Shown here: piece after piece, positions 1-64,000 of the stretch
Layout of the letters: every line of letters begins with the position of its first letter
Position numbering within the stretch: position 1 is the stretch's first letter
Assembly (NCBI GenBank): GCA_017415165.1
Contig: JAFQIY010000046.1
Coordinates: 62,001 to 126,000 of the forward strand
Direction of reading: 5' to 3'
Source: Oscillospiraceae bacterium
GTDB lineage: Bacteria > Bacillota > Clostridia > Oscillospirales > Ruminococcaceae
Length of the DNA: 64,000 bases
Translations under genes and position numbers: made by a program
Notes under the pieces: model-generated
Seen by the model: only the letters and a program-made list of their open reading frames with translations
Told to the model about the DNA's origin: nothing
Database searches by the model: none

Positions 1-2
1 CG

Positions 3-374
3 GCTGACGGTCTTGCAATGCTTCACAAGGACGAACTTATCATTAATCCGCCTGTTACAAAGATGCTTGAGGATTTGGTTAAGGTGCTCAATCCGCAGGT
101 TACAAAGGCTGATATTGCGGCACAGCAGGATGCTTTTTGCAGATATTGGGGCAAGGAAATCAACGCTTCACATCGTGCAATGTATCAGAATGTGAGCAAT
201 AACAATACTTACAATAATTCCAACAGCAGTATGGATAATCACAGTAAAAAGGTTGAAGTCAACATCAATGGTCCTTTACAGAACATTGAACGTGTTGAAG
301 ACAATGCCGATATGACAGCGGCGGTCAATGCACTTGAGCGTAAGTGGGAACGTGAGATTGCTTCTAAGCTATAA
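3..374 (+). CDS. Phage tail tape-measure protein, C-terminal fragment
   Basis: The reading frame is open to the left edge of the window, so this is the 3' end of a longer gene. The visible part begins A-D-G-L-A-M-L-H-K-D-E-L, which resembles the conserved GLAMLHKDE segment near the C-terminus of many siphophage tape-measure proteins. An Asn/Ser-rich stretch and a charged helical end follow. Tape-measure proteins set tail length and sit inside the tail tube. No tail-tip, lysis or integrase genes follow, so the prophage is probably truncated or rearranged here. The assignment rests on one motif and should be confirmed from the upstream sequence. Confidence 0.6.
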   Translation, partial: ADGLAMLHKDELIINPPVTKMLEDLVKVLNPQVTKADIAAQQDAFCRYWGKEINASHRAMYQNVSNNNTYNNSNSSMDNHSKKVEVNINGPLQNIERVEDNADMTAAVNALERKWEREIASKL

Positions 375-380
375 AATTAA

Positions 381-413
381 TGAGCAGGTTTACCATTTCG
401 GCAGACCTGCTCA
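381..413. terminator. Bidirectional hairpin between tape-measure and abi genes
   Basis: A perfect 9-bp inverted repeat, TGAGCAGGT (381-389) and ACCTGCTCA (405-413), has a 15-nt loop and lies between two converging genes. T-rich sequence lies on both sides. A 10-bp stem with the same core (GAGCAGGT) occurs at 3318-3354. Confidence 0.6.
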
Positions 414-419
414 AATTTA

Positions 420-1322
420 TTATGTAAATGAAGATAACAATTCATTTTTCCAATTAGTTGGAAAACCTATATGTTTAAGATTTATTTGTTGCGAGTAAGT
501 ATCAATAAGCGCTTCCAATTCTGTTACAAAATTATTCCAACGGTCAGGAACAGGTGTTAAAAGCTTAAGAATAAACAAATATTGATATAGTCTCATATTG
601 TTAGGGTTGATTTTTATTTCTTTAGAAACATATTTAGGAAATTTGGGAATTGTACCGAATTTATGATAATACAATCTTGTAAAATGAGCACATTTATTTC
701 TTAAATGAGTTAAGCAAAATAATAAGCTTTCAAGTTGTTTGTATTGATATTCGTATCCAGTCAATTCGGTAATGTTTTTGCAGATTGATTTTTTGTCTGC
801 TGCTGTCATCTGTGAATAAAACTGTGAGATATTGCCTAAAGTGAATAATTCCACAGCAACCCAAAGAGGAAATTGTCCATTATAATTTTTATTATGATGT
901 TTTACAAAGAGTGTATCAGAATTGTTTTGCACTTCACGATTAAATAAATCAATTAAGTCCTTATGCTTGTCTGCCTTTGAGGGGATAAAGTTATTATCAT
1001 CAAGATACCCTAATGCCCCATATGTCAAAGAATGATAATATGCAATTTGTGTTTTAATAAACACTTCTATTTCCTCGATAAGTCCGCAAAGCATAACTGT
1101 AAGCCTTTTATCGAATTCATATATTCCTGAAATACGTTCAAGGGTTGTATCACTCATATATGAACCGTCACTTTGCTTAAAAGGAAGGAAATATGCTGAC
1201 AAACGGTAATAATTTACCCTTTTCAGAACATTGACAGCATAATCCTGACTTTTTATTTCACAGCCTCTTTCGATAAGCTTGTTTATCTGTTCTTCGTAAG
1301 TGTTATGCTCTTTAACGTCCAT
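420..1322 (-). CDS. AbiF/AbiD-like abortive infection protein (Abi_2 family)
   Basis: This 300-residue protein has the layout of the Abi_2 family (AbiD/AbiF of Lactococcus), phage-defence proteins thought to act as HEPN-type RNases. Visible family features are the N-terminal segment around YYRLSAYFLPF (residues 38-48), the helical EIEVFIKTQIAYY segment (84-96), and RNKCAH (208-213), which fits the HEPN R-X4-H catalytic motif. AGGAG lies 9 nt upstream of the ATG. The gene follows its own consensus promoter and a small structured RNA (1339-1391). It lies in a mobile element, the usual setting for such genes. The family call is firm; phage specificity cannot be read from sequence. Confidence 0.85.
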   Translation of the reverse strand: MDVKEHNTYEEQINKLIERGCEIKSQDYAVNVLKRVNYYRLSAYFLPFKQSDGSYMSDTTLERISGIYEFDKRLTVMLCGLIEEIEVFIKTQIAYYHSLTYGALGYLDDNNFIPSKADKHKDLIDLFNREVQNNSDTLFVKHHNKNYNGQFPLWVAVELFTLGNISQFYSQMTAADKKSICKNITELTGYEYQYKQLESLLFCLTHLRNKCAHFTRLYYHKFGTIPKFPKYVSKEIKINPNNMRLYQYLFILKLLTPVPDRWNNFVTELEALIDTYSQQINLKHIGFPTNWKNELLSSFT

Positions 1323-1338
1323 AATAATACGCTCCTAT

Positions 1339-1391
1339 AAAAAAACACCCTCGCTGGGACACATGCAAGCAGAGGTGCGCGAGGTTTTATT
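1339..1391 (-). ncRNA. Small structured RNA upstream of the abi gene (abiF-motif candidate)
   Basis: Between the promoter at 1398-1426 and the abi ribosome binding site lies a short transcribed stretch. It forms a 6-bp stem, CCTCGC with GCGAGG (1349-1354 with 1379-1384 on the + strand), enclosing a 24-nt loop, and ends on the minus strand in GTG followed by seven U residues. This looks like an autonomous small RNA ending in an intrinsic terminator just before the gene. From memory, an abiF RNA motif is catalogued upstream of Abi_2 genes, and the CGCGCACCTCTGC core fits my recollection of it. A covariance-model search would decide. Confidence 0.65.
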
Positions 1392-1397
1392 ACCTTT

Positions 1398-1426
1398 ATT
1401 ATATTCTGCTTTTTATAAATTGTCAA
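1398..1426 (-). promoter_or_regulatory. Consensus sigma-A promoter for the small RNA and abi gene
   Basis: On the minus strand TTGACA (1426-1421) and TATAAT (1403-1398) are both perfect and separated by 17 bp. Transcription would start near 1391, about 70 nt before the abi ATG, just upstream of the hairpin RNA. Confidence 0.85.
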
Positions 1427-1571
1427 TCCCCAATTATCGCAAATAACGTCAAAATACGGCATTTTTCGACGATTTACGGCAATATATCACTGCTTACTAC
1501 GATTTTAACGCTCTTTAACGCACTTTAAACGATTTTAAACAACAATAAACGACAATGTTTACCTTAAATAC

Positions 1572-1964
1572 TCAATCCCCCATCATATCAAAATGACGGC
1601 GGTATCTTTTCGGTATTTCAACAGGAACATCATAACCGAGTTCCTTTAATGCTTCAGGAATAACGTTCATACCATCCTTGAAAAAACGTTCTATGCGTTT
1701 ATCCTTGCGTGTCATACCGTTGTAATCAGGCGGACACACAAAAGTCCAGTCCGCTCCCGAACGGTCAAGAACAATACGGAAATACTTGTCAATATCGGTA
1801 TCAGGTAAGCCAACCTTACGAATAAGAATATTCCCCTCTACACCCTCATCAATCGGACTTATAATCACCTGCTCGCCGTTGAAACCTACAAGCACAAGAA
1901 GCGGTTCGTCCTGCTCCATTGCAGCTGTTACGCTTTCTTTATCAGGGTAGTAGGTTATATTCAT
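1572..1964 (-). CDS. Hypothetical protein, 130 aa, last gene of the DUF2442/DUF4160 operon
   Basis: I do not recognise the family. The ATG at 1964 is chosen because GGAGG lies 8 nt upstream and because longer starts would run into the preceding gene. The protein is acidic in its first half and basic at the C-terminus (KRYRRHF), without membrane segments. It follows the DUF2442 gene by 22 bp on the same strand and is probably co-transcribed with the operon starting at 2803. Confidence 0.7.
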   Translation of the reverse strand: MNITYYPDKESVTAAMEQDEPLLVLVGFNGEQVIISPIDEGVEGNILIRKVGLPDTDIDKYFRIVLDRSGADWTFVCPPDYNGMTRKDKRIERFFKDGMNVIPEALKELGYDVPVEIPKRYRRHFDMMGD

Positions 1965-1986
1965 TCTGTGGTTTCCTCCGTTAATG

Positions 1987-2286
1987 TTAAGCACTTTCGA
2001 CATCTTCAAGAGCAATGCTTTTTTCAAGAAGCGTTTCAGGTGCTATGTCAATATCTCCATCATTCCATACAAGCGTACCAAATTCAACGTAAACCGTACT
2101 GAAAATGGCTTTATCCCTTAACGGTTGATAGCAAGGCATATCAAGCAAAGGCATAAAGTCAAATACTCTGCGTTCATCGTTGGTAAATGTTATAAGCACC
2201 TTGTAATCTTCCAAAGTACGAACGGCTTTGACTCTGACAGGCTTCGGCTGTTCTCCTGCGTATGCGATACCGTCGATAATGTACAT
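1987..2286 (-). CDS. DUF2442 domain protein
   Basis: This 99-residue protein matches DUF2442: a central beta strand region followed by the typical VWNDGDIDIAPE segment (residues 73-84), normally seen as W-x-D/N-x-x-D-I-x-P-E. The ATG is preceded by AAAGGAGCG. DUF2442 genes are commonly found next to DUF4160 genes, as here, and the pair has been proposed to act like a toxin-antitoxin module, though I know of no firm biochemical role. Confidence 0.8.
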   Translation of the reverse strand: MYIIDGIAYAGEQPKPVRVKAVRTLEDYKVLITFTNDERRVFDFMPLLDMPCYQPLRDKAIFSTVYVEFGTLVWNDGDIDIAPETLLEKSIALEDVESA

Positions 2287-2300
2287 AAATTCACGCTCCT

Positions 2301-2567
2301 TTACTTCAAAGGGTCAATTTTTCCGAATGCTTCACCTCTTACAGCCTTATTCCAAGCTGCATATACTTCTTCTTCGTGAATAATCAGCCAGGCATTTACA
2401 AGCTTAAGCTGTTTGACAGGCAACGAACCTGCAAGCAATTCACCGTCAAGACCGACAGAGGCTTCATATTCCCCGTAATAAACGTGTATATGTGGTTTAT
2501 TATGCTGTACAGTATCGTTAAAAAGCATTTTTATAATTATTCCCATAAATCTTGATAATTCAGGCAT
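2301..2567 (-). CDS. DUF4160 domain protein
   Basis: This 88-residue protein carries the DUF4160 signature: an N-terminal GIIIKMLFND strand, HNKPHIHVYYGEYEA (residues 22-36), and a C-terminal W-x-x-x-H-E-E-E-V-Y-A-A-W helix. Conserved histidines and acidic residues suggest a small catalytic or RNA-binding fold. GGAGG precedes the ATG. Its ATG lies 2 bp past the stop of the RHH gene and its stop is 14 bp before DUF2442, so the three genes form one transcript. Confidence 0.8.
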   Translation of the reverse strand: MPELSRFMGIIIKMLFNDTVQHNKPHIHVYYGEYEASVGLDGELLAGSLPVKQLKLVNAWLIIHEEEVYAAWNKAVRGEAFGKIDPLK

Positions 2568-2569
2568 TG

Positions 2570-2803
2570 TTATTCCTCCTGTTCCTGCTCTGATGTTGCC
2601 TTTGCAGGGAGTTCAGAACGTCCCTCGGCTTTCAATCTATCATTAACCGCTCCAACAATATAAGCGTTTACGCTTTCGCCGTTTTCGGCTGCTACAGCTT
2701 GTAAATATTCTTTTGAACCCTTTAAGGCTGTTATCTCTATTCTGTCATATTTCTTCTTGACATAATTGTGTACAGCTTTTTGCTGTGCCTTACTTACTGC
2801 CAT
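2570..2803 (-). CDS. Ribbon-helix-helix (Arc-type) regulator, probable autorepressor
   Basis: The 77-residue protein fits an Arc/MetJ-type ribbon-helix-helix fold. A basic N-terminus and a strand of alternating residues (YDRIEITAL) lead to helix A (KEYLQAVAAENG) and helix B (SVNAYIVGAVNDRLKAE), then a Glu-rich tail. The ATG at 2803 is preferred over the upstream one because the RHH strand starts near it and GAAGGTGA lies upstream. It is first in an operon with DUF4160 and DUF2442. Three palindromic sites at 2841-2924 in the divergent promoter region are good candidates for its operators. Confidence 0.7.
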   Translation of the reverse strand: MAVSKAQQKAVHNYVKKKYDRIEITALKGSKEYLQAVAAENGESVNAYIVGAVNDRLKAEGRSELPAKATSEQEQEE

Positions 2804-2825
2804 ACGTTCACCTTCTTTCAATATT

Positions 2826-2854
2826 ATTATATCATAAACATATATTACCGTAAA
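2826..2854 (-). promoter_or_regulatory. Promoter of the RHH/DUF4160/DUF2442 operon
   Basis: On the minus strand TTTACG (2854-2849) and a perfect TATAAT (2831-2826) are separated by 17 bp. The -35 box lies inside the first palindromic site (2841-2858), so binding there would block transcription. Confidence 0.55.
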
Positions 2855-2924
2855 TATACATATTGCATATATTATCGTAAATATATTTGTGCAGAATACA
2901 TCTTGATATATTCACGGGAATATA
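2841..2924. promoter_or_regulatory. Three operator-like palindromes between divergent promoters
   Basis: Three 18-bp sites share the arms TATATT and AATATA: 2841-2858, 2868-2885 and 2907-2924. The third is the best dyad (TATATTC...GAATATA). They start 27 and 39 bp apart, and the outer two overlap the promoters facing left and right. Confidence 0.65.
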
Positions 2925-2931
2925 ATATAAT
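2903..2931 (+). promoter_or_regulatory. Promoter of the 2985 gene
   Basis: TTGATA (2903-2908) and TATAAT (2926-2931) are separated by 17 bp. The third palindrome (2907-2924) fills the spacer. Confidence 0.65.
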
Positions 2932-2984
2932 AATATCAAGGTCAGACAAACAGACCGAATAAAAATTCAAAGGAGCGTGCTTTT

Positions 2985-3260
2985 ATGAGTACAACAGAAC
3001 TTACAAACAAAATCGAGAACATCAAGACTTTACAGACAATGATTGACGAACTCACAGCAGAAATGGAAGCGGCAAAAGATGAGGTCAAAGCTGAAATGAA
3101 TGCACAGGGTGTTGACGAAATGACGGTTTCCTGCTTCAAGGTACGTTACAAGGAAGTCCAGTCCAACAGATTTGACAGTACAGCATTCAAGCAGACACAC
3201 GCTGAACTGTATGCACAGTATTGCAAGCCGACTTTTACAAGACGTTTTTCAATCGCATAA
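2985..3260 (+). CDS. Small coiled-coil protein of unknown function, 91 aa
   Basis: Residues 1-42 form a strongly predicted coiled-coil helix (TNKIENIKTLQTMIDELTAE region) and the C-terminal half is mixed. AAAGGAGCG precedes the ATG. I recall similar small proteins in clostridial prophage and ICE accessory regions but know no function. It is transcribed divergently from the RHH operon, with the palindromic sites in the shared promoter region, so the two may be co-regulated. Confidence 0.65.
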   Translation: MSTTELTNKIENIKTLQTMIDELTAEMEAAKDEVKAEMNAQGVDEMTVSCFKVRYKEVQSNRFDSTAFKQTHAELYAQYCKPTFTRRFSIA

Positions 3261-3269
3261 GAAAAAGCC

Positions 3270-3303
3270 CTTACATTACCGCCGACCAAAGCAAAAATGT
3301 AAG
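3270..3303 (+). repeat. Inverted repeat after the 2985 gene
   Basis: An 8-bp perfect inverted repeat, CTTACATT (3270-3277) and AATGTAAG (3296-3303), lies directly downstream of the stop codon. No long U tract follows, so terminator function is uncertain. Confidence 0.4.
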
Positions 3304-3317
3304 AGCGTAAACCTACA

Positions 3318-3354
3318 CGGAGCAGGTTAATTTTATTATATCGGACCTGCTCCG
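3318..3354 (+). repeat. 10-bp inverted repeat sharing the GAGCAGGT core with 381-413
   Basis: CGGAGCAGGT (3318-3327) pairs perfectly with ACCTGCTCCG (3345-3354) around a 17-nt AT-rich loop. The right arm is not followed by a U run. The stem core is the same as in the hairpin at 381-413, suggesting a repeated element-specific structure. Confidence 0.5.
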
Positions 3355-3388
3355 AAATGTCAAGAGATTTTGAAAAGGAGCGTAAATT

Positions 3389-3655
3389 ATGAATTGTAAT
3401 ATTCAGAGTATCGCCAATGATACAACAGACATTATGTGCTACATAGAACAAGCAAAGGCTGTTATTTCAGGTATACAAGCAATAATGGATAAGACTGATG
3501 AAATCCCTTTTGAAGCTGAAATTTCTGATGGTCTTTTTGCTGTCAACTCCCTCATCACTCTTTCACACGCCAAAGCCGTTCTTGTAGCCGATAAGCTTAC
3601 AGACATCAATACTTTAAAATTAACAGGTGAAATTTCACTCTCGATAAAATCATAA
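3389..3655 (+). CDS. Hypothetical protein, 88 aa
   Basis: The ATG follows AAAAGGAGCG, the same ribosome binding site style as its neighbours. The protein is largely helical and acidic, without signal peptide or membrane segments. No family is recognised. It lies 18 bp upstream of the next small gene and the two are probably co-transcribed. Confidence 0.6.
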   Translation: MNCNIQSIANDTTDIMCYIEQAKAVISGIQAIMDKTDEIPFEAEISDGLFAVNSLITLSHAKAVLVADKLTDINTLKLTGEISLSIKS

Positions 3656-3674
3656 ATGAAAGGAGCAGATGATT

Positions 3675-3917
3675 ATGAATAAAAGACAGCGTAAAAAAAG
3701 AACTAAGAAAATAAAAGGAATTATGAAACCATTAAGCTCTAAAGACTGGGAATTTCTTAAGCTTCTGAGAGAATCCTCTCCTGCTGAACATTATGCAATT
3801 ACAGAGGTTATGAAAGCTTTTTTAAACAAAACTTTATCTGCGAAAGATGCTGAAGCCTTTATGTACCGTAAGATTGAAGAATATAACAATAACAATCCGG
3901 TTTGTGAAGCAGTCTAA
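3675..3917 (+). CDS. Small basic hypothetical protein, 80 aa
   Basis: The ATG at 3675 is preferred over 3669 because it stands 9 nt from GGAG. The first 17 residues are very basic (MNKRQRKKRTKKIKG), which suggests nucleic acid binding. The rest is helical with an acidic, Asn-rich tail. It sits in the position often taken by the repressor partner of ImmA proteases, but no helix-turn-helix can be seen, so I leave it unassigned. Confidence 0.55.
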   Translation: MNKRQRKKRTKKIKGIMKPLSSKDWEFLKLLRESSPAEHYAITEVMKAFLNKTLSAKDAEAFMYRKIEEYNNNNPVCEAV

Positions 3918-3930
3918 ACTAATTTTCCTC

Positions 3931-3953
3931 TATGTATACGGTTTGTATACATA
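3931..3953. promoter_or_regulatory. Operator-like 9-bp palindrome upstream of immA
   Basis: TATGTATAC (3931-3939) and GTATACATA (3945-3953) form a perfect dyad around a 5-bp spacer, 27 bp before the start of the ImmA-like gene. The symmetry and AT-rich arms resemble phage or ICE repressor operators. Confidence 0.55.
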
Positions 3954-3980
3954 AGAAATTTGATGCAAAGGAGTAACGGT

Positions 3981-4394
3981 ATGACTCTTGAAAAATTATA
4001 TAAAATGGCAGAAAGCAGTAATATTCCAGTTGTAGATGTTCCGCTTAAAGGGATTTCAGCAATGGCGGCGTGCATTAACGGAAAATATGCAATTGCTATT
4101 GATTACACACAGGTTTCTTCACCGGAAGATGAAAAGGTTAAACTTGCTCACGAACTGGGGCACTGTATAACAAATTCCTTATATGCTCATGATGCACCTC
4201 ACGACTACATACGTAAACAAGAAGCTATTGCAAAAGAGTGGGCATTGAATTTACTTCTTCCAAAAGATGAAATGGAAGAAGCTTTAAAAGAAGGCTGTGT
4301 TGAAGTATGGCAGCTTGCCGAACACTTTGGAGTACCTGAAAAGTATGTTGAAACAGCATTACAGCTTCATTTTAACAATTCAGTGAGTGTATAA
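3981..4394 (+). CDS. ImmA/IrrE-family metallopeptidase
   Basis: The 137-residue protein has the zinc motif HELGH (residues 57-61) and a downstream KEWALNLLLP segment supplying the third ligand region, as in ImmA/IrrE (COG2856). ImmA of ICEBs1 cleaves the element's repressor and so triggers excision and conjugation. The start at 3981 is chosen because AAAGGAG lies 7 nt before it. Normally an XRE repressor is adjacent, and none is visible here, so its substrate may be encoded beyond the window. The palindrome at 3931-3953 is in its promoter region. Confidence 0.85.
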   Translation: MTLEKLYKMAESSNIPVVDVPLKGISAMAACINGKYAIAIDYTQVSSPEDEKVKLAHELGHCITNSLYAHDAPHDYIRKQEAIAKEWALNLLLPKDEMEEALKEGCVEVWQLAEHFGVPEKYVETALQLHFNNSVSV

Positions 4395-5412
4395 ATTTGA
4401 GGATAGGAAGTGATAAACGTTATTTTGTTTGGTGGTAACATAAAGATTAACCCGTTTTTTTGACGGGTTTTTCTTTTACTCAATTTTGAGTAATACCAAC
4501 GAAGACATTTTTGTCCCCGTTCCAGTTATGGACTTTTTTGTCCGTAAGTCGTTGCTGTTTCGGATAAAGATATTATAATATTTAGATATTGAAATTAAAA
4601 TCAGCTTTTAAATACTCAAAATACACACATATTTACACTACAATCGATTTTAACAACATTTTTGATAAACTACCCTATAAATTCAAGAGTGCCTTAAAAC
4701 AATGCTTATAATTAATTAAACGATATACGCTAAAATTTACTATACCTCGCTCTTTTTTGAGCAAGTTGATTTTCACCGTTCTTGATAAAAACCCTCAAGG
4801 CTATTTCCTAAATCCGAGAAATAGCTTTTATAATACCTTAAATCATATCAAAGCTAATAACTTTTCGCTCGGAAATGAGCAAAAACCTTCAGCATCTGTA
4901 TAATCGTAAGTAACCGCATTAATTCAAGCACCTGCAATATATAACATATTGATTTATTACAGATAAAATATCCTTAAATAAAAATAATATCAGTCTATAT
5001 AATTATAAAATATTAATAATATAATTTAATAATAAATATAATTGCAATAATATAATAAAAATCAATAATATCAAATAATAATTACAAGTATAGTTATAAT
5101 AATATATAATAAAAATTATAAGTACAGTAATAATATATATAATCTTATATCAATATCATAATATTTAAATATATAATAAATAATATAATTAAATCATAAC
5201 TTATAGTAATATTAATATTATAATATATATCATTTAAGTTATATATTATTAAGAATATTTTTATTAAATTTAGTATTATTTTATTATTGATGGATTGAAA
5301 GAAATAACAGCTTGGTCGTGCAAAAAAACACTACAACTTGAGGGCACTATTAGGGCACTAAGAGCACTAAAAATAACGCAAAATTACGATAAATCACAAC
5401 AAACGAAAAGCC
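4395..5412. other. Gene-free, very AT-rich end of the element
   Basis: About 1 kb has no plausible gene. It contains a terminator (4449-4469), a small inverted repeat GCTATTTC/GAAATAGC (4800-4825), two GCTC/GAGC mini-hairpins, and from about 4970 to 5290 a tract almost entirely A and T with many copies of AATAATATAA-like words. From 5342 it holds three GGGCACTA-like direct repeats leading into the att site. Confidence 0.6.
4449..4469 (+). terminator. Terminator after immA
   Basis: AACCCGT (4449-4455) and ACGGGTT (4463-4469) form a 7-bp stem followed by a T-rich tail (TTTCTTTT). Confidence 0.8.
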
Positions 5413-5460
5413 GTGAAACCACGTAGAATAGGGATGTTTCGACACATAACGCAAAGTTAC
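5342..5460 (+). repeat. Direct repeats left of the att site (possible integrase arm sites)
   Basis: GGGCACTA at 5342-5349 and 5353-5360 and GAGCACTA at 5362-5369 form a short cluster. AACGCAAAATTAC (5375-5387) recurs as AACGCAAAGTTAC (5448-5460). A degenerate set, AACGCAAAA (5577), GGACACTA (5616) and AGGCACTA (5626), lies on the other side of the tRNA scar. Confidence 0.5.
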
Positions 5461-5478
5461 AAAAAGGGTGTTTACGCC

Positions 5479-5523
5479 CTCATAACCCGAAGGTCGTTGG
5501 TTCAAATCCAGCCTCCGCAACCA
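5479..5523 (+). pseudogene. 3' fragment of a tRNA-Met(CAU) gene: element attachment site
   Basis: The fragment contains the anticodon loop CTCATAA (5479-5485), the 3' anticodon strand, a variable AGGTC, a T arm whose strands GTTGG and CCAGC pair around TTCAAAT, the 3' acceptor strand CTCCGCA, and ACCA. The 5' half (acceptor TGCGGAG, D arm, 5' anticodon strand) is missing upstream. A break exactly at the anticodon loop is what tyrosine recombinases leave when an element integrates into a tRNA gene. The intact tRNA and the rest of the element should lie to the left of the window. Confidence 0.85.
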
Positions 5524-5526
5524 CTA

Positions 5527-5559
5527 AAAACCTCGCAGGTACGTCACTTGCGAGGTTTT
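5527..5559 (+). terminator. Terminator after the tRNA-Met 3' end
   Basis: AAAACCTCGCA (5527-5537) and TGCGAGGTTTT (5549-5559) form an 11-bp stem followed by CTATTTTTC. It is probably the original terminator of the tRNA gene, on the chromosomal side of the scar. Confidence 0.8.
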
Positions 5560-5705
5560 CTATTTTTCTTGAACATAACGCAAAACCGTGAAATGTTCAA
5601 CTTTTGCTCAAGTCAGGACACTAAAAGGCACTACAAAGCAATGCAAAACAGAGTAAGTTGCCAAGGGATAATTTCATATTAAAAATACATATAACTTTTC
5701 TGTTA

Positions 5706-5734
5706 TTGACTTTTAAGCAAGTTTTAACTATAAT
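5706..5734 (+). promoter_or_regulatory. Sigma-A promoter of the 5821 gene
   Basis: TTGACT (5706-5711) and TATAAT (5729-5734) are separated by 17 bp, about 85 bp upstream of the ATG. Confidence 0.75.
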
Positions 5735-5820
5735 AAATTATATGACAAATTTGTATAACGGATGTAAAAACAAAGTAATTGAGATTATTGAACAAACTTG
5801 AATTTGTGAGGACAAATACT

Positions 5821-6096
5821 ATGATTGAAAAAGACGATTGGCGATTACTTAACGATGCGGAATTCCTTAGAGGGCAATACCTTGATCCGGTAAGCAGTAA
5901 TGAAATTATTGAACATCTCCCTAAGCTAAAGAATTGTCTGTTTTGTTGGGAGCAGTTACCCGATAAATTAAGGTATTATCAGACTTGGTATATAGATACA
6001 GAACGCACCATTTGTATATGTGAAAAATGTTTCAATGATTTCCAAACCTACTTTAATTTGAAATCAACAGATGGATGGGATGTTGAGTGGGAATAA
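5821..6096 (+). CDS. Hypothetical protein with two CxxC pairs, 91 aa
   Basis: The ATG at 5821 has GAGGAC 8 nt upstream. CLFC and CEKC, about 40 residues apart, probably bind one zinc ion in a ribbon-like fold. The tail is acidic and aromatic (DGWDVEWE). It is a single-gene unit with its own promoter and terminator directly beside the att scar. I do not recognise a family; a small immunity-type protein is one possibility but unsupported. Confidence 0.65.
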   Translation: MIEKDDWRLLNDAEFLRGQYLDPVSSNEIIEHLPKLKNCLFCWEQLPDKLRYYQTWYIDTERTICICEKCFNDFQTYFNLKSTDGWDVEWE

Positions 6097-6164
6097 CTCG
6101 CAATAATGTTACTCAGTTAATCAAAAAATGATTTTGTCAACTTCCAATTCGTCAATATACAGTT

Positions 6165-6192
6165 AACCTGCAAAGAGCAATCTTTGCAGGTT
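6165..6192 (+). terminator. Strong terminator after the 5821 gene
   Basis: AACCTGCAAAGA (6165-6176) pairs perfectly with TCTTTGCAGGTT (6181-6192) around a GCAA tetraloop, followed by GTTTTC. Confidence 0.85.
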
Positions 6193-6248
6193 GTTTTCAT
6201 TATCAGAAATGTTGACTTCTACCCATATTTCTATTATAATAAGGCAAA

Positions 6249-6278
6249 CAGCATACCGACTAAAAAAGCGGTATGCTG
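6249..6278. repeat. 10-bp inverted repeat, possible second terminator
   Basis: CAGCATACCG (6249-6258) and CGGTATGCTG (6269-6278) pair perfectly, followed by TAATTTTTG. It may be a backup terminator; no gene lies between it and the first hairpin. Confidence 0.5.
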
Positions 6279-6319
6279 TAATTTTTGTCTGACACTTTCA
6301 TACTGCAGCGGTGAAAACC

Positions 6320-6348
6320 TTGACATTTTTCGCACGGTATGATATAAT
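6320..6348 (+). promoter_or_regulatory. Perfect sigma-A promoter of the MATE gene
   Basis: TTGACA (6320-6325) and TATAAT (6343-6348) are both consensus with a 17-bp spacer. Transcription should start near 6355, giving a leader of about 100 nt. Confidence 0.9.
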
Positions 6349-6354
6349 ACATAA

Positions 6355-6444
6355 CGCTGGTTCGGAGGGCAGAACATTCAACGGAAATGTAATGCTGGAT
6401 AAGACCGCAGGCTGAGATGCCTGCTGTTTTATCCGGCTTTTTTT
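6355..6444 (+). promoter_or_regulatory. Attenuator leader of the MATE gene, unknown riboswitch or regulator class
   Basis: The leader ends in a long intrinsic terminator before the ribosome binding site: GCTGGATAA (6394-6402) pairs with TTATCCGGC (6429-6437), an inner GCAGGC/GCCTGC stem (6407-6412 and 6419-6424) closes it, and seven T residues follow (6438-6444). Upstream are two small hairpins (GTTC/GAAC, and ACATT/AATGT with a CAACGGA loop). A strong promoter feeding a terminator ahead of an exporter implies conditional antitermination. I could not match a known riboswitch class by eye. Confidence 0.65.
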
Positions 6445-6458
6445 ATGGAGGTATGAAA

Positions 6459-7819
6459 ATGAAAAACAACAGCTTTACAGAGGGTGCGATACTGCCGAAG
6501 CTTCTGAAATTTATGCTGCCTGTATTGTTTGCAATGTTTTTACAGGCGATGTACGGTGCAGTTGATCTTCTTGTAGTTGGACAATTTGCCACGGACGCTG
6601 ACGTATCTGCCGTATCAACAGGCTCGCAGATTGTACTGACAATAACTAATCTCATTGTCAGCTTTGCGATGGGAATTACCGTTGCGGTTGCACAGCGTAT
6701 CGGGCAGAAGCGTCCCGAAGAAGCGGCTCAGACAATAGGCACGGGACTTATAATTTTTGCAATAACTGGTGCGGTTTTTACCGTTATAAGCGTCATTGGT
6801 GCAAGCGGACTTGCGACAATAATGCACGCCCCCGAAGAAGCCTTTGACCTTACTACGGACTACATAAGAATATGCGGCGGCGGTTTTATTGCTATCACGG
6901 CATACAATCTGCTGGGAAGTATTTTCAGGGGACTTGGCGACTCGAAAACTCCGCTGATTGCGGTAGGTATTGCCTGCGTGTTCAACATCATCGGCGATTT
7001 GTTCTTTGTTGCCGTGTTAAATCTCGGTGCGGCAGGTGCGGCGATTGCAACGGTTATTGCACAGCTTATCAGCGTTGTGATTTCATTTTCATTATCAGAA
7101 AAAAGGAGCTTCCATTCGAACTGAAAAAAGCTCATCTTAAAATTGAGGGAGCATATGCAAGGACAATTCTCCGTATCGGTACACCGATAGCATTGCAGGA
7201 TTTTCTTGTGGGAATATCATTCCTCGTTATGCTCGCAATCGTGAACAGCCTCGGTGTAACAGCCTCCGCAGGTGTTGGTGTAGCGGAAAAGGTTTGTGCG
7301 TTCATAATGCTTGTGCCTGCCGCATTTATGCAGTCAATGTCAGCATTTGTTGCACAGAATTACGGTGCGGGACATACCGACCGTGCCGTAAAAGCACTCA
7401 AAAGCGGAATTGCGGTTTCAATGTGCTTTGGTGTTGTGATGTTCTGGGTAACATTTTTCCACGGCGACCTGCTGGCAGGAATATTCTCAAACAGACCAGA
7501 CACGGTAAGTGCTGCGTGGGATTATCTGAGAGCGTATGCAGTTGACTGTCTGCTGACCTGCTTCCTGTTCTGCTTCATAGGCTTCTACAACGGTTTGGAG
7601 AAAACGAAATTTGTTATGGTGCAGGGCATAATTGGTGCGTTCCTTGTAAGAATACCCGTTGCGTTTTTAATGCAGCATATCGGCAACGGTTCGCTGTTCC
7701 TTATCGGACTTGCGACGCCTTGTTCCACGGTTTTGCAGATTATTATGTGCTTTGCGGCTTATGTGCATTTCAAGAGGAATGTTCGGGGCAATCTGGTACA
7801 GACTGCTGATAAAAACTGA
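6459..7819 (+). pseudogene. MATE family multidrug/Na+ antiporter, frameshifted
   Basis: The first frame encodes an N-terminal MATE half (GAILPKLLKFMLPVLFAMFLQ, residues AVDLLVVGQF typical of MATE helix 1-2) and stops at 7124. The second half (AYARTILRIGTPIALQDFL to the C-terminus) continues in the -1 frame up to 7819. The break maps to an A6 run at 7099-7104; one extra A would restore a protein of about 450 residues, the family norm. The start at 6459 lies 7 nt after GGAGG. It could be a real inactivating deletion, a sequencing error or phase variation. Slippage at the A run is possible, but the phase is not that of a canonical A_AAA_AAG site. Confidence 0.85.
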
Positions 7820-7958
7820 GATTAAGTAAAGAGTGCATAGCAGATTTCGTTCTTATTGTAAAATAAAGACCGCTTTCAATAAGCAGGATAATTAGTACAC
7901 AGCTGTAAAGCAGATTGCTGACAGCGTAAACAATTTCATTGAGCATTGACTGAAAAAC

Positions 7959-7987
7959 GAAAGCCTCACAACTATTGTGGGGCTTTC
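7959..7987. terminator. Bidirectional terminator between MATE and the AraC-GGDEF gene
   Basis: GAAAGCCTCACA (7959-7970) pairs with TGTGGGGCTTTC (7976-7987) with one G-T pair around a 5-nt loop, between convergent genes. Confidence 0.8.
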
Positions 7988-8029
7988 ATAAAATTATATC
8001 ATAATTTGTCCGTCAACTCATCCTTAAAA

Positions 8030-8836
8030 TCATTCTCTGCCTGCAATAACGCAGTCGTTGAACAGCTGGTTATAGCGCAGATTTCCCTCAGGAATTACCA
8101 CATATCCCGCACGCATTGAAACCTCAAATTCGTTTCCGCCGAACTTCACGGTTTCGCCGTTGTGAGCAAGAATTTTTTCAGCCGCAGCCTTTGCGTCATC
8201 CTCGCTGTCAAATTCGGTAATCAGCACGAACTCGTCACCGCCTATTCTGATAGGCAGCATACTGTCGTCGGAATATTCGTCGATACGCCGCAGACATTCG
8301 GCAATAGCTATATCGCCTGCCGCTGACCCGAACGTGTCATTTATATACATAAGGTGCACCATATCGAAGCAGATAACGTACCTGCCGCTTCTTGACTTGA
8401 TAAATTCGTAAAGATGTGAAACGTCAAATCTTCTCTTGCTGAACATAATAACAACTCCTTCTTCATCTGTAACGTGAGTCGCTGCGTCCAGTTTCGGGAA
8501 AATCTCGGAGAACTTCCTGTTTCTGCGGAACTTTGACGGGGTAACTCCCCACAGTCTCATAAAAGCACGGGTAAATACCTCGTGGGAATTGTAGCCGTAC
8601 TTCATAGCAATGTCAAGGACAGAGTCATCCGTTTCCACAAGGTCCTTAGCCGCAAGGGAAAGCTTCCTGCGTGAAATATAATCGCTTATTCCGATATGCA
8701 GTGCACAACGGAACATTTTCTGCAGATTTGACAGCGAGTAGCAGCACTTCTCCGCACACAGCTCGGGCGTAACCCCTGCAAGCAGATTTTCCTCAATATA
8801 ACCGAGAGCAACAGACAGCATTTCAAATTTATTCAT
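8030..8836 (-). CDS. AraC-type HTH regulator fused to a GGDEF domain
   Basis: Residues 1-110 form a double-HTH AraC DNA-binding domain (SLSNLQKMFRCALHIGISDY in the first HTH and DIAMKYGYNSHEVFTRAF, then WGVTPSKFRR in the second). Residues 130-268 resemble a diguanylate cyclase domain: ICFDMVHLMYIND supplies the metal and guanine positions, GDIAIAECLRRI follows, and RIGGDEFVLI carries an intact GGDEF. The usual terminal ADxAMYxAK helix is missing, so the domain is slightly short and may bind nucleotide rather than make c-di-GMP. The start could also be 8848; 8836 fits AraC N-termini better. The DNA-binding domain is N-terminal, unlike most AraC proteins. Confidence 0.8.
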   Translation of the reverse strand: MNKFEMLSVALGYIEENLLAGVTPELCAEKCCYSLSNLQKMFRCALHIGISDYISRRKLSLAAKDLVETDDSVLDIAMKYGYNSHEVFTRAFMRLWGVTPSKFRRNRKFSEIFPKLDAATHVTDEEGVVIMFSKRRFDVSHLYEFIKSRSGRYVICFDMVHLMYINDTFGSAAGDIAIAECLRRIDEYSDDSMLPIRIGGDEFVLITEFDSEDDAKAAAEKILAHNGETVKFGGNEFEVSMRAGYVVIPEGNLRYNQLFNDCVIAGRE

Positions 8837-8923
8837 AGCAGCCACCATTAATTCTATTCCGATATCGTAATTATATTTTAGCACGGGTCGCAGAAATTTT
8901 CTTGATGTTTTGAGGAAACAAGC

Positions 8924-9156
8924 AAGGGTATCGGTTTTTGTCCGATACCCTTGAGCCTGTCGATAAAGTCGACAGGCTAATGAATAAAGAATAATGAATA
9001 GTGAATAGTTAAGGTGTCCGCTTTGCGGACATTTTTAATATTATTGCCGAAGGCAATTCCTTAATTATTAATTCTTCATTCTTCATTATTCACTATTCAT
9101 TGTCAAAAAGTCTTTTTTGACAAACTGAAGGGTATCGTTTTTTGTCCGATACCCTT
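8924..9156. mobile_element. MITE-like palindromic repeat, copy A, flanked by duplicated terminator hairpins
   Basis: The core (8953-9127) starts GAGCCTG and ends AAACTG. It has terminal hairpins (AGCCTGTCGA/TCGACAGGCT; TTGTCAAAAA/TTTTTGACAA), outer arms rich in TGAATAATGAATAGTG and its complement, and central hairpins TGTCCGC/GCGGACA and ATTGCC/GGCAAT. It has no coding capacity. On both sides lies the same 29-bp terminator hairpin AAGGGTATCG...CGATACCCTT (8924-8952 and 9128-9156, one mismatch). The right one is the natural terminator of the SGNH hydrolase gene. Confidence 0.75.
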
Positions 9157-9162
9157 TTATAC

Positions 9163-9921
9163 TCAAAAATAATTGTTGCGGATTTCCTTTGCTACATATG
9201 CGCCCTGGAGATTTTGTCCGTTCTGCTTCGGGTGAAGTCCGTCTGCAAGATATCTTCCTTCGCCGCCGATAACCTCGAACTTTTCGCAGATACCGCAGTT
9301 GTGGTAGCAGTCGATAACCTGTGCGCCCATTGCACCTGCAACCTTTTTCAATACTGTTTCAATCTGAATTTCAGTCTTGCGGTTATGCTCAGGATTTGCT
9401 GTCTGGAGCGGAGTCAGCACGAACACTCTTGCGTCAGGGAATTCCTCCATAATTCTCTGCAAGCACCAACGCATTGCACCCGCTTCGTTGAACAGGTCAA
9501 CTTCTTCAAGTGTCTTTTCCCTGAGTGCAGTTTCAGCATCGCCAAGGTGATTGATGTCGTCATTTGTACCCATTGCAAAAGCAAAGATATCAGGCTTTGG
9601 CGCAACACCGTTCTTTATATCTGAAATGTAACGCTGAATATGTACAACAGCACAGTTATTTGCACACTTCTGAAGCTCAACAAGGTCATCTGTAGGCTCC
9701 CAGCCGTCACTTATTCCTGCGAAATTCGGGTCATCATAATTCTGAGTTGTAACTGTCTTTCCGTCAGTTGAAGTAAGAATACGCTTGTACCACACCGCAC
9801 TTCCTACCGCAACATTGTGGCGTGAAGCCATTCCAAGCTTATCTGCAACATAGCGTGACCACTGATCCCAGGCGGTAATGCTGTCGCCGTCGACGCCGAA
9901 ATTGATTTTTGAAAAGTCCAT
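9163..9921 (-). CDS. SGNH/GDSL-family hydrolase
   Basis: This 252-residue protein has SGNH blocks in order: GDS with catalytic Ser14 (block I), a block II glycine region, AMGTND (block III, Asn) and DGLHP near residues 226-230 with the Asp/His pair (block V). Such enzymes are esterases, lipases or acetyl-carbohydrate esterases. There is no signal peptide, so it acts in the cytoplasm, possibly on deacetylation of imported oligosaccharides (inference). GGGAGA precedes the ATG, and the gene is monocistronic with its own promoter (9957-9985). Confidence 0.85.
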   Translation of the reverse strand: MDFSKINFGVDGDSITAWDQWSRYVADKLGMASRHNVAVGSAVWYKRILTSTDGKTVTTQNYDDPNFAGISDGWEPTDDLVELQKCANNCAVVHIQRYISDIKNGVAPKPDIFAFAMGTNDDINHLGDAETALREKTLEEVDLFNEAGAMRWCLQRIMEEFPDARVFVLTPLQTANPEHNRKTEIQIETVLKKVAGAMGAQVIDCYHNCGICEKFEVIGGEGRYLADGLHPKQNGQNLQGAYVAKEIRNNYF

Positions 9922-9956
9922 AGCAATCTCCCTTTACATAAAATAAAACTGAATAA

Positions 9957-9985
9957 ATTATACCACTTTGGGAAAGCTAAATCAA
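9957..9985 (-). promoter_or_regulatory. Promoter of the SGNH hydrolase
   Basis: On the minus strand TTGATT (9985-9980) and TATAAT (9962-9957) are separated by 17 bp. Confidence 0.75.
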
Positions 9986-9988
9986 TAG

Positions 9989-10351
9989 TTATTTTGAAAT
10001 ATCAAAGCCTTTTTCGTCCATAACTAGCGGCAGTCTTTCTATAACTCTTTTAACAACGCTTATTCGCCACGGCGTTTCCATAAAGCATATGAGATAATCA
10101 ATTTTCTTCCACGAACCCTGAATTTCAGCCTGCACATCACCGTTTTCAAGGTTTCTGCACCAACCCGTCAGACCGAGTCTTTTCGCCATTTCGCTCATTT
10201 CCAAACGAAAGCCGACCTTCTGGACACGTCCCGAAAAGGTGCAGCGTAAGCGTACTGTTTCGCTTTTGGGAAACTTGGGAAGCTTTGTTTTTCTGACCTG
10301 ATTTATAACGTAATTGTCACGGATTTTTTTGAGTGTTTTTATTATGGGCAT
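9989..10351 (-). CDS. Acylphosphatase-like protein
   Basis: The C-terminal 85 residues match acylphosphatase: FSGRVQKVGFR (catalytic Arg) followed by LGLTGWCRN (catalytic Asn), then NGDVQAEIQG. The enzyme hydrolyses carboxyl-phosphate bonds of small acyl phosphates. An extra basic N-terminal stretch of about 35 residues is unusual for the roughly 90-residue family and may be an annexed segment or a start chosen too early. GGGGGAAAGGAA stands before the ATG. The gene overlaps the upstream one by 35 bp and is probably translationally coupled. Confidence 0.8.
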   Translation of the reverse strand: MPIIKTLKKIRDNYVINQVRKTKLPKFPKSETVRLRCTFSGRVQKVGFRLEMSEMAKRLGLTGWCRNLENGDVQAEIQGSWKKIDYLICFMETPWRISVVKRVIERLPLVMDEKGFDISK

Positions 10352-10742
10352 TTCCTTTCCCCCAGTATTTCAGATTATCTTTTATATTATCCCATACAGG
10401 AATTGGCTCATAGTCAAGGCTTAAAAGGTATTCGTCCAGCATTTCAAAAAATATCCAAAATGCCTTTTCCTCATCGTGCTCGGTTTCAAGTATTAGAGTG
10501 AACCAACCTTTTGCGGTTTGAGTTTCCCCGAGATATTTCATTGCTACAAATTCTTGCAGACCTTCGGGCAATATGTTGTGTTCTGACAAATTTGCAGCAC
10601 TGACTGCACAATCATAGCCGTGTACCCAATGAACAAAGCGTGATAATTCGACTCTGCCGAGATATGCCCCGGGACGTCCTTTCAAGTGCGACAGCAATTC
10701 TCTTTCACAGGGAGAAATGTCACTTGGTTTTGGGGTTATCAT
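10317..10742 (-). CDS. Hypothetical protein, 141 aa, coupled to acylphosphatase
   Basis: The ATG at 10742 is chosen for its perfect GGAGG 7 nt upstream. The protein is soluble with conserved-looking stretches LLSHLKGRPGAYLGRVELSR and EKAFWIFFEMLDEYL, suggesting an alpha-beta fold. I do not recognise the family. Its 3' end overlaps the acylphosphatase gene by 35 bp. The two share the promoter at 10835-10863. Confidence 0.65.
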   Translation of the reverse strand: MITPKPSDISPCERELLSHLKGRPGAYLGRVELSRFVHWVHGYDCAVSAANLSEHNILPEGLQEFVAMKYLGETQTAKGWFTLILETEHDEEKAFWIFFEMLDEYLLSLDYEPIPVWDNIKDNLKYWGKGNAHNKNTQKNP

Positions 10743-10834
10743 AGAAGTTCCTCCATTAGCTGTATACATCATTTTTGCAATTTCCATTTTCAAATCTTTC
10801 ATATTTTGCATTTTCAGCCGATTTATATGGTAAT

Positions 10835-10863
10835 ATTATACCACAATTCACCAACAACGTCAA
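10835..10863 (-). promoter_or_regulatory. Promoter of the 10742-9989 operon
   Basis: On the minus strand TTGACG (10863-10858) and TATAAT (10840-10835) are separated by 17 bp, leaving a leader of about 85 nt. Confidence 0.75.
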
Positions 10864-10922
10864 TCTGTGATTTTCACGTTGCACAAAATGAAAAAAATTA
10901 TCAAAAAGTTGCAGAAAAGGTA

Positions 10923-10951
10923 TTGAAAAATAAGAAAGAATATGCTATGAT
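10923..10951 (+). promoter_or_regulatory. Promoter of guaA
   Basis: TTGAAA (10923-10928) and TATGAT (10946-10951) are separated by 17 bp. No purine riboswitch can be seen in the short leader. Confidence 0.75.
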
Positions 10952-10989
10952 ATTTTCATATTTTTAATTTGAGTAAAGGAGAGTTTACT

Positions 10990-11967
10990 ATGAGTAATGT
11001 AAGACCGGACTCAATGGCTAGAATTACTACACCTGAGCTTGCTGAAAAGTTCATCGAGGAACAGATTGCCGAGGTGCGTGCACAGGTCGGCGACAAGAAG
11101 GTTCTTCTTGCACTTTCAGGCGGCGTTGACAGCTCCGTTGTTGCTGCACTTTTAATCAAGGCTATCGGCAAGCAGCTTGTTTGCGTACACGTTAATCACG
11201 GACTTATGAGAAAGGGCGAAAGCGAACAGGTTATTGAGGTTTTCAGAAACCAGCTTGACGCTAACCTTATCTATATTGACGCTACAGACCGTTTCCTTGA
11301 CCTTCTCGCAGGCGTTTCCGAGCCTGAAAAGAAGCGTAAGATTATCGGCGGCGAATTCATCAAGGTGTTTGACGAAGAAGCAGGTAAACTCGAAGGTATC
11401 TCTTTCCTTGCTCAGGGTACAATCTACCCCGACATTCTCGAAAGCGACGGCGTAAAGGCTCACCACAATGTTGGCGGTCTGCCTGAAGATATGCAGTTTG
11501 AACTTGTTGAACCTGTAAAGCTTCTTTACAAGGATGAGGTTCGTGTTGTGGGCAAGGCACTTGGTCTTCCTGCATCAATGGTTGACCGTCAGCCATTCCC
11601 TGGCCCTGGTCTTGGCGTAAGATGCCTCGGTGCAATCACCCGTGACCGTCTTAATGCTCTCCGTGAAGCTGACGCTATTCTCCGTGAGGAATTCGACAAC
11701 GCAAAGCTCAACGAAACAGTTTGGCAGTATTTCATTGCTGTTCCTGATATGAAGAGCGTTGGCGTTAAGGACAGCAAGCGTTATGAGGGCTGGCCAGCAA
11801 TCATCCGTGCTGTAAATACTACAGACGCTATGAGCGCTACAATTGAGGAAATTCCTTATGAGCTTCTCCACAAGATTACTGCTCGTATTACTGCTGAGGT
11901 TGAAGGCATCAACCGTGTTCTCTACGACCTTACACCGAAGCCGATTGGTACTATTGAGTGGGAATAA
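10990..11967 (+). CDS. guaA: GMP synthase ATP-pyrophosphatase subunit (GuaA without GATase domain)
   Basis: This 325-residue protein contains the PP-loop LALSGGVDSSV (about residues 40-50) of the N-type ATP pyrophosphatases and the C-terminal dimerisation domain (RQPFPGPGLGVRC, KITARITAEVEGINRVLYDLT, ending in KPIGTIEWE). It adenylates XMP and transfers ammonia to make GMP. Bacterial GuaA normally begins with a glutamine amidotransferase domain of about 190 residues, which is absent; the ORF starts just before the ATPase domain after AAAGGAGAG. Either a separate glutaminase subunit exists elsewhere, as in archaea, or it uses free ammonia. purC follows 59 bp downstream. Confidence 0.92.
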   Translation: MSNVRPDSMARITTPELAEKFIEEQIAEVRAQVGDKKVLLALSGGVDSSVVAALLIKAIGKQLVCVHVNHGLMRKGESEQVIEVFRNQLDANLIYIDATDRFLDLLAGVSEPEKKRKIIGGEFIKVFDEEAGKLEGISFLAQGTIYPDILESDGVKAHHNVGGLPEDMQFELVEPVKLLYKDEVRVVGKALGLPASMVDRQPFPGPGLGVRCLGAITRDRLNALREADAILREEFDNAKLNETVWQYFIAVPDMKSVGVKDSKRYEGWPAIIRAVNTTDAMSATIEEIPYELLHKITARITAEVEGINRVLYDLTPKPIGTIEWE

Positions 11968-12026
11968 TCCCCTCGCTGCTTATTACGTTTAGTTTGAATT
12001 CCAATAAATGAAAGGAAGTTATCACT

Positions 12027-12710
12027 ATGGAAAAGATTTACACAGGCAAAACCAAGGACGTTTACAAGCTTGAAAACGGCAATGTAATGCTCAAGTTCAA
12101 GGACGACTGCACAGGTAAGGACGGCGTTTTTGACCCGGGCGAGAATACTGTTGGTCTTACAATTGACGGTATCGGCAAGGCTAACCTCCAGACTTCCGTT
12201 TACTATTTTGAAATGCTCAAGAACGCAGGCATCAAGACTCACTATGTAAGCGCTGATATCGACAACGCTACAATGGAAGTTCTCCCTGCAACTGTTTTCG
12301 GTCACGGTCTTGAAGTTATCTGCCGCCTTGTTGCAACAGGCAGCTTCATCAGAAGATACGGCGAATATATGGAAGACGGCACTGTTATCGACGGCGGTTA
12401 CGTTGAGTGCACATTCAAGAATGACGCTAAGGGTGACCCACTCGTAACAAGCGAAGGTCTTGAAGTTCTCGGCGTTATGAACAAGGCTATGTTCGAAAGT
12501 ATGAAGGAACAGACTCTCAAGATTACAAAGATTGTTGCTGACGACCTCAAGACAATCGGTCTTGACCTCTGGGATATCAAGTTCGAATTCGGTTACAACA
12601 ACGACGAAGTTATCCTCATCGATGAAATTGCTTCCGGTAATATGCGTGTTTACAAGGACGGCAAGATTGTTGACCCTGTTGAGCTCACAAAACTCATCAA
12701 TAACAGATAA
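12027..12710 (+). CDS. purC: Phosphoribosylaminoimidazole-succinocarboxamide synthase
   Basis: This 227-residue protein is SAICAR synthetase, which condenses CAIR with aspartate in purine synthesis. Family features are the N-terminal [16 protein letters not shown] nucleotide-binding strand pair, [16 protein letters not shown] and the metal/ATP site [12 protein letters not shown]. The length is slightly below the usual 235-240. AAAGGAAG precedes the ATG. It lies downstream of guaA on the same strand without an obvious terminator between, so both purine genes probably share a transcript. Confidence 0.95.
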
Positions 12711-12795
12711 GTTCGCTTATCAATAACAGATAAAATTCTTACAATAAAACATCAAGCCGCTTCCGATTTACGGTAATGAGTGTATAGAAACAATT

Positions 12796-12826
12796 AAGGG
12801 TACCGAGCAATAAACTCGGTACCCTT
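12796..12826 (+). terminator. Terminator after purC
   Basis: AAGGGTACCGAG (12796-12807) pairs with CTCGGTACCCTT (12815-12826). It lies inside a wider inverted repeat, AAGCCGCTTCCGA (from 12755) against TCGGAAACGGCTT (from 12864), that ends in a T run. Confidence 0.8.
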
Positions 12827-12881
12827 GATTTGTTGTTGCGGATTGGCAAAGGGGACACCCCTTCGGAAACGGCTTGTTTTT

Positions 12882-14366
12882 TTATTTCATCTTTTTCAGC
12901 TGCTCGTTGAGCCTGTCGATAATGATGTTCATAATTTTAATTCTTGCGTAAAGCTTGCTGTTGGCTTCGATAATATTCCACGGAGCGTCCGCTGTTGAGG
13001 TCTTTGCAATCATCTCGTCAACAGCCTTTTCGTATTCGTCCCACTTCTCACGGTTGCGCCAGTCCTCATCGGTAATCTTCCAGCGCTTTTCAGGGGTATT
13101 CATACGCTCATTGAAGCGTTTCAGCTGCTCATCCTTGTCGATGTGCAGCCAGAATTTCAGCACCACAACGCCCTCTTTTGTAAGCTCCTGCTCGAACTCA
13201 TTTATTTCACGATAAGCCATTGCGCAGCGTTCCTCAGAGGTAAAACCCTCGATACGCTCAACCATTACTCTGCCGTACCACGAACGGTCAAAAATGGTGA
13301 TGTGACCTGTCTTTGGAAGCTTGTTCCAGAAGCGCCAGAGATAGTGACGGTTAAGCTCGTGCTTGTCAGGTGCGGCAATCGGCACAGCCTCATAGCCACG
13401 CGGGTCAAGTGCGTAGGAAATACGCTTGATAGCGCCGCCCTTGCCTGCTGCGTCCCAGCCCTCGAATACCATTATCACAGGCAGCTTCTTTTTGTAGATT
13501 TTGCCGTGAAGCTTGGCAAGCTCCTTGCGTGCCTTTTTCAGCTCGTCATCGTACTTTGTAGGCTGCATTGTCTTGTTTTCAAGGCTTATATCAGCAAGCT
13601 TCGGCTTTGGTGCAAGCTTGAAGATATGTGAGGATTCCTCAATTACAGGTGCGGACTTTTCGGTGTTCACTGCATTGGTAATCTGGCTTACGAGAATGTT
13701 GAACACCTGAAAGCGTGTAAAGCCGCGGTCTGTTGTGTCAATGATTTTCCAGGGACAATGAGGGGTATTAGTCTTTGTCAGCATATCGTCAAACTGCTTG
13801 TAATATGCATCGTAATTCTTGTTGCGCTTCTTATCAAGCTCGGTAACACGCCACTTGGTTGTGCTGTCCTCCTTGAGCTTGAGGAAACGCTTTTTCTGTT
13901 CCTTCTGAGAAATATGCAGGAAAAACTTGATGATAACATAGCCGTCATCGGAAAGCTGACGCTCAAAGGTGTTGACGTACTCAACACGCTGTGCATACTC
14001 GCTGTCGGAGATGCCCTCCTCCATTTTTGCGATTGCAAGCTCCTGATACCAGCTTCTGTCCAGTACAGCAAGGCTGCCCTTCTCAGGAATTTTCTCCCAG
14101 TAACGCTTCATCAGCGGATACCTGCGCTCGGTTTCGGTTGCGGGCATTGTTGAATAGACCTTGAAAAAGCGGGGGTCAAGCATCTTTATCATATCGGCAA
14201 TAAGCGAGCCTTTGCCCGATGCACCCCAGCCCTCCAGCAGAATTATAACAGGAAGCTTCTTGTCACGGATTTTCTGCTGCAATGCAGATAGATTTTTTTC
14301 CAGTTCTTTTGTCAGTTCCTTATAATCAAAGGATTTGTTTTTGTTGGTAAGAGCGTTTTCAAGCAT
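12882..14366 (-). CDS. Two-domain PPK2: polyphosphate:AMP phosphotransferase
   Basis: The 494-residue protein holds two tandem PPK2 domains. The first has Walker A GWGASGKGS (residues 46-54) and lid/Walker B LDRSWYQE; the second has GWDAAGKGGAIKR and FDRSWYGRV. Two-domain PPK2 proteins (class II) phosphorylate AMP to ADP with polyphosphate, while one-domain forms act on NDPs. The start at 14366 follows AAAGGAA; the upstream extension lacks a ribosome binding site and reads through promoter sequence. It is a single-gene unit with a promoter at 14407-14435. Confidence 0.9.
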   Translation of the reverse strand: MLENALTNKNKSFDYKELTKELEKNLSALQQKIRDKKLPVIILLEGWGASGKGSLIADMIKMLDPRFFKVYSTMPATETERRYPLMKRYWEKIPEKGSLAVLDRSWYQELAIAKMEEGISDSEYAQRVEYVNTFERQLSDDGYVIIKFFLHISQKEQKKRFLKLKEDSTTKWRVTELDKKRNKNYDAYYKQFDDMLTKTNTPHCPWKIIDTTDRGFTRFQVFNILVSQITNAVNTEKSAPVIEESSHIFKLAPKPKLADISLENKTMQPTKYDDELKKARKELAKLHGKIYKKKLPVIMVFEGWDAAGKGGAIKRISYALDPRGYEAVPIAAPDKHELNRHYLWRFWNKLPKTGHITIFDRSWYGRVMVERIEGFTSEERCAMAYREINEFEQELTKEGVVVLKFWLHIDKDEQLKRFNERMNTPEKRWKITDEDWRNREKWDEYEKAVDEMIAKTSTADAPWNIIEANSKLYARIKIMNIIIDRLNEQLKKMK

Positions 14367-14406
14367 ATAGCAGCTTCCTTTCGGCGTAAAAAATAGATAC
14401 ATTTTT

Positions 14407-14435
14407 ATTATAACGCATTTTTTCAATATCCGCAA
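14407..14435 (-). promoter_or_regulatory. Promoter of the PPK2 gene
   Basis: On the minus strand TTGCGG (14435-14430) and TATAAT (14412-14407) are separated by 17 bp. Confidence 0.7.
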
Positions 14436-14509
14436 GCGTATATATAAATAAATCTCTGTGGTGCTTTTGCTCAAAATTGACGTAAATGGGGTGTTTTCGT
14501 AATTTTCTA

Positions 14510-14538
14510 TTGCAATTTCAAAAAGTTTGTGGTATAAT
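14510..14538 (+). promoter_or_regulatory. Promoter of the 14600 gene
   Basis: TTGCAA (14510-14515) and TATAAT (14533-14538) are separated by 17 bp. Confidence 0.75.
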
Positions 14539-14599
14539 AATATGCAGTATTTGCACTGTTTAAGTGCAGGATAATTTTAGAAAAAAGAGGTAAATTATT

Positions 14600-15571
14600 A
14601 TGGGATTTCCAATAGTATCACCTGTTATTATTCAGAATCTTAAAGAAAAGCTTGCTCCGCTTACTCCTGATGATTTCTGCGATGTAGTGGTCAGTGCTGC
14701 TGCTGTAGAATATACACCAAAGCTTGAAAATATTGAAATTGCAAAGGCTATCATTTCAGAAAAGGAAACTCTTGCTTATGGTATGATAAATCTCCCTGAT
14801 GATAAGAGCGAGCCGCTTGTTCAGGAAAGCAGAAAGATACTTGCCAAGTGTCCTCCTGCTGCATATTACTGGCAGATGCGTACTCTGTTTATGAGCGTGC
14901 TCCAGAACAGAAGCATCAATATAGAAAAGCGTTTTCTGCTCCTCAACTACGCAGTAAAAACCGCTCAGGGTATGATTGACAACGGTCAGGCTGAGCGTAT
15001 CCCGAAATTTATCGATGAATTCACAAGTGCCGGGGATTATACACCTGTACTTGACTTCTTCAAGCAGGTACGTCCTAATCCCGGATATTCCCTTGCGGAC
15101 GGCATTTCACTTATCAAGTCCCTGAAAAAGCCTAATGCGGCTTACAAAGAGGTTCTCAACACAATTTACAAGAATCTCGGTGTTTCAGGTCCTGAGACCT
15201 TAAAAATGCTCGATATGCCTAAGTATATCACAATGAGAAAGGCTTATTCCGATGCTATGACAAGCGATAAATCAATTGCTATTGAAAATGTTATTATCAA
15301 CTATGTATGGAGATACTGCCTCCCTCTCGCTTCTGTAAAGTTCAACTACTGGGAACACTTTGTATTCTTCTGTTCCCTTTACAATGCTATCAAAATTCTC
15401 TATACCTGCTATATGCCGGGTAAGGAGGACGAGGACTTCGCTAAGGCTATCAGCGCATTTGACGCTGCCCTCAGAATTTCTGACCCTCAGCTTATGCAGA
15501 AGGTTATATTTGCTATGAAAAATGCAGGTCAGAGCAACAACGGTGACCTTGCAGCACTCACTCTCAGCTGA
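14600..15571 (+). CDS. Helical hypothetical protein, 323 aa
   Basis: The ATG follows AGAGG. The predicted protein is almost entirely alpha-helical, in a pattern recalling helical-repeat (TPR/HEAT-like) proteins, with no signal peptide. Conserved-looking stretches include YYWQMRTLFMSVLQNRSINIEKRFLLLNY and the C-terminal YNAIKILYTCYMPG. I do not recognise a family. It lies directly upstream of the MetRS-like gene (74-bp gap, no clear terminator), so the two may be co-transcribed. Confidence 0.75.
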   Translation: MGFPIVSPVIIQNLKEKLAPLTPDDFCDVVVSAAAVEYTPKLENIEIAKAIISEKETLAYGMINLPDDKSEPLVQESRKILAKCPPAAYYWQMRTLFMSVLQNRSINIEKRFLLLNYAVKTAQGMIDNGQAERIPKFIDEFTSAGDYTPVLDFFKQVRPNPGYSLADGISLIKSLKKPNAAYKEVLNTIYKNLGVSGPETLKMLDMPKYITMRKAYSDAMTSDKSIAIENVIINYVWRYCLPLASVKFNYWEHFVFFCSLYNAIKILYTCYMPGKEDEDFAKAISAFDAALRISDPQLMQKVIFAMKNAGQSNNGDLAALTLS

Positions 15572-15645
15572 TTTATTTACACAAGCGGACAAACGATGCT
15601 TCGTATGTTCGCTGTGTTTTTTCACATTTCTGAAAGGAATGATTT

Positions 15646-17688
15646 TTGTTTATGGGCAACAATAATAACAATGAAATGTACAACAAGAAAAGAATTTCAA
15701 GAGATAACCGTCCCGAATTTCCAAAGAGAGCGGTTATTACAGGCGGTATGCCTTACGGTAACAAGAAGCTCCACTTCGGTCACGTTGGCGGTGTATTCGT
15801 TTTTGCGGACGTTTACGCACGTTTTCTCCGTGACAGAATCGGAAGCGAAAATGTAATCTTCGTTTCGGGTACTGACTGCTACGGTTCACCTATTGCAGAA
15901 AGCTACAGAAAGCTTACCGAGGAACAGGGCTACACAGGCACTATCAAGGATTTCGTTACCGAAAACCACGAGGCACAGAAGAAAACCCTCGACGATTTCG
16001 GTATCAGCCTTAACCTTTTCGGTGCGTCAGGTCTTGGCAGAAGTGCTGAAATCCACGACGAGGTTTCCGATTGGTTTATCAGAAAGCTTTATGAGAACGG
16101 TCAGCTTCAGAAGATTTCTACCGCTCAGTTCTACGACGAAAAGGTAGGTACATTCCTCAACGGACGTCAGGTTGTTGGTAAATGTCCTGTTCAGGGATGT
16201 CAGTCCGAAAAGGGCTACGCTGACGAATGTGACCTCGGTCACCAGTATATGCCTCAGGATTTGATTGACCCCAAGAGCACACTTACAGGCGAGACACCTG
16301 TTATGAAGAACGTTGATAACTGGTACTTCAAGCTTACTGACCACTATGATATTCTCCGTGAATATGCGGCTGATATCCGTCAGAAGGAAAATGTAAGAGC
16401 GGTTGTTCACAAGACAATCAGCGAGTTCCTTGAACCGCCTGTTATCTACATTATGAATGATTACAAGGAAAGCTACGAGTCCGTAAAGGATAAGCTTGAA
16501 GCACACGAGCTTGTTGAAGAACCTAAGAAAACTTCCTTCACAATCGTGTTCAAGACCCTTACCGACCGTGAAAAGTCCTGCGAGATTCTTTCAGGTGCAG
16601 GAATTCGTTTCCGTACAGGTAAGACTCTCGTTCCTTTCCGTCTTACAGGTAACATCGAGTGGGGTGCACCTGCTCCTGTTCTCGAAGGTGAAGACCCGCT
16701 GACAATCTGGGTTTGGCCTGAATCCCTCTGGGCACCTATTTCCTTTACTGAAACTTACCTTGAGTCCATCGGACGTGACCGTGAGGACTGGAAGAAGTTC
16801 TGGTGTTCCAAGGACGCACAGGTTTACCAGTTCATCGGTCAGGATAACATCTACTTCTACGGCGTTGCCGAAATGGCAATGTTTATGGCTCTCCAGAAGG
16901 GCGAAAAGCTCAGCTGCACACCTGACGAGGGCGAGCTTCAGATGCCTATTCTCGTGGCTAACCACCACATTCTTTTCCTTGACAAGAAGGCTTCCAGCAG
17001 CGGCAACATCAAGCCTCCTATGGCTGCTGAGCTGCTTGATTACTACACAGCTGAACAGCTCCGTATGCACTTCCTTTCCCTCGGTCTTGGTATGAGAAGT
17101 GTAAGCTTCCAGCCGAAGCCTCTCAATCCGATTGCCAAGCCTGAAGAGGACGATCCGGTTACAACACAGGGCTTCCTCCTCTCCAACGTATTCAACAGAA
17201 TTGTCCGCACCTGCTTCTACGATGCTCAGAAGTATCTTGACGGCAAGATGCCTGTTGGCGAGGTTGACGAAAATATCCTTGCTGACTCTGAAAAGGCTGT
17301 TCTCGAGTACGAACGCTTTATGTATAAGTTTGAGTTCCATCAGGTAACATATGTGCTTGACTCCTATATCAGAAAGGCAAGCAAGTATATGGCTAAGGCA
17401 AAGGCTGAGGCTGACAAGGCTGATGACAACGAGCTGCGCAGAAAGTGGATGATTAACGTGTTCCATATGATTAAGACTGCGGCTGTTCTTCTCCACCCGA
17501 TTGCTCCTGAGGGCACAAAGATGGTGCAGGATTATATGCAGCTTGATGACAGTATGTGGAACTGGGATTACATCTTCGACCCTATGAGCAAGAACATTCT
17601 TGAGGGCAAGGATAACCACGATATCAAGTTCCTTGAACCACGTGTGGACTTCTTCAAGCGTCACGAAAGTCAGTTCGATACAAAGTAA
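15646..17688 (+). CDS. Methionyl-tRNA synthetase-like class I aminoacyl-tRNA synthetase, divergent
   Basis: The 680-residue protein has a class I HIGH motif as HFGH (residues 43-46), a zinc-knuckle region beginning CPVQGC, a WGAPAP strand and GQDNIYFY as in MetRS, and an anticodon-binding helical C-terminus. The KMSKS loop reads KKASSSGN (residues 447-454), so two of the conserved positions are altered. An insertion of about 70 residues (NDYKESYESVKDKLEAHEL...) splits the catalytic core, and the second zinc Cys pair is lost. It may be the cell's MetRS of a divergent type, or a paralogue with another role. TTG at 15646 has the best ribosome binding site spacing; ATG at 15652 is the alternative. 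Confidence 0.8.
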   Translation: MFMGNNNNNEMYNKKRISRDNRPEFPKRAVITGGMPYGNKKLHFGHVGGVFVFADVYARFLRDRIGSENVIFVSGTDCYGSPIAESYRKLTEEQGYTGTIKDFVTENHEAQKKTLDDFGISLNLFGASGLGRSAEIHDEVSDWFIRKLYENGQLQKISTAQFYDEKVGTFLNGRQVVGKCPVQGCQSEKGYADECDLGHQYMPQDLIDPKSTLTGETPVMKNVDNWYFKLTDHYDILREYAADIRQKENVRAVVHKTISEFLEPPVIYIMNDYKESYESVKDKLEAHELVEEPKKTSFTIVFKTLTDREKSCEILSGAGIRFRTGKTLVPFRLTGNIEWGAPAPVLEGEDPLTIWVWPESLWAPISFTETYLESIGRDREDWKKFWCSKDAQVYQFIGQDNIYFYGVAEMAMFMALQKGEKLSCTPDEGELQMPILVANHHILFLDKKASSSGNIKPPMAAELLDYYTAEQLRMHFLSLGLGMRSVSFQPKPLNPIAKPEEDDPVTTQGFLLSNVFNRIVRTCFYDAQKYLDGKMPVGEVDENILADSEKAVLEYERFMYKFEFHQVTYVLDSYIRKASKYMAKAKAEADKADDNELRRKWMINVFHMIKTAAVLLHPIAPEGTKMVQDYMQLDDSMWNWDYIFDPMSKNILEGKDNHDIKFLEPRVDFFKRHESQFDTK

Positions 17689-17693
17689 ATTAT

Positions 17694-17874
17694 AAGGGTA
17701 CCCTTTTAGCCTGTCGATAAACTCGACAGGCTAATGAAAAATGAATAATGAATAGTGAATAGTTAAGGTGTCCGCTTTGCGGACATTTTTAATATTATTG
17801 CCGAAGGCAATACCATAATTATCAATTATCAATTATTCACTATTCCTTGTCGAAAAGACTTTTTCGACAGATTG
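17694..17874. mobile_element. MITE-like palindromic repeat, copy B
   Basis: The core (17708-17874) is homologous to copies A and C. It has terminal hairpins AGCCTGTCGA/TCGACAGGCT and TTGTCGAAAA/TTTTCGACA, the TGAATAATGAATAGTG arm, and the central TGTCCGC/GCGGACA and ATTGCC/GGCAAT hairpins. On its left is a short palindrome AAGGGTACCCTT (17694-17705), perhaps a collapsed terminator hairpin. No matching hairpin is found on the right, so this copy is more decayed. It lies between the MetRS-like gene and a small ORF. Confidence 0.7.
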
Positions 17875-17904
17875 TAATCAACCACATTATCGGGAAGTGA
17901 TTTT

Positions 17905-18150
17905 TTGAACGGCAACAAAATTTTCTTTACATATAACTGTGCTTTGGAAAGCCTTGTGCTGAAAGGTGCGGACAATCAGGTCGTGCCTGTGTTTGACCCT
18001 GCTGAAATTACAGATATACTCAAGGGCTATTCTGACTCAGATGTATCTGTCGAAGTTAAACTCAGCAACCGCAGAAACTATCTGATGGAAATTTCTTCGG
18101 CTGAACCGAAAAAGACTTTGAACATAACACTGACGGAAATTACCGATTAA
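17905..18150 (+). CDS. Small hypothetical protein, TTG start, 81 aa
   Basis: The frame opens with TTG at 17905 after GGAAGTGA. The product is soluble with a beta-rich pattern (VVPVFDPAEITDILKGYSD, NITLTEITD). No family is recognised. It lies 60 bp upstream of the TetR gene on the same strand and may be co-transcribed with it. The non-ATG start and small size keep confidence moderate. Confidence 0.5.
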   Translation: MNGNKIFFTYNCALESLVLKGADNQVVPVFDPAEITDILKGYSDSDVSVEVKLSNRRNYLMEISSAEPKKTLNITLTEITD

Positions 18151-18210
18151 AATGCCTGAGCTATGATTTTCGGACAGCTTCAGTATGTCTGCTGTCGGAA
18201 AGGAGTTACT

Positions 18211-18738
18211 ATGAATAACAGGATTGAAAAAACAAAGCAAAGTATTTCCAATGCTTTTATAGACCTGCGCTCGAAAAAATCCCTTGAAAAAATTACAATA
18301 AAGGAACTTTGCGAGACGGCGCAGATTAACAAATCCACGTTTTACGTTTACTACCGTGATATTTATGATTTATCCGACAAAATTGAGGACGAAATAGTTT
18401 CAGAGGTAATCAGAAGTCTCGACACTACAGGTAAGATACTTGAAAACTCCGCAGAATTAAGCAAAAGTCTTTTTTACGCATATACTGCTCAGACTTCCCT
18501 GATATCGGTTATTTTTTCAGGTATGAGGGCACAGCAGCTTCCTAAAAAAATTGAAGCTGCATTGAGAGAAGCTATTTTCTCCGTTTATCCCGAATACAAG
18601 GACGACATTGATTTCAACGTAAGACTTACCTACAGCATATACGGCGGATTTTACACCTATATGAAATACCGTAACAGCGAAAACAAGGCTGTTGTTGATA
18701 TTATCGGAAAGATGTCCGAAAAGCTTATGGAGCAATAA
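18211..18738 (+). CDS. TetR/AcrR-family transcriptional regulator
   Basis: The 175-residue protein has an N-terminal TetR helix-turn-helix (KQSISNAFIDL, then KITIKELCETAQINKSTFYVYYRDIYDL) and a helical ligand-binding domain. The start at 18211 follows AAAGGAG. It converges on the ABC-2 exporter genes at 19020-21129. A TetR regulator next to a drug or lipid exporter commonly controls it, and the dyad in that operon's promoter (21148-21179) is a candidate target. Ligand unknown. Confidence 0.85.
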   Translation: MNNRIEKTKQSISNAFIDLRSKKSLEKITIKELCETAQINKSTFYVYYRDIYDLSDKIEDEIVSEVIRSLDTTGKILENSAELSKSLFYAYTAQTSLISVIFSGMRAQQLPKKIEAALREAIFSVYPEYKDDIDFNVRLTYSIYGGFYTYMKYRNSENKAVVDIIGKMSEKLMEQ

Positions 18739-18759
18739 TGCAGGATTTGCTAACAAAAG

Positions 18760-19003
18760 AGAGGTCTGAGCCATAATGGTTCAGACCTCTGAGCCTGTCG
18801 ATAAACTCGACAGGCAAATGAAAAAAGAATAATGAATAATGAATAGTGAATAGTTAAGGTGTCCGCTTTGCGGACATTTTTAATACCATTGCCGAAGGCA
18901 ATTCCTTAATTATTCATTCTTCATTATTCAATATTAACTATTCATTGTCGAAAAGTCTTTTTCGACAAACTGAGAGGTCTGAGCCATAATGGTTCAGACC
19001 TCT
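18760..19003. mobile_element. MITE-like palindromic repeat, copy C, flanked by identical terminator hairpins
   Basis: The core (18791-18972) starts GAGCCTG and ends AAACTG exactly as copy A. It is bordered on both sides by an identical 31-bp hairpin with arms AGAGGTCTGA and TCAGACCTCT (18760-18790 and 18973-19003). The hairpin sequence differs from that of copy A, so it belongs to the locus and was duplicated with the insertion. The element lies between convergent genes. Confidence 0.75.
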
Positions 19004-19019
19004 TTGCTGTTAAGCGTTA

Positions 19020-20396
19020 TTATTCTTCTACAGGCTTCTTGCCGCGTTTCTTCATACCTGCGTCAAAGTTTACGGACATTGTAAACAGTTTGTCGGTTGT
19101 GAACACCTTTACCGCAAGGAACATACAAACCACAAAGAATACAATCTGGTACGCAAGACCGCCCCAGAACAGCAGCATATCGCCGTTCATCAGGTTTGTC
19201 AGTGCTGTATATGTGTGCGTAAACGGAATTGCATATGCCATAAGCTTGAGAACTCCGCTCAGCTCATTGATGTCAATAAACATTGTAATAAAGAACGGAA
19301 TGAGAACTGCAATCATAATCGGCATTGTAAGCGTCTGTACGGACTTGATGTCTGTTGCCATTGCGCCGAGGATAAGAGATACTGCAAGACCGATTGCAAG
19401 TGTGAGGAAAAGCTGTACCGCAAAAAGCACATAGCTTACAGGTGTGAGTGTAAGTCCAAGCTCAGCCATTGCCTGAGGGAGAGATGTTACGCTTTCGAGT
19501 GCAGCTGCATCAACAGGAAGATTTGTTGTTTCAAGCACTGTGCTTGCTGTGATTTCCTCAACTGCACCGCCCATCATACCAATCATATAGAATGCAAAGC
19601 CTACAATCATAAACGCTGCATTGAGAAGTGCGGAGATAACTGCCGCAACCATCTTTGCACCAAGCACGCTGAGACGGGAAACAGGTGCGGAAAGAAGTGT
19701 TTCAAGAGTCTTGTCGATTTTTTCTGTAGAGATAGCAGTCATAATCATCTGTGAAGCCATCATAAGCAGGAAGAAAATTGCCATAGGTGCAATCATAGAC
19801 TGCATCATTGTTACCGCTGTAAGCTCCATTACCGAAACCTTGGAAATCTTACCGTTAAGAGTTGTATACTCGATAAGCTCCATCGGCTCACGGATAAGCT
19901 CGATATCTGCTTCTGTAAGTCCGTAGTTTTCAAGGAGAACTTCATCCATACAAACGTCCTGAATAATAGAGATGATATCAGAAGCGGAAATTGTGCTCAT
20001 TGACCCTGCAAGACCGCCGTTCTGCATCTGGCTTACAAACTGAATCTGTGCAGGCTTCTTTTCAACTGTAACGCTGTTGCCGAAGCCCTCAGGGATAATT
20101 ACAACATTCTTTATGTCAAGACGTTCCAGTTCAGCAGCGTAATCATCGCTCTGAATTTCAACAAAATTGATTTCTGTTTCGCCGCTTGCCTGAACAGCAT
20201 CAAGCACTTCATCAGTAAAAGCACTGTTGTCCTTGTTACAAAGAGTGATTGTGGAGGTATCAAAGCCTTCCTCCATAGCGCCGCCCATAATCTGTCCCAT
20301 AACGATGAAAAGAACCATTGTGAAAATCATACCCATCATTGCCTGAAGAGTAATAAGCTCGCGGAGTTCCTTTTTAAGAAGATTACCGAATTTCAC
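19020..20396 (-). CDS. ABC-2 type transporter permease (NatB-like)
   Basis: The 458-residue permease has one N-terminal membrane helix (residues 20-37), a large extracytoplasmic domain (about 45-185), then six predicted helices ending near residue 440. This is the layout of ABC-2/NatB exporters, whose substrates include Na+, peptides and antibiotics. It starts with GTG inside the end of the ATPase gene (14-bp overlap), so the two are translationally coupled. One permease gene with one ATPase is consistent with a homodimeric exporter. Confidence 0.85.
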   Translation of the reverse strand: MKFGNLLKKELRELITLQAMMGMIFTMVLFIVMGQIMGGAMEEGFDTSTITLCNKDNSAFTDEVLDAVQASGETEINFVEIQSDDYAAELERLDIKNVVIIPEGFGNSVTVEKKPAQIQFVSQMQNGGLAGSMSTISASDIISIIQDVCMDEVLLENYGLTEADIELIREPMELIEYTTLNGKISKVSVMELTAVTMMQSMIAPMAIFFLLMMASQMIMTAISTEKIDKTLETLLSAPVSRLSVLGAKMVAAVISALLNAAFMIVGFAFYMIGMMGGAVEEITASTVLETTNLPVDAAALESVTSLPQAMAELGLTLTPVSYVLFAVQLFLTLAIGLAVSLILGAMATDIKSVQTLTMPIMIAVLIPFFITMFIDINELSGVLKLMAYAIPFTHTYTALTNLMNGDMLLFWGGLAYQIVFFVVCMFLAVKVFTTDKLFTMSVNFDAGMKKRGKKPVEE

Positions 20397-21129
20397 GATT
20401 CTTCACCACCCTTTCAAATACTTCCTCAAGGTTAGCAGCTTCGTACTTTTCCTTGAGCTCGTCAATTGTACCGACAACCATAAGGTGTCCGTCTGCAATA
20501 ATTCCCACACGGTCGGAAACGTACTCGATTTCCAGCATATTGTGTGAGGAAAGCAGGAACGCCATATTCTGCTCCTTTGCAAGAGTTTTAATCATCTTTC
20601 TGATTTCGAGGGCATTGATTACATCAAGACCTGATGTAGCTTCGTCCATAATTGCAAGCTTAGGACTTGTCATTACCGCACGGGCAAGGAGAAGCTTTCT
20701 TATCATACCTCTTGAATAGCCTCCGATTTTCTCATTAAGACGGTCGCCGAGTCCGCAGATAGCCTTGCCGCGCTCAACGTACTTATCGAGGGTTTCCTTG
20801 TCCTTTGCGAAAAGACCTGCCATAAAGTTAAGGTAGTCGATACCCTTCATTGTCTTGTACGCACCAGCCTCATCAGGGAGATATGTAATATTCTCACGAA
20901 CCTTGTCAGGCTCGTTGATAATGCTGTGACCTGCAACGAGAGCGTCACCCTCTGTCGGGTTGATAAGTGTTGAAATCATTCTGATTGTAGTAGTCTTACC
21001 TGCACCGTTAGGACCGATAAGAGCGAAGATTTCCCCTTCCTCAACCGTAAAGCTTACCTTTTCGGCAGCAAATTTTGTTTTCTTGGGGTACTTCTTGGAA
21101 AGCTCCTTAACCTCAAGAACAGTTGCCAT
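20383..21129 (-). CDS. ABC transporter ATP-binding protein (NatA-like)
   Basis: The 248-residue ATPase has Walker A GPNGAGKTT, a signature near GGYSRGMIRKLLLARAV (SRGM in place of the usual SGGQ), Walker B KLAIMDEATSGLD, and the H-loop SSHNM. It powers the ABC-2 permease encoded next. AAAGGGTGG precedes the ATG at 21129. Its promoter overlaps a 32-bp dyad (21148-21179), so transcription is likely repressor-controlled. Confidence 0.92.
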   Translation of the reverse strand: MATVLEVKELSKKYPKKTKFAAEKVSFTVEEGEIFALIGPNGAGKTTTIRMISTLINPTEGDALVAGHSIINEPDKVRENITYLPDEAGAYKTMKGIDYLNFMAGLFAKDKETLDKYVERGKAICGLGDRLNEKIGGYSRGMIRKLLLARAVMTSPKLAIMDEATSGLDVINALEIRKMIKTLAKEQNMAFLLSSHNMLEIEYVSDRVGIIADGHLMVVGTIDELKEKYEAANLEEVFERVVKNREIR

Positions 21130-21147
21130 ATAAACCACCCTTTCACA

Positions 21148-21179
21148 TATCATTGTATTAAGTGACTAACACAATGATA
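21148..21179. promoter_or_regulatory. 32-bp operator dyad in the ABC exporter promoter
   Basis: The arms TATCATTGTATTA and TAACACAATGATA are symmetrical in 12 of 13 positions around AGTGAC. The right arm contains the -10 box, so a bound repressor would occlude RNA polymerase. A TetR or GntR-type protein is the likely ligand. Confidence 0.65.
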
Positions 21180-21202
21180 CTATATTTTCGTTGATTTGTC
21201 AA
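21174..21202 (-). promoter_or_regulatory. Promoter of the ABC exporter operon
   Basis: On the minus strand TTGACA (21202-21197) and TATCAT (21179-21174) are separated by 17 bp. Confidence 0.8.
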
Positions 21203-21208
21203 TTAGTA

Positions 21209-21255
21209 ATACTGCACAACATACTGCTGTATTAAAGCGTCGAATTGTGCAGTAT
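21209..21255 (-). terminator. Hairpin after the XRE membrane operon
   Basis: ATACTGCACAA (21209-21219) and TTGTGCAGTAT (21245-21255) pair perfectly over 11 bp around a 25-nt loop, overlapping the stop of the last gene of the operon. Confidence 0.6.
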
Positions 21256-21734
21256 CAATACTTCCTGCTGAAATAAATACTGAATGTAACCTTGACAATT
21301 GAAACAAACAGTATTACACAAACAAGAGTATACAGAATAGGACGTGAAAAAAATGACACAATAACACAAGCAACCGCAAGTCCCATAATTGTTACCGCAA
21401 AGCTTGCTGATGATGTTTTCTGCTCAATCATCAGATTTCGTTCATCGGTTTCTTTTATATACATAGCTTTCAGCTTCTTTTCATCTTTAAGAGTACGAGC
21501 AAAGATAATTGCCCTGACAACTGCAAAGCCTATTATTGAAGAACAAAAGCCCATACGGAAGCCTGCAAGGAAATCAAATGACTCATCGCCGCCTGTCAGC
21601 TCAGCGGGAAGCACCATACTCCACGCATTGTTCATATCAAGAATTATAAGCACCGTAAAAAGCGCCGCAAGAAAAATTGCAAGTACCACATATGTTGTCA
21701 TTCTCCTTTTAATCTGCTTTCTGAATTTTTCCAT
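21255..21734 (-). CDS. Integral membrane protein, 159 aa, in XRE operon
   Basis: Four hydrophobic segments are predicted (about residues 13-33, 60-80, 108-128 and 132-152), separated by a charged cytoplasmic loop (TLKDEKKLKAMYIKETDERN). The KETDERN-type loop is familiar from small membrane proteins paired with XRE regulators in Firmicutes, but I know no function. A GTG at 21740 is an alternative start. It follows the 80-aa membrane gene with minimal spacing. Confidence 0.7.
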   Translation of the reverse strand: MEKFRKQIKRRMTTYVVLAIFLAALFTVLIILDMNNAWSMVLPAELTGGDESFDFLAGFRMGFCSSIIGFAVVRAIIFARTLKDEKKLKAMYIKETDERNLMIEQKTSSASFAVTIMGLAVACVIVSFFSRPILYTLVCVILFVSIVKVTFSIYFSRKY

Positions 21735-21736
21735 AA

Positions 21737-21979
21737 TCACTTGTTCCTTTCCTCTTTTATAACAAATGGTGACTGCTTATTATATAAGCAGATAATCGCA
21801 AAAATTATCCAAAGCACCTGTGCTGTAAGCTGAAAGCCGTGAAGAAAACCGATTGTAAAATCGCTTAACCCTTCGCTGTAGCGGCTTACCATCATTGCCA
21901 TCAATGAAAGAAAATACATAAACGACATAACGGTTTTAAAGCATTTGCTGAACATCCACTCAAAATTTCCTCTACTCAT
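21737..21979 (-). CDS. Small membrane protein, 80 aa, in XRE operon
   Basis: The ATG at 21979 has GGAGG about 9 nt upstream and overlaps the end of the XRE gene. Two membrane helices are predicted (about residues 16-34 and 50-66). No family is recognised. It sits between an XRE regulator and a four-helix membrane protein, a common clostridial three-gene arrangement of unknown role. Confidence 0.65.
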
Positions 21980-22181
21980 TATCGTCAACCTCCGTAAAAT
22001 CGAAAACCTCCTCAATGGTCAGCCCGAAAAACTTTGCAATCTTGTAGGCAAGCACCAGTGAAGCCGTATATTTCTCGCACTCCAGCGAGGTTATGGTCTG
22101 CCTTGTTACTCCGACAGCAAGCGCAAGTTCTTCCTGCGAGATACGTCTTGCCTTGCGTAATTCCTGTATTCTTGTTTTCAC
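21972..22181 (-). CDS. Small XRE-family HTH regulator, GTG start
   Basis: The 69-residue protein is essentially one helix-turn-helix domain ([31 protein letters not shown] region), the minimal Cro/XRE type. The GTG at 22181 is chosen because GAGGG lies 7 nt upstream and the HTH begins there. It is first in an operon with two membrane proteins. Two exact copies of AAGTTCACTTTGCA flank its promoter and probably bind it. Confidence 0.9.
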
Positions 22182-22205
22182 GTCATACCCTCTTTCAATT
22201 ATGTA

Positions 22206-22265
22206 AAGTTCACTTTGCAAATTTAGTATAGCACGCTTTGCACATTTTGTCAAGTTCACTTTGCA
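22206..22265 (-). promoter_or_regulatory. Promoter and duplicated operator of the XRE operon
   Basis: On the minus strand TTGACA (22253-22248) and TATACT (22230-22225) are separated by 17 bp. AAGTTCACTTTGCA occurs exactly at 22206-22219 and 22252-22265, 46 bp apart, one copy on each side of the promoter. The core AAGTNNACTT is a short palindrome. Confidence 0.75.
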
Positions 22266-22298
22266 TTTTTGTTCACATTCAGTAATCAGGCACAAAAA

Positions 22299-22326
22299 AA
22301 CAGTACAAACCTAAGTTCATACTGTT
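22299..22326 (-). terminator. Terminator after the diguanylate cyclase gene
   Basis: AACAGTA and TACTGTT form a 7-bp stem followed on the minus strand by TTTTTTTG. Confidence 0.6.
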
Positions 22327-22332
22327 GATTTT

Positions 22333-24399
22333 TTATAAAAGATGTGTCAAATCGTCCAAATCATCAGCAGCGGACTCCGCAGGCTTCTGAGAAGCCTTGG
22401 CATAAGCGTAAGCGGATTTACCGTGCTTTTTGATGTTGTACATTGCTTCGTCGGCAGCGGCAATAAGTTCTTCGCTGTTCTTTCCGCTTTCACGCAGGAA
22501 AGCAATACCGATAGAAGCGTGAATTGTAAGCTTTAGTCCCGTAGACTCTGAAATGAAGCCCTTGGCAAGAATGTCCAGCACTTCCTGCGCAGCCTTGCCT
22601 GAGTCACCGTAAAGCGTGAGATTTGTAAGACAGGCAACAAATTCGTCACCGCCGAGACGTCCCGCAAAGCCTCTTTCGAAGGACACTTCCTTGAGTGTAT
22701 CCGCAACAAATTTCAGAACCTCGTCACCGCAGGCGTGACCGTACTCGTCGTTAAAGAACTTGAAGTCATCAAGGTCAATGAACATAACGGCGTCAAGTGA
22801 TTTCTTGCTGGCAGATTTTTCAATCTCGGCATCAAGAGTTTTAAGAAAAGTCTCACGGTTAAGAAGCTGGGTAAGTGCATCATAGCTTGCACGCTGAAGC
22901 AGGTGCATTTCGCTTCGCTTTTCCTTGTCGATATCCATAATAACGCCAACAATTTTCGTCGGCATCTCATCACGGTTGAAGAACTTTGTAGCCTTAATCA
23001 TAACCCAGATAAAATCGCCGTAAATGCTCTTCACACGATATTCACCCTGCATAGTGTTTGCAGGACCGAGAACACGGTCAAGGTCATTCAGATAGCGGTC
23101 CTTATCGTCCTTATGCAGACGAAGCTTGTAAAGGAAGCTTTCCTTTACGCTGTCGTCCTTTGCACGATAACTGAATTTCTTATTGAAGTTCTTTGAAACA
23201 AACACAGTATCCTTGTTGAAATTGACCTCAAATATGATATTGTTTGTAATTTCAACAATAGTTTTGTAGCGCTGTTCACTTTCGAATACGTCATCGAACA
23301 GACTGTTGAAAGCCTTGCCGATAAGTCTGAATTCATCGTTTGTGCGTATGTCAAAGCGAGCATTTATGTCGCCCTTCTGCTTTTTCTGGAAGACTCTCAT
23401 AATGCTGTCAATAGGTCGTGTGAAGAAAATTACGAAAGCAACCATTGCAACCAATGAGAGGATAACCAAGATTATAGAAAGGTTACGCTGGCTATTGGTA
23501 TTATGCGAAATCTCCATATTAAGGCTTGAATCATTTGTGATAGCAAGCATAGACCAGTTAGCTGAAGAAACTGTGCTCACAAAAATGGTTCTCGCATTCT
23601 TACCTTCGCCAAAGCTGTAAACAGGTTCAATATTCTCCTTGTCGGAACTGTCTGAACTGATTATTTTGCTCAGCACTGCAGCAGCACCTCTGAAGCTCTC
23701 ATCCTCGCTGTAGCTGCGGATAGTTTTGTACGGATATTCCAGGATTTGTCCTGTACTGTCCATAAGGGCAGCTGTTGTATATTTGTTGTAATTCGAACTG
23801 TTTATAAAATTCTGAAGATAGCTGGTATTATAAAGATGATAAACTATTCCCAGACACTGGCTGTCGTAGGAATAAATTGCCTTGCAGACAATAAACACAG
23901 GGATATTATTATCCTCACCGCCGATAAAGAAAGCAGAAATGCCGTTGTTTGAAGCAGCAAGATTGAACAGACCCTTATAGTTTGACATACTCTTGCCTGT
24001 ATCAATCTCTTTTGTTGAGGCAATAATCATACCCGAATTATTGATAATCATAACCTTTTCAAGTGATGAATTACATTCGGCAAGTGTTTCCAGCTTGTTT
24101 GAAATTTCGCTGTAAAATTCGTTATCCTCAGAAATTGAGAATTCTTCAGAATTGCTTTGCTCAGCATAGTTTCTTATAATCTCCGAAGAAGCAATTTCCT
24201 TAGCGGAAGCAATAATATCCTCAAAATAGAAGCTTATACTATCTGCCTGATTTCCTGTAACATTTATAGTGGACATCCTGTTAAGCTCATCTGATGTGCT
24301 GACAAACTTATTATAGGAAAAAAGATTTATTATTACAATCGGCACAATTGCAAGCAGAAGAATAAAAGCAATGAGCTTAATTCTTATTTTCACGGACAT
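22333..24399 (-). CDS. Membrane diguanylate cyclase with extracellular sensor, HAMP, PAS and GGDEF
   Basis: Order of parts in this 688-residue protein: membrane helix at about 8-28, an extracytoplasmic Cache-like sensor (30-300), a second helix (about 305-325), a HAMP-like segment, a PAS domain (about 380-500) and a GGDEF domain (520-670). The cyclase has DLDDFKFFND, an intact RLGGDEF and the terminal AADEAMYNIKKHG, so it should make c-di-GMP from GTP. No clear RxxD inhibitory site is seen. c-di-GMP often controls type IV pili, which are encoded 15 kb away. ATG at 24399 follows AGGGGG. Confidence 0.88.
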   Translation of the reverse strand: MSVKIRIKLIAFILLLAIVPIVIINLFSYNKFVSTSDELNRMSTINVTGNQADSISFYFEDIIASAKEIASSEIIRNYAEQSNSEEFSISEDNEFYSEISNKLETLAECNSSLEKVMIINNSGMIIASTKEIDTGKSMSNYKGLFNLAASNNGISAFFIGGEDNNIPVFIVCKAIYSYDSQCLGIVYHLYNTSYLQNFINSSNYNKYTTAALMDSTGQILEYPYKTIRSYSEDESFRGAAAVLSKIISSDSSDKENIEPVYSFGEGKNARTIFVSTVSSANWSMLAITNDSSLNMEISHNTNSQRNLSIILVILSLVAMVAFVIFFTRPIDSIMRVFQKKQKGDINARFDIRTNDEFRLIGKAFNSLFDDVFESEQRYKTIVEITNNIIFEVNFNKDTVFVSKNFNKKFSYRAKDDSVKESFLYKLRLHKDDKDRYLNDLDRVLGPANTMQGEYRVKSIYGDFIWVMIKATKFFNRDEMPTKIVGVIMDIDKEKRSEMHLLQRASYDALTQLLNRETFLKTLDAEIEKSASKKSLDAVMFIDLDDFKFFNDEYGHACGDEVLKFVADTLKEVSFERGFAGRLGGDEFVACLTNLTLYGDSGKAAQEVLDILAKGFISESTGLKLTIHASIGIAFLRESGKNSEELIAAADEAMYNIKKHGKSAYAYAKASQKPAESAADDLDDLTHLL

Positions 24400-24461
24400 C
24401 CCCCTTTGCACAAAAAGTTGCTAATTACTATTTTAATATTTTTTCGTCAAGTTGTAAACAG

Positions 24462-24491
24462 ATTATATCCATTTTTGTAGATTATTAACAA
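24462..24491 (-). promoter_or_regulatory. Promoter of the diguanylate cyclase gene
   Basis: On the minus strand TTGTTA (24491-24486) and TATAAT (24467-24462) are separated by 18 bp. Confidence 0.55.
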
Positions 24492-24519
24492 CTTTTTTTA
24501 CATATATTATACATATTTA

Positions 24520-26628
24520 CTACCGTGATTTTCTATCTGCTGCAAAAATAACATACAACATTGCAATCAGAACGCCGCCCAGCATTATGCACACCACTAT
24601 TTTGAATCCTTTCGGAACCTTGATGTCATCGTCAATTGCAGGCTTTCTTTCAGCAGCCCCTGTTTCCTCCGCTTCGTCCGGCTCAGCTTCCGGGTTTTCT
24701 GCGGCAGCAGCCTCATTTCCTGAAAGCGGGTCATCAGGAAAAGGTATTTCCTCAGCATTTACAGTTGTCACAACAGATGAAAGAGTTTCTGCGGAAACGT
24801 GTTCAGGCGGAAGTGTTTCCTCCGTCTCCGTTTCAACAGGCTTTTTAGGCTCAGTAACAGCCGAAGTCTCTGATTCAGCAGGTTGTTCATCAGCACTGCC
24901 GACAGGATTTTCATCGGGTTCCTCACTGAACTCTTCATCAATAAGCTCTTCCTCGTTTATAGGCATTTCTTCCAGTTCATCATTGTCTTTGAAAGCAAAC
25001 ATATAAACCGTCAGCGGTTCCATTTCAAATATTACTGTATTATTTTCGATGACCAAATCCTCACTCATACGGGTGATTTCGCTTTTTTCAGAGTTGAAGC
25101 AATAAACCTCAGCAGTTTCATAGTCAGCCTCGGAAGTGATTTCTATAACAGCCGTTTTGGGCTGAACTGCATTTTTATTGATAAGAACGGTTTTCAGTGT
25201 TGAAGCATTATTGCCGTCAATTGCCGAATAAACCGAGCTCATAGTATCTCCGCCGTTTTCTGAACGAACAAGCGAATTTCCGAAGCTGCTGCCCATTCCG
25301 TCATAATTCGTGTACAGGTTTATAGCCGACTTATGATAGTCGATATTTTCGGTATCGGGCTTGAGGCAAGCCATATGTACCCCGAATTTTGCAAAGATGC
25401 CAAGTGTATCAGCGGTTGCAATACCGCCGCTTATGTGGTCACCGCCTCCGAAATTATATTCGGAAAAGGAAAGCTTTGTGTCGGGATAATACATATTTAT
25501 AGACGCTTCAAGGGTAGGAATAAGCGGCAGATGCTGTGTGTGGAGAATTGCAATGGTGCTGTTTTCGGTATAGCTGCTGTCCCAGAGTATACGGGGCGCC
25601 TGCATTCTTGTATTGTTTGAAAAAGCATCGTTGCTGCCGATAACAGGCTGCAGCAGACCGTTTGTTGCCTCAGTATGGTAATGGATATCAAGCACATCGA
25701 GAAGTCTTGTTCCCGATGCACGGGACGCCTCGTTCATCTTCATAAGATAATAATCAATGAACCAGCTGTATTCACGGCTGTGCTGTTCCCAGTCCTCCTG
25801 ATTTTTCAGACTTGTAAACGCCTCAATACCGCTTATTGACGGACCATACACCAGTGCTGTAGGGTCAATTCTCTTTACCGCAGAAGCAAGCAGCGCTGAT
25901 TTTTCTATAAGTCCGTCAGCTGTAATCTTTTCCGTAACAGCCGACGGAAAACGCTCTGCCCAGTTCTCAGGCTCATTGTCAAGAAAATAACCGTTTATTC
26001 CTCCGTCAACAGCATAACCGTAGCGATTTACAAGATAACTGACATACTCATCAATATAAACCGAAGTATCGTTGATATCAGGTTCTGAAAGGTAGCTGTC
26101 AGCCTTGTTGAAAAAAATATTGTTCCATCGTCCAGAAACATCTGAGGAATAAACATCACCTGCTCCGTCAGCCGCAACCATACCCATCATCTGCAATGTA
26201 ACATATCGTGACGGAACCTCGTATCGTTTCGCCTTTGTGATAAGGTATTCCGTATACAGCGCAGGCTCTACCCATTTTCCGGGAGGGTAACTGTTGATAA
26301 GGTCAGCACCATTTGCCGAAGCTGTACCTGTACCGCTGTTGGAGTAGTTATTCTCCCAGTTATAGGAAGAAATATTAGGGTCAGTCTGTGTAATTGCATT
26401 GACCGTCAGATTGGAGATATCAGACTCAGCGTTTATTCCGTAAATATACGGACTGATTTTCCTGACAACATCTGTCGCATCAATCTTTACCGAAATATCC
26501 CTTGTATCAAAATAAGTTGAGCTGATCATTGCCTCAGCGCTGCTGCCCTGAAGAACAGAAGCTGTTATGCCAATTGCGCACAGCAGCGACAACATTCTTC
26601 TGCAGCGGATTTTATTTATAACATTCAT
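24520..26628 (-). CDS. Cell-surface glycoside hydrolase family 44 (endoglucanase/xyloglucanase)
   Basis: The 702-residue protein starts with a signal peptide (to about residue 33). A GH44 catalytic region (about 45-550) follows with the KISPYIYGINAE opening, GYFLDNEPENW with the probable acid/base Glu219, and FSEYNFGGG near residue 405 with the probable nucleophile. Then comes a Pro/Glu/Thr-rich linker of about 100 residues, one membrane helix (about 670-692) and a short basic tail. GH44 enzymes cleave beta-1,4-glucan, xyloglucan or mannan. C-terminal membrane anchoring instead of a dockerin or CBM is notable for ruminococci. GAGG precedes the ATG. Confidence 0.88.
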   Translation of the reverse strand: MNVINKIRCRRMLSLLCAIGITASVLQGSSAEAMISSTYFDTRDISVKIDATDVVRKISPYIYGINAESDISNLTVNAITQTDPNISSYNWENNYSNSGTGTASANGADLINSYPPGKWVEPALYTEYLITKAKRYEVPSRYVTLQMMGMVAADGAGDVYSSDVSGRWNNIFFNKADSYLSEPDINDTSVYIDEYVSYLVNRYGYAVDGGINGYFLDNEPENWAERFPSAVTEKITADGLIEKSALLASAVKRIDPTALVYGPSISGIEAFTSLKNQEDWEQHSREYSWFIDYYLMKMNEASRASGTRLLDVLDIHYHTEATNGLLQPVIGSNDAFSNNTRMQAPRILWDSSYTENSTIAILHTQHLPLIPTLEASINMYYPDTKLSFSEYNFGGGDHISGGIATADTLGIFAKFGVHMACLKPDTENIDYHKSAINLYTNYDGMGSSFGNSLVRSENGGDTMSSVYSAIDGNNASTLKTVLINKNAVQPKTAVIEITSEADYETAEVYCFNSEKSEITRMSEDLVIENNTVIFEMEPLTVYMFAFKDNDELEEMPINEEELIDEEFSEEPDENPVGSADEQPAESETSAVTEPKKPVETETEETLPPEHVSAETLSSVVTTVNAEEIPFPDDPLSGNEAAAAENPEAEPDEAEETGAAERKPAIDDDIKVPKGFKIVVCIMLGGVLIAMLYVIFAADRKSR

Positions 26629-26676
26629 AGCATAATCCTCATTAAAGTGTTTTGCGTAACCGCATACTACACATTA

Positions 26677-26705
26677 ATTATAATACAGGTCAGCTGCAAA
26701 AGCAA
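26677..26705 (-). promoter_or_regulatory. Promoter of the GH44 gene
   Basis: On the minus strand TTGCTT (26705-26700) and TATAAT (26682-26677) are separated by 17 bp. Confidence 0.65.
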
Positions 26706-26769
26706 GACAGAATCCGCTTTTACACAATCTTACGAAAAATTCAGGCTGCAAATGGCAGCGTCCTTCTCC

Positions 26770-27876
26770 TTAAAGCACAAAATAATATGTAAACGGATAA
26801 ATAATTGCAAGAAGAATAACATTAACAAGTGTGAACACGCCGAGGTACTTCATCGGCTTTGCTTCGTCGGTTTCCATATAGATGCGGAAGGAAATCAGAC
26901 TTGCAAGACTCGCCACAAGCGTACCAAGTCCGCCCACGTTTGTTCCGAGGACAAGGGCACGACCGTTATCGGTAAAGCCTGAAAGCATAAATGCGGCGGG
27001 CACGTTGCTTATAACCTGACTTACAAGGGTTGAGGCAAGGAATTCCTGACCCTCCACAAGCCTTGTCACGAACTCGTTAACAGCAGGCATATTCTGAAGG
27101 TTGCCCACAAAAACAAAGAACGAAGCAAAGGTCAGCAGCAGACTGTAGTCAACCGCTGTAAACAGACGCATATCAAGAATTATTGCAACGACGCACACCG
27201 AAGCAAACACGACGATAACGTCCAGCACACCGAAAACTGCCAGCAGACACAGTACAAAAAGAATTACATAAAAAGCAAGAAAGCGTTTGTTTTCGAGTAC
27301 CACGTCACCACGGGCTTCCGTTCCGAGGGGAACGTTTTTTATAAACATACAAAGAATTAAAATCAGCACCGCACTCAGCGCAAAAACAGGCAGGGTCGTG
27401 CCAAAAAATTCCGCTGGACTATACTTGTAGAAATCGTACAGATAAAGATTTTGCGGATTACCGAAGGGAGTAAGCATACTGCCAAGATTTGCCGCCGCAG
27501 TCTGCACGGTTATAACGTAAATCATCGCAGACGGAAGCTTGCTGAAAAGCGCTGCTGTAAGGGGCACGAAAGCAATCAGTGCCACATCGTTGGTGAAAAG
27601 CATTGACGCAAAAAAGGTGATAAATACAAGAATTGTTCCCGTGCGTCTTGCCATAGGTGTACCGCCGCCAAGAAGCTTCTGGGAAATTACCGAAAGAAGT
27701 CTGCACTCACGGAAGCCTGCAACCGCAATCATCAGGCAGAAAAGCAGACCGATGGTATCGGTGTTTATATATTTCACAAAATTCGTAATAGGTACAAAAA
27801 AGCAGGAAATCAGCGCCGCAAGCGTGGCAATAATAACCAGAAATTCTTTTTTGCAGAACTCAATAATCCCTTTCAC
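26770..27876 (-). CDS. SLC13/ArsB-NhaD superfamily anion permease
   Basis: The 368-residue protein has about ten hydrophobic helices, with the paired conserved loops TNDVALIAFVPL and LGSMLTPFGNPQNLYLY (about residues 94-145) and VISNVPAAFMLSGF in the second half. These are hallmarks of the ion-transporter superfamily that includes CitMHS, ArsB and NhaD. The substrate cannot be read. It starts with GTG after AGGGGA, 22 bp after the ArsP_2-like gene, and the two form an operon. Confidence 0.8.
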   Translation of the reverse strand: MKGIIEFCKKEFLVIIATLAALISCFFVPITNFVKYINTDTIGLLFCLMIAVAGFRECRLLSVISQKLLGGGTPMARRTGTILVFITFFASMLFTNDVALIAFVPLTAALFSKLPSAMIYVITVQTAAANLGSMLTPFGNPQNLYLYDFYKYSPAEFFGTTLPVFALSAVLILILCMFIKNVPLGTEARGDVVLENKRFLAFYVILFVLCLLAVFGVLDVIVVFASVCVVAIILDMRLFTAVDYSLLLTFASFFVFVGNLQNMPAVNEFVTRLVEGQEFLASTLVSQVISNVPAAFMLSGFTDNGRALVLGTNVGGLGTLVASLASLISFRIYMETDEAKPMKYLGVFTLVNVILLAIIYPFTYYFVL

Positions 27877-27898
27877 CCGAAACGTCCCCTAATCAAAT

Positions 27899-28816
27899 TC
27901 AGAATAGATTTATAACAATACCGCTAAGCACGCCTACTGCGTAGACAATGCCTGTGATAATAAGATTTTCTTTCAGACTCTTATTTGCACGGAAAAGCAC
28001 CGCAAGACCGATACCTGCACCCGTACAAAGACCTGCAATTGCCGTACCGAATTCAATTGCACCATCAGCGTAAAGCTCGGTAATCAGCACCGACGCCGCA
28101 CAGTTAGGAATCATTCCCACAAGTCCTGCCACAACAGGCTGAAGAACGCCCATACTTTCAAGGAAATGCTTCACATTTTCCTCTCCCACAAGGGACATAA
28201 CCGTGCCGAGAATAAGATTTACAATGATAATGAAAATACCGATGCCGATTGTATGCTTCAAAGCGGAGTACCATATTCCGTGACTTCCGCAGCCGCAGCC
28301 TGCTTCGTCGCAAAGGTCGCCGATATGTTCGTCGTCCGTCTTGATTTTCAGCGCCTTCATCACAAGGTCAACAGCAATACCTGCCACAGCGGCAATGATA
28401 ACCTTTGTCAGCAGAAGCTTCCATATCATTCCTGCCTTATCAGGATGCGCAAGCAGAATAGGCACAGCCTCGTCCGAGGTTGAGAGAAACACGGCAACAA
28501 GCGTGCCTGCTGTAATAACACGTCCTGCATAGAAATTTGAAGCAATTACAGAAAAGCCGCACTGGGGCACACAGCCGAGAAGTGCACCGACAGCCGCACT
28601 GCCTGTACGTCCGCCGCCTGATTTACGCAGAAATGTAACAAGCTTGTCCCCTGCTTTATGCTCCAGAAGCTCCATAAGAAGAAACGCTATAAAAAGAAAC
28701 GGAAGCATTTTTGCCGAGTCAAGAAGGGCGTGCAGAAGTATATCAAGGAAATCAAACTCACCGTCGTGGTGATGATGGTCGTGCAGGGTAAGAAAAAACT
28801 GTGGGAGATATGTCAT
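27899..28816 (-). CDS. Putative heavy-metal exporter (ArsP_2/10TM, DUF318-like)
   Basis: The 305-residue protein has a His cluster near the N-terminus (HDHHHHD), two repeats with cysteine-containing motifs GCVPQCGFSVIA and GMIPNCAASVLI, and a Cys/His-rich cytoplasmic loop (CDEAGCGCGSH). This is the pattern of the putative 10-TM exporters variously annotated for manganese or arsenic. The start at 28816 follows AAAGGAA; the longer frame reads through the promoter. It is co-transcribed with the SLC13-type permease. Confidence 0.8.
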   Translation of the reverse strand: MTYLPQFFLTLHDHHHHDGEFDFLDILLHALLDSAKMLPFLFIAFLLMELLEHKAGDKLVTFLRKSGGGRTGSAAVGALLGCVPQCGFSVIASNFYAGRVITAGTLVAVFLSTSDEAVPILLAHPDKAGMIWKLLLTKVIIAAVAGIAVDLVMKALKIKTDDEHIGDLCDEAGCGCGSHGIWYSALKHTIGIGIFIIIVNLILGTVMSLVGEENVKHFLESMGVLQPVVAGLVGMIPNCAASVLITELYADGAIEFGTAIAGLCTGAGIGLAVLFRANKSLKENLIITGIVYAVGVLSGIVINLF

Positions 28817-28853
28817 TTTTTTATTCCTTTCACATAAAATCGCTTTACCGTTT

Positions 28854-28882
28854 ATTATAACATATTTTCTGACCCATTTCAA
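28854..28882 (-). promoter_or_regulatory. Promoter of the metal exporter operon
   Basis: On the minus strand TTGAAA (28882-28877) and TATAAT (28859-28854) are separated by 17 bp. Confidence 0.75.
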
Positions 28883-28955
28883 GTATGAAGTATGGTTTTA
28901 CTCCCTGATTTACCATAATTGTCTGAACGGATGACGTTCACTGAATGTTCATACA

Positions 28956-28984
28956 TTGAGGAGGAAAATATGGTAAGATAAAAT
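28956..28984 (+). promoter_or_regulatory. Probable promoter of the YesM/YesN operon
   Basis: TTGAGG (28956-28961) and TAAAAT (28979-28984) are separated by 17 bp, 35 bp upstream of the kinase ATG. Confidence 0.55.
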
Positions 28985-29018
28985 AGATTACTTTATTATT
29001 TTACGGAGGTTTAAGCGT

Positions 29019-30875
29019 ATGGTAAATCCTATTCAAGTCCTGCTTAATACAAAATTCCGTAACAAGCTGATTTTTATGTGTCTGGCTGCTATCATCCCGA
29101 CTGTTCTGGCAGGTATATTTCTGCTTTGGAATCTGGCAGATATGATGCGTACAAGTGCAGAAAATGAGCTCATTTCTTCTGCGGACAGCCTGAAAATCAG
29201 ACTCAAGGACAGTATTGTCACCGTTTCAAACATCAGCGAAAGAGCTGTTGACAACGATGATATCAGAACCCTGCTCCACAGCAACTTCATCAACAGCGAT
29301 GATTATTATAATTTCTATATGCAGACAACTGCCGTTTCCGAAATTATCAACGCTTATCCTCAGGTTTCCGAAATTGCCTATTACATAGACAGACCCGGCT
29401 TTGTAAACCACAATGTTTTTCATCAGTCTACAGATGAAATAAAAAGCACCTATTGGTATCAGGATGCTCAAACCTATTCTCAGCCGAGATGGCAGATTAT
29501 TTTTGACAAAGAAACCGAAATTTACTCACTGTGTCTGGTTACTCCCCTGCTTAACAATAACGGCTCATTTATGGGGGCAGCGGTTGTTTATGTCAATCCT
29601 GAGGTTTATTCATCATTGTGCACTGAGCTTCCTGCAAATTACAATACCATTTTCACCGTCGGACAGGGCATTGTTTTTCACAGTACAATTCAGGATTATC
29701 CCACGGGAAAATTCATTTCCGAAATGAAGGGCTCTTTCGTTTACGGGGTAAGCGATTCAAACATAATTTCCGACCGTACCGCCCTCGGCAAGCTCGGTCA
29801 TACGGTTGTTTCCTACTTCGACTATGAAAATACGGGTAACCTCTTTCAGGTTTATCTTGTAAGCCCCGACTCAATCTTCAACGACGAAATCAATCAGGTT
29901 GTATTCACATACATCGGTTACGTTTTTCTTTGCATTGTCCTTTCTGTACTGCTTGCATATCTCTTTTCAAGCGTATTTTCACGCCGTATCCAGTTTCTCA
30001 AGAACAAGATGCACGACGTTGCCGAAGGTAATTTTGAGCTTAACGACGAAATCAAGGGTACGGACGAAATCTTCGACCTTTATGAGGACCTCAAAAAGAT
30101 GGTTGACCGTATGCAGACACTTATCAATGACGCTTATAAGGCGAAAATCCAGTCGGAAAGCTTCAAGCTTAATCAGGTTGAGGCGGAATTCAAGGCACTT
30201 GCCAGCCAGATTAACCCTCACTTCCTGTACAACACACTTGAAACAATCCGTATGAAGGCTTTCGTTAACAATGATAAGGAAACGGCTGACCTTGTAAAGA
30301 AGCTGGGCAAATTTATGCGGCGCTGTCTTGAAGTAAAAGACGGTATGGTTACTCTTGAATCTGAGCTTGAATTTACCAAAAGCTATCTTGAACTCCAGTC
30401 GGCACGTTTCGGCGACAGAGTTTCCTACAATATCTACTGCGAGGTTGACAGACAGTATAAAATTCTTCCGCTTATTATTCAGCCTATCGTTGAAAACGCT
30501 TTTGTGCACGGTATCGAGGGTGCAAAGGCAAATGGCAAAATCAGTATAAAGGTTTTCTACAAGGGCGAAAATGTCCTTATTGAAGTAAGCGACAACGGCA
30601 GCGGTATTGAGCCTGACAAGCTCCGTATGCTGCTTGCAAAGCTTGAAGAAAACGACACATCATCGGGTAAGAGTATCGGTCTTACCAACGTAAACAAGCG
30701 TATTAAAATGTACCACGGTGAACAGTACGGAATGACGGTTGAAACTGTTCTCGGAAAGGGTACAACCATAAGAATTGCAATCCCCCGTGAAGTCGATGAA
30801 AATGTAATGAAGCAGCTTCCCGAAAAATACAGCGAAATCAGCGGCAACATTTCCGCTAAGTTAAATAAGGAGTGA
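29019..30875 (+). CDS. YesM-type sensor histidine kinase
   Basis: The 618-residue kinase has a membrane helix (about 16-36), an extracytoplasmic Cache-like sensor (40-290), a second helix (about 298-318), HAMP (318-370), the His_kinase domain with ASQINPHFLYNTLE (phospho-His about residue 402) and the HATPase with QPIVENAFVHG and SIGLTNVNKRI. YesM/LytS kinases phosphorylate AraC-type response regulators and often sense sugars with the help of binding proteins. GGAGG precedes the ATG. The regulator begins 4 bp after the stop. Confidence 0.92.
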   Translation: MVNPIQVLLNTKFRNKLIFMCLAAIIPTVLAGIFLLWNLADMMRTSAENELISSADSLKIRLKDSIVTVSNISERAVDNDDIRTLLHSNFINSDDYYNFYMQTTAVSEIINAYPQVSEIAYYIDRPGFVNHNVFHQSTDEIKSTYWYQDAQTYSQPRWQIIFDKETEIYSLCLVTPLLNNNGSFMGAAVVYVNPEVYSSLCTELPANYNTIFTVGQGIVFHSTIQDYPTGKFISEMKGSFVYGVSDSNIISDRTALGKLGHTVVSYFDYENTGNLFQVYLVSPDSIFNDEINQVVFTYIGYVFLCIVLSVLLAYLFSSVFSRRIQFLKNKMHDVAEGNFELNDEIKGTDEIFDLYEDLKKMVDRMQTLINDAYKAKIQSESFKLNQVEAEFKALASQINPHFLYNTLETIRMKAFVNNDKETADLVKKLGKFMRRCLEVKDGMVTLESELEFTKSYLELQSARFGDRVSYNIYCEVDRQYKILPLIIQPIVENAFVHGIEGAKANGKISIKVFYKGENVLIEVSDNGSGIEPDKLRMLLAKLEENDTSSGKSIGLTNVNKRIKMYHGEQYGMTVETVLGKGTTIRIAIPREVDENVMKQLPEKYSEISGNISAKLNKE

Positions 30876-30879
30876 TATA

Positions 30880-32421
30880 ATGCTGAAGGTTCTTCTTGTT
30901 GATGACGAGCCAAACGTGCGTCAGGGTGTAAAAATGATGATACCCTGGGACGAGCTTGGTCTTGAGGTTATAGGCGAGGGTGAGGACGGAGATGACGGTC
31001 TTGCAAAAATTCTCTCACTGCGCCCCGATATAGTTATTGCTGACGTTAAAATGCCAGGCAGAACAGGTATACAGATGATTGAAGCTGCCAAAAAAAGCGG
31101 CTATGAGGGGAAATGCCTTATTCTTTCGGGATATTCCGACTTCACCTACGCAAAGGAGGCTATGTCCCTCGGCGTAAAGGGCTTCATTCTCAAGCCTGTT
31201 GATGAGGACGAGCTTATTGAGGCGCTGAAGGCTTTGCGTGAAGAAATTCACGAGGAGCACAAGGACGAGGTTACTATGCAGAAGGGCAGCGAATATATCA
31301 ATACTCAGCTTGTCCGTGCACTTCTTCTTGGTGACGAAAATGTTATCGGCAGCAGCTCTCTCGAAGCTTACAATCACGAGTGCTACGACGCTGCCATTAT
31401 AAGTTCTTCTGATGATATGGATTTGGACGAGCAGTCGCTTATGCTTGAAACCGTAAAATCCCGCCTTGAAAATTTTGAAAACATTGATGTTATTACTCCT
31501 GACCTGAGCGGCATTACCGCCGTACTTTTCAAAGGCTGGAACCGTCAGGATATTATCGCTTTCCTTATGAAGCTGAACAAGGATTTCTTCGGAAAAATTT
31601 TCGTCACAGTCGGAGATACCGTTACGAGTCCGTATGAAATCAATCAGTCTTATCAGGAAGCAGGCGCACTGTTCAAAAACAGGTTTATGTATCTCCACTG
31701 CGGTGTCGTAACAACCGATACATTAAGCAGTGAAACCAAAGCTGAAAACGAAATTGATGAGATTTTTCCGCAGATTTACGCATATGTCGAAATCAACGAC
31801 ATCAATAAGCTTGACTCCACCCTTGAAAATCTCCGTCAGACGCTTTGCAGCAATACCTTCACTGCCGAACGTATCAAGGTTATCTGTATCACAGGCGCTA
31901 TGGAGCTGAAAGCAAGAGTTGCCAAAAATATCGGTGACAAGAAAACCGAGCAATTCCTCAATGATGAGTTCATTGCTCATCTCGGCGAAAAAACAAGCCT
32001 TTTCGATATCATCGAATATCTCAGACAGACCCTTACTGAGCTTTCCAACACTCATTTCGGACGTACAACCAAGAGCACTATGGAACGTGTTGTTCAGTAT
32101 ATCTGCTCCAATTACAACCGTGAACTCCGTCTTGAACAGCTTGCCACAATTTTCGGATATAACAGTGCTTATCTCGGAAAGGTTTTCCACCAGTACACAG
32201 GTGAAAACTTCAACAACTACCTTGACCGCATAAGAATTACCGAGGCAAAGCGTCTGCTTTCCCTTGACGAATACAAGGTATACGAGGTTGCCGAAATGGT
32301 CGGCTACACCAACATCAACTACTTCCACAACAAATTCAAGAAATACGTTGGAATGAGTCCTCTTAACTACAAGCGTCAGAGCAAGGGCGAAGCTGTTGTT
32401 GACGACAATGAAGAAGAATAA
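30880..32421 (+). CDS. YesN-type response regulator with AraC output domain
   Basis: Residues 1-120 form a receiver domain (VDDEPNVRQG, phospho-acceptor in VIADVKMPG near residue 55, and K in FILKPVDE). A linker of about 280 residues follows, then a C-terminal AraC double HTH (LEQLATIFGYNSAYLGKVF and VAEMVGYTNINYFHNKFKKYVGMSPLNYK). Together with the kinase it forms a YesM/YesN pair, which normally activates carbohydrate uptake or degradation genes. The orphan sugar-binding lipoprotein gene at 36994 is a possible but unproven target. Confidence 0.92.
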   Translation: MLKVLLVDDEPNVRQGVKMMIPWDELGLEVIGEGEDGDDGLAKILSLRPDIVIADVKMPGRTGIQMIEAAKKSGYEGKCLILSGYSDFTYAKEAMSLGVKGFILKPVDEDELIEALKALREEIHEEHKDEVTMQKGSEYINTQLVRALLLGDENVIGSSSLEAYNHECYDAAIISSSDDMDLDEQSLMLETVKSRLENFENIDVITPDLSGITAVLFKGWNRQDIIAFLMKLNKDFFGKIFVTVGDTVTSPYEINQSYQEAGALFKNRFMYLHCGVVTTDTLSSETKAENEIDEIFPQIYAYVEINDINKLDSTLENLRQTLCSNTFTAERIKVICITGAMELKARVAKNIGDKKTEQFLNDEFIAHLGEKTSLFDIIEYLRQTLTELSNTHFGRTTKSTMERVVQYICSNYNRELRLEQLATIFGYNSAYLGKVFHQYTGENFNNYLDRIRITEAKRLLSLDEYKVYEVAEMVGYTNINYFHNKFKKYVGMSPLNYKRQSKGEAVVDDNEEE

Positions 32422-32458
32422 AAAATTCCTGCCATCTTTTACGGTGGCAGGAATTTTT
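32421..32458. terminator. Bidirectional terminator after the response regulator
   Basis: AAAAATTCCTGCCA (32421-32434) and TGGCAGGAATTTTT (32445-32458) form a 14-bp stem with A and T tracts on both sides, between convergent genes. Confidence 0.9.
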
Positions 32459-32510
32459 CTTTGGGAAAGTTTATTGTAATGCTGCTTGGGGAACAGCATT
32501 ATAAGCATAA

Positions 32511-33533
32511 TTATTTGCCCACTTTTGTTCTGCGGAAATATTCATATTCGTTTGGTGCTCCGAAATTTTCGTAGAGCAAACGAATAATTTTATCATAATC
32601 CGCTTCTTTCAGCTCATAGGTAAAGCGCTTCTGATTGTCAATATCGTGTCGTGTAACAACAAGCGTTGAAGCGTCGGTTACATAAATGGTATAATAATTC
32701 AGTCCCGTTTCCGCCTCGGAAAGCTGAACAAGGAAAACTGCTGTAAACGCTTCGTTTTCTTCTGCGGGACGTACTGATGTTACGGAAGCAATTGCGGAAA
32801 TAACCTCACTGAATTCACTTCCATTTTTCATCACGGGATTTTCACCAGACCTGATTTCACCCATATCAAAATACGGAGTAATTTCTACGCTTACCGTATC
32901 AACCGCCGCTTCGGAAAGAGGAGGAATATTCTCTGTACCCTTTGGCTCAGCCATTTCAGGGTAGCCCTCTTTCACCGTAGTCAAAGCAGTTTCAGCAGTC
33001 ACTTTCGGAGCAGCCTCCTCCGTTACCGTTTCTTCAACCGCAGCAACATCATCTGTATCTGCCTCTGCTTCGGTATCATCATTTTTAGCGTCCTCAGGCT
33101 TTTGGTTGACATAATCTGCGTCAGAGTCGGTATCCGTACCATTTTCAGGTATATCAGGCATAACGCCTACCTGTACACCCGAATCATTCAGGAAATCTTC
33201 ATCCTCAGGACGGTCTATGACAGGTGAAGCAGTTTCGGGCTGTGTAACAGGAACAGTTACAACAGTTGTTTCCTGAGCAATCATTTCCGTTACCACCGAT
33301 GAATCTGTTGTTCTGCTGTCTATTACTGTTTTTACGCCGAATGCCACCAGCAGACAAGCCGCCGCTGCCATTACTGCTCTTGAAACAAGCCTTATTTTCG
33401 AGGAACTGTTTTTCGTTATTTCCATTTCGGAGCTTTCTTTGAGAAGAACTTCGGTACGCTTGTAGAAGCTGTCGGAAATCTTCACGCTGTCCATAGCGTC
33501 CTTATAGTCTTTAATTGACCTGCTCATCTTCAT
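32511..33533 (-). CDS. Membrane-anchored anti-sigma-like protein
   Basis: The 340-residue protein has a cytoplasmic N-terminus (about 1-50), one membrane helix (about 51-68), a long acidic Thr/Glu/Asp-rich segment (75-200) and a C-terminal folded domain outside the cell. It overlaps the end of the ECF sigma gene by 23 bp, the usual position of a cognate anti-sigma factor. No zinc HxxxCxxC motif is visible, so it is not a ZAS-type protein. ATG at 33533 lies 5 nt from GGAGG. Confidence 0.7.
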   Translation of the reverse strand: MKMSRSIKDYKDAMDSVKISDSFYKRTEVLLKESSEMEITKNSSSKIRLVSRAVMAAAACLLVAFGVKTVIDSRTTDSSVVTEMIAQETTVVTVPVTQPETASPVIDRPEDEDFLNDSGVQVGVMPDIPENGTDTDSDADYVNQKPEDAKNDDTEAEADTDDVAAVEETVTEEAAPKVTAETALTTVKEGYPEMAEPKGTENIPPLSEAAVDTVSVEITPYFDMGEIRSGENPVMKNGSEFSEVISAIASVTSVRPAEENEAFTAVFLVQLSEAETGLNYYTIYVTDASTLVVTRHDIDNQKRFTYELKEADYDKIIRLLYENFGAPNEYEYFRRTKVGK

Positions 33534-34035
33534 CAAAACCTCCTATCATCATATTTTTCAGCAGTGTACGTCCGCGGGCAAGAAGCGTGCCCACCGTCGC
33601 AGGCTTTTTGCCCACGATTGCGGAAATCTCCTTTATGGAGTAGCCGTTATAATAGAACAGGTGAATAACCGTTCTGTACTTTTCAGGCAGGGACAGAACA
33701 GCCTCCATCACCTGATTTTTTTCACTCATAGAGTCATCAATCTCGGAATTATCGGTTTCATTCAGCGGCACAGTGCGCTTCACCCAGCCTGATTTCAGAT
33801 GGTTCTTGCTCTTGTTGATAGCAATCCTCAGCAGCCACGCCTTTTCGTGCTCCGCACTCTCAAAGCCCTTGCCCCTTTTAAGCAGGGACACAAGCACGTC
33901 CTGAGTAATATCCTCAGCGTCGCAGATATTCCGTACATATGTATAGCACAGCCTTATCAGCGTCTGAGAATAGGTGTCAAGCACATACTGAATGTAACCG
34001 TCACTTCCGTAGCTGACAGTTTCTTCAGAATACAT
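33511..34035 (-). CDS. ECF-type RNA polymerase sigma factor
   Basis: The 174-residue protein has sigma region 2 (DTYSQTLIRLCYTYVRNICDAEDITQDV part, with the DAEDxxQ motif) and region 4 (VLSLPEKYRTVIHLFYYNGYSIKEISAIVGKKPATVGTLLARGR part). The start at 34035 follows GGGGGAAA; the upstream frame lacks family similarity. It is coupled to a membrane anti-sigma candidate, so an extracellular signal should release it. Confidence 0.92.
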   Translation of the reverse strand: MYSEETVSYGSDGYIQYVLDTYSQTLIRLCYTYVRNICDAEDITQDVLVSLLKRGKGFESAEHEKAWLLRIAINKSKNHLKSGWVKRTVPLNETDNSEIDDSMSEKNQVMEAVLSLPEKYRTVIHLFYYNGYSIKEISAIVGKKPATVGTLLARGRTLLKNMMIGGFDEDEQVN

Positions 34036-34189
34036 TCTATTTCCCCCAATGGCAGTAATTACTTTGCCGAAATATTTTGTATTGTTTGGTTTTACATAAT
34101 GAATACAATTCAGAAGGGCAATTTTTTTCACACAGAAAAAATTTTTTCAAAATAATTATAGCACATATAAAAAATTTTTCAATAACCCC

Positions 34190-34218
34190 TTGACAAGTCT
34201 GTAAAATTGTGTTATTAT
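34190..34218 (+). promoter_or_regulatory. Promoter of the 34258 gene
   Basis: TTGACA (34190-34195) and TATTAT (34213-34218) are separated by 17 bp. Confidence 0.8.
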
Positions 34219-34257
34219 CACATTGTACTAATTCATTAATACAAAGGAGAGCTACTT

Positions 34258-35112
34258 ATGATTTCACAAAATGTAATTTACAGCGTACTTATCGGCATAG
34301 TCCTGACAGGTGTTGTCCCCCTCATCGGCGGAATTGCCCTGCTTGCAATGGGCAAAATCAAGGGCTCAAGCTTCTGGGCAGGCGTGCTTGCATTCGTAAT
34401 TGCCTCAATTGCAAGTGGTATTGTTGCCGGTATTTTCTCATTCTCATCGGTACTGAGTATTGGCGGAGAAGAAATTATTCCCGTATTACCGCTCTGGCAG
34501 ACAATTCTTATTGCTGTGCTTTCCGCAGTAATTCTCGGCTTTGCAATGCTTATCCTTATCAACAGCTGTATGAAAACCCGTACCTTCAAGGCGGCGGTTT
34601 CCGCAGGACTTGGCTTCGGAATTCCTCAGCTGCTTACAATCGCATTCGGATTTGTCGGTATGTATATGACATTCTCACAGATTAACAGCGGTGCATTTGA
34701 CCAGAGTTATGCAATGCTGGTTGATATGGGTGGAATGAGCAAGGAAATGGTTGCCGAAATGAAGGCAATGTATACAGACCTCACCGTCAACGACATAATT
34801 GCTCAGATTTTAGCAGCATTCGGTAATGTCCTTCTTATGGCTGCCGCAGCAATCGTGATTATGCTTTTTGTTACAAAGAATAAAGCTATGCTTGGCACAC
34901 TTATCGCGATTGGCGGTATAGGCGCAACAAGCGTTGTTACATCGCTTATTACTGATGTCCTCGTTACAAGTGTCATCGCCCTCGCAATCGGCGCAGCAGC
35001 TTTCATCTTCGCTTACAGGATGAAAGACGGAATTGTCCCTCCCGAAAAAACAACAGCCGCAAACGACGCATTTATGCAGTCCATTGCAAACGCACAGGAA
35101 GAAAACAAATAA
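34258..35112 (+). CDS. Polytopic membrane protein, 284 aa (possibly YhfC-like)
   Basis: Seven or eight hydrophobic helices are predicted, with a short charged tail (MKDGIVPPEKTTAANDAF). The GLGFGIPQLL stretch at about residues 120-130 resembles the glycine-rich helix of YhfC/PrsW-type intramembrane proteins, but catalytic Glu/His residues are not clear, so I keep the function open. AAAGGAGAG precedes the ATG. The gene stands alone with a consensus promoter and a strong terminator. Confidence 0.75.
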   Translation: MISQNVIYSVLIGIVLTGVVPLIGGIALLAMGKIKGSSFWAGVLAFVIASIASGIVAGIFSFSSVLSIGGEEIIPVLPLWQTILIAVLSAVILGFAMLILINSCMKTRTFKAAVSAGLGFGIPQLLTIAFGFVGMYMTFSQINSGAFDQSYAMLVDMGGMSKEMVAEMKAMYTDLTVNDIIAQILAAFGNVLLMAAAAIVIMLFVTKNKAMLGTLIAIGGIGATSVVTSLITDVLVTSVIALAIGAAAFIFAYRMKDGIVPPEKTTAANDAFMQSIANAQEENK

Positions 35113-35118
35113 CAAAGC

Positions 35119-35154
35119 AAAAGCGTGAGAAGTGTATTTCCTTCTCACGCTTTT
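35119..35154. terminator. Bidirectional terminator between 34258 and the cysteine desulfurase
   Basis: AAAAGCGTGAGAAG (35119-35132) and CTTCTCACGCTTTT (35141-35154) form a 14-bp stem. It overlaps the last codons of the convergent desulfurase gene. Confidence 0.85.
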
Positions 35155-36275
35155 CTTATTCTCCGCAGACGTTCAACAATTTCTGCGGTCTTTTTTATTA
35201 TGTAATCAACCTCGTCCTCAGTGTTTCTGGACGACAGCGTAAAACGTATCGTTCCGCTGATATATTTTGCAGGAACTCCAATCGCCGTCAGAACGTGTGA
35301 CGGTTCGTTATCTCCAGTTGTGCAGGCTGAACCGCCCGAAGCACAAATTCCCGCCGCATCAAGCATCAACAGCACAGCCTCGCTTTCTACGTCTGCAAAG
35401 CTGATATTGACATTGCCGCAAAGACGATTTTCACGGCTGCCGTTAAGACGTGCATCGGGAATTTCCAGCAAGCCGTCAATCAGCTTGTTACGAAGCCTTG
35501 TAACGTACTCCGCATTATCGTGCACCCCTTCACAGGCAAGCTTTACAGCCTCACCAAGCCCCACAATCGCAGGAACATTCTCTGTCCCTGCCCGTAAGCC
35601 GAATTCCTGATTTCCGCCGTAAATAAGACTTTCAAGCGGCGTACCCTTCCGGGCATACAAAAAGCCTATGCCTTTCGGTGCACCGATTTTGTGTCCCGAA
35701 CAGGACAGCATATCAATTCCGTTTACATTCACAGGAAGATTTCCAATCGCCTGAACAGCGTCCGTATGGAACAGTACACCTTTTTTTCTGCACACCTCGG
35801 CAATTTCCTCAACAGGCATAACCGTGCCTATTTCGTTATTTGCATACATCACCGACACAAGACCAACGCTGCTGTCAATTGCCGCATCAACCTGCTTTGC
35901 CGTAACAAAGCCACTGCCGTCAACAGGCAGATATGTAACCTCTGCACCTGATTTTTCCAATGCCTTGCAGCAATTCAGCACCGCCTTGTGTTCCACATTC
36001 GTCGTGACGATTTTCTTTCCTTTTGCAGCACTCAGCGCCCAGTTGTCAGCCTCCGTGCCGCCGCTTGTAAAATATATTTCGGAATAGTCCGCACCAATTG
36101 CCGCCGCAATTTTCCGCCTTGCCTGTGCAACAGCCTTAGCCGCCTCTCTTGATGCACTGTGCACTCCCGACGGGTTACCGAAGCTTTCCGAAAAGTACGG
36201 CAGCATTGCTTTCAGCACCTCATCGCTGACGGGTGACGCAGCAGCATAGTCCGCATAAATAAATTTCTTTTCCAT
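35145..36275 (-). CDS. Cysteine desulfurase (NifS/IscS family)
   Basis: The 376-residue PLP enzyme removes sulfur from cysteine for Fe-S cluster or thio-cofactor synthesis. Visible features are SGGTEADNWAL, the PLP-binding lysine in SGHKIGAPKG (about residue 194), RAGTEN, and the persulfide Cys in CASGGSACTTG (about residues 313-323). The loop type resembles NifS group I. No IscU partner is adjacent; rnhA lies 11 bp upstream on the same strand, so the two form a small operon. Confidence 0.92.
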   Translation of the reverse strand: MEKKFIYADYAAASPVSDEVLKAMLPYFSESFGNPSGVHSASREAAKAVAQARRKIAAAIGADYSEIYFTSGGTEADNWALSAAKGKKIVTTNVEHKAVLNCCKALEKSGAEVTYLPVDGSGFVTAKQVDAAIDSSVGLVSVMYANNEIGTVMPVEEIAEVCRKKGVLFHTDAVQAIGNLPVNVNGIDMLSCSGHKIGAPKGIGFLYARKGTPLESLIYGGNQEFGLRAGTENVPAIVGLGEAVKLACEGVHDNAEYVTRLRNKLIDGLLEIPDARLNGSRENRLCGNVNISFADVESEAVLLMLDAAGICASGGSACTTGDNEPSHVLTAIGVPAKYISGTIRFTLSSRNTEDEVDYIIKKTAEIVERLRRIRKA

Positions 36276-36286
36276 AACCGCCCCAA

Positions 36287-36724
36287 TTATCGTGCAAATT
36301 TATCTCTTTCCATTACAGCCAGCTCGTCACAGCGTTCATTCTCAGGGTGTCCTGCGTGACCCTTGACCCAGACGAATTTTACGTTGTGAACCTCCAGCAA
36401 ATCAAGCAGTCTTTCCCACAAATCCACGTTCAGGGCAGGCTTCTTGTCGGACTTAATCCAGCCTTTCGCTTTCCAACCCTTTGCCCAGCCCTTTGTCACG
36501 CTGTCAACGACATACTTGCTGTCAGTAGTCAGCACCACATCACAAGGGTACTTCAGCGCAGAAAGTGCAGAAATTACACCCATAAGCTCCATACGGTTGT
36601 TGGTCGTGTTCGCCTCACCGCCTGAAATTTCCTTGACGTGCTCACCCACACGCAGAATTGCACCGTATCCGCCGGGACCGGGATTTCCCGAGCAGGCGCC
36701 GTCTGTAAATATCTCAACTAACAT
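36287..36724 (-). CDS. rnhA: Ribonuclease HI
   Basis: The 145-residue enzyme cleaves RNA in RNA-DNA hybrids. The catalytic residues are all visible: Asp8 in [14 protein letters not shown], Glu46 in NNRMEL, Asp68 in TTDSKYV and Asp133 in ERCDELA, with a [11 protein letters not shown] loop carrying the flexible histidine. Its length is close to the 155 residues of the E. coli enzyme. It is co-transcribed with the cysteine desulfurase. Confidence 0.96.
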
Positions 36725-36763
36725 AATGTTACCGCCTATCTTTTATTGGTTATTATTACTATT

Positions 36764-36792
36764 ATTATAGCTTATGTTTCCACGCTTTTCAA
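36764..36792 (-). promoter_or_regulatory. Promoter of rnhA and the cysteine desulfurase
   Basis: On the minus strand TTGAAA (36792-36787) and TATAAT (36769-36764) are separated by 17 bp. Confidence 0.75.
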
Positions 36793-36860
36793 GTGGCTTT
36801 CAAAATGTCTAAAAGCAGTAATTGTTTTTGTATATTATCGACAATTCCGTCAGATAATTG

Positions 36861-36889
36861 TTGACTTTTTTAATGATATATGGTACAAT
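36861..36889 (+). promoter_or_regulatory. Promoter of the sugar-binding protein gene
   Basis: TTGACT (36861-36866) and TACAAT (36884-36889) are separated by 17 bp, giving a leader of about 100 nt. Confidence 0.75.
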
Positions 36890-36936
36890 ATCTACAACAT
36901 ACAAGGAAAACAGTATGTTTTATTTTTGTAAAATAA

Positions 36937-36972
36937 TGTAATCGTTTGCATAAGCTGACTTATTGTGCAAAC
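36937..36972 (+). promoter_or_regulatory. cre-like site and overlapping inverted repeat in the SBP leader
   Basis: TGTAATCGTTTGCA (36937-36950) matches the CcpA cre consensus at all but one position and lies about 45 nt after the expected transcription start, where CcpA would act as a roadblock. It overlaps an inverted repeat GTTTGCA (36944-36950) with TGCAAAC (36966-36972) and an inner TAAG/CTTA, which could be a LacI-type operator or an RNA hairpin. Confidence 0.55.
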
Positions 36973-36993
36973 AAATTTTAAGGAGGTAATATC

Positions 36994-38373
36994 GTGAACA
37001 AGACAACTCGTAAAATTCTTGCAGGAATTCTTGCAGCGTCCACACTTGTTTCCCTTACAGCCTGCGGCGGCGACGGAACTTCAAGTGACGCTCCAATCAC
37101 AGAAACTACTACAGCTAAAACTGAATGGACAGGTGACAACATCGAAGTAACTGTTGCTGAAGATGCTGTTGATACAACCCTCGATACACAGGGTAAAACT
37201 CTTAAATGGATGGGCTTCTATGACCTCAACCCTACAAATGATGCTCCTGAGCGTTCTACTGAACTTGCTATCTTCGAAGATACATACGGTGCAAAGGTTG
37301 AATATATCGCTACAACACACACTACTCAGTTTGATGACCTTGCTACTGCTATCCTTGGCGGTAACTCCCCTGATATCTTTGTTTATGACTGGCGTTCCTT
37401 CCCTTACGATATCAATAAGGGTCAGTATCAGCCAATCGACTCCATCGTTGACTGGGAAGACCCGATGTGGGCTGACGTAAAGGATCAGGCTGATATGTTC
37501 ACTTGGAAGGGCGAACACTACGTTGCTCCTTTCGGTTACGGCTTTAATGACTTCCAGATTCTTATGTACAACAAGTCCGTTGTTGAAGGTCTCGGTATGG
37601 ACGACCCATATGAGCTTTATCAGGAAGGCGACTGGGATTGGGATGTATTCGTTGATATGATGAAGACTTTCCAGGACGGCGACTCCACAAAGTTCGGTAT
37701 TTCCGGCTGGTGGGCTAACGCTTTCGTTTACACATCAGGCGATACAATGGTTACATATGACGGCGAAAAGTTCACAAATAACCTCTACAGCCCTGCTGTT
37801 GAAAAGGCGCAGCTCGTTATCGAGGATATCTGGGCTAACCAGCTCGTTAAGAGAGGCTGGGTTGACGGCTCTCAGGCATTTGTAAACAACGACTGCCTCT
37901 TCTACTCTATGGGTACATGGGCTTATCAGGCAGCACAGGCTTCTATGCCTGAGGATGTAATTCAGATTGTTCCATTCCCAAGAAACCCTGACAATGAAAC
38001 ATACTATATGAACAAGAGAATCTTCTCCCATATGTGGGTTAAGGGCTCCGAAAACGCTGACTGCGTAAAGGCTTGGTTCAACGTAAACCGCCTTGTAAAC
38101 TATGACACACAGTACACAGACGCTACAAAGGAAAAGTTCCTCACAAACAACACAGCTTGGACACCTGAAATGTATGACGTTGTTATGAGCTTCTATGATG
38201 ATGACAAGTTCACACTTGCTTATGACTATGGCTATGGTCTTTCCGACTATATGAACTCCGAAGTTATGACACTTCTCTATGAGGGTCTTGTAAACGAGCA
38301 GTTCGAAAGCTGGGTACAGGCAAGAGAACAGGTTATGAACATCGTTGACCAGGAAATTGCTGTTTACCAGTAA
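36994..38373 (+). CDS. Extracellular solute-binding lipoprotein, family 1 (sugar ABC importer)
   Basis: The 459-residue protein begins (GTG after GGAGG) with a lipoprotein signal whose lipobox LTAC places the lipid Cys at residue 24, followed by a Ser/Thr/Asp-rich linker. The mature part has family-1 features (LATAILGGNSPDIFVYDW, then an aromatic-rich ligand domain) and would deliver an oligosaccharide to an ABC importer. No permease or ATPase genes follow; a terminator comes directly after. The codon use is strongly biased to CTC/CTT, AAG and GCT, as in highly expressed genes here. Confidence 0.9.
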   Translation: MNKTTRKILAGILAASTLVSLTACGGDGTSSDAPITETTTAKTEWTGDNIEVTVAEDAVDTTLDTQGKTLKWMGFYDLNPTNDAPERSTELAIFEDTYGAKVEYIATTHTTQFDDLATAILGGNSPDIFVYDWRSFPYDINKGQYQPIDSIVDWEDPMWADVKDQADMFTWKGEHYVAPFGYGFNDFQILMYNKSVVEGLGMDDPYELYQEGDWDWDVFVDMMKTFQDGDSTKFGISGWWANAFVYTSGDTMVTYDGEKFTNNLYSPAVEKAQLVIEDIWANQLVKRGWVDGSQAFVNNDCLFYSMGTWAYQAAQASMPEDVIQIVPFPRNPDNETYYMNKRIFSHMWVKGSENADCVKAWFNVNRLVNYDTQYTDATKEKFLTNNTAWTPEMYDVVMSFYDDDKFTLAYDYGYGLSDYMNSEVMTLLYEGLVNEQFESWVQAREQVMNIVDQEIAVYQ

Positions 38374-38410
38374 CGCTTTAAGGCAGACAAATAAAACGCT
38401 TGTATATTTT

Positions 38411-38436
38411 CAGGGACACTTGCAAAGGTGTCCCTG
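38411..38436 (+). terminator. Terminator after the sugar-binding protein gene
   Basis: CAGGGACAC (38411-38419) and GTGTCCCTG (38428-38436) form a 9-bp stem followed by ATTTTTATT. Confidence 0.8.
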
Positions 38437-38443
38437 ATTTTTA

Positions 38444-38472
38444 TTGATATTTTTTGAAATATGGTGTATAAT
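38444..38472 (+). promoter_or_regulatory. Promoter of the metallophosphoesterase gene
   Basis: TTGATA (38444-38449) and TATAAT (38467-38472) are separated by 17 bp. Confidence 0.75.
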
Positions 38473-38503
38473 AAGTTTATGTTACGTTGAAAGGAGCAAT
38501 ATT

Positions 38504-39358
38504 ATGAACCGCAGAAAAATGGTAGCTGCCTCAGCCGCTTTCGGAACAGCTTTCCCAAAAGTCTATAAGGAAATGTCCACACCTGAGGTTTCGCATTTCA
38601 ACGTATGTTCTGAGTCTCTCCCTGTCAGCTTTGACGGATACAAAATTGTTCATCTTTCCGACCTGCACAACAAGGTTTTCGGCAAAGACAACGCTCCCCT
38701 GCTGAAGCTTATTGCTGAAGAAAATCCCGATTTAATCGTTATGACAGGCGATATGATAAGCCACAACGCCCCAAACACCGAGCAATTCCTCACTCTTGTG
38801 AAAAATATGCGGAAGCTTTGTCCCGTTTATTATGTCAACGGCAACCACGAACTATCCGACCTTGACAGCGACGAATTCGAACGTGTCGCAAAAGTTATGG
38901 CTGAGTACGGCGCTGTCTGCCTTGACAATACTTCCACTGAAATCCACCGTGGAAATGAATATATCTGCCTGTGCGGACTCTGCTACACAGCTGAATATTA
39001 CCGCGGCGTGCGCGAATACAAACGTGGCTGGAAAGCATTTATGCTGACAGATATGATTGATTTTGCAGGCATTAAACAGCCTGACGAGTACACCATACTC
39101 CTCGCCCACAACCCCTTGGATTTCGACGTCCACGCAGAATGGGGTGCTGACCTTTCTTTCGGCGGACACGTCCACGGCGGTTTAATCCGTCTGCCGATTG
39201 TAAAAGGTATCTTCTCACCCGAAAGAAGATTTTTCCCAAAGTATAAAGAAGGACTATACAAGGTCGGGAATTCCTATCTTGTTGCCAGCCGCGGACTTGG
39301 CAAAATCCGTATCAACAATCCGCCTGAGGTCGTTGTTGTTAAACTTAATAAAAAATAG
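38504..39358 (+). CDS. Metallophosphoesterase (YkuE/LpxH-like)
   Basis: The 284-residue enzyme has the five calcineurin-like metal motifs: HLSDLHN, TGDMIS, NGNHE, LAHNP and GGHVHGG. Proteins of this subgroup hydrolyse lipid or nucleotide phosphoesters. The N-terminus (MNRRKMVAASAAFGTAFP) is weakly hydrophobic and could be a twin-arginine-like signal, though it carries one RR pair only; YkuE of Bacillus is a Tat substrate. The start at 38504 follows GAAAGGAGC. Confidence 0.88.
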   Translation: MNRRKMVAASAAFGTAFPKVYKEMSTPEVSHFNVCSESLPVSFDGYKIVHLSDLHNKVFGKDNAPLLKLIAEENPDLIVMTGDMISHNAPNTEQFLTLVKNMRKLCPVYYVNGNHELSDLDSDEFERVAKVMAEYGAVCLDNTSTEIHRGNEYICLCGLCYTAEYYRGVREYKRGWKAFMLTDMIDFAGIKQPDEYTILLAHNPLDFDVHAEWGADLSFGGHVHGGLIRLPIVKGIFSPERRFFPKYKEGLYKVGNSYLVASRGLGKIRINNPPEVVVVKLNKK

Positions 39359-39388
39359 AGGGTATCGAGTTCATAGCTCGATACCCTT
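39359..39388. terminator. Bidirectional terminator between metallophosphoesterase and pilin
   Basis: AGGGTATCGAG (39359-39369) and CTCGATACCCTT (39377-39388) form a stem of the AAGGGTATCG type that recurs in this window. Confidence 0.8.
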
Positions 39389-39407
39389 ACATTTTTCAGC
39401 AATACAT

Positions 39408-39905
39408 TTAATTTTCACTATCTGCGTTTCCCTCTAGCAATAATGGGTAACAGCCTCTCGGCACTGATGAATCCAAAGATTCATCAACCTCCTGTTTAGT
39501 CATCTGCTCCACAATTCCCGCAGGAATTGGTTTTTCGCTCCAAAGCGCATAAAGACACGAATATCCCTCACTGTCGGTCATAAATGCAAAATATCCGCCA
39601 AATTTCTCACCGAGATACTTTGTCAAATCGCAAGTGTCACCGCCGCCTGTCGGGTAAGCAATACAGTCATCTGACCCTGTGTAAACACAATTTGGCTGGA
39701 CAACTCCTAAATCGTAAGCATAGCAGTCATTAATTGCAAGCTGTGCACCGCTGTAAATGCTTTTAGCGTTTGCATTGTGAGATGTAAGACGCGAATTTCT
39801 TATATATCCAAGCAGACTTGGAACAAGTATGGCTGCAAGAATTCCTATAATCGCAACAACAACTATAAGTTCAATAAGTGTAAAACCTTTCATCTTCTGT
39901 TTCAT
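39408..39905 (-). CDS. Type IV pilin (class a), downstream minor pilin
   Basis: This 165-residue prepilin has the leader MKQKMKG followed by FTLIELIVVVAIIGILAA, the peptidase site being Gly7-Phe8 and the conserved Glu5 of the mature protein present. It carries six cysteines in the globular part and ends in GCYPLLLEGN, a sequence shared with the major pilin (GCYPLLGAEV). It has its own promoter (39972-40000) with three 23-bp-spaced repeats nearby. A minor or alternative pilin is most likely. Confidence 0.92.
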   Translation of the reverse strand: MKQKMKGFTLIELIVVVAIIGILAAILVPSLLGYIRNSRLTSHNANAKSIYSGAQLAINDCYAYDLGVVQPNCVYTGSDDCIAYPTGGGDTCDLTKYLGEKFGGYFAFMTDSEGYSCLYALWSEKPIPAGIVEQMTKQEVDESLDSSVPRGCYPLLLEGNADSEN

Positions 39906-39936
39906 TAAAATCTTCCCCTTAGATTTTATTGTAATA

Positions 39937-39993
39937 ATTGCACTTTTTAAAATATAATTATTACACTTTTAATGATATATTAATTACACTTTT
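39937..39993. repeat. Three 11-bp direct repeats at exact 23-bp spacing upstream of the pilin
   Basis: ATTGCACTTTT (39937-39947) and ATTACACTTTT (39960-39970 and 39983-39993), read on the + strand, recur every 23 bp. They cover the -10/-35 region and the leader of the pilin promoter and look like binding sites for a regulator. Confidence 0.65.
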
Positions 39994-40000
39994 TTGTCAA
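39972..40000 (-). promoter_or_regulatory. Promoter of the 39905 pilin gene
   Basis: On the minus strand TTGACA (40000-39995) and TATCAT (39977-39972) are separated by 17 bp. Confidence 0.8.
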
Positions 40001-40033
40001 TTGTTTATAGAATTTGTAATCAAATTGTAACTA

Positions 40034-40852
40034 TTATCCCTTAGTAATAACCCAAATTCCCTTGAATTCCGACTTTATATCATCAAAATTCCAAGCCTGT
40101 GCAGTTTTTTCAGGATTTGCAGGGTCATTGATATAAACATTATTTCCGTCACATTCACGTATAACAATTGCGTGGGAACCAAAAGTTTCACCGTACATAC
40201 CTGCAATAACAACACTCTCACTGTTAAGATGCTTAGAAAGCTCATCAATGCTTTCCATTTCTTTTCCGCCCTCATTGATGTTGTGATTATAATATGTACC
40301 GCTTAAACCAATCATACTGCACAAGTCGCCGATTTCGCCTATTTTCAAGCCTGAGGAAAGCATACCTGTAAGTCCATTGTCGTAAGCCAGTCTGCCTAAA
40401 ATCACAGGGTCAACATCACCGTACCCCGTCAACCCAATATAAGCCATCGTAACACAAGTATAAGCACAGCCATCTGTCTTTATAATAGCATTACTTGCCC
40501 CAATACGCTCATACCCCCAACGTGGGTCAGACATATACAAAGCGGGAATACCACTCAGCTCTTCATCTGTATAAGTCATATTTACATAATTATCCTTGCA
40601 GGACGGATAATTATACACAAACTCCAAATTATCAGGATTTCTATAAAACAAATCTGTAATATACTCAGGATATTTCTCAATGTTTTCAATTATATATTCT
40701 GCACGTTCGTCAGTTTCAGCAACCTCAGCAAGTCTTCCGAACTCCTTATAACGTTCTCTTTTCTGTTCAATCGGTATCAGAAGCACCATAATAATTGTTA
40801 TCACAAGAAATGTAACAATCACAACAATTGCATTTTTCTTCTGCGTATTCAT
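40034..40852 (-). CDS. Membrane-anchored C39-like cysteine peptidase in the pilus cluster
   Basis: The 272-residue protein has one N-terminal membrane helix (about 8-27), a helical stalk, then a papain-like fold of the C39-like kind. YMSDPRWGYERIG leads to TDGCAYTC with the catalytic Cys, GSHAIVIRE supplies the His and YINDPANPEK the Asp/Asn. It would face the cell surface. Such domains cleave peptides or cross-links. It lies between the major pilin terminator and a minor pilin gene, so a role in pilin or wall processing is inferred. Unlike peptidase-containing ABC exporters it has no transporter part. Confidence 0.8.
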   Translation of the reverse strand: MNTQKKNAIVVIVTFLVITIIMVLLIPIEQKRERYKEFGRLAEVAETDERAEYIIENIEKYPEYITDLFYRNPDNLEFVYNYPSCKDNYVNMTYTDEELSGIPALYMSDPRWGYERIGASNAIIKTDGCAYTCVTMAYIGLTGYGDVDPVILGRLAYDNGLTGMLSSGLKIGEIGDLCSMIGLSGTYYNHNINEGGKEMESIDELSKHLNSESVVIAGMYGETFGSHAIVIRECDGNNVYINDPANPEKTAQAWNFDDIKSEFKGIWVITKG

Positions 40853-40871
40853 TTTGCACCGCCTCTAAAAA

Positions 40872-40900
40872 AAAACAGCGGAAATAAATTCCGCTGTTTT
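40872..40900 (-). terminator. Terminator after the major pilin gene
   Basis: AAAACAGCGGAA (40872-40883) and TTCCGCTGTTTT (40889-40900) form a 12-bp stem followed on the minus strand by T residues. No promoter for the C39 gene can be seen beyond it, so read-through is likely. Confidence 0.85.
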
Positions 40901-40931
40901 AATTTTTAAGTAAGTTCAATAATCTTATGGA

Positions 40932-41441
40932 TTATTCGCCTTCGCCTTCAACTTCAGCGCCGAGGAGTGGGTAGCAACCGATGATACCATCGAGTTCCTT
41001 CTGTTCTTCAGCCTTGTACTGCTTCTGAGCTTCGCTAGTAAGAAGATCATCGGATGCAGCCCAGTTTGCATATACGATTGTATAAGAAAGTGGCTTAATG
41101 TTAGCAGAACCTACGCCAGAGAAACCTTCGCCGAGGTAGTCTGTGAGATCAAGTGTGCTTTCACCGATTGTGATGGAGAGGTTAGAACCTGTGATACCAT
41201 CATAGTTTGTACCTGTTTCTTCTGTTTCCTCAGAAAGAACAACACCGTCGATAGAAGCCTGTGTAAGAGCAGCAGCTACAGATGTGTAAACCTGCTTAGC
41301 GTTAGCGTTAGCCTGTGTGATTCTTGAGTTCTTAACGTAACCAAGCATAGATGGTACGAGGATAGCTGCAAGAATACCGATGATTGCGATAACAACGATG
41401 AGCTCGATAAGTGTAAAGCCCTTAACCTTTGAATTTCTCAT
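40932..41441 (-). CDS. Major type IV pilin (PilA-like)
   Basis: The 169-residue prepilin has leader MRNSKVKG and mature FTLIELIVVIAIIGILAAILVPSMLGYVKNSR, with Glu5. The globular part has few cysteines and ends GCYPLLGAEVEGEGE. Its codon use (CTC, AAG, GCT, GTA) is that of highly expressed genes, and a strong terminator follows it, so this is the best candidate for the main pilus subunit. It resembles the fimbrial pilins linked to cellulose adhesion in Ruminococcus albus (family knowledge). Confidence 0.92.
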   Translation of the reverse strand: MRNSKVKGFTLIELIVVIAIIGILAAILVPSMLGYVKNSRITQANANAKQVYTSVAAALTQASIDGVVLSEETEETGTNYDGITGSNLSITIGESTLDLTDYLGEGFSGVGSANIKPLSYTIVYANWAASDDLLTSEAQKQYKAEEQKELDGIIGCYPLLGAEVEGEGE

Positions 41442-41527
41442 GGGAAATTCCTCCTTTTAAATTTTAAAATATTTTTTATTAAAAAGCACCACAAACGATA
41501 TCTCGATATGTGAAGCACTTTTCCAAA

Positions 41528-42274
41528 TTAAGATAAACTTGGACTGGATGATGCAGGGTAATCATCTGCTACAGGATAAGCACCGCAATAAATGCCCTCC
41601 ATCTCTATGAGGTCAAGCTGGTCTGCACCCGTATTGAGTATTCTGAATTTTTTGTTTGCATCTGTCCAATAATGTTCATCTGCATAATTATCAAATTTAC
41701 TCATAAACGGCTGAATGCTTGTATAGTCAGACAAGCTCGCATTGAAGAATGCATTTTCAACATAAATTACAGAGTCGACAGTGTAATTTTCGTAATCGAT
41801 ATAAACTGCACAAGCTCCTTCAAATGTTGGGTCTATAAAAGAAAGAATAGCATTTTCAAGCTTAGTGAACCACTCACCTGTATCAGCATCACCTCTCTCA
41901 GCGTAAGCAACTATTGGTGTAGCTGCGCTTCCGTCATATCTTGAAGCAACCGCTATATTATCGCTTACTTTAGCAGCTTCCATTTGAAAATAAACCTCAG
42001 TATACACTATCTTATCCTCAACCGGAGAAGCTACATATTTGCCTGAATGAAACAATGACTGATCCTGCTTTATTTCACACTGTATAACCTGATTCTGCAT
42101 ACCGGTATAAACCATATGCGCTTTATTGTCGTTGGTTTCCATTCTTGCATCTCTCTGAAAACCTGTAATAATTATAGAGGATATACCTGCGAGAACAGCT
42201 ATAATAGCCATAACAACAATCATTTCAATTAAGGTAAAGCCCTTAACCTTGGAGCCAAGTATTTTTGAATTCAT
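41528..42274 (-). CDS. Large type IV pilin-like protein, 248 aa
   Basis: The leader MNSKILGSKVKG precedes FTLIEMIVVMAIIAVLAGISS with Glu5. The globular domain is larger than in the major pilin and ends in a Pro/Ser-rich tail with GIYCGAYPVADDYP, again a CxAYP-type ending. GGGAGGAGAG precedes the ATG. It lies directly downstream of a perfect promoter (42341-42369), ahead of the major pilin. Confidence 0.9.
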   Translation of the reverse strand: MNSKILGSKVKGFTLIEMIVVMAIIAVLAGISSIIITGFQRDARMETNDNKAHMVYTGMQNQVIQCEIKQDQSLFHSGKYVASPVEDKIVYTEVYFQMEAAKVSDNIAVASRYDGSAATPIVAYAERGDADTGEWFTKLENAILSFIDPTFEGACAVYIDYENYTVDSVIYVENAFFNASLSDYTSIQPFMSKFDNYADEHYWTDANKKFRILNTGADQLDLIEMEGIYCGAYPVADDYPASSSPSLS

Positions 42275-42340
42275 TGGACTCTCCTCCCATAAGTTTCAAC
42301 GTTCCGATTTTTCATCGGGGTTGTTCCTTACTGTAATTAT

Positions 42341-42369
42341 ATTATATATCCACTTTTTGCATTTGTCAA
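42341..42369 (-). promoter_or_regulatory. Perfect promoter of the pilin genes
   Basis: On the minus strand TTGACA (42369-42364) and TATAAT (42346-42341), both consensus, are separated by 17 bp. The leader to the ATG is about 60 nt. Confidence 0.88.
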
Positions 42370-42524
42370 TAGAAAAATGATATTTTTATCGCTAATTTTA
42401 TGAATTTGTGCAACTTTTCACCAAACCTATAATTTAATGAATTTTTTTCGGCAATTTGACTAAAATATGTACACGCTCATAAATTGACAATCATTTTTCT
42501 ACTCCAAACGCTTTTTTGTGAACC

Positions 42525-43643
42525 TTATCTAATTGAGTTTATGTTGCCATTATTCTTGAAATAACGCTCAAATTCATTGATATCAAGGGACTTTTCACGA
42601 GCGTGCATCTCAGTGATAACGCCTTCCTTAACAAGTCTTGCAAGCTCCTGGTCAAGACAAACCATACCTTCCTTCTTACCGGTCTGGATAGCTGTCTGGA
42701 TAAGGTGAACCTTGTTATCACGAACCATAGCCTTGATAGCGTCTGTTGCGTTGAGAATTTCAAGAGCAGCGATACGGCCTGTACCGTCAGCCTTTGGAAT
42801 AAGTGTCTGAGCAATGATACCAACAAGAACCGTAGCAAGCTGTGTACGAATCTGGGACTGCTGGTGGGATGGGAATACGTCGATGATACGGTTGATTGTA
42901 TCAGCAGCACAAGTTGTATGAAGTGTGGACATTACAAGGTGACCTGTTTCAGCGGCTGTGATAGCAGCGTTGATTGTTTCGAAGTCACGCATTTCTCCGA
43001 CGAGGATAACGTCAGGGTCTTCACGGAGTGCGGCACGAAGTGACATCGCGAAGGATTCAACGTCGTCGCCTACTTCTCTCTGGTTAACCATACATCTCTT
43101 ATGCTCGTGAACATATTCGATAGGGTCTTCTACAGTAATAATGTGTGCAGAACGGTTAACATTTACATAGTCAATCATACCTGCAAGTGTTGTAGATTTA
43201 CCGGAACCTGTAGGACCTGTTACAAGCACGAGTCCTCTTGGACGGAGAGCAAATTCGCCGAGAATTGGCGGCATATCAAGGTCTTCAAGTGTAGGAATAT
43301 CGTTACGGAGAAGACGGATAGCGATAGCCGTATCACCTCTCTGGTGGTATACGTTAACTCTGTGACGGTAGCCTCTTCTTGTTACATAGGAGAAGTCCGT
43401 ATCCACCTTATTCTTGATGTTTTCAAGGTTACGACCGCCTGTCATCTGCTCACAGATTTTCATAATAGCAGCTTCAGTCATTTCAGGATAGGAGCTGAGC
43501 TTACGGAGAGAACCGTGAAGTCTTACAACCGGGGAAATCTTTGTAGTGAAGTGAACGTCAGAGCACCCGAGTACACGAGCCTCATCGAGAATTTTATCAA
43601 TACTGATAACAACCTTTTCCTGTGGTTTGTTCTGGATATCCAT
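42525..43643 (-). CDS. pilT: Type IV pilus retraction ATPase
   Basis: The 372-residue ATPase has the PilT N-terminal domain (CSDVHFTTKISPVVRLHG), Walker A GPTGSGKSTT, the Asp box/Walker B DPDVILVGEMRD, the His box TGHLVMSTLHTT and the C-terminal helices typical of PilT (EILNATDAIKAMVRDNK). It depolymerises pili, giving twitching or DNA uptake. It follows pilB by 35 bp and is co-transcribed. Confidence 0.94.
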   Translation of the reverse strand: MDIQNKPQEKVVISIDKILDEARVLGCSDVHFTTKISPVVRLHGSLRKLSSYPEMTEAAIMKICEQMTGGRNLENIKNKVDTDFSYVTRRGYRHRVNVYHQRGDTAIAIRLLRNDIPTLEDLDMPPILGEFALRPRGLVLVTGPTGSGKSTTLAGMIDYVNVNRSAHIITVEDPIEYVHEHKRCMVNQREVGDDVESFAMSLRAALREDPDVILVGEMRDFETINAAITAAETGHLVMSTLHTTCAADTINRIIDVFPSHQQSQIRTQLATVLVGIIAQTLIPKADGTGRIAALEILNATDAIKAMVRDNKVHLIQTAIQTGKKEGMVCLDQELARLVKEGVITEMHAREKSLDINEFERYFKNNGNINSIR

Positions 43644-43678
43644 TGCACATAATTCCTTTCGAGTTTATTTATACTATA

Positions 43679-45367
43679 TTAAACAGCGTATGTAACTCTT
43701 ACGAGTTCGTCCATAGTTGTTTTACCTTCGAGAACAAGTTCTGTAACGTTGTCACGAAGGAGCTTTGTACCCTGCTTACGGCAAAGATCGGAAATTGCGT
43801 CAACCTTACCGTCATTAGCGATAAGTGCACTCATTTCAGGTGTACAGAGAAGAATTTCGTGAATAGCAGTACGTCCTGTGTAACCTGTGTTGTTGCACTT
43901 AGGACAGCCGCAAGCATCATAAACAGTCTGATGCTCAGTAACGCTCATCAGTCTGTCCTCTTCGTCTGTAGAGATACGAGGTGTTCTGCATTCAGGACAA
44001 ATCTTCTTAACAAGACGCTGAGCAACGATACCGATAAGAGAGGTAGCAACCATATAAGGCGCAACGCCCATATCGATAAGACGGGTTACAGTTGAAGGAG
44101 CATCGTTTGTATGGAGTGTTGAAAGAACCAAGTGACCTGTGATAGCGGCTCTGATAGCGATTTCCGCTGTCTCCTGGTCACGCATTTCACCGATCATTAC
44201 GATATCAGGGTCCTGACGGAGGATAGAACGAAGAGCAGCAGCAAATGTCATACCCGCCTTAGCGTTAACCTGACACTGGTTGATACCTTCGATATTCTTT
44301 TCGACAGGGTCTTCTACCGTAATTACGTTTACGTGAGGCTTAGCGATTTCACCGAGAGCAGCATAAAGAGTAGTTGTTTTACCGGAACCTGTAGGACCTG
44401 TTACCAGTACAACTCCCTGAGGTACCTTGAGGATAGAAGCAAATCTCTCATAGTTGTAAGCTGTCATACCGAGGTCAGTAATCTTTCTTACGCCAACATC
44501 ACCTGTGGAAAGGATACGGATAACGACCTTTTCGCCGTTAACTGTAGGAAGGTTAGATACACGGACGTCAAGAGTAGTTCCGTCAACAACCTGTGTGAAA
44601 CGTCCGTCCTGAGGTACACGCTTTTCAGCGATGTTCATACCGCTGATAATTTTAAGACGAGTTACAAGAGAGTTATGAACTACATTGGAAATATTCATAA
44701 GCTCAATAAGGTCACCGTTAACACGGATACGGATACGTGTATAGGACTTGAACGGCTCGATATGAATATCCGTTGCGTCAGCACGGAAGGAGTTTTCAAC
44801 GATAGTAGTAGCCAGCTTAACGATAGGTGCGCTGTCGATTCTGTCAGCGGATTCCTCATCGATACCGAATGCATCGTCGTCAGTAAACTGGTTTTCCACG
44901 CTGTCGAGGAGCGAGGAAGTATTCTGCATAGAATAGTTCTTACCGATAGCCTTGACGATAGCCTGCTTTGTAGCAAAGACAGGAACAACGTCCATACCTG
45001 TAATAACCTTGATTTCTTCAAAAATGTAGAAGTTTACAGGGTCGTGTGTAGCAACTGTAAGTCTCTTACCTGTAATCTTGATAGCAATAATAGTATGCTT
45101 CTTAGCAAGGGCTTCAGGAATTTTCTTTACAGCCTCAACATTGATAACCGTTTCAGGGTCAGCGAGGTCGATAAAAGGAACATTCAGCTTCTTGGCAAGT
45201 ATCTGACCGAACTGCGCATCAGTAACGTAACCGAGTTCAACAACATAGTCACCGAAAAACTTACCTTGAACATTTTCCTCTTTCTTCTTATCAAGGACGT
45301 TCTGAAGCTGTTCTTCAGTAATTACGCCCTCATTGACCATATACTGGCCAATAGGAATATTTTTCAT
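43679..45367 (-). CDS. pilB: Type IV pilus assembly ATPase
   Basis: The 562-residue ATPase has an N-terminal MshEN-type domain (IGQYMVNEGVITEEQL and GDYVVELGYVTDAQF repeats), Walker A GPTGSGKTTT, Walker B DPDIVMIGEMRD, the His box, and the zinc site CPEC...CPKC near residues 470-500. MshEN domains can bind c-di-GMP, which would link pilus extension to the GGDEF proteins in this window (inference). It starts the pilB-pilT transcript. Confidence 0.94.
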   Translation of the reverse strand: MKNIPIGQYMVNEGVITEEQLQNVLDKKKEENVQGKFFGDYVVELGYVTDAQFGQILAKKLNVPFIDLADPETVINVEAVKKIPEALAKKHTIIAIKITGKRLTVATHDPVNFYIFEEIKVITGMDVVPVFATKQAIVKAIGKNYSMQNTSSLLDSVENQFTDDDAFGIDEESADRIDSAPIVKLATTIVENSFRADATDIHIEPFKSYTRIRIRVNGDLIELMNISNVVHNSLVTRLKIISGMNIAEKRVPQDGRFTQVVDGTTLDVRVSNLPTVNGEKVVIRILSTGDVGVRKITDLGMTAYNYERFASILKVPQGVVLVTGPTGSGKTTTLYAALGEIAKPHVNVITVEDPVEKNIEGINQCQVNAKAGMTFAAALRSILRQDPDIVMIGEMRDQETAEIAIRAAITGHLVLSTLHTNDAPSTVTRLIDMGVAPYMVATSLIGIVAQRLVKKICPECRTPRISTDEEDRLMSVTEHQTVYDACGCPKCNNTGYTGRTAIHEILLCTPEMSALIANDGKVDAISDLCRKQGTKLLRDNVTELVLEGKTTMDELVRVTYAV

Positions 45368-45515
45368 AATAAAGCCCCATTTCTCCGCAGATTAATTAAA
45401 TGACAAGGGATTTCTCTGCGGCAAAATCCGTAACAGCAACTGCATAGCGCAGATTATGTACGCCGTCTGAAATATGTGAACATCTTTGATGTAAACACCA
45501 TAATTAGAAATAGTA

Positions 45516-45544
45516 TTGAAATTTTTAAAAATATATGTTAAGAT
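45516..45544 (+). promoter_or_regulatory. Promoter of the prepilin peptidase gene
   Basis: TTGAAA (45516-45521) and TAAGAT (45539-45544) are separated by 17 bp. Confidence 0.6.
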
Positions 45545-45587
45545 ATACCTATCGGATTTTCAAATTTAATGTAAAGGAGTTTGTTTT

Positions 45588-46616
45588 ATGGAACATCTTA
45601 CTAATGCCGATGGCCTCCTTGGTTACTACATAGGAATTTATATAATAACATTCCTGTTCGGCATAACAATCGGAAGTTTTCTTAATGTATGTATCTACCG
45701 TCTGCCTGCGGGCGAGTCCCTTACCAAAAAGAATTCGCACTGTATGACCTGCGGCGCATATATTAAATGGTATGACCTTATTCCTGTATTCAGCTGGCTG
45801 ATTCTCAGAGGAAAATGCCGTGCCTGCGGTTCCAAAATTTCAGGGAGATACATTCTTGTAGAAAGCCTTACGGGAATTCTGTTTTTCCTGACATTCCTAC
45901 GATTTGACGTTATAAACGACGGGCTTATCTACCCTGCATTCATCTGTATTTTTATTGCAGGTCTTATCGTAATCGGATTTGAAGATTACGACACACAGGA
46001 AATGACTATCGGAGTTCTTCTTTATTTGGCAATTGTTGCCGCCCTTGCAAGAATTGGTTCAACCCTTCTTCCAAGTGAATTCAGAGGAAGCAATGTTTCC
46101 CTCACTGACGGACTTATCGGAATGTTCAGCGTAAGCGTACCTTTCCTTATTTTCGGATTTGTTCTCACTCCGCTTATCTACAGCCTTGCAGTCAGTGAAG
46201 ACCATAAGGCAGCAAGAAAGCTCAGAAAACGGCTTAAAAAGGAAAAGCTTACTGAAAAGGAAGCTGAAAAGCTTCAGAAGGCTCTTGACACTCACATTGA
46301 AGCAATTAAGGAAACAGGTCCTGTATACGGCTTCGGAATGGGAGATGTAATTCTTATGGCAGCCGGAGGACTTATGCTCGGCTGGAAAGCAACCGTGGTT
46401 GCAGCGTTTATCGCAGTAATTTTTGGTGCAGTTTATGCAGTTATTCTTAAAGCAAAGGCAAAGCACAGCGACAACGAAGAAAACATCAAAGCATTTGCTT
46501 TCGGACCATTTCTTGTAATCGGACTTGTCCTTGCATCGTTTTTCGGAACAGAACTTATGGATATGTACATTGAATATCTTACAGTTCCTCAGATACCCGA
46601 TTATTATTTGGGATAA
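45588..46616 (+). CDS. pilD: Prepilin peptidase / N-methyltransferase
   Basis: The 342-residue membrane enzyme cleaves prepilin leaders and methylates the new N-terminus. The N-terminal SFLNVCIYRLP segment, the zinc CxxC pairs (HCMTCG and KCRACG) and the aspartyl sites (EDYDTQEM and GFGMGDVILM) are present over about eight helices. An extra charged insertion of about 45 residues (EDHKAARKLRKRLKKEKL...) sits between the two catalytic Asp regions. It is the only pilus gene on the + strand, with its own promoter. Confidence 0.93.
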   Translation: MEHLTNADGLLGYYIGIYIITFLFGITIGSFLNVCIYRLPAGESLTKKNSHCMTCGAYIKWYDLIPVFSWLILRGKCRACGSKISGRYILVESLTGILFFLTFLRFDVINDGLIYPAFICIFIAGLIVIGFEDYDTQEMTIGVLLYLAIVAALARIGSTLLPSEFRGSNVSLTDGLIGMFSVSVPFLIFGFVLTPLIYSLAVSEDHKAARKLRKRLKKEKLTEKEAEKLQKALDTHIEAIKETGPVYGFGMGDVILMAAGGLMLGWKATVVAAFIAVIFGAVYAVILKAKAKHSDNEENIKAFAFGPFLVIGLVLASFFGTELMDMYIEYLTVPQIPDYYLG

Positions 46617-46627
46617 TTAAAGTATAT

Positions 46628-46659
46628 TTCAGGGCGTGTTCTTCGGGACACGCCCTGAA
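46628..46659. terminator. Bidirectional terminator between pilD and the PilW-like gene
   Basis: TTCAGGGCGTGT (46628-46639) and ACACGCCCTGAA (46648-46659) form a 12-bp stem between convergent genes. Confidence 0.88.
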
Positions 46660-46666
46660 TTATTTA

Positions 46667-47668
46667 TTATACCTTTTCGTTGAGGAATACGATGTAAACC
46701 AAAGTATTCGGAGTAACTACACCTGTCTGCAGATATGTAACTGTATCACTGTAGGAAGATGTAGGAGCTGTAGCAGAAGCAGAGGGTGAAGTACCGCCGC
46801 CTGAACCGCTGACACTTGAAACTGTTCCGCCTGTGTTATCAGTGTCATAAGGGAAAAAGTTAACAGCTGGAGGAACAGATATACTGCTTGAACTGCTGAT
46901 ACTGCTGCTATCGCTGCTTATAGATGAAGTAGCAGTATCTGTTAAAGAATCATCAGACATTACATCGAATAAGCCGTCAATTTCAGCAAGGTTAGGACAG
47001 AACACCAGACCCTCTGTTTTTACAACATCATCGTTGAATGTACCGCTTTCGATAATACCCTCTGTTCTCTGAAGACCTGCGTTGCCGTATTCAATTGTTG
47101 AAGCAACAGTAATGAGAATACCCTCGCTTGCAGACCATATATTGTCCACGTCACCCGTCGGCTTGGAAATCTTGATAGCATAATTGCTTGTTCCATAGTA
47201 AGCTTCACCGAGAGCAAGTCTGGATTCACTCAGATTACTTGTGCCGACATTTTTTCTTCTGAGAACTCTGCCCATATAGAACTTATCATTGAACTTATAT
47301 GGACTGGATGTAATTTCACCGCCGGAAACAGTTGCTGTGTTATCAATGATGATAACTTCAGCATTCTTGATAACGTCGTCCTTATCAGCCTTTGGATTTT
47401 TTCTGCAGTAATTTTTTGCAAATTCCTCAACTGCATCATCGATATTATCTTCCTGATAAATTCCCAAATCGGTTGCATAACGAATCGACTCACCAATATA
47501 CTGAATAATACCGTTCTGAGTAGTACGGCGAGCCTCATAAAGAGTAGAGTCAACATAAGTTGCACGAATAGGCTTAAACATCTGAACTATTGCAGCCATA
47601 AGTATGGTAAGGATTACCATTACGATAATAAGCTCAATAAGAGTAAAGCCCTTTAATTTTGCTTTCAT
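46667..47668 (-). CDS. Minor prepilin, PilW-like, with Ser-rich region
   Basis: The 333-residue protein has leader MKAKLKG and FTLIELIIVMVILTILMAAIVQMF. The central globular domain is followed by a Ser/Thr/Gly-rich, low-complexity stretch (about residues 240-310), which resembles linkers of secreted ruminococcal proteins, and a short folded end. It is the last gene of the long pilC operon. A pilus-tip or adhesive minor pilin is likely; the PilW name is by position only. Confidence 0.85.
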   Translation of the reverse strand: MKAKLKGFTLIELIIVMVILTILMAAIVQMFKPIRATYVDSTLYEARRTTQNGIIQYIGESIRYATDLGIYQEDNIDDAVEEFAKNYCRKNPKADKDDVIKNAEVIIIDNTATVSGGEITSSPYKFNDKFYMGRVLRRKNVGTSNLSESRLALGEAYYGTSNYAIKISKPTGDVDNIWSASEGILITVASTIEYGNAGLQRTEGIIESGTFNDDVVKTEGLVFCPNLAEIDGLFDVMSDDSLTDTATSSISSDSSSISSSSSISVPPAVNFFPYDTDNTGGTVSSVSGSGGGTSPSASATAPTSSYSDTVTYLQTGVVTPNTLVYIVFLNEKV

Positions 47669-47680
47669 AATGTCCCTCCC

Positions 47681-48208
47681 TTAGTGTGCTATGAAGTATT
47701 TGTACTTCGGACCTGTACCTGCAGATGTGGAAGAAGAACCGTCACCAACAGCTTCATAGTTATTGTCAAAACCTGATTCGCCCTTATACTTGTCATTTCT
47801 GTCACGGATTTTAAGAATTCTCAGGTCAACAGGATAACTGTATGTTGCACCGGATTCATCATCGGTAATCTTTATGAATGATGTATAACCTGTGTTGTTT
47901 GCATCAGCCGTATACTCGTGAGGAGGCTTGCGATCAGCTGAAGAAAGGTAATTGCCATCATCATCCTTCTTTATCTGAGGGTCAACATCATTTGAATTGC
48001 TGAATTTGATATCGACTATACCGCCGTCAACAGTCTGCTTTTCAACATACTTCATCTGATTTGAAATACTTGTGTTGATTTCATTGTTATTTTTGTTAAC
48101 TCTTGCAACGCCGCCGTAAATCTGGGCCATAGTCATAGTAGCTATACCAAGAATGGCAAGCGCAACAAGACATTCAATGAGGGTAAAGCCTTTAAGTTTA
48201 TTTTTCAT
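47681..48208 (-). CDS. Minor prepilin, PilV/PilI-like
   Basis: The start at 48208 follows GGAGG and gives the leader MKNKLKG before FTLIECLVALAILGIATMTMAQIYGG, the VALAILG pattern typical of PilV/GspI-type initiators. The 175-residue product is probably part of the priming complex with the PilW-like and PilX-like proteins encoded on each side. The longer frame overlaps the preceding gene and lacks a ribosome binding site. Confidence 0.88.
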   Translation of the reverse strand: MKNKLKGFTLIECLVALAILGIATMTMAQIYGGVARVNKNNNEINTSISNQMKYVEKQTVDGGIVDIKFSNSNDVDPQIKKDDDGNYLSSADRKPPHEYTADANNTGYTSFIKITDDESGATYSYPVDLRILKIRDRNDKYKGESGFDNNYEAVGDGSSSTSAGTGPKYKYFIAH

Positions 48209-48221
48209 AATCTTTACCTCC

Positions 48222-50384
48222 TTAGTTACGGCTGTACTTAACTTCCTGGAAGTTAAGGAAGGTTTCACCTACAGGTGGTGGTGTGTTATCTTCCGGAGTA
48301 TTTACAAACGCAACGCCGCCCTTGGATGAAGCGCCAGGATTGTAATCATTAGCAAGAACAGAGCCAACGATTGCAAAGCCGTGAGTTCCTGTATATTCTT
48401 CTCCGTTATAATATAAGTTACCACTCAATGTTGTATTGCCCTGAGATGAACCATCAACGCTTCCGTATGGTGCATAAATATGCCCGATAATATAGCCCCA
48501 GTCGTTAGTAAGGTTTATTTCCGAGTTACCTTCAACATAGAAAGTGGTACGAATATCAATAAGGTCATATCCTGACGGTGCATAATCACCGACATAGATA
48601 GGGTTGCCTGCTTCAACTTCAGGAGTTGTAAAACGAAGCATATTGAAGTTATATTGTCCAGGCAGACAATATACCTTTAAGGTTGTTCCGGGATTTACAA
48701 TAACCTTTGGATTGTTATTGATGCTTATGCTTGAATCAATGAAAAGTTCAACCTCGCCGCTCACGTCAAAGATTACCTCCTGACGATTTCCCAAACCTCT
48801 TAAATAATAAAATCCGGGTGTGGAATATGTGGTAGTATTATCGTGAACTGCATCGATAACCATTGCTTCACCTATATGCTCATTGAAATATTCGTGAATT
48901 CGCTTATCAGAATATTCAGGAAAGGTGTCAGGATCATCAAGGTCAACAATCTTTTTAAGTTCTTCCTTATCTGTAAATGCATATTCAGACGCTGAAATCC
49001 AGTTTTCATTCGGGTCGTGATTACGACAATACTGGTTGAAAACATATCCGTCTGTTTTAATATTTATTGGAGTTGCTACCCCTGGTAATGTAACTATAAT
49101 CATACCCGGGTCAGTGTCACGATCTATCTCAACCATTTTTTGAGTATCAAAGCTCACACTACTCTCTATGTTAGTAGGTACAGCTCCAATTGTAGGAACG
49201 TGAACTGTGCCCAAACTAACCACATCTATCTGACTTGCCAAATCAAAAATTTTTGACCCATCTAACAGGTGAACATCACCATTAACAGTCAAGATATTAC
49301 CAAGAATAAGCTCAGCTACACTATCATCAGATGAGGTGCCGCTCATAGCCAGATAAAGATCACCATTAATTGTTGTCATACCGCCTGTTATAAAATCGCC
49401 CATTACATATAAGTCACCACTGGATATAAAATCGCCTGTTGTTTTAAAATCCTTGGCAACAATCATTGGTACAGGTTTAGCTGAATCGTATACAGCATCT
49501 GTATTGGACTGACCAATATCAAAGTTTCCGTCTATAAAAACCACCGGCTGACCTTCAGCATTGGTAACACCTCTGAGAGGGAAACCGTTAGTAACTCCCG
49601 TTACACCGTTTTTGATGTAAAAAGATTCATCACCTACAAGTGTAAACTTTGAACCGCCGCCGCCATTGGTGGTGCTGCCGCCCAAATATACATTACCCCA
49701 AATATCACCCGTATTGCCCAATGTTGAATTACCTGCCATCGCAAGACCGCCAAGAAGAGCAAAGTTGTTCATTTGCATTTCTGCACCGCCCAAGGATGTT
49801 ACGGCACGGGTTGCGTTGTTAGCACCTGTGCTCGGACCAACTTCAAGCAATACAGAAGCTGAGCCTTCCACATCATTGAAAGTGGATACAGCTGTGATTT
49901 TAATTTCCATACTGTCATCAGCTCTGTTATCGTCAGGGTCATATGCTCTTTTAAGAACTTCCATTCTGATAGTAACATCGTCTGCAAAATCGCCGTAAGT
50001 ATCAGCACCATTTGCAACCCTAGGAAGTGTTACTGTATATTCAACATAATCTTTAGTTGGATTACCAAGCGTCGTATTCTGATCGTTTCCGTCCTGTGAC
50101 TTTATTGAATACAAAGCCTTCTGAAGCTGATAACCCTGCTGTTCACCGCTTCCGTCATCAGACAAATATTGGTTGTCACTGAGCATTGTTGAAGTGAAAA
50201 CCTCAAGAGCAGAGCGGCTTGTATAATAAGCCTGATTTTCTTCAAACTTGGTATAGATTCGCTGACTTGCCGTTGTAACAACTGTCAGTGTTGCCATAAG
50301 CATAATGATAAGTACAAACATTACAGTAAGAATCATAATGAGTACTGTACCGCTCAAACTCTGACGCTGTTTACTTTTAGTCAT
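48222..50384 (-). CDS. Large PilX-like pilus protein with beta-helix-like repeats
   Basis: The 720-residue protein has a PilX-type N-terminus: a short basic leader, a hydrophobic helix (about 10-37, SGTVLIMILTVMFVLIIMLM part) and then a helical EENQAYYTSRSALEVF segment. Unlike true prepilins it lacks GFTLIE. Residues 220-400 are rich in short G-D-x repeats (TTGDFISSGDLYVMGDFITGG), as in bactofilin-like right-handed beta helices, followed by a second folded domain. The start at 50384 follows AAAGGGTGG. Size and location in the minor-pilin operon suggest a pilus tip or adhesin. Confidence 0.8.
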   Translation of the reverse strand: MTKSKQRQSLSGTVLIMILTVMFVLIIMLMATLTVVTTASQRIYTKFEENQAYYTSRSALEVFTSTMLSDNQYLSDDGSGEQQGYQLQKALYSIKSQDGNDQNTTLGNPTKDYVEYTVTLPRVANGADTYGDFADDVTIRMEVLKRAYDPDDNRADDSMEIKITAVSTFNDVEGSASVLLEVGPSTGANNATRAVTSLGGAEMQMNNFALLGGLAMAGNSTLGNTGDIWGNVYLGGSTTNGGGGSKFTLVGDESFYIKNGVTGVTNGFPLRGVTNAEGQPVVFIDGNFDIGQSNTDAVYDSAKPVPMIVAKDFKTTGDFISSGDLYVMGDFITGGMTTINGDLYLAMSGTSSDDSVAELILGNILTVNGDVHLLDGSKIFDLASQIDVVSLGTVHVPTIGAVPTNIESSVSFDTQKMVEIDRDTDPGMIIVTLPGVATPINIKTDGYVFNQYCRNHDPNENWISASEYAFTDKEELKKIVDLDDPDTFPEYSDKRIHEYFNEHIGEAMVIDAVHDNTTTYSTPGFYYLRGLGNRQEVIFDVSGEVELFIDSSISINNNPKVIVNPGTTLKVYCLPGQYNFNMLRFTTPEVEAGNPIYVGDYAPSGYDLIDIRTTFYVEGNSEINLTNDWGYIIGHIYAPYGSVDGSSQGNTTLSGNLYYNGEEYTGTHGFAIVGSVLANDYNPGASSKGGVAFVNTPEDNTPPPVGETFLNFQEVKYSRN

Positions 50385-50500
50385 TGCCAACCACCCTTTC
50401 ATAAAAATTTTCTCTCTTAAAATATTTTTTATTAATGTCATTAACCGGCTTAAACCGATAAACCATTTGTCGATTTATCGGTTTTACCGGAAAATAATTC

Positions 50501-51262
50501 TTATTCTGCTGCAGGTGCAGTCTCTTCAAGAGGCTTAACTTCTGCAGTTTCCTCCAGCACCTTATCCACATTGAGTGGGAATACAGAATACATTGTAATT
50601 GTAGCTTCCATCTCATATACAGGCTCATCGGTTGTTTGGCTGATATCCTCTGTACCGATTGAGTTGAGAATAACTGTCTTCTCATCTTCAGCAAGTCTGT
50701 CAATTACAGCATATGCATCCTGAAGCTCAAGGTCACTGTTGAACTTAACCTTCATTACAGTAACGCCGATAACTGCATCAGGATAGCCCTGAGCTTTAAC
50801 ACCGTTATATTTATCATAAACTTCCTGTGGGAGCTCATTGTAAAGGTCAGAATCAATCTTGTGATCATACGCAAGAATATGCGCTGGTTTTACAACATAC
50901 TTAGAAAGCTCATCAGCCACTGTATATTCTGTGGTCATTCCAACAACTTCAACATTAAGTTCATTGAGAATTTCTCTGATGTATGTTTCATTTACATATG
51001 GATGACCCTCATCGAGGAAAATTTCCTGAAGCTCGCCGATTTCCTTAGCTGTAGCCTTGAGGGTATCAATAATATTAGGAAGAGTGTTGATTGTTTCATC
51101 AATCTCAGCCTTTTCCTGTTCCTTCTGTGCAAGAATATTCTTTGCCTTTTCAACATCTTCGAACTTAGGCTTTATAAAAAGGAAAAAGCCTGCAACAAGA
51201 ACAAGAATAACCATTACTACAATAAAAATAACTTTATCTCTGTAAGAAAGTTTCAAATTCAT
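50501..51262 (-). CDS. pilO: PilO-like alignment complex protein
   Basis: The 253-residue protein has a short cytoplasmic start, one membrane helix (about 11-30), a coiled coil (35-75) and a ferredoxin-like C-terminal domain, the standard PilO layout. It would pair with the PilN part of the upstream protein, linking PilM to the outside. A Pro/Glu-rich tail ends it. It follows the pilM-pilN gene by 20 bp. Confidence 0.8.
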   Translation of the reverse strand: MNLKLSYRDKVIFIVVMVILVLVAGFFLFIKPKFEDVEKAKNILAQKEQEKAEIDETINTLPNIIDTLKATAKEIGELQEIFLDEGHPYVNETYIREILNELNVEVVGMTTEYTVADELSKYVVKPAHILAYDHKIDSDLYNELPQEVYDKYNGVKAQGYPDAVIGVTVMKVKFNSDLELQDAYAVIDRLAEDEKTVILNSIGTEDISQTTDEPVYEMEATITMYSVFPLNVDKVLEETAEVKPLEETAPAAE

Positions 51263-51282
51263 TACAAATCACCCTCCTTTTC

Positions 51283-52800
51283 TCAGTTAGTCTCCGCAGG
51301 TGTTTCTTCTGCGTTTTCTTCTTCAATTTCGCGTGCTTCAAAAGAAATAGTAAAGTCATAAACCAAAGGAGCACCATCTTCAGGTTTGTCAGATGAGAAT
51401 CCAGTGTATGTAATATTGTCAAAAATATCCTGATTTACAAAATTTTCAACAACAGTAGCAGGTACGTTATGATCCTGTGTAAGGAAGTCAACCTCATAAT
51501 AGCCGTCGCCGTAAGTAAGCTTGCACCACATAGCATCTGTGCCTGTAAGGTTTGCTTCAATATCAGCAATCGCCTGTGTAGTAAGCTTCGGAAGTGACTT
51601 AAAGTTGCCGTTGGCAGTCTGTGTAACAGCCTTTACGCTCTCTACCTTATCAAGCTTTGCCTGTGCAGTTTCAACAGCAGCTATTTTAGCCTTTGTTTCA
51701 GGTGAATCAAGATATGTCTGAATTTCAGCTGTATTAGCAATATAGTCATTTTCCTGAATATCTCCAACAAGATATACAGCACCTACAACAGCAGCTGAAA
51801 TTACAACAGAAGCAAGTACAGCTATTGCAAAGGAAGCACCTGCACTTGTTCTACCTGCAGCAGCGTCAACTTCAATAAGGTTGATACGTTCAGTGTCCTT
51901 GTTGGAACGGAACATAGCACCGATTGCGTTAGCATATTCCTTGAACTCAAAGTTCTCGTAACCGCCGACAGAGCTTGGCACACCGATAATGCTTGTTGTG
52001 ATGTCCATCTGCTCAAGAGCATTTGTAAGACGGATATACTCAGAAGTATCACCGTAGAATACAACGTTCTGAATAGGATTATCACCGTTTCTGGACTTCT
52101 GGAACTGGAACATTCTGAAGATGTTTTCGTTAACAGCTTCGAAAACGTAGTCATCGGAGTTATCGTAGTCCTCAGCATCAATTGAAGCAAAACGTGAGAA
52201 TGTCAGCTGACCGTTTTCATAAAGGTTAAGGCTTACGAAGTTAGGGTCAATCTGAACAAGAAGCATAGGCATCTTAGCCTTTGACTTGGAATCACTGAGA
52301 ATAATTCTGGAAATACTGTTGCAGGATACCACTACAGAACGAAGAGCGATACCGAGCATAGAGAATACCTTTCTGAAGCAGTCAACCACTTCAAAAGGAC
52401 AAGCGGTTGCAAGAACCTTCATAGCCTGAACGCCCTCTTCCTCTACTTCGCCAGCGATAGTATAGGAAATGGAGTAGTCCTCAGCAATACCCATTGTGTG
52501 CTGCATCTGGTTCTGTACCATTGTAAGAAGCTGTGCACCCTTTGCTTTAGGAATATGAAGTTCCTTAAAAATGATAAGGTTGGAAGAAATACTGATTACA
52601 GCTTCCTTGTCAGCCATTTTCTTGTTTTTAAGTTCAGTATTGATGATTGTTGCCATTTTTGGAATATCTTTAATATGACCATTAACAATCAGACCCTCTG
52701 CAACATCGATGGTATGAGCGTCGGAAACCTTAATTTTTCCGTGATTCTCTGTACCACGAATAATGCGGATGTGTCTGTCAGTAATATCAAATGAAAGCAT
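51283..52800 (-). CDS. pilM: PilM-PilN fusion protein
   Basis: Residues 1-310 form an actin-like PilM domain (MLSFDITDRHIRIIRG opening, PMLLVQIDPNFVSLNLY, VVFYGDTSEYIRL). A membrane helix at about 322-345 and a coiled coil (350-400) then lead to a PilN-like extracellular domain up to residue 505. In most bacteria PilM and PilN are separate proteins held together by the PilN N-terminal peptide; here they appear fused, and no separate pilN is found. GAGGTGA precedes the ATG at 52800. Confidence 0.82.
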   Translation of the reverse strand: MLSFDITDRHIRIIRGTENHGKIKVSDAHTIDVAEGLIVNGHIKDIPKMATIINTELKNKKMADKEAVISISSNLIIFKELHIPKAKGAQLLTMVQNQMQHTMGIAEDYSISYTIAGEVEEEGVQAMKVLATACPFEVVDCFRKVFSMLGIALRSVVVSCNSISRIILSDSKSKAKMPMLLVQIDPNFVSLNLYENGQLTFSRFASIDAEDYDNSDDYVFEAVNENIFRMFQFQKSRNGDNPIQNVVFYGDTSEYIRLTNALEQMDITTSIIGVPSSVGGYENFEFKEYANAIGAMFRSNKDTERINLIEVDAAAGRTSAGASFAIAVLASVVISAAVVGAVYLVGDIQENDYIANTAEIQTYLDSPETKAKIAAVETAQAKLDKVESVKAVTQTANGNFKSLPKLTTQAIADIEANLTGTDAMWCKLTYGDGYYEVDFLTQDHNVPATVVENFVNQDIFDNITYTGFSSDKPEDGAPLVYDFTISFEAREIEEENAEETPAETN

Positions 52801-52871
52801 ACTCGTCACCTCACAAATTTTTTAATATAATTGATGAACAGTCTCTCTGTTCTCTTTTAACCTTAATATTT

Positions 52872-54068
52872 TTATGCAGCAATATTTTCCATAGAGTTGT
52901 AAAGAGCCGGAAGGATACCTGCAATTACAAGACCGATAGCAGCACCCATAAAGATAATCATAACCGGTTCAATCAAACCTACAAGACGCTGGATAGCAGA
53001 GTCAGATTCATCCTCATAGAAGCCTGCGGATTTTTCAAGAATTGTATCGAGAGCACCGGATTCTTCACCTACGAAGATGATTGAACAGAACATTGACTCA
53101 AAAATACCTGTTCTCTGAATGGAAACGGAAAGCTGTTCACCCTGCTTTACTTCGTCTACTACAGTTGCAAACGCATTTTCAATAAATGAATTGTTAAGGA
53201 TAGCAGCCGAACGTTCAAGAGCCTCAACCATAGGAATACCTGAAGAATACAGGGAAGAAAGGGTTCTCGCAAACTTACCTGTGTATACTTTAACTACAAG
53301 CGGACCTACCTTAGGCATTTTACAGATAAGCTTATCAAATTTGAATCTTACTGACGGAATTTTAAGGGCATAAGTTACAATAAATATAACTGCCAGAACT
53401 ACGCCCACATATATGTACCAGTACCCCGTAATACTGTCAGAGAAAGCAAACAGTGCACCTGTCAGACCCTTCATATCCTTTTCTGTCATCAAGTCCTTGA
53501 ACGTAGGCATAATAAATGTAAACAGAGCAATTACGATAGCAACGCAAAGAACAGCAAGGATAATCGGGTACATCATAGCGCCCTTGATTTTGTTGTTCAG
53601 CTTGTTCTGCTTGTCGTAGTATTCCTCAAGTCGTTTTACAATGATATCAAGGCTACCGGAGGATTCACCTGCCTGAACCATTGAAACAAAAAAGTTCGGG
53701 AAAGCGCCCTGCTGCATCCTGAGAGCATCAGAGAAAGAGGAACCCTTCTGTACTTCTTCATAAACCTCTCTGAATATCTGCTTCGGAGCTTCCTTCGTCT
53801 GCTCCTTGTAGAGAATATCCAGCGCTCTTACCAGGGTAAGACCTGATGTAAGCATTGCACTGAGCTGACGGCAATCGTAAGCCAGTTCTTCCATGTTGAA
53901 TTTATGAAGTGTGTTTGATTTCTTGTCACTGGCCTCCTTGTAGCTTGAACAGAACAGGCCTTTTTCATTTATTTTTTCAAGAAAATCATTTACGTCTTCT
54001 GCAACCATTCTGGCATTTTTGACGGTATTACCCTGAACGTCAGTCGCAGTATAAATAAAGGTCTTCAT
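52872..54068 (-). CDS. pilC: Type IV pilus inner membrane platform protein
   Basis: The 398-residue protein has the two GspF domains (each starting with RQLSAMLTSGLTLVRAL-like and LSSLYSSGIPMVEAL-like segments), the GESSGSLD and GEESGALD motifs, and four membrane helices. It is the platform on which PilB and PilT act. The start at 54068 follows GGAGGTG. It is the first gene of the pilC-pilM/N-pilO-pilX-pilV-pilW transcript. Confidence 0.94.
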   Translation of the reverse strand: MKTFIYTATDVQGNTVKNARMVAEDVNDFLEKINEKGLFCSSYKEASDKKSNTLHKFNMEELAYDCRQLSAMLTSGLTLVRALDILYKEQTKEAPKQIFREVYEEVQKGSSFSDALRMQQGAFPNFFVSMVQAGESSGSLDIIVKRLEEYYDKQNKLNNKIKGAMMYPIILAVLCVAIVIALFTFIMPTFKDLMTEKDMKGLTGALFAFSDSITGYWYIYVGVVLAVIFIVTYALKIPSVRFKFDKLICKMPKVGPLVVKVYTGKFARTLSSLYSSGIPMVEALERSAAILNNSFIENAFATVVDEVKQGEQLSVSIQRTGIFESMFCSIIFVGEESGALDTILEKSAGFYEDESDSAIQRLVGLIEPVMIIFMGAAIGLVIAGILPALYNSMENIAA

Positions 54069-54136
54069 AAATGTTTGACACCTCCGATATGGATAAAAAT
54101 TATCATAGGGCATAATTTACCCACGATACTTTAAAT

Positions 54137-54165
54137 ATTATAACATTTTATTATAAATTTGGCAA
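54137..54165 (-). promoter_or_regulatory. Promoter of the pilC operon
   Basis: On the minus strand TTGCCA (54165-54160) and TATAAT (54142-54137) are separated by 17 bp. Confidence 0.7.
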
Positions 54166-54290
54166 TATGTGATTTTTAACAAATTCGAAATGAATATTCG
54201 ACTATTATAACAATTTTTTTGTGTAAATTCACTCACGATTGATAAAAATCCCTAAATGTCAGAGTATAATTTATGAACTAATTATTACAC

Positions 54291-55100
54291 TTATATTTTC
54301 AGAAGCCTTTCTGCATTTTTATAAGCGATAGCTTCCCTTTCCTCATCGGTAAGAGGAAGTCTCTCCAACATAGCTTTTTCCCTTGAAGCGGCGTGCCACG
54401 GACAATCAGATGCAAACAGGATTTTGTCTGCACCGTGATTTCTTATGATACGCAATGCCTGTTCATCGGTAATATTACCGTCGGTGTAGGAAATGTCAAA
54501 ATATACATTTTTACCCACAAGATACCTTTCTACATCGTCCCAGCAATCATTGCCTCCGAAGTGCGCAAGAATAACCGTAAGTTCAGGAACTTTTTCAAGC
54601 ACCTGCACGCTCAGCTCAGGGGGACAGTGTATGCACTTCGGCGAAACAACATCAAAGCCTGCGTGAAAAGCAACAGGCAGGTCAAGCTCCGCACATTTCC
54701 TGTAAATCGGCATCAGCTTTTCATCATTGACCATAAAGCCCTGATAATCAGGATGAAGCTTTACACCATACAGTCCGAGTCCCTTTATTCTTTCAAGTTC
54801 TTCAAGTGCGTCCTCAGCATCGGGATGCACCGAACCGAAACAGAAAATTCTGTCAGACTGTATTTCCTTTGCCCAGTTGTTTATGATAGTCTGCTGGGAC
54901 GGCTTTGTAGCAATGTTGAGAACAACCGCCTTATCAACACCCCATATATCCATCTTTTCCAGCAGCTCGCCGATTGTACCTCTTGTTGCGGCAGGAACAT
55001 CATCCGTGTACCCCTCCGCAAGCAGCGTGCCTTCAAGCTTTGTTATGGCACGCTCAGCAATAACATCGTTGAATGCGTGAGTATGAAAATCAATATACAT
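54291..55100 (-). CDS. Amidohydrolase family protein (Amidohydro_2, TIM barrel)
   Basis: The 269-residue protein has metal ligands in order: FHTH at the N-terminus, KLHPD (strand 4), VAFHAG, ILAHFGG and FASDCPW. This is the pattern of the ACMSD/2-pyrone-like amidohydrolases (COG2159). The substrate is not predictable; decarboxylation or hydrolysis of a small ring or amide is typical. It is monocistronic, with GGAAAG upstream. Confidence 0.88.
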   Translation of the reverse strand: MYIDFHTHAFNDVIAERAITKLEGTLLAEGYTDDVPAATRGTIGELLEKMDIWGVDKAVVLNIATKPSQQTIINNWAKEIQSDRIFCFGSVHPDAEDALEELERIKGLGLYGVKLHPDYQGFMVNDEKLMPIYRKCAELDLPVAFHAGFDVVSPKCIHCPPELSVQVLEKVPELTVILAHFGGNDCWDDVERYLVGKNVYFDISYTDGNITDEQALRIIRNHGADKILFASDCPWHAASREKAMLERLPLTDEEREAIAYKNAERLLKI

Positions 55101-55244
55101 CTTTTTCTTTCCTTTCCCAAAGTATGTTATAATTATACTACTCCCCCTTTTTTAAGTCAATTTTTTTGACAAAAAACTTTACAAGCTTTCCTTTTTAATA
55201 TATACTATTATTCATAGACAATTATTTTCTCAGAGGTGACCGAA

Positions 55245-55757
55245 ATGAAAAAACAACTTATTCCTATTTTTGTATTGTCAATAATAGCCATCATCTTTTC
55301 GATAATTATGCTTGGCGTAGGCATATGGATAATTCCTGCCGTCAGCGCACTTCCCGAAGTAGCAGAAGACTCCAATGACGATTTTCTTATGCTGTTAGCC
55401 GCATTCGGCTCAATGGTCATTATACTGGTTCTCGTTGTTGTAATAGCAGCCTTTGCCGTAACAGCTTTACTGGGTACATTCGGCTTGATGTGCGCGCTGA
55501 AAAACGGACGCTTTTCGCTGGTATGTGTCGTCCTCGGCATAATCACCACGCTGATTTCACTGTCAGCTATCCCTTCTCTGTTTATAAGCATTGCTAACGG
55601 AGATTTTGAACTGATGTTTCTTATTCCGTTCGTATATTTCGGCGGATACACGGCTTGTGCAATTATTGCGTTTATGTACAGGAAAAAGGTTGTGCACGAA
55701 CAGATTATGGAAAAACCGTATGAGCTTCCGTCAAACGTTGAGGAAAATAAATTATAA
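55245..55757 (+). CDS. Four-helix membrane protein, 170 aa
   Basis: Four hydrophobic segments are predicted, with short loops and a polar tail. ATG at 55245 follows GAGGTGACC. The last codons (AAA TTA TAA) and the stop lie inside the 123-bp repeat starting at 55749, so the repeat has replaced or truncated the original end. No family is recognised. Confidence 0.7.
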   Translation: MKKQLIPIFVLSIIAIIFSIIMLGVGIWIIPAVSALPEVAEDSNDDFLMLLAAFGSMVIILVLVVVIAAFAVTALLGTFGLMCALKNGRFSLVCVVLGIITTLISLSAIPSLFISIANGDFELMFLIPFVYFGGYTACAIIAFMYRKKVVHEQIMEKPYELPSNVEENKL

Positions 55758-55871
55758 TTTATAGAGTTAGGAGTGTTGAGAGTGGAGTGTGGAGTTGTTG
55801 TGTAAACTATGGTTCTCTTTAACTCCTCACTCCACTCTCCAAACTCCACACTCACAGACAAATTATAATTT
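55749..55871. mobile_element. 123-bp palindromic repeat, copy 1
   Basis: The repeat is bounded by AAATTATAATTT at both ends and its arms (GAGAGTGGAGTGTGGAGTT and its near-complement) would fold into one long hairpin. It has no coding capacity. Copy 2 (62011-62133) differs by a single base (T to C in the right end). Near-identity suggests recent mobility or gene conversion. Confidence 0.8.
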
Positions 55872-55895
55872 AACATACAAAGAAAGGCTGATAAA

Positions 55896-57062
55896 ATGTT
55901 AAAATCCTACGCTGACAAATTACAGGCATTGGCTGTTTTCCGCGGCATACTTGCTGACGAAACCGTTGCAAAGCTGCTTGAATTTCTGAAAAATCCTACC
56001 GCCTGTACCTATGGCGATTTCGTGGCAAAGCTTTACGTCCACGGTGACTCTCTGACCGATTTTCTGCTTGATGTTGTTACCGAGGACGAAAATCCCTATA
56101 TGAAACGCATTGCCGAATACAAGGAAGTACCTGCTCACATTGACGAAGCCGTCCGCAACGAGCTTGAATTTCTGGAACAGCTTTCCCGCCTGACCTCTGA
56201 CAAAGCGTGGTCTGCTGTCGGTGCAGACAAGCCCTTTGCAGGCTGGCGCACACACGAAGCGGACTTCCTCACAATTTACCGTGAAAGAATAGGTGCGCTT
56301 CACACCAAGGGTTTCGGAATTTTTGCAAAATACCACACCTTCACCCTCAGGGACGGCAAGCTTGTTCCCGTGAAAAATCCCGACCCACAGCGTCTTTCAC
56401 AGCTTTCGGGCTACGAGCAGGAGCGCAGCAAGGTTATCGCAAACACCCTTGCGCTTCTTCGTGACAAACCTGCTCCGAATGTGCTTCTTTACGGCGACGC
56501 AGGCACAGGAAAATCCTCTACGGTCAAGGCAATAGTCAACGAGTACCTTGACAGCGGTCTGCGGCTTATCGAGCTTACCAAGGCACAGTTTGGGGAACTT
56601 CCGTCCGTAATAGAAAAAATCGGGTCAAACCCGCTCAAATTCATTATTTTCATTGATGACATCTCCTTCTCTGCCGATGACGACAATTTCAGCGCACTTA
56701 AAGCTGTGCTGGAGGGAAGTGCTACCGCCAAGACACCGAATATGTCCATCTACTGCACCAGCAACCGCCGCCATCTTATGAAGGAAACCTTTTCGGGACG
56801 TGACGGTGACGATGTTCACGCAAGCGATACCCGTGAGGAGCTTGTTTCCCTTTCCGAGCGTTTCGGCTTGAAGGTTGCTTTTCTTAAACCTAACAAGGAC
56901 ACCTACCTGAAAATTGTTGAACAGCTTGCGGCGGAGTACGGCATCGAATGTACCCCCGACCTGCTGACCCGTGCAGAAGCCTATGCTTTACGCAGAAGCG
57001 GGCGTTCGGGACGTGCGGCAAAGCATTTTATTGAACTTGAAGCAGCGAAGGATAATGCGTAA
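55896..57062 (+). CDS. DUF815-family AAA+ ATPase
   Basis: The 388-residue protein has a helical N-terminal region (1-185) and an AAA+ module with Walker A YGDAGTGKSS (about residues 197-206), Walker B FIIFIDDISF and a sensor CTSNRRHLM. This matches DUF815/COG2607 ATPases, whose cellular role is not known. AAAGG precedes the ATG. It is the only gene on this strand before a terminator. Confidence 0.85.
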   Translation: MLKSYADKLQALAVFRGILADETVAKLLEFLKNPTACTYGDFVAKLYVHGDSLTDFLLDVVTEDENPYMKRIAEYKEVPAHIDEAVRNELEFLEQLSRLTSDKAWSAVGADKPFAGWRTHEADFLTIYRERIGALHTKGFGIFAKYHTFTLRDGKLVPVKNPDPQRLSQLSGYEQERSKVIANTLALLRDKPAPNVLLYGDAGTGKSSTVKAIVNEYLDSGLRLIELTKAQFGELPSVIEKIGSNPLKFIIFIDDISFSADDDNFSALKAVLEGSATAKTPNMSIYCTSNRRHLMKETFSGRDGDDVHASDTREELVSLSERFGLKVAFLKPNKDTYLKIVEQLAAEYGIECTPDLLTRAEAYALRRSGRSGRAAKHFIELEAAKDNA

Positions 57063-57104
57063 TTCGTAATTCGCAATGCGTAATGCGTAATTAATAATTG
57101 AAAC
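57062..57104. repeat. Short tandem-like TAATTCG/TAATGCG repeats
   Basis: Directly after the stop codon are repeated words AATTCGTAATTCGCAATGCG and GTAATGCGTAATT. They resemble decayed ends of intergenic repeat elements of the kind seen elsewhere in the window. Confidence 0.4.
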
Positions 57105-57107
57105 AAA

Positions 57108-57138
57108 AAGTCTGTACGATTTCAAACCGTACAGACTT
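57108..57138. terminator. Bidirectional terminator between DUF815 and DUF6062 genes
   Basis: AAGTCTGTACG (57108-57118) and CGTACAGACTT (57128-57138) form an 11-bp stem followed by TATTTTTTT. Confidence 0.88.
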
Positions 57139-57145
57139 TATTTTT

Positions 57146-57829
57146 TTAATTTCTTGACACAAGGAACTTTATCGCACGCTCGATGCTGTCACGGGAGTTG
57201 CCCCAGTCAGCGTCCTTGCCGGTGTTGCGGTAGTCGTACATACTGCAATAGTGGGACACGTCCTCATAAAGCACGTTGATATACTTTTCGGTAAGTCCGC
57301 CCACAAGCTTGTTGAAGCTGTCAAGTTCGCCCTTCTGCAGGTACACGGGAGCAAGTGACAACAGCAAATCGTAGTGGTGCAGGCAGACGAATTCCTGCTC
57401 AGAGAGAAGCTGACGGAAATCAGCCTGTGAGAACATCTCAAAAAATGTTCGCATAAGTCTTTCCATACCCCACTCAACCTTTTCACACACAAAGCAGGTT
57501 TCGTTGATTTCGGAAAGCTTTGCCTTGCGGGCATTTTTCGGTTCAAACAGCTTCTTGCGGGAGAAAAGCTGTCGGTCAACTTCTTCGAGGTGCGTCTGCA
57601 ACATAAGTGCAAGAGAAAGACGGTTTTTCTGCTTGAGCATCTGCTGGAAATGAACGTGGCAGAAACCTGCACGGTTTGTTTCGATACGCACGTCAGGCTC
57701 CATCATTGCCGCACCCATTATGTACTCAACCGTTCTCTGCTCCAGCATATCCCTCATTCGGCATATGGGGCAGCCCTCTTTCGGCTCAAGAATTTCGCTT
57801 ATTGGAATTGTTAAGATACTTTCACGCAT
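57146..57829 (-). CDS. DUF6062 family protein with zinc-type Cys motifs
   Basis: The 227-residue protein contains CPICRMRD (residues 20-27), a CHVHF motif, CFVCEKVEWGMERLM and CLHHYD. Two CxxC pairs with paired histidines suggest two metal sites. This is the DUF6062 pattern seen in clostridia; no function is known. The ATG at 57829 lies about 9 nt from GGAG and 4 bp after the stop of the upstream gene. Confidence 0.8.
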   Translation of the reverse strand: MRESILTIPISEILEPKEGCPICRMRDMLEQRTVEYIMGAAMMEPDVRIETNRAGFCHVHFQQMLKQKNRLSLALMLQTHLEEVDRQLFSRKKLFEPKNARKAKLSEINETCFVCEKVEWGMERLMRTFFEMFSQADFRQLLSEQEFVCLHHYDLLLSLAPVYLQKGELDSFNKLVGGLTEKYINVLYEDVSHYCSMYDYRNTGKDADWGNSRDSIERAIKFLVSRN

Positions 57830-57833
57830 AATG

Positions 57834-58517
57834 TTATCTCCTTTTATTTGTTTTATCAAGCTTAAAATTTCGCCTGTTGCTTTCAATAATATCCGCAAAA
57901 AATTTGTCTATTTCTTCAATGTCATTGTTACTGAAAAACTTTCCCAAGCTTTTTATTTTTGCCTTATCCTCAATAGTCTTTTCACTGTTGAAATCATTAT
58001 GAAGCACGCTGTACTGCCGTGCCCATTCATCAGCTTCAATAAAGTTATGCTTGTAATAATTTATATACGTCCACAATCTTGATTTTTTATACGGGTCAAT
58101 AACAAATATTTTTTCGCCAGTAATTCTATCCACTGTTTTTATCAAAGACATACAACCTGACAGCTGTTCAAGCAAGGGAAATACACGCTTTGTAAAAACC
58201 TGTTCGGCATCTTTTATATCGTTGTCAAGGACAGCTTCATCACAGCTTCCCCAGTTACGTACTTCATCACGATTATCAAGCATTTTCAATCTTGCAGAAA
58301 TGTTGAGATAAATATCTTCCTCAGGCACACACCAAGGCTGAACAGCTATGTCGAAGTCAAAATGCTCCTGACCATACGAAAAATTCAGACAAATCATATG
58401 TATCATTTCATCAGTTGACCTGACCCAGCAGTTTGTTCCACGCTTAATGAAACCGTACTCTTTGAAAAATAAATTGAATTGCTGAGCAACTATTTTGTGA
58501 ACCTCTTTGTTTGTCAT
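57834..58517 (-). CDS. DUF4304-like protein
   Basis: The 227-residue soluble protein has FKEYGFIKRGTNCWVR near the N-terminus followed by MICLNFSYGQEHFDFDIAVQPW, the signature order of DUF4304, a family found among immunity-like proteins. It lies in a run of minus-strand genes and its ATG at 58517 follows GAGGAG. Whether it protects against a toxin is not known; no toxin is visible nearby. Confidence 0.7.
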   Translation of the reverse strand: MTNKEVHKIVAQQFNLFFKEYGFIKRGTNCWVRSTDEMIHMICLNFSYGQEHFDFDIAVQPWCVPEEDIYLNISARLKMLDNRDEVRNWGSCDEAVLDNDIKDAEQVFTKRVFPLLEQLSGCMSLIKTVDRITGEKIFVIDPYKKSRLWTYINYYKHNFIEADEWARQYSVLHNDFNSEKTIEDKAKIKSLGKFFSNNDIEEIDKFFADIIESNRRNFKLDKTNKRR

Positions 58518-58531
58518 AGAAATTCTCCTCA

Positions 58532-59626
58532 TCAACCCTGCTCTGCCTGTATACTGCTGTTGTACAATTCAAGCATCTGTGCCATAAGCTCGCTGTCAAG
58601 CTCATAACCCCTGTGCTTGTCGAAATTTTCCTCGTAATATTCCGCACGCATTTCTTCTGTAAGATTTTCCGAGCCGCCTATGCTTTCAAGCCATTCAGCA
58701 CCTGCGGCGTTGTATTCTTCCTTATATACGGTTGAATTTTCGGAACAGAATACGTAGTTGTGTCCCCTGTCCTCAAAACGGATAAAGGTAAATCTTCCGT
58801 CGGCAGAATATTTTTCATAGTAACGCTCATAGCTGTTTTCAATCGGTATCATATCATCATCGCTGCTGTGCAGAATCATCACCTTTGCATCTGTTGCACC
58901 AAGACCGTCAAGAACACTCATTGAAGCGTATTCACCAAAGGTTTCCTTTTCGTAATCCTCAAAAATCGGCAGTACATAATCAATAGCGTCGCCTGCAATG
59001 TTTCTTCCCTCAAATTCAAGCATATCAAGCGACTCGTTGAAACCTGCAACAATAACCGCCGCCTTTACATCGGGGTGAAGTTTCATTACCGAACCCACAG
59101 AATAACCGCCCCAGCTGTGTCCCCACAGCACGATTGGAAGACCTGCAAAATCATCGTTGCTCTTTACAAAACGGAGTGCATAATCAAGGTCGATAACACC
59201 CTGTGGCAGACCGCCTACAGCCTCGCCCTCGCTTTCATCATTTCCCGTTGCGTCATAGGCAAAAACAGCGTAACCGTTGCTTGCAAAATAGTCAGCGATG
59301 TTCATATAACTGCGGTGACCGCCGCCGCCAAAACCGTGGGCAAGAACAACAAGTCCCTTTGTTTCGGTGTTGTCCCTGTAATACTTGTAACCCGTCAAAA
59401 GCTGTCCCTTGTCAGATTCAAAAGTATACTTGTCACGCATAAGTCCGTCGAAATCTTCAACGCTCCATGCAAGCGGTTCATAGGTTGTAAAACGTGTGCC
59501 GAAATTATCGTTGTAAACCGACATTGCAAGCGGCTTGGGAAGTATCAGCGCCGCCGCAATCAACAGCACAAGAATTACTCCGACTACTATCAGAATTATT
59601 TTTACGGGTTTCTTTAATTTTGCCAT
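58532..59626 (-). CDS. Membrane-anchored alpha/beta hydrolase
   Basis: The 364-residue protein starts with a membrane helix (about 8-28), followed by an alpha/beta hydrolase domain: oxyanion HGFGGGG, nucleophile elbow GHSWGG with Ser, an acidic residue in LHSSDDDMIP and His in EDRGHNYVF. It probably acts outside the membrane on esters or peptides. Its ATG overlaps the stop of the upstream glycosylase gene (TAATG), so translation is coupled. The longer frame up to 59764 is ignored because it covers the end of that gene. Confidence 0.88.
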   Translation of the reverse strand: MAKLKKPVKIILIVVGVILVLLIAAALILPKPLAMSVYNDNFGTRFTTYEPLAWSVEDFDGLMRDKYTFESDKGQLLTGYKYYRDNTETKGLVVLAHGFGGGGHRSYMNIADYFASNGYAVFAYDATGNDESEGEAVGGLPQGVIDLDYALRFVKSNDDFAGLPIVLWGHSWGGYSVGSVMKLHPDVKAAVIVAGFNESLDMLEFEGRNIAGDAIDYVLPIFEDYEKETFGEYASMSVLDGLGATDAKVMILHSSDDDMIPIENSYERYYEKYSADGRFTFIRFEDRGHNYVFCSENSTVYKEEYNAAGAEWLESIGGSENLTEEMRAEYYEENFDKHRGYELDSELMAQMLELYNSSIQAEQG

Positions 59627-60426
59627 TATAACAAATCTCCTGTTCTTATGTAGTGAAACAAATACTGCTGTGCAATTCCCGCATACTGCAAAACAAAATC
59701 GGGGAAGCCGTCGGGATAGAAACGCTCCATAACACGTTTCATCCACACGTCCATAGGCACGCACTCAATCTTGTACATACCGTAAAGCATTGCGCAATCC
59801 GCAACCTTTGGCCCGACGCCCTTTATGGTCATAAGCACCTTTTTTGCGTCCTCGACGGTCAGGTTTTTCACCTCGTCAAGCAGGATTTCGCCATTGTTCA
59901 GCTTGTCCACGCAGTCGACGATATACTTTGCACGGAACCCCGAACGAAGCGGTGCAAGGTCGTCAACGGTTACACCCTTCATCTGTTCAAAGCTTGGAAA
60001 GCCGCCGTACATTTCGCACAGCCGTCCGATTATGCCTTTGATACGGGGAATGTTGTTGTTCTGTGAAATGATGAACGAGCAAAGTGCCTCCCAGCTGTCC
60101 TGACGAAGAAGACGTATTCCACCCGCATACTCACAGGCTTTTGCAAGCGTTTCCTCCTGTGAAAGCTGTTCCTTTATGGCGGTGTAGTCCGTGTCCAAAT
60201 CAAGATACGGCACCCACACATTCAGAAAGGTTTCCTCGGTTGTATCGGCAAGTCGGAAGTAGTCCTTTTCCTGCGAAATGGTCAGCGGCGTGTTAAGTGC
60301 AAAGCCGTGATAAGCACGTTCCTGTATTTTCTCCCAACGGAAAGCCTGTCCGCAGTCGAGAGTCTGGTCAAGGTCGAAATCCGCTGTTTTCAGCAGGATA
60401 TCCTTGCCTTGTTTGATGTATTCCAT
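59626..60426 (-). CDS. 8-oxoguanine DNA glycosylase/lyase (OGG1-type, HhH-GPD)
   Basis: The 266-residue protein has an OGG_N-like domain (DFDLDQTLDCGQAFRWE) and a helix-hairpin-helix GPD domain with MTIKGVGPKVADCAMLYG and VPMDVWMKRV, in which the catalytic Lys (KVADC) and Asp are present. It excises oxidised guanine from DNA and nicks the strand. No Fe-S cluster cysteines follow, which fits the OGG1/AlkA group and not the Nth/MutY group. ATG at 60426 follows AAAGGAA. Confidence 0.88.
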   Translation of the reverse strand: MEYIKQGKDILLKTADFDLDQTLDCGQAFRWEKIQERAYHGFALNTPLTISQEKDYFRLADTTEETFLNVWVPYLDLDTDYTAIKEQLSQEETLAKACEYAGGIRLLRQDSWEALCSFIISQNNNIPRIKGIIGRLCEMYGGFPSFEQMKGVTVDDLAPLRSGFRAKYIVDCVDKLNNGEILLDEVKNLTVEDAKKVLMTIKGVGPKVADCAMLYGMYKIECVPMDVWMKRVMERFYPDGFPDFVLQYAGIAQQYLFHYIRTGDLL

Positions 60427-60517
60427 ATGTAAATTCCTTTTCAAATTATTTCGGGTAATCAGAGCTTACCCCGTGTTCTGTCGGGGCAACCTGTGACCGC
60501 CCGAAGCGGTCGTAATT

Positions 60518-60754
60518 TTACAGTAAATCCTTAGGGTCGTATGTAGGCTTCTTGTAAAGCTTGTCAGACTTGCCTGAAATGTCGGAAGCGAAAACGTCCT
60601 GCCATTCCTCAGCTGTGAAGTCCTCAACTGTTACGGTAACGTGTGAGTCACCGCAGCCAAGTGCCTCGCAGAGTGCTGCTGTAAGCTTTTCAGCGGCAGC
60701 CTTCTTCTGCTCCTCTGTGCGTCCCTTTAACATTTTTACTGAAATATGCGGCAT
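60518..60754 (-). CDS. 4-oxalocrotonate tautomerase family protein
   Basis: The 78-residue protein has the catalytic Pro directly after the initiator Met (MPHISVKMLKGRTEEQKK), a central helix and the VTVTVEDF strand, as in the tautomerase superfamily. The C-terminal extension (about 15 residues, KLYKKPTYDPKDLL) is longer than in the 62-residue classical enzyme. Substrate unknown. Confidence 0.88.
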   Translation of the reverse strand: MPHISVKMLKGRTEEQKKAAAEKLTAALCEALGCGDSHVTVTVEDFTAEEWQDVFASDISGKSDKLYKKPTYDPKDLL

Positions 60755-60825
60755 AAAAACCTCTCCTTTATAATTAATTTGAAATGTGAAAAGTGGAATT
60801 TGGAATTGTCACCTTTACATTTAAT

Positions 60826-61212
60826 TTACCAATGCCACGTTGCCTCAAGCCATCCTTCAATATATCCGTCGACAATTATGAAATAACAAGCAAATCCCAG
60901 CAGACCGACGGTGATAATTGCGATAGGAATGTAAATCCACTTCTTTGACAGACCCCATTTGCTGTACCAGAAACGGTGCAGCAGCAGATTAGCGACAACA
61001 GGTACAACAATTGACCCGACAAGCAAAGCCAGACCTATAAAGAACTCCGAAGCGTAGACATTCAGCTCACCATAACCGCCCCAGCTGAACAGTGGATACG
61101 GGGACATAAACAGCAAGCCGAAAAGCGTGCCGAAGAAGCCTGCAACTGCGAAAATCAGGTTGATTACTACCGAGCAAATCCTTGCGATTAACGTTTTCTT
61201 TTCTGTTTTCAT
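60826..61212 (-). CDS. Small membrane protein, 128 aa
   Basis: Three or four membrane helices are predicted (about residues 12-40, 55-75, 93-115). ATG at 61212 follows GAGGTGACG; the frame's alternative GTG lies 9 nt upstream. No family is recognised. It overlaps no neighbour and follows the metallophosphoesterase gene by 17 bp on the same strand. Confidence 0.65.
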   Translation of the reverse strand: MKTEKKTLIARICSVVINLIFAVAGFFGTLFGLLFMSPYPLFSWGGYGELNVYASEFFIGLALLVGSIVVPVVANLLLHRFWYSKWGLSKKWIYIPIAIITVGLLGFACYFIIVDGYIEGWLEATWHW

Positions 61213-61229
61213 TTCCGTCACCTCGTCAT

Positions 61230-61931
61230 TTATTTCTTGCCGAACCTCTTTTTCTTCGGGAGTTTGCTTTCAATCTGCACAACCTCGTCGAAAAGGCAGT
61301 GATATTTCGGAGGGATAACCTTGTTCTTGTGAGCCTTGCCGAAGAACCATTTTGTGAATTTTACCTCGTTTTTGATTGCGTCAAAAAAGGTGTGCATATG
61401 GCTTATCTGACGCACCTCAAAACCGAGAAATTCCTTCATTGTGGCAGGCGGCTCGTGGGTGATGATGTAGTCCGCCTCGTTGCCGTTTTCTTTCAGCACG
61501 TTTATGCTGTTTCTGAGTTCTGCCGCACTCGGCAATTCCTGCTCAAACCAGGTGTTCGACTCACGGCGGATGTCGATTTCCTTTGTCTGACCGCCGCCGA
61601 AAGCGAAGAATTTGTTGCCCTGCAAATCGAACATATTGCCACGTCTTAAACGCATAAGACGTCCCGAAATCACGCTGACCTTACCGCCGCAGAATTCCTC
61701 CTCAGGATATTCGTCAAGCAGGTCGTAATTTTCGTGGCAGCCCTCAACAAACAGGGTGTAGAAACGCTTTCTGCCGATTTTTTTCAATATACGCTTCTCA
61801 CGCTTGGAGCCGTCCCATACAAAACCGAAATCACCGCAGACAATGAGAAAATCGCCTTTTTTAAGCTTTTTAATTTTCTTATCCTTAAAACGGCTGTAAT
61901 CGCCGTGCATATCGCCTGTTACACAAATCAA
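61230..61931 (-). CDS. Metallophosphoesterase (ApaH-like)
   Basis: The 233-residue protein has calcineurin-like motifs: TGDMHGD at the N-terminus, VCGDFG, EGCHEN (in place of GNHE) and ITHEPP, then SHMHT with the last histidines. It begins with TTG at 61931 after AAAGGA. Similar proteins are putative serine/threonine phosphatases or Ap4A hydrolases. The changed third motif may alter its specificity. The C-terminus is very basic. Confidence 0.82.
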   Translation of the reverse strand: MICVTGDMHGDYSRFKDKKIKKLKKGDFLIVCGDFGFVWDGSKREKRILKKIGRKRFYTLFVEGCHENYDLLDEYPEEEFCGGKVSVISGRLMRLRRGNMFDLQGNKFFAFGGGQTKEIDIRRESNTWFEQELPSAAELRNSINVLKENGNEADYIITHEPPATMKEFLGFEVRQISHMHTFFDAIKNEVKFTKWFFGKAHKNKVIPPKYHCLFDEVVQIESKLPKKKRFGKK

Positions 61932-62010
61932 AATCTGTACCGTCCTTTTTAAATCATATTTAATTAATTATATCATATTTTGTCGGAAAGGTAAAGTAGA
62001 ATGTGATGAT

Positions 62011-62133
62011 AAATTATAATTTATAGAGTTAGGAGTGTTGAGAGTGGAGTGTGGAGTTGTTGTGTAAACTATGGTTCTCTTTAACTCCTCACTCCACTCT
62101 CCAAACTCCACACTCACAGACAAATTACAATTT
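62011..62133. mobile_element. 123-bp palindromic repeat, copy 2
   Basis: It is the same as copy 1 at 55749-55871 except AAATTACAATTT at the right end. Flanks GATGAT (left) and GCATCAT (right) extend the terminal symmetry slightly. It lies between the ApaH-like gene and the carboxypeptidase gene. Confidence 0.8.
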
Positions 62134-62262
62134 GCATCATAGATTTATAAATTTTCAAAAACCCCTTCCATTTTGTAAAAATATTTGTTATAATAATAGT
62201 GTATAATCTGTGAAAGGAGTTTGTACCTGATATTTTTGCAAATTCAGGGCATAATTACATAT

Positions 62263-63630
62263 ATGAAGTTTCTGAAAAAAATCGCTGTAACTATTGCGGC
62301 GGCACTTACTGTCGGCATCTTTTCTCAGGTGTCTGCGGCGGCTGTAACCTTTACCCCGAATTTTACCGTTGAAAGTGAAGCAGCTGTCCTCATCAACCTT
62401 GACAAGGACGTTATCGTGTACGAAAAAAATGCAACGAAAAAGATGTACCCTGCTTCCCTGACCAAAATTATGACTGCAATTGTCGTTCTTGACCACATCA
62501 AAGACCTTGACAACACCGAAATTGAAGCCCCACTGGCTGTTTTTGACGACCTTTACGGAAAAAATCCATCTTCGGTCGGTTACTCCAGAGGCGAGGTTAT
62601 TACAGCCCGTGACCTTATGTACTCGATGCTTATGGCTTCTGCCTGCGAGTCGGCAGGTATTCTTGCGTATCACGTCGGCGGTGAAAGTATTCCGAACTTT
62701 ATTGATATGATGAACCAGAAAGCCAAGGAAATCGGCTGTACGGGAACAAATTTCGCCAATCCCCACGGTCTGTTTGACGAAAATCAGTATACAAACGCCT
62801 ATGATATGGCGCTTATCGCAAAATACGCTGTTGATAATTACCCCAAGTTTGTGGAAATAGCAACCACTACAGAATTTACTCTCAGTGCTACCAATTACCA
62901 CAGTGAAGGCTGGGCAACAATTCACCACACCAACGCTATGACTCTTAAAGGTGAATATTATTACGAACCTGCACGCGGTCTGAAAACAGGTACTCTTGAC
63001 GAATCGGGACGCTGCCTTGCGGCAATGGCTTCACGTGACGGCAACAACTACCTGCTGGTAACTCTCGGTGCTCCGATGTATGACGCTGAAGGGTACAAGG
63101 CTTATGGTCAGTATTCCGACCACGAAAAGATTTTTGAGTGGGCGTTCAATACTTTCTCCTACGAAAAAATTTTAAGCACTACTGATGAAATTACTGAAAT
63201 TCCTGTTAAGCTTGGAGATAATGCTGAACACGTTCTTCTTGTTCCTGATGAGGATTTTTCCACTTTATGGCCGAACACTCTTGACGCTGCAAGCCTGAAA
63301 AAGGAAATCAACACAAAGGGTTATCTTGACTCTGACGGGGCTGTTACAGCTCCTGTCGAAAAGGGAACCGTTCTGGGCACTTACACGCTCTCTCTTTCAG
63401 GTGAGGTGTTATGTACAGTAGACCTTGTGGCAAAAGACAGCGTTGAGCTTTCTCAGCTTGATTACAACATTATGAAGGCAAAAGCATTTGTAGGTTCTTT
63501 CTGGTTCAAGCTTGCTATTGTTGTGGCTGTCGCACTTATCGCTCTTTATGTTGCGGTGTACATCCTTGCAACAAAGAAGCGCAAGCGCAGAATGAAAAAG
63601 GTTTCAGCTAAGACACGGCGAAGAATGTAA
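62263..63630 (+). CDS. D-alanyl-D-alanine carboxypeptidase (DacF/PBP5-like)
   Basis: The 455-residue protein has a signal peptide (to about residue 25), SxxK in PASLTKIMTA (nucleophile Ser), a second motif as SAC in MASACESA where SxN is usual, and KTG in GLKTGTLDESG. A PBP5-type C-terminal domain and a membrane helix (about 417-440) with a basic tail follow. It trims the terminal D-Ala of peptidoglycan stem peptides. The ATG at 62263 suits the signal peptide; the upstream TTG frame lacks one. Confidence 0.9.
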   Translation: MKFLKKIAVTIAAALTVGIFSQVSAAAVTFTPNFTVESEAAVLINLDKDVIVYEKNATKKMYPASLTKIMTAIVVLDHIKDLDNTEIEAPLAVFDDLYGKNPSSVGYSRGEVITARDLMYSMLMASACESAGILAYHVGGESIPNFIDMMNQKAKEIGCTGTNFANPHGLFDENQYTNAYDMALIAKYAVDNYPKFVEIATTTEFTLSATNYHSEGWATIHHTNAMTLKGEYYYEPARGLKTGTLDESGRCLAAMASRDGNNYLLVTLGAPMYDAEGYKAYGQYSDHEKIFEWAFNTFSYEKILSTTDEITEIPVKLGDNAEHVLLVPDEDFSTLWPNTLDAASLKKEINTKGYLDSDGAVTAPVEKGTVLGTYTLSLSGEVLCTVDLVAKDSVELSQLDYNIMKAKAFVGSFWFKLAIVVAVALIALYVAVYILATKKRKRRMKKVSAKTRRRM

Positions 63631-63706
63631 TTCGGCTGTTGACAAAATCAGTCGGATGTGATAAAATTCTTCATTGAAGAAGTATTTTAATCTGGGAGGA
63701 TTTATT

Positions 63707-63979
63707 ATGGGTAACGAAAACAACCGTAAAAAGCTTTGTATACCAAGTCTTGTTCTGGGTATTGTAGGCGTGTTCTTTTCACTTTTTCTCCCCTTTGTTT
63801 CTTATGGATGCTCAATTCCGGGGCTTGTAATCGGGTTTAACAAGAAGAAAAAGGATTACAATTCCACTCCCGGTATTGCACTCAACGTAATTGCACTGGC
63901 GCTTTCCGTCATCAACTCGGCGCTGGGCATTATTCTGACAGTAAAGCTGTTTTTTGCTTCAAACACTGACGAAGAATAA
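63707..63979 (+). CDS. DUF4190-like small membrane protein
   Basis: The 90-residue protein has a polar N-terminus and two membrane helices (about 12-34 and 52-80) separated by a loop with FNKKKKDYNSTPGIALNVIALALS, the DUF4190 pattern. GGGAGG precedes the ATG. Its function is unknown. It is the last complete gene in the window. Confidence 0.75.
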   Translation: MGNENNRKKLCIPSLVLGIVGVFFSLFLPFVSYGCSIPGLVIGFNKKKKDYNSTPGIALNVIALALSVINSALGIILTVKLFFASNTDEE

Positions 63980-64000
63980 TTTTAAAAGCATACTCAGTCC

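Follow-up and report, generated by a model that had tools for sequence, protein, structure and literature searches.

The question raised by this locus is how a short repeated element comes to lie between two copies of one hairpin, with a different hairpin at each place. Within the window, that is the whole stretch of 64,000 nucleotides analysed here, the element is present three times (copies A, B and C). Its features are given below, those other than the MITE copies without an assigned strand.

8924..8952: left target terminator hairpin of copy A, 29 bp, 28/29 identical to its right partner, terminator-like on the - strand
8953..9127, + strand: MITE copy A, 175 bp, left end GAGCCTGTCGA..., right end ...TGACAAACTG
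9128..9156: right target terminator hairpin of copy A, 29 bp; G011 and G017 have one hairpin at the corresponding place
17694..17705: palindrome AAGGGTACCCTT beside copy B, 12 bp, a possible remnant of a target hairpin, with no right-hand partner
17707..17874, + strand: MITE copy B, about 168 bp
18760..18790: left target hairpin of copy C, 31 bp, 31/31 identical to its right partner
18791..18972, + strand: MITE copy C, 182 bp
18793..18815: hairpin at the left end of MITE copy C, GCCTGTCGATAAACTCGACAGGC
18817..18859: left AT-rich arm of copy C, an inverted repeat 81% complementary to 18904-18946
18861..18875: internal hairpin GTCCGCTTTGCGGAC of copy C, followed by a T-rich stretch
18889..18901: internal hairpin TTGCCGAAGGCAA of copy C
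18904..18946: right AT-rich arm of copy C, an inverted repeat with the left arm
18945..18968: hairpin TTGTCGAAAAGTCTTTTTCGACAA at the right end of MITE copy C
18973..19003: right target hairpin of copy C, 31 bp

The sequence-only reading had given copies A and C the same borders (GAGCCTG...AAACTG) and a locus-specific hairpin on both sides, and copy B only a partial left flank. We could confirm all three points on the window sequence, with the lengths and identities listed above; for copy B, nothing on the right matches the 12-bp palindrome. In copies A and B, and not in C, the GTCCGCTTTGCGGAC hairpin with its T-rich motif was classified as terminator-like.

Copies A, B and C belong to a family of about 175-200 bp that numbers 46 distinct members in the draft genome of this gut-type bacterium, a total obtained from 52 core matches plus one copy found via its left end (L079), minus 7 pairs of contig-end halves. 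As in bacterial MITEs generally, the element is short, AT-rich and multicopy, has inverted-repeat ends and carries no transposase gene; it differs from them in that an entire hairpin of 22-40 bp is duplicated at the target and not a short repeat of fixed length. By tabulating the flanks, we found that 36 of the 46 copies (31 by score alone) lie between two whole hairpins specific to their locus, the classes of element end, hairpin and empty site being assigned partly by eye. Among copies whose two ends and flanks can be read, the pair is present in 33 of 36. Seven of the counted copies are contig-end halves that were paired by their hairpin, and without them the duplication is found in 29 of 39 copies and in 26 of 29 readable ones. 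We rejected the idea that the hairpins are part of the element, since their sequence differs from locus to locus.

As a control for chance, we took the best ungapped left/right repeat score across 2070 mismatched flank pairs. The top score was 15, reached by 1 pair, while 19 pairs scored at least 12 and none at least 18. Real flank pairs scored at least 16 in 31 of 46 copies, which thus outscore all mismatched pairs, and at least 18 in 29 (24 and 23 of 39, respectively, without the hairpin-paired halves). Five other copies (L006, L025, L063, L076 and L079) score 10-15, within the mismatched range, and were judged by eye to be hairpins that differ by indels or in the loop, which brings the total to 36; in L063 and L076 the stems match and the loops differ between the two hairpins.

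The duplicated repeat is the hairpin itself. Among repeats spanning a hairpin the length varies from 22 to 40 bp, and in 25 of 31 folded repeats the stem stops no more than 2 nt short of either end of the repeat. DDE transposases normally produce a target duplication of near-constant length, since the enzyme spans a fixed distance, and the fixed-length duplication of a classical DDE insertion sequence does not fit this range. Because the length of the duplication varies with the hairpin, the structure is suggested to be the ruler.

We then compared the occupied places with those of relatives. Flank matches were found there for 16 copies, and 15 were inspected (all but L077): in two genomes of the same genus, none of these 15 element-free places carries a duplicated hairpin. 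The possibility that the two hairpins preceded the insertion was therefore rejected. When the whole element was compared with relatives, the DNA matches were mainly to other small repeats, in their AT-rich arm region.

The transposase family whose ends match the element is IS1182, and its matching-end members leave the same whole-hairpin duplication. First, the left ends of IS1182 elements (CAGCCTGTCGA, CAGTCTGTCGA and CAGTTTGTCAA) align with the MITE left end GAGCCTGTCGA and its reversed right end CAGTTTGTCGA, and the right end reversed as CAGTTTGTCGAAAAAG gives an inverted-repeat match to the IS ends CAGTTTGTCAAAAAAAC (L228) and CAGCCTGTCGAAAAAG (L220, L223 and L224). At the first position of its left end the MITE mostly has G or T, whereas the IS elements have C. 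Second, the transposase of a matching-end element (L176, searched in two pieces) matches NF033551, PF05598 and PF13751 and has the domains DUF772 and DDE_Tnp_1_6, while the window element, with its 168-182 bp, has no transposase gene. Third, 17 IS copies are flanked by two copies of one hairpin, in genomes of the same order, Paenibacillus, an Enterococcus and a Vibrio plasmid and streptococcal phages. These are made up of 1 copy, 6 of 23 loci, 4 of 5 G223 copies and 6 of 8 loci; of the records with a match, 5 of 17 from phages and 3 of 1702 from plasmids were covered. Fourth, one branch of the transposase tree, with support 97/94, parts 17 hairpin-flanked rows from 11 others, the rows being taken without L235, L237, L241-L247 and IS1272.

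The IS1182 loci, 30 in all, were gathered by NF033551 matches, and the partial ones (L241-L247) were set aside for the hairpin test. At L218, L219, L223 and L224 a different hairpin adjoins each end, which we read as putative recombination between copies. Since 13 of 23 loci are truncated or lack a duplicated hairpin, and PMC3196728 gives a direct repeat of 4 bp for ISCaa15, a published member, hairpin duplication does not extend to the family as a whole. In other genomes, 18 further inserts of 159-425 bp combine such an end with a duplicated hairpin; this search gave 22 matches, L124, L154 and L158 not being counted as whole hairpins and L196 (palindrome fraction 0.71) being counted, and covered the places with enough sequence, 7 others being left out. 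No IS1182 transposase was found in the draft genome (93% complete, 75 contigs) with PF13751 or NF033551, and the exact left-end palindrome had 0 matches in viral contigs. The presence of the footprint in other bacteria and in phages suggests an enzyme that recognises the shape of DNA, not its letter sequence or a fixed distance.

Taking these observations together, we consider it likely, with a probability of roughly 0.78, that the MITE is a non-autonomous derivative of the hairpin-targeting IS1182 group, inserted at a hairpin by a structure-guided stagger. An IS1182-type DDE transposase, from an element not seen in the draft, would mobilise the MITE in trans and insert it at the foot of a terminator-like hairpin that lies between genes. 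Strand transfer would take place at both feet of this hairpin, on opposite strands, so that the spacing of the two points would equal the hairpin length, and gap repair would leave a complete hairpin on each side of the element. The recognised form would be folded DNA, either a cruciform or a single-strand hairpin. The sequence-only reading had already proposed an insertion that recognises the cruciform or the terminator and copies all of it, to be abandoned if most other copies lacked the duplication or if the empty site in relatives already had two hairpins; neither turned out to be the case, and the proposal is supported.

The same element and the same duplication might also be explained by a transcription-linked recognition, in which the target would be a terminating RNA polymerase, an R-loop or a transiently single-stranded terminator and not an extruded cruciform. 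We regard this as possible and rather doubtful. In its favour, the targets are terminator-like, with on average 3.9 of 6 bases being A before the repeat and 3.8 of 6 being T after it (31 repeats). In addition, RNA-seq by Furi et al. (PMC4923244) confirmed that targets A to E of TnSha1 are terminators, and a large survey (PMC9208149) places IS1182 among the families over-represented between convergent genes. However, the A/T composition is not one-sided, as 8 of the 31 repeats have more T on the right than A on the left, 12 have fewer and 11 have equal numbers, and the duplication tracks the symmetric hairpin and not the T-tract. The hairpin may thus be recognised as an extruded cruciform, as a single-stranded hairpin or in a transcription-linked state.

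It is very unlikely that the two hairpins arose independently of the insertion, that is with the element landing beside a terminator and the second hairpin appearing later by recombination, conversion or convergent evolution. The pair is indeed missing in 10 of 46 copies, and left and right hairpins differ more in the loops (21 of 228 positions) than in the stems (17 of 762), so that they may be subject to some exchange or selection. Yet left and right hairpins are identical in 20 of 36 pairs (in 14 of 29 once the hairpin-paired halves are set aside), the pairs are locus-specific with both hairpins adjoining the element, other hosts have the same footprint, and the element-free places lack the duplication. 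Likewise very unlikely is a hairpin-preferring element of the single-strand (HUH Y1, IS200/IS605-like) or RNA-mediated (group IIC intron-like) kind: the MITE does have hairpins near both ends and group IIC introns insert beside terminators, but to our knowledge neither system leaves the target duplication seen in most copies, the autonomous matching-end element encodes a DDE IS1182 transposase, and no Rfam family reached its gathering score in window positions 8000-20000. REP-targeting insertion sequences such as ISPpu9 resemble the MITE in inserting at palindromes; they and the group IIC introns use other enzymes than the proposed IS1182 transposase, and we know of no whole-hairpin duplication in either.

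For IS1182, ISfinder records variable direct repeats and palindromic targets. Among its hairpin-targeting members, the ISEfa7 element L336 has, like the MITE, CAG ends, a palindromic target and a whole-hairpin duplication, here of 23 bp. IS1272 and TnSha1, IS1182-family elements of staphylococci, also target an inverted repeat or terminator hairpin, but they delete or replace it without duplication, in contrast to IS1272-type removal the hairpin being present twice in most MITE copies. Since they destroy a like target, a hairpin seems to meet with one of two outcomes within the IS1182 family. The hairpin targets of IS1272 and TnSha1 have no sequence consensus according to excerpts of PMC4923244 and PMC5678879, and in the excerpt of the latter whole stem-loop duplication appears only as a drawn alternative (Fig. 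13, pathway b). On hairpin targets in the family, only the IS1272/TnSha1 work was found among our search results, and the main text of a MITE review (PMC10969869) contains neither the term IS1182 nor IS1272.

Natural sites at which hairpin-duplicating and hairpin-destroying outcomes can be compared are now listed. The duplicated hairpin also allows broken contig ends to be tentatively joined into 7 pairs, and it can serve as a marker by which such elements are detected in draft genomes. More broadly, we lean towards the view that a clade of IS1182 transposases picks its strand-transfer points by the shape of DNA, at any hairpin sequence or length, so that the whole hairpin is copied. Because a complete hairpin is kept on each side, insertion would spare the terminator, which would offer the element and the MITEs belonging to it a safe harbour behind genes that does not depend on sequence, in Bacillota and beyond.

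The sequence-only reading had described two copies of the MITE, A and C, as flanked on both sides by a repeated hairpin, and sequence comparison confirmed that both arrangements are real:

Copy A: hairpins at 8924-8952 and 9128-9156, 28/29 identical, enclosing a 175-bp element
Copy C: hairpins at 18760-18790 and 18973-19003, 31/31 identical, enclosing a 182-bp element

Copy B, for which a partial left flank had been proposed, indeed carries a short palindrome on the left only. The window is part of a 133-kb contig, one of 75 in a draft assembly totalling 2.62 Mb. Among the target hairpins, a motif scan scored only the left one of copy A as a terminator (minus strand); it also scored the MITE's own internal hairpin as a terminator in copies A and B. 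At 18962-18990, the TCGACA hexamer of the outward-facing right end lies 17 bases from a flanking CATAAT, giving a promoter-like match, and 17650-19060 contains 13 promoter-like sites versus a mean of 4.1 in shuffles.

We then considered the whole host genome (G000), where a core search matched 52 places and one extra copy (L079) was recovered via its left end, giving 53. Fifteen of these lie at contig ends, as 8 left parts (including L026) and 7 right halves. Since the hairpin of each right half matches that of one left part, we counted 46 distinct copies; pairing halves by their hairpins is circular as a count, so figures are given with and without these seven pairs. The hairpin is duplicated in 36/46 copies (29/39 without the pairs), and in 33/36 (26/29) when only copies whose two ends and two flanks can be read are considered. 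Three copies that lost the left end (L025, L063 and L076) retained both hairpins. The ten copies without a duplicated hairpin are:

L028: truncated right hairpin
L068: right hairpin only
Copy B: no pair
L026: at a contig end, visible side without hairpin
L060, L064 and L066: left end partly or wholly lost
L077: left end partly or wholly lost, non-matching hairpins on the two sides
L065: both ends lost
L078: rearranged

In L025, L063, L076, L060, L064 and L066, the MITE has lost all or part of its left-end hairpin but retains its right end, as though the end palindrome had been deleted.

The chance level was set with 2070 mismatched left/right flank pairs, scored by their best ungapped repeat: 19 reached at least 12, one reached the top score of 15 and none reached 18. 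Real pairs scored at least 16 in 31/46 copies (24/39 without the seven hairpin-paired halves) and at least 18 in 29/46 (23/39). Counted among the 36 are five copies (L006, L025, L063, L076 and L079) that score 10-15, inside the mismatched-pair range, and were judged by eye to be hairpins carrying indels or differing in the loop.

The repeated unit coincides with the hairpin. When the 31 strongest repeats were folded individually, 25 had a stem that came to 2 nt or less from the repeat's end on both sides; L003, L004, L011 and L018 have a larger one-sided overhang, and an indel limits the ungapped repeat in L014 and L020 to only half of the hairpin. Hairpin-spanning repeats measure 22-40 bp (mean over all 31, 27). 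Repeat length and stem span correlate at 0.85, which is no independent evidence because the stem search was confined to the repeat. Of the hairpin pairs, 20/36 are identical (14/29 without paired halves), and the differences within pairs fall more often in loops (21/228) than in stems (17/762; Fisher p ~1e-5). The 6 bases preceding the repeat are A-rich and the 6 following T-rich, with no clear side bias, as expected of terminators. In L063 and L076 the two hairpins share the outer stem and differ in the loop, and those of L063 also show paired changes in the inner stem.

The left-end pattern (at most 1 mismatch) was found in one of 21 genus genomes, the window's own. In 0.74 Mb from two same-genus relatives (G011 and G017), flanks of 16 copies were matched and 15 places read, with both flanks aligned at five (L002, L011, L019, L062/L071 and L066) and one flank at ten. 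The element was absent at all 15. A hairpin was present at 14, the relative's sequence showing none at the L061 place, and two copies of one hairpin were seen at 0/15; the L014 place has a second, different hairpin within ~80 bp. The hairpin is recognisably that duplicated in G000 for copy A (both relatives), L011, L019 and L062/L071, and for L066 it is recognisably the one surviving in G000; the other nine differ in sequence and correspond by position only.

The end motif recurs in at least 118 stretches of genome contigs, often directly behind a hairpin. We checked 121 motif places in contigs with listed matches, seven others being too short. Among the matches listed, an insert surrounded by a direct repeat scoring at least 16 was present at 22; the 121 include chance matches in unrelated genomes and palindromic motifs counted on both strands. 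Whole hairpins were accepted in 19 of these 22, again among the matches listed: L176 and 18 inserts of 159-425 bp in Flavonifractor, Oscillibacter, Gemmiger, Ruthenibacterium, Christensenella and other Clostridia. The element itself matches 12/41 genomes including G000, the others mainly in the arm region; AT-rich arms like AATGAATAATGAATAGTGAATAG are common to otherwise unlike small repeats in relatives of G000. In genome G021, a different AT-arm MITE lies at terminators with only a single hairpin arm repeated on its far side (L037, L048 and L057), possibly a half-hairpin duplication.

L176 is a 1.56-kb insertion sequence of Paenibacillus sp. DMB20 (left end CAGGCTGTCGAAAAAG, right end TCTCGACAATCTG) flanked by two identical 34-bp hairpins. 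Its transposase, searched as two pieces around a stop, belongs to the IS1182 family (PF05598, PF13751, NF033551). NF033551 was found in 86/295 genomes of the order, sampled from a larger group, and not in G000 in the same search. Of 30 IS1182 loci returned, 23 were checked for hairpins: six show whole-hairpin duplication (L220, L221, L222, L226, with an N stretch alongside, L227 and L228), four have a different hairpin adjoining each end (L218, L219, L223 and L224), and 13 have no duplication or are cut short. One genome (G223) has the duplication at 4/5 copies of one insertion sequence, the fifth being L224; such ends were not found in three further stretches (G197, G059). A two-base flip in the loop separates the two hairpins of L227, as expected of loop inversion, and a third near-identical target hairpin ~150 bp outside L222 perhaps reflects an earlier insertion then lost. 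Six of eight phage and plasmid loci also have a duplicated hairpin:

ISEfa7 element, Enterococcus faecium plasmid
One insertion sequence locus, Vibrio penaeicida plasmid
Four insertion sequence loci, streptococcal phages

The other two, L333 and L338 (which crosses the record start), show no duplication. In total, 17 insertion sequence copies carry whole-hairpin duplications. The IS1182 member ISCaa15 is listed with a 4-bp direct repeat (PMC3196728), thus the habit is not family-wide. In a transposase tree of 30 rows, labelled ahead of tree building, one branch (support 97/94) parts 17 rows with flanking hairpins (duplicated in 13, abutting in 4) from 11 others; two unclassified rows group with the hairpin-flanked transposases.

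A DDE transposase joins the element's two 3' ends to opposite target strands, and the stretch between the two joining points ends up duplicated. The form recognised is inferred to be an extruded cruciform; single-stranded DNA folded into a hairpin, or some state tied to transcription, could serve as well. Among the papers listed in searches of open-licence literature, none describes duplication of a whole hairpin as an observed outcome for IS1182 elements or derived MITEs. ISfinder gives palindromic targets and variable direct repeats for the IS1182 family, so part of this finding may already be recorded there. Wan et al. drew whole-hairpin duplication as an alternative pathway (PMC5678879, Fig. 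13 pathway b) and saw replacement for IS1272 (PMC5678879); Furi et al. described partial hairpin deletion by TnSha1 (PMC4923244). For a distinct group of IS1182 elements and the MITEs derived from it, the present data agree with the duplication pathway.
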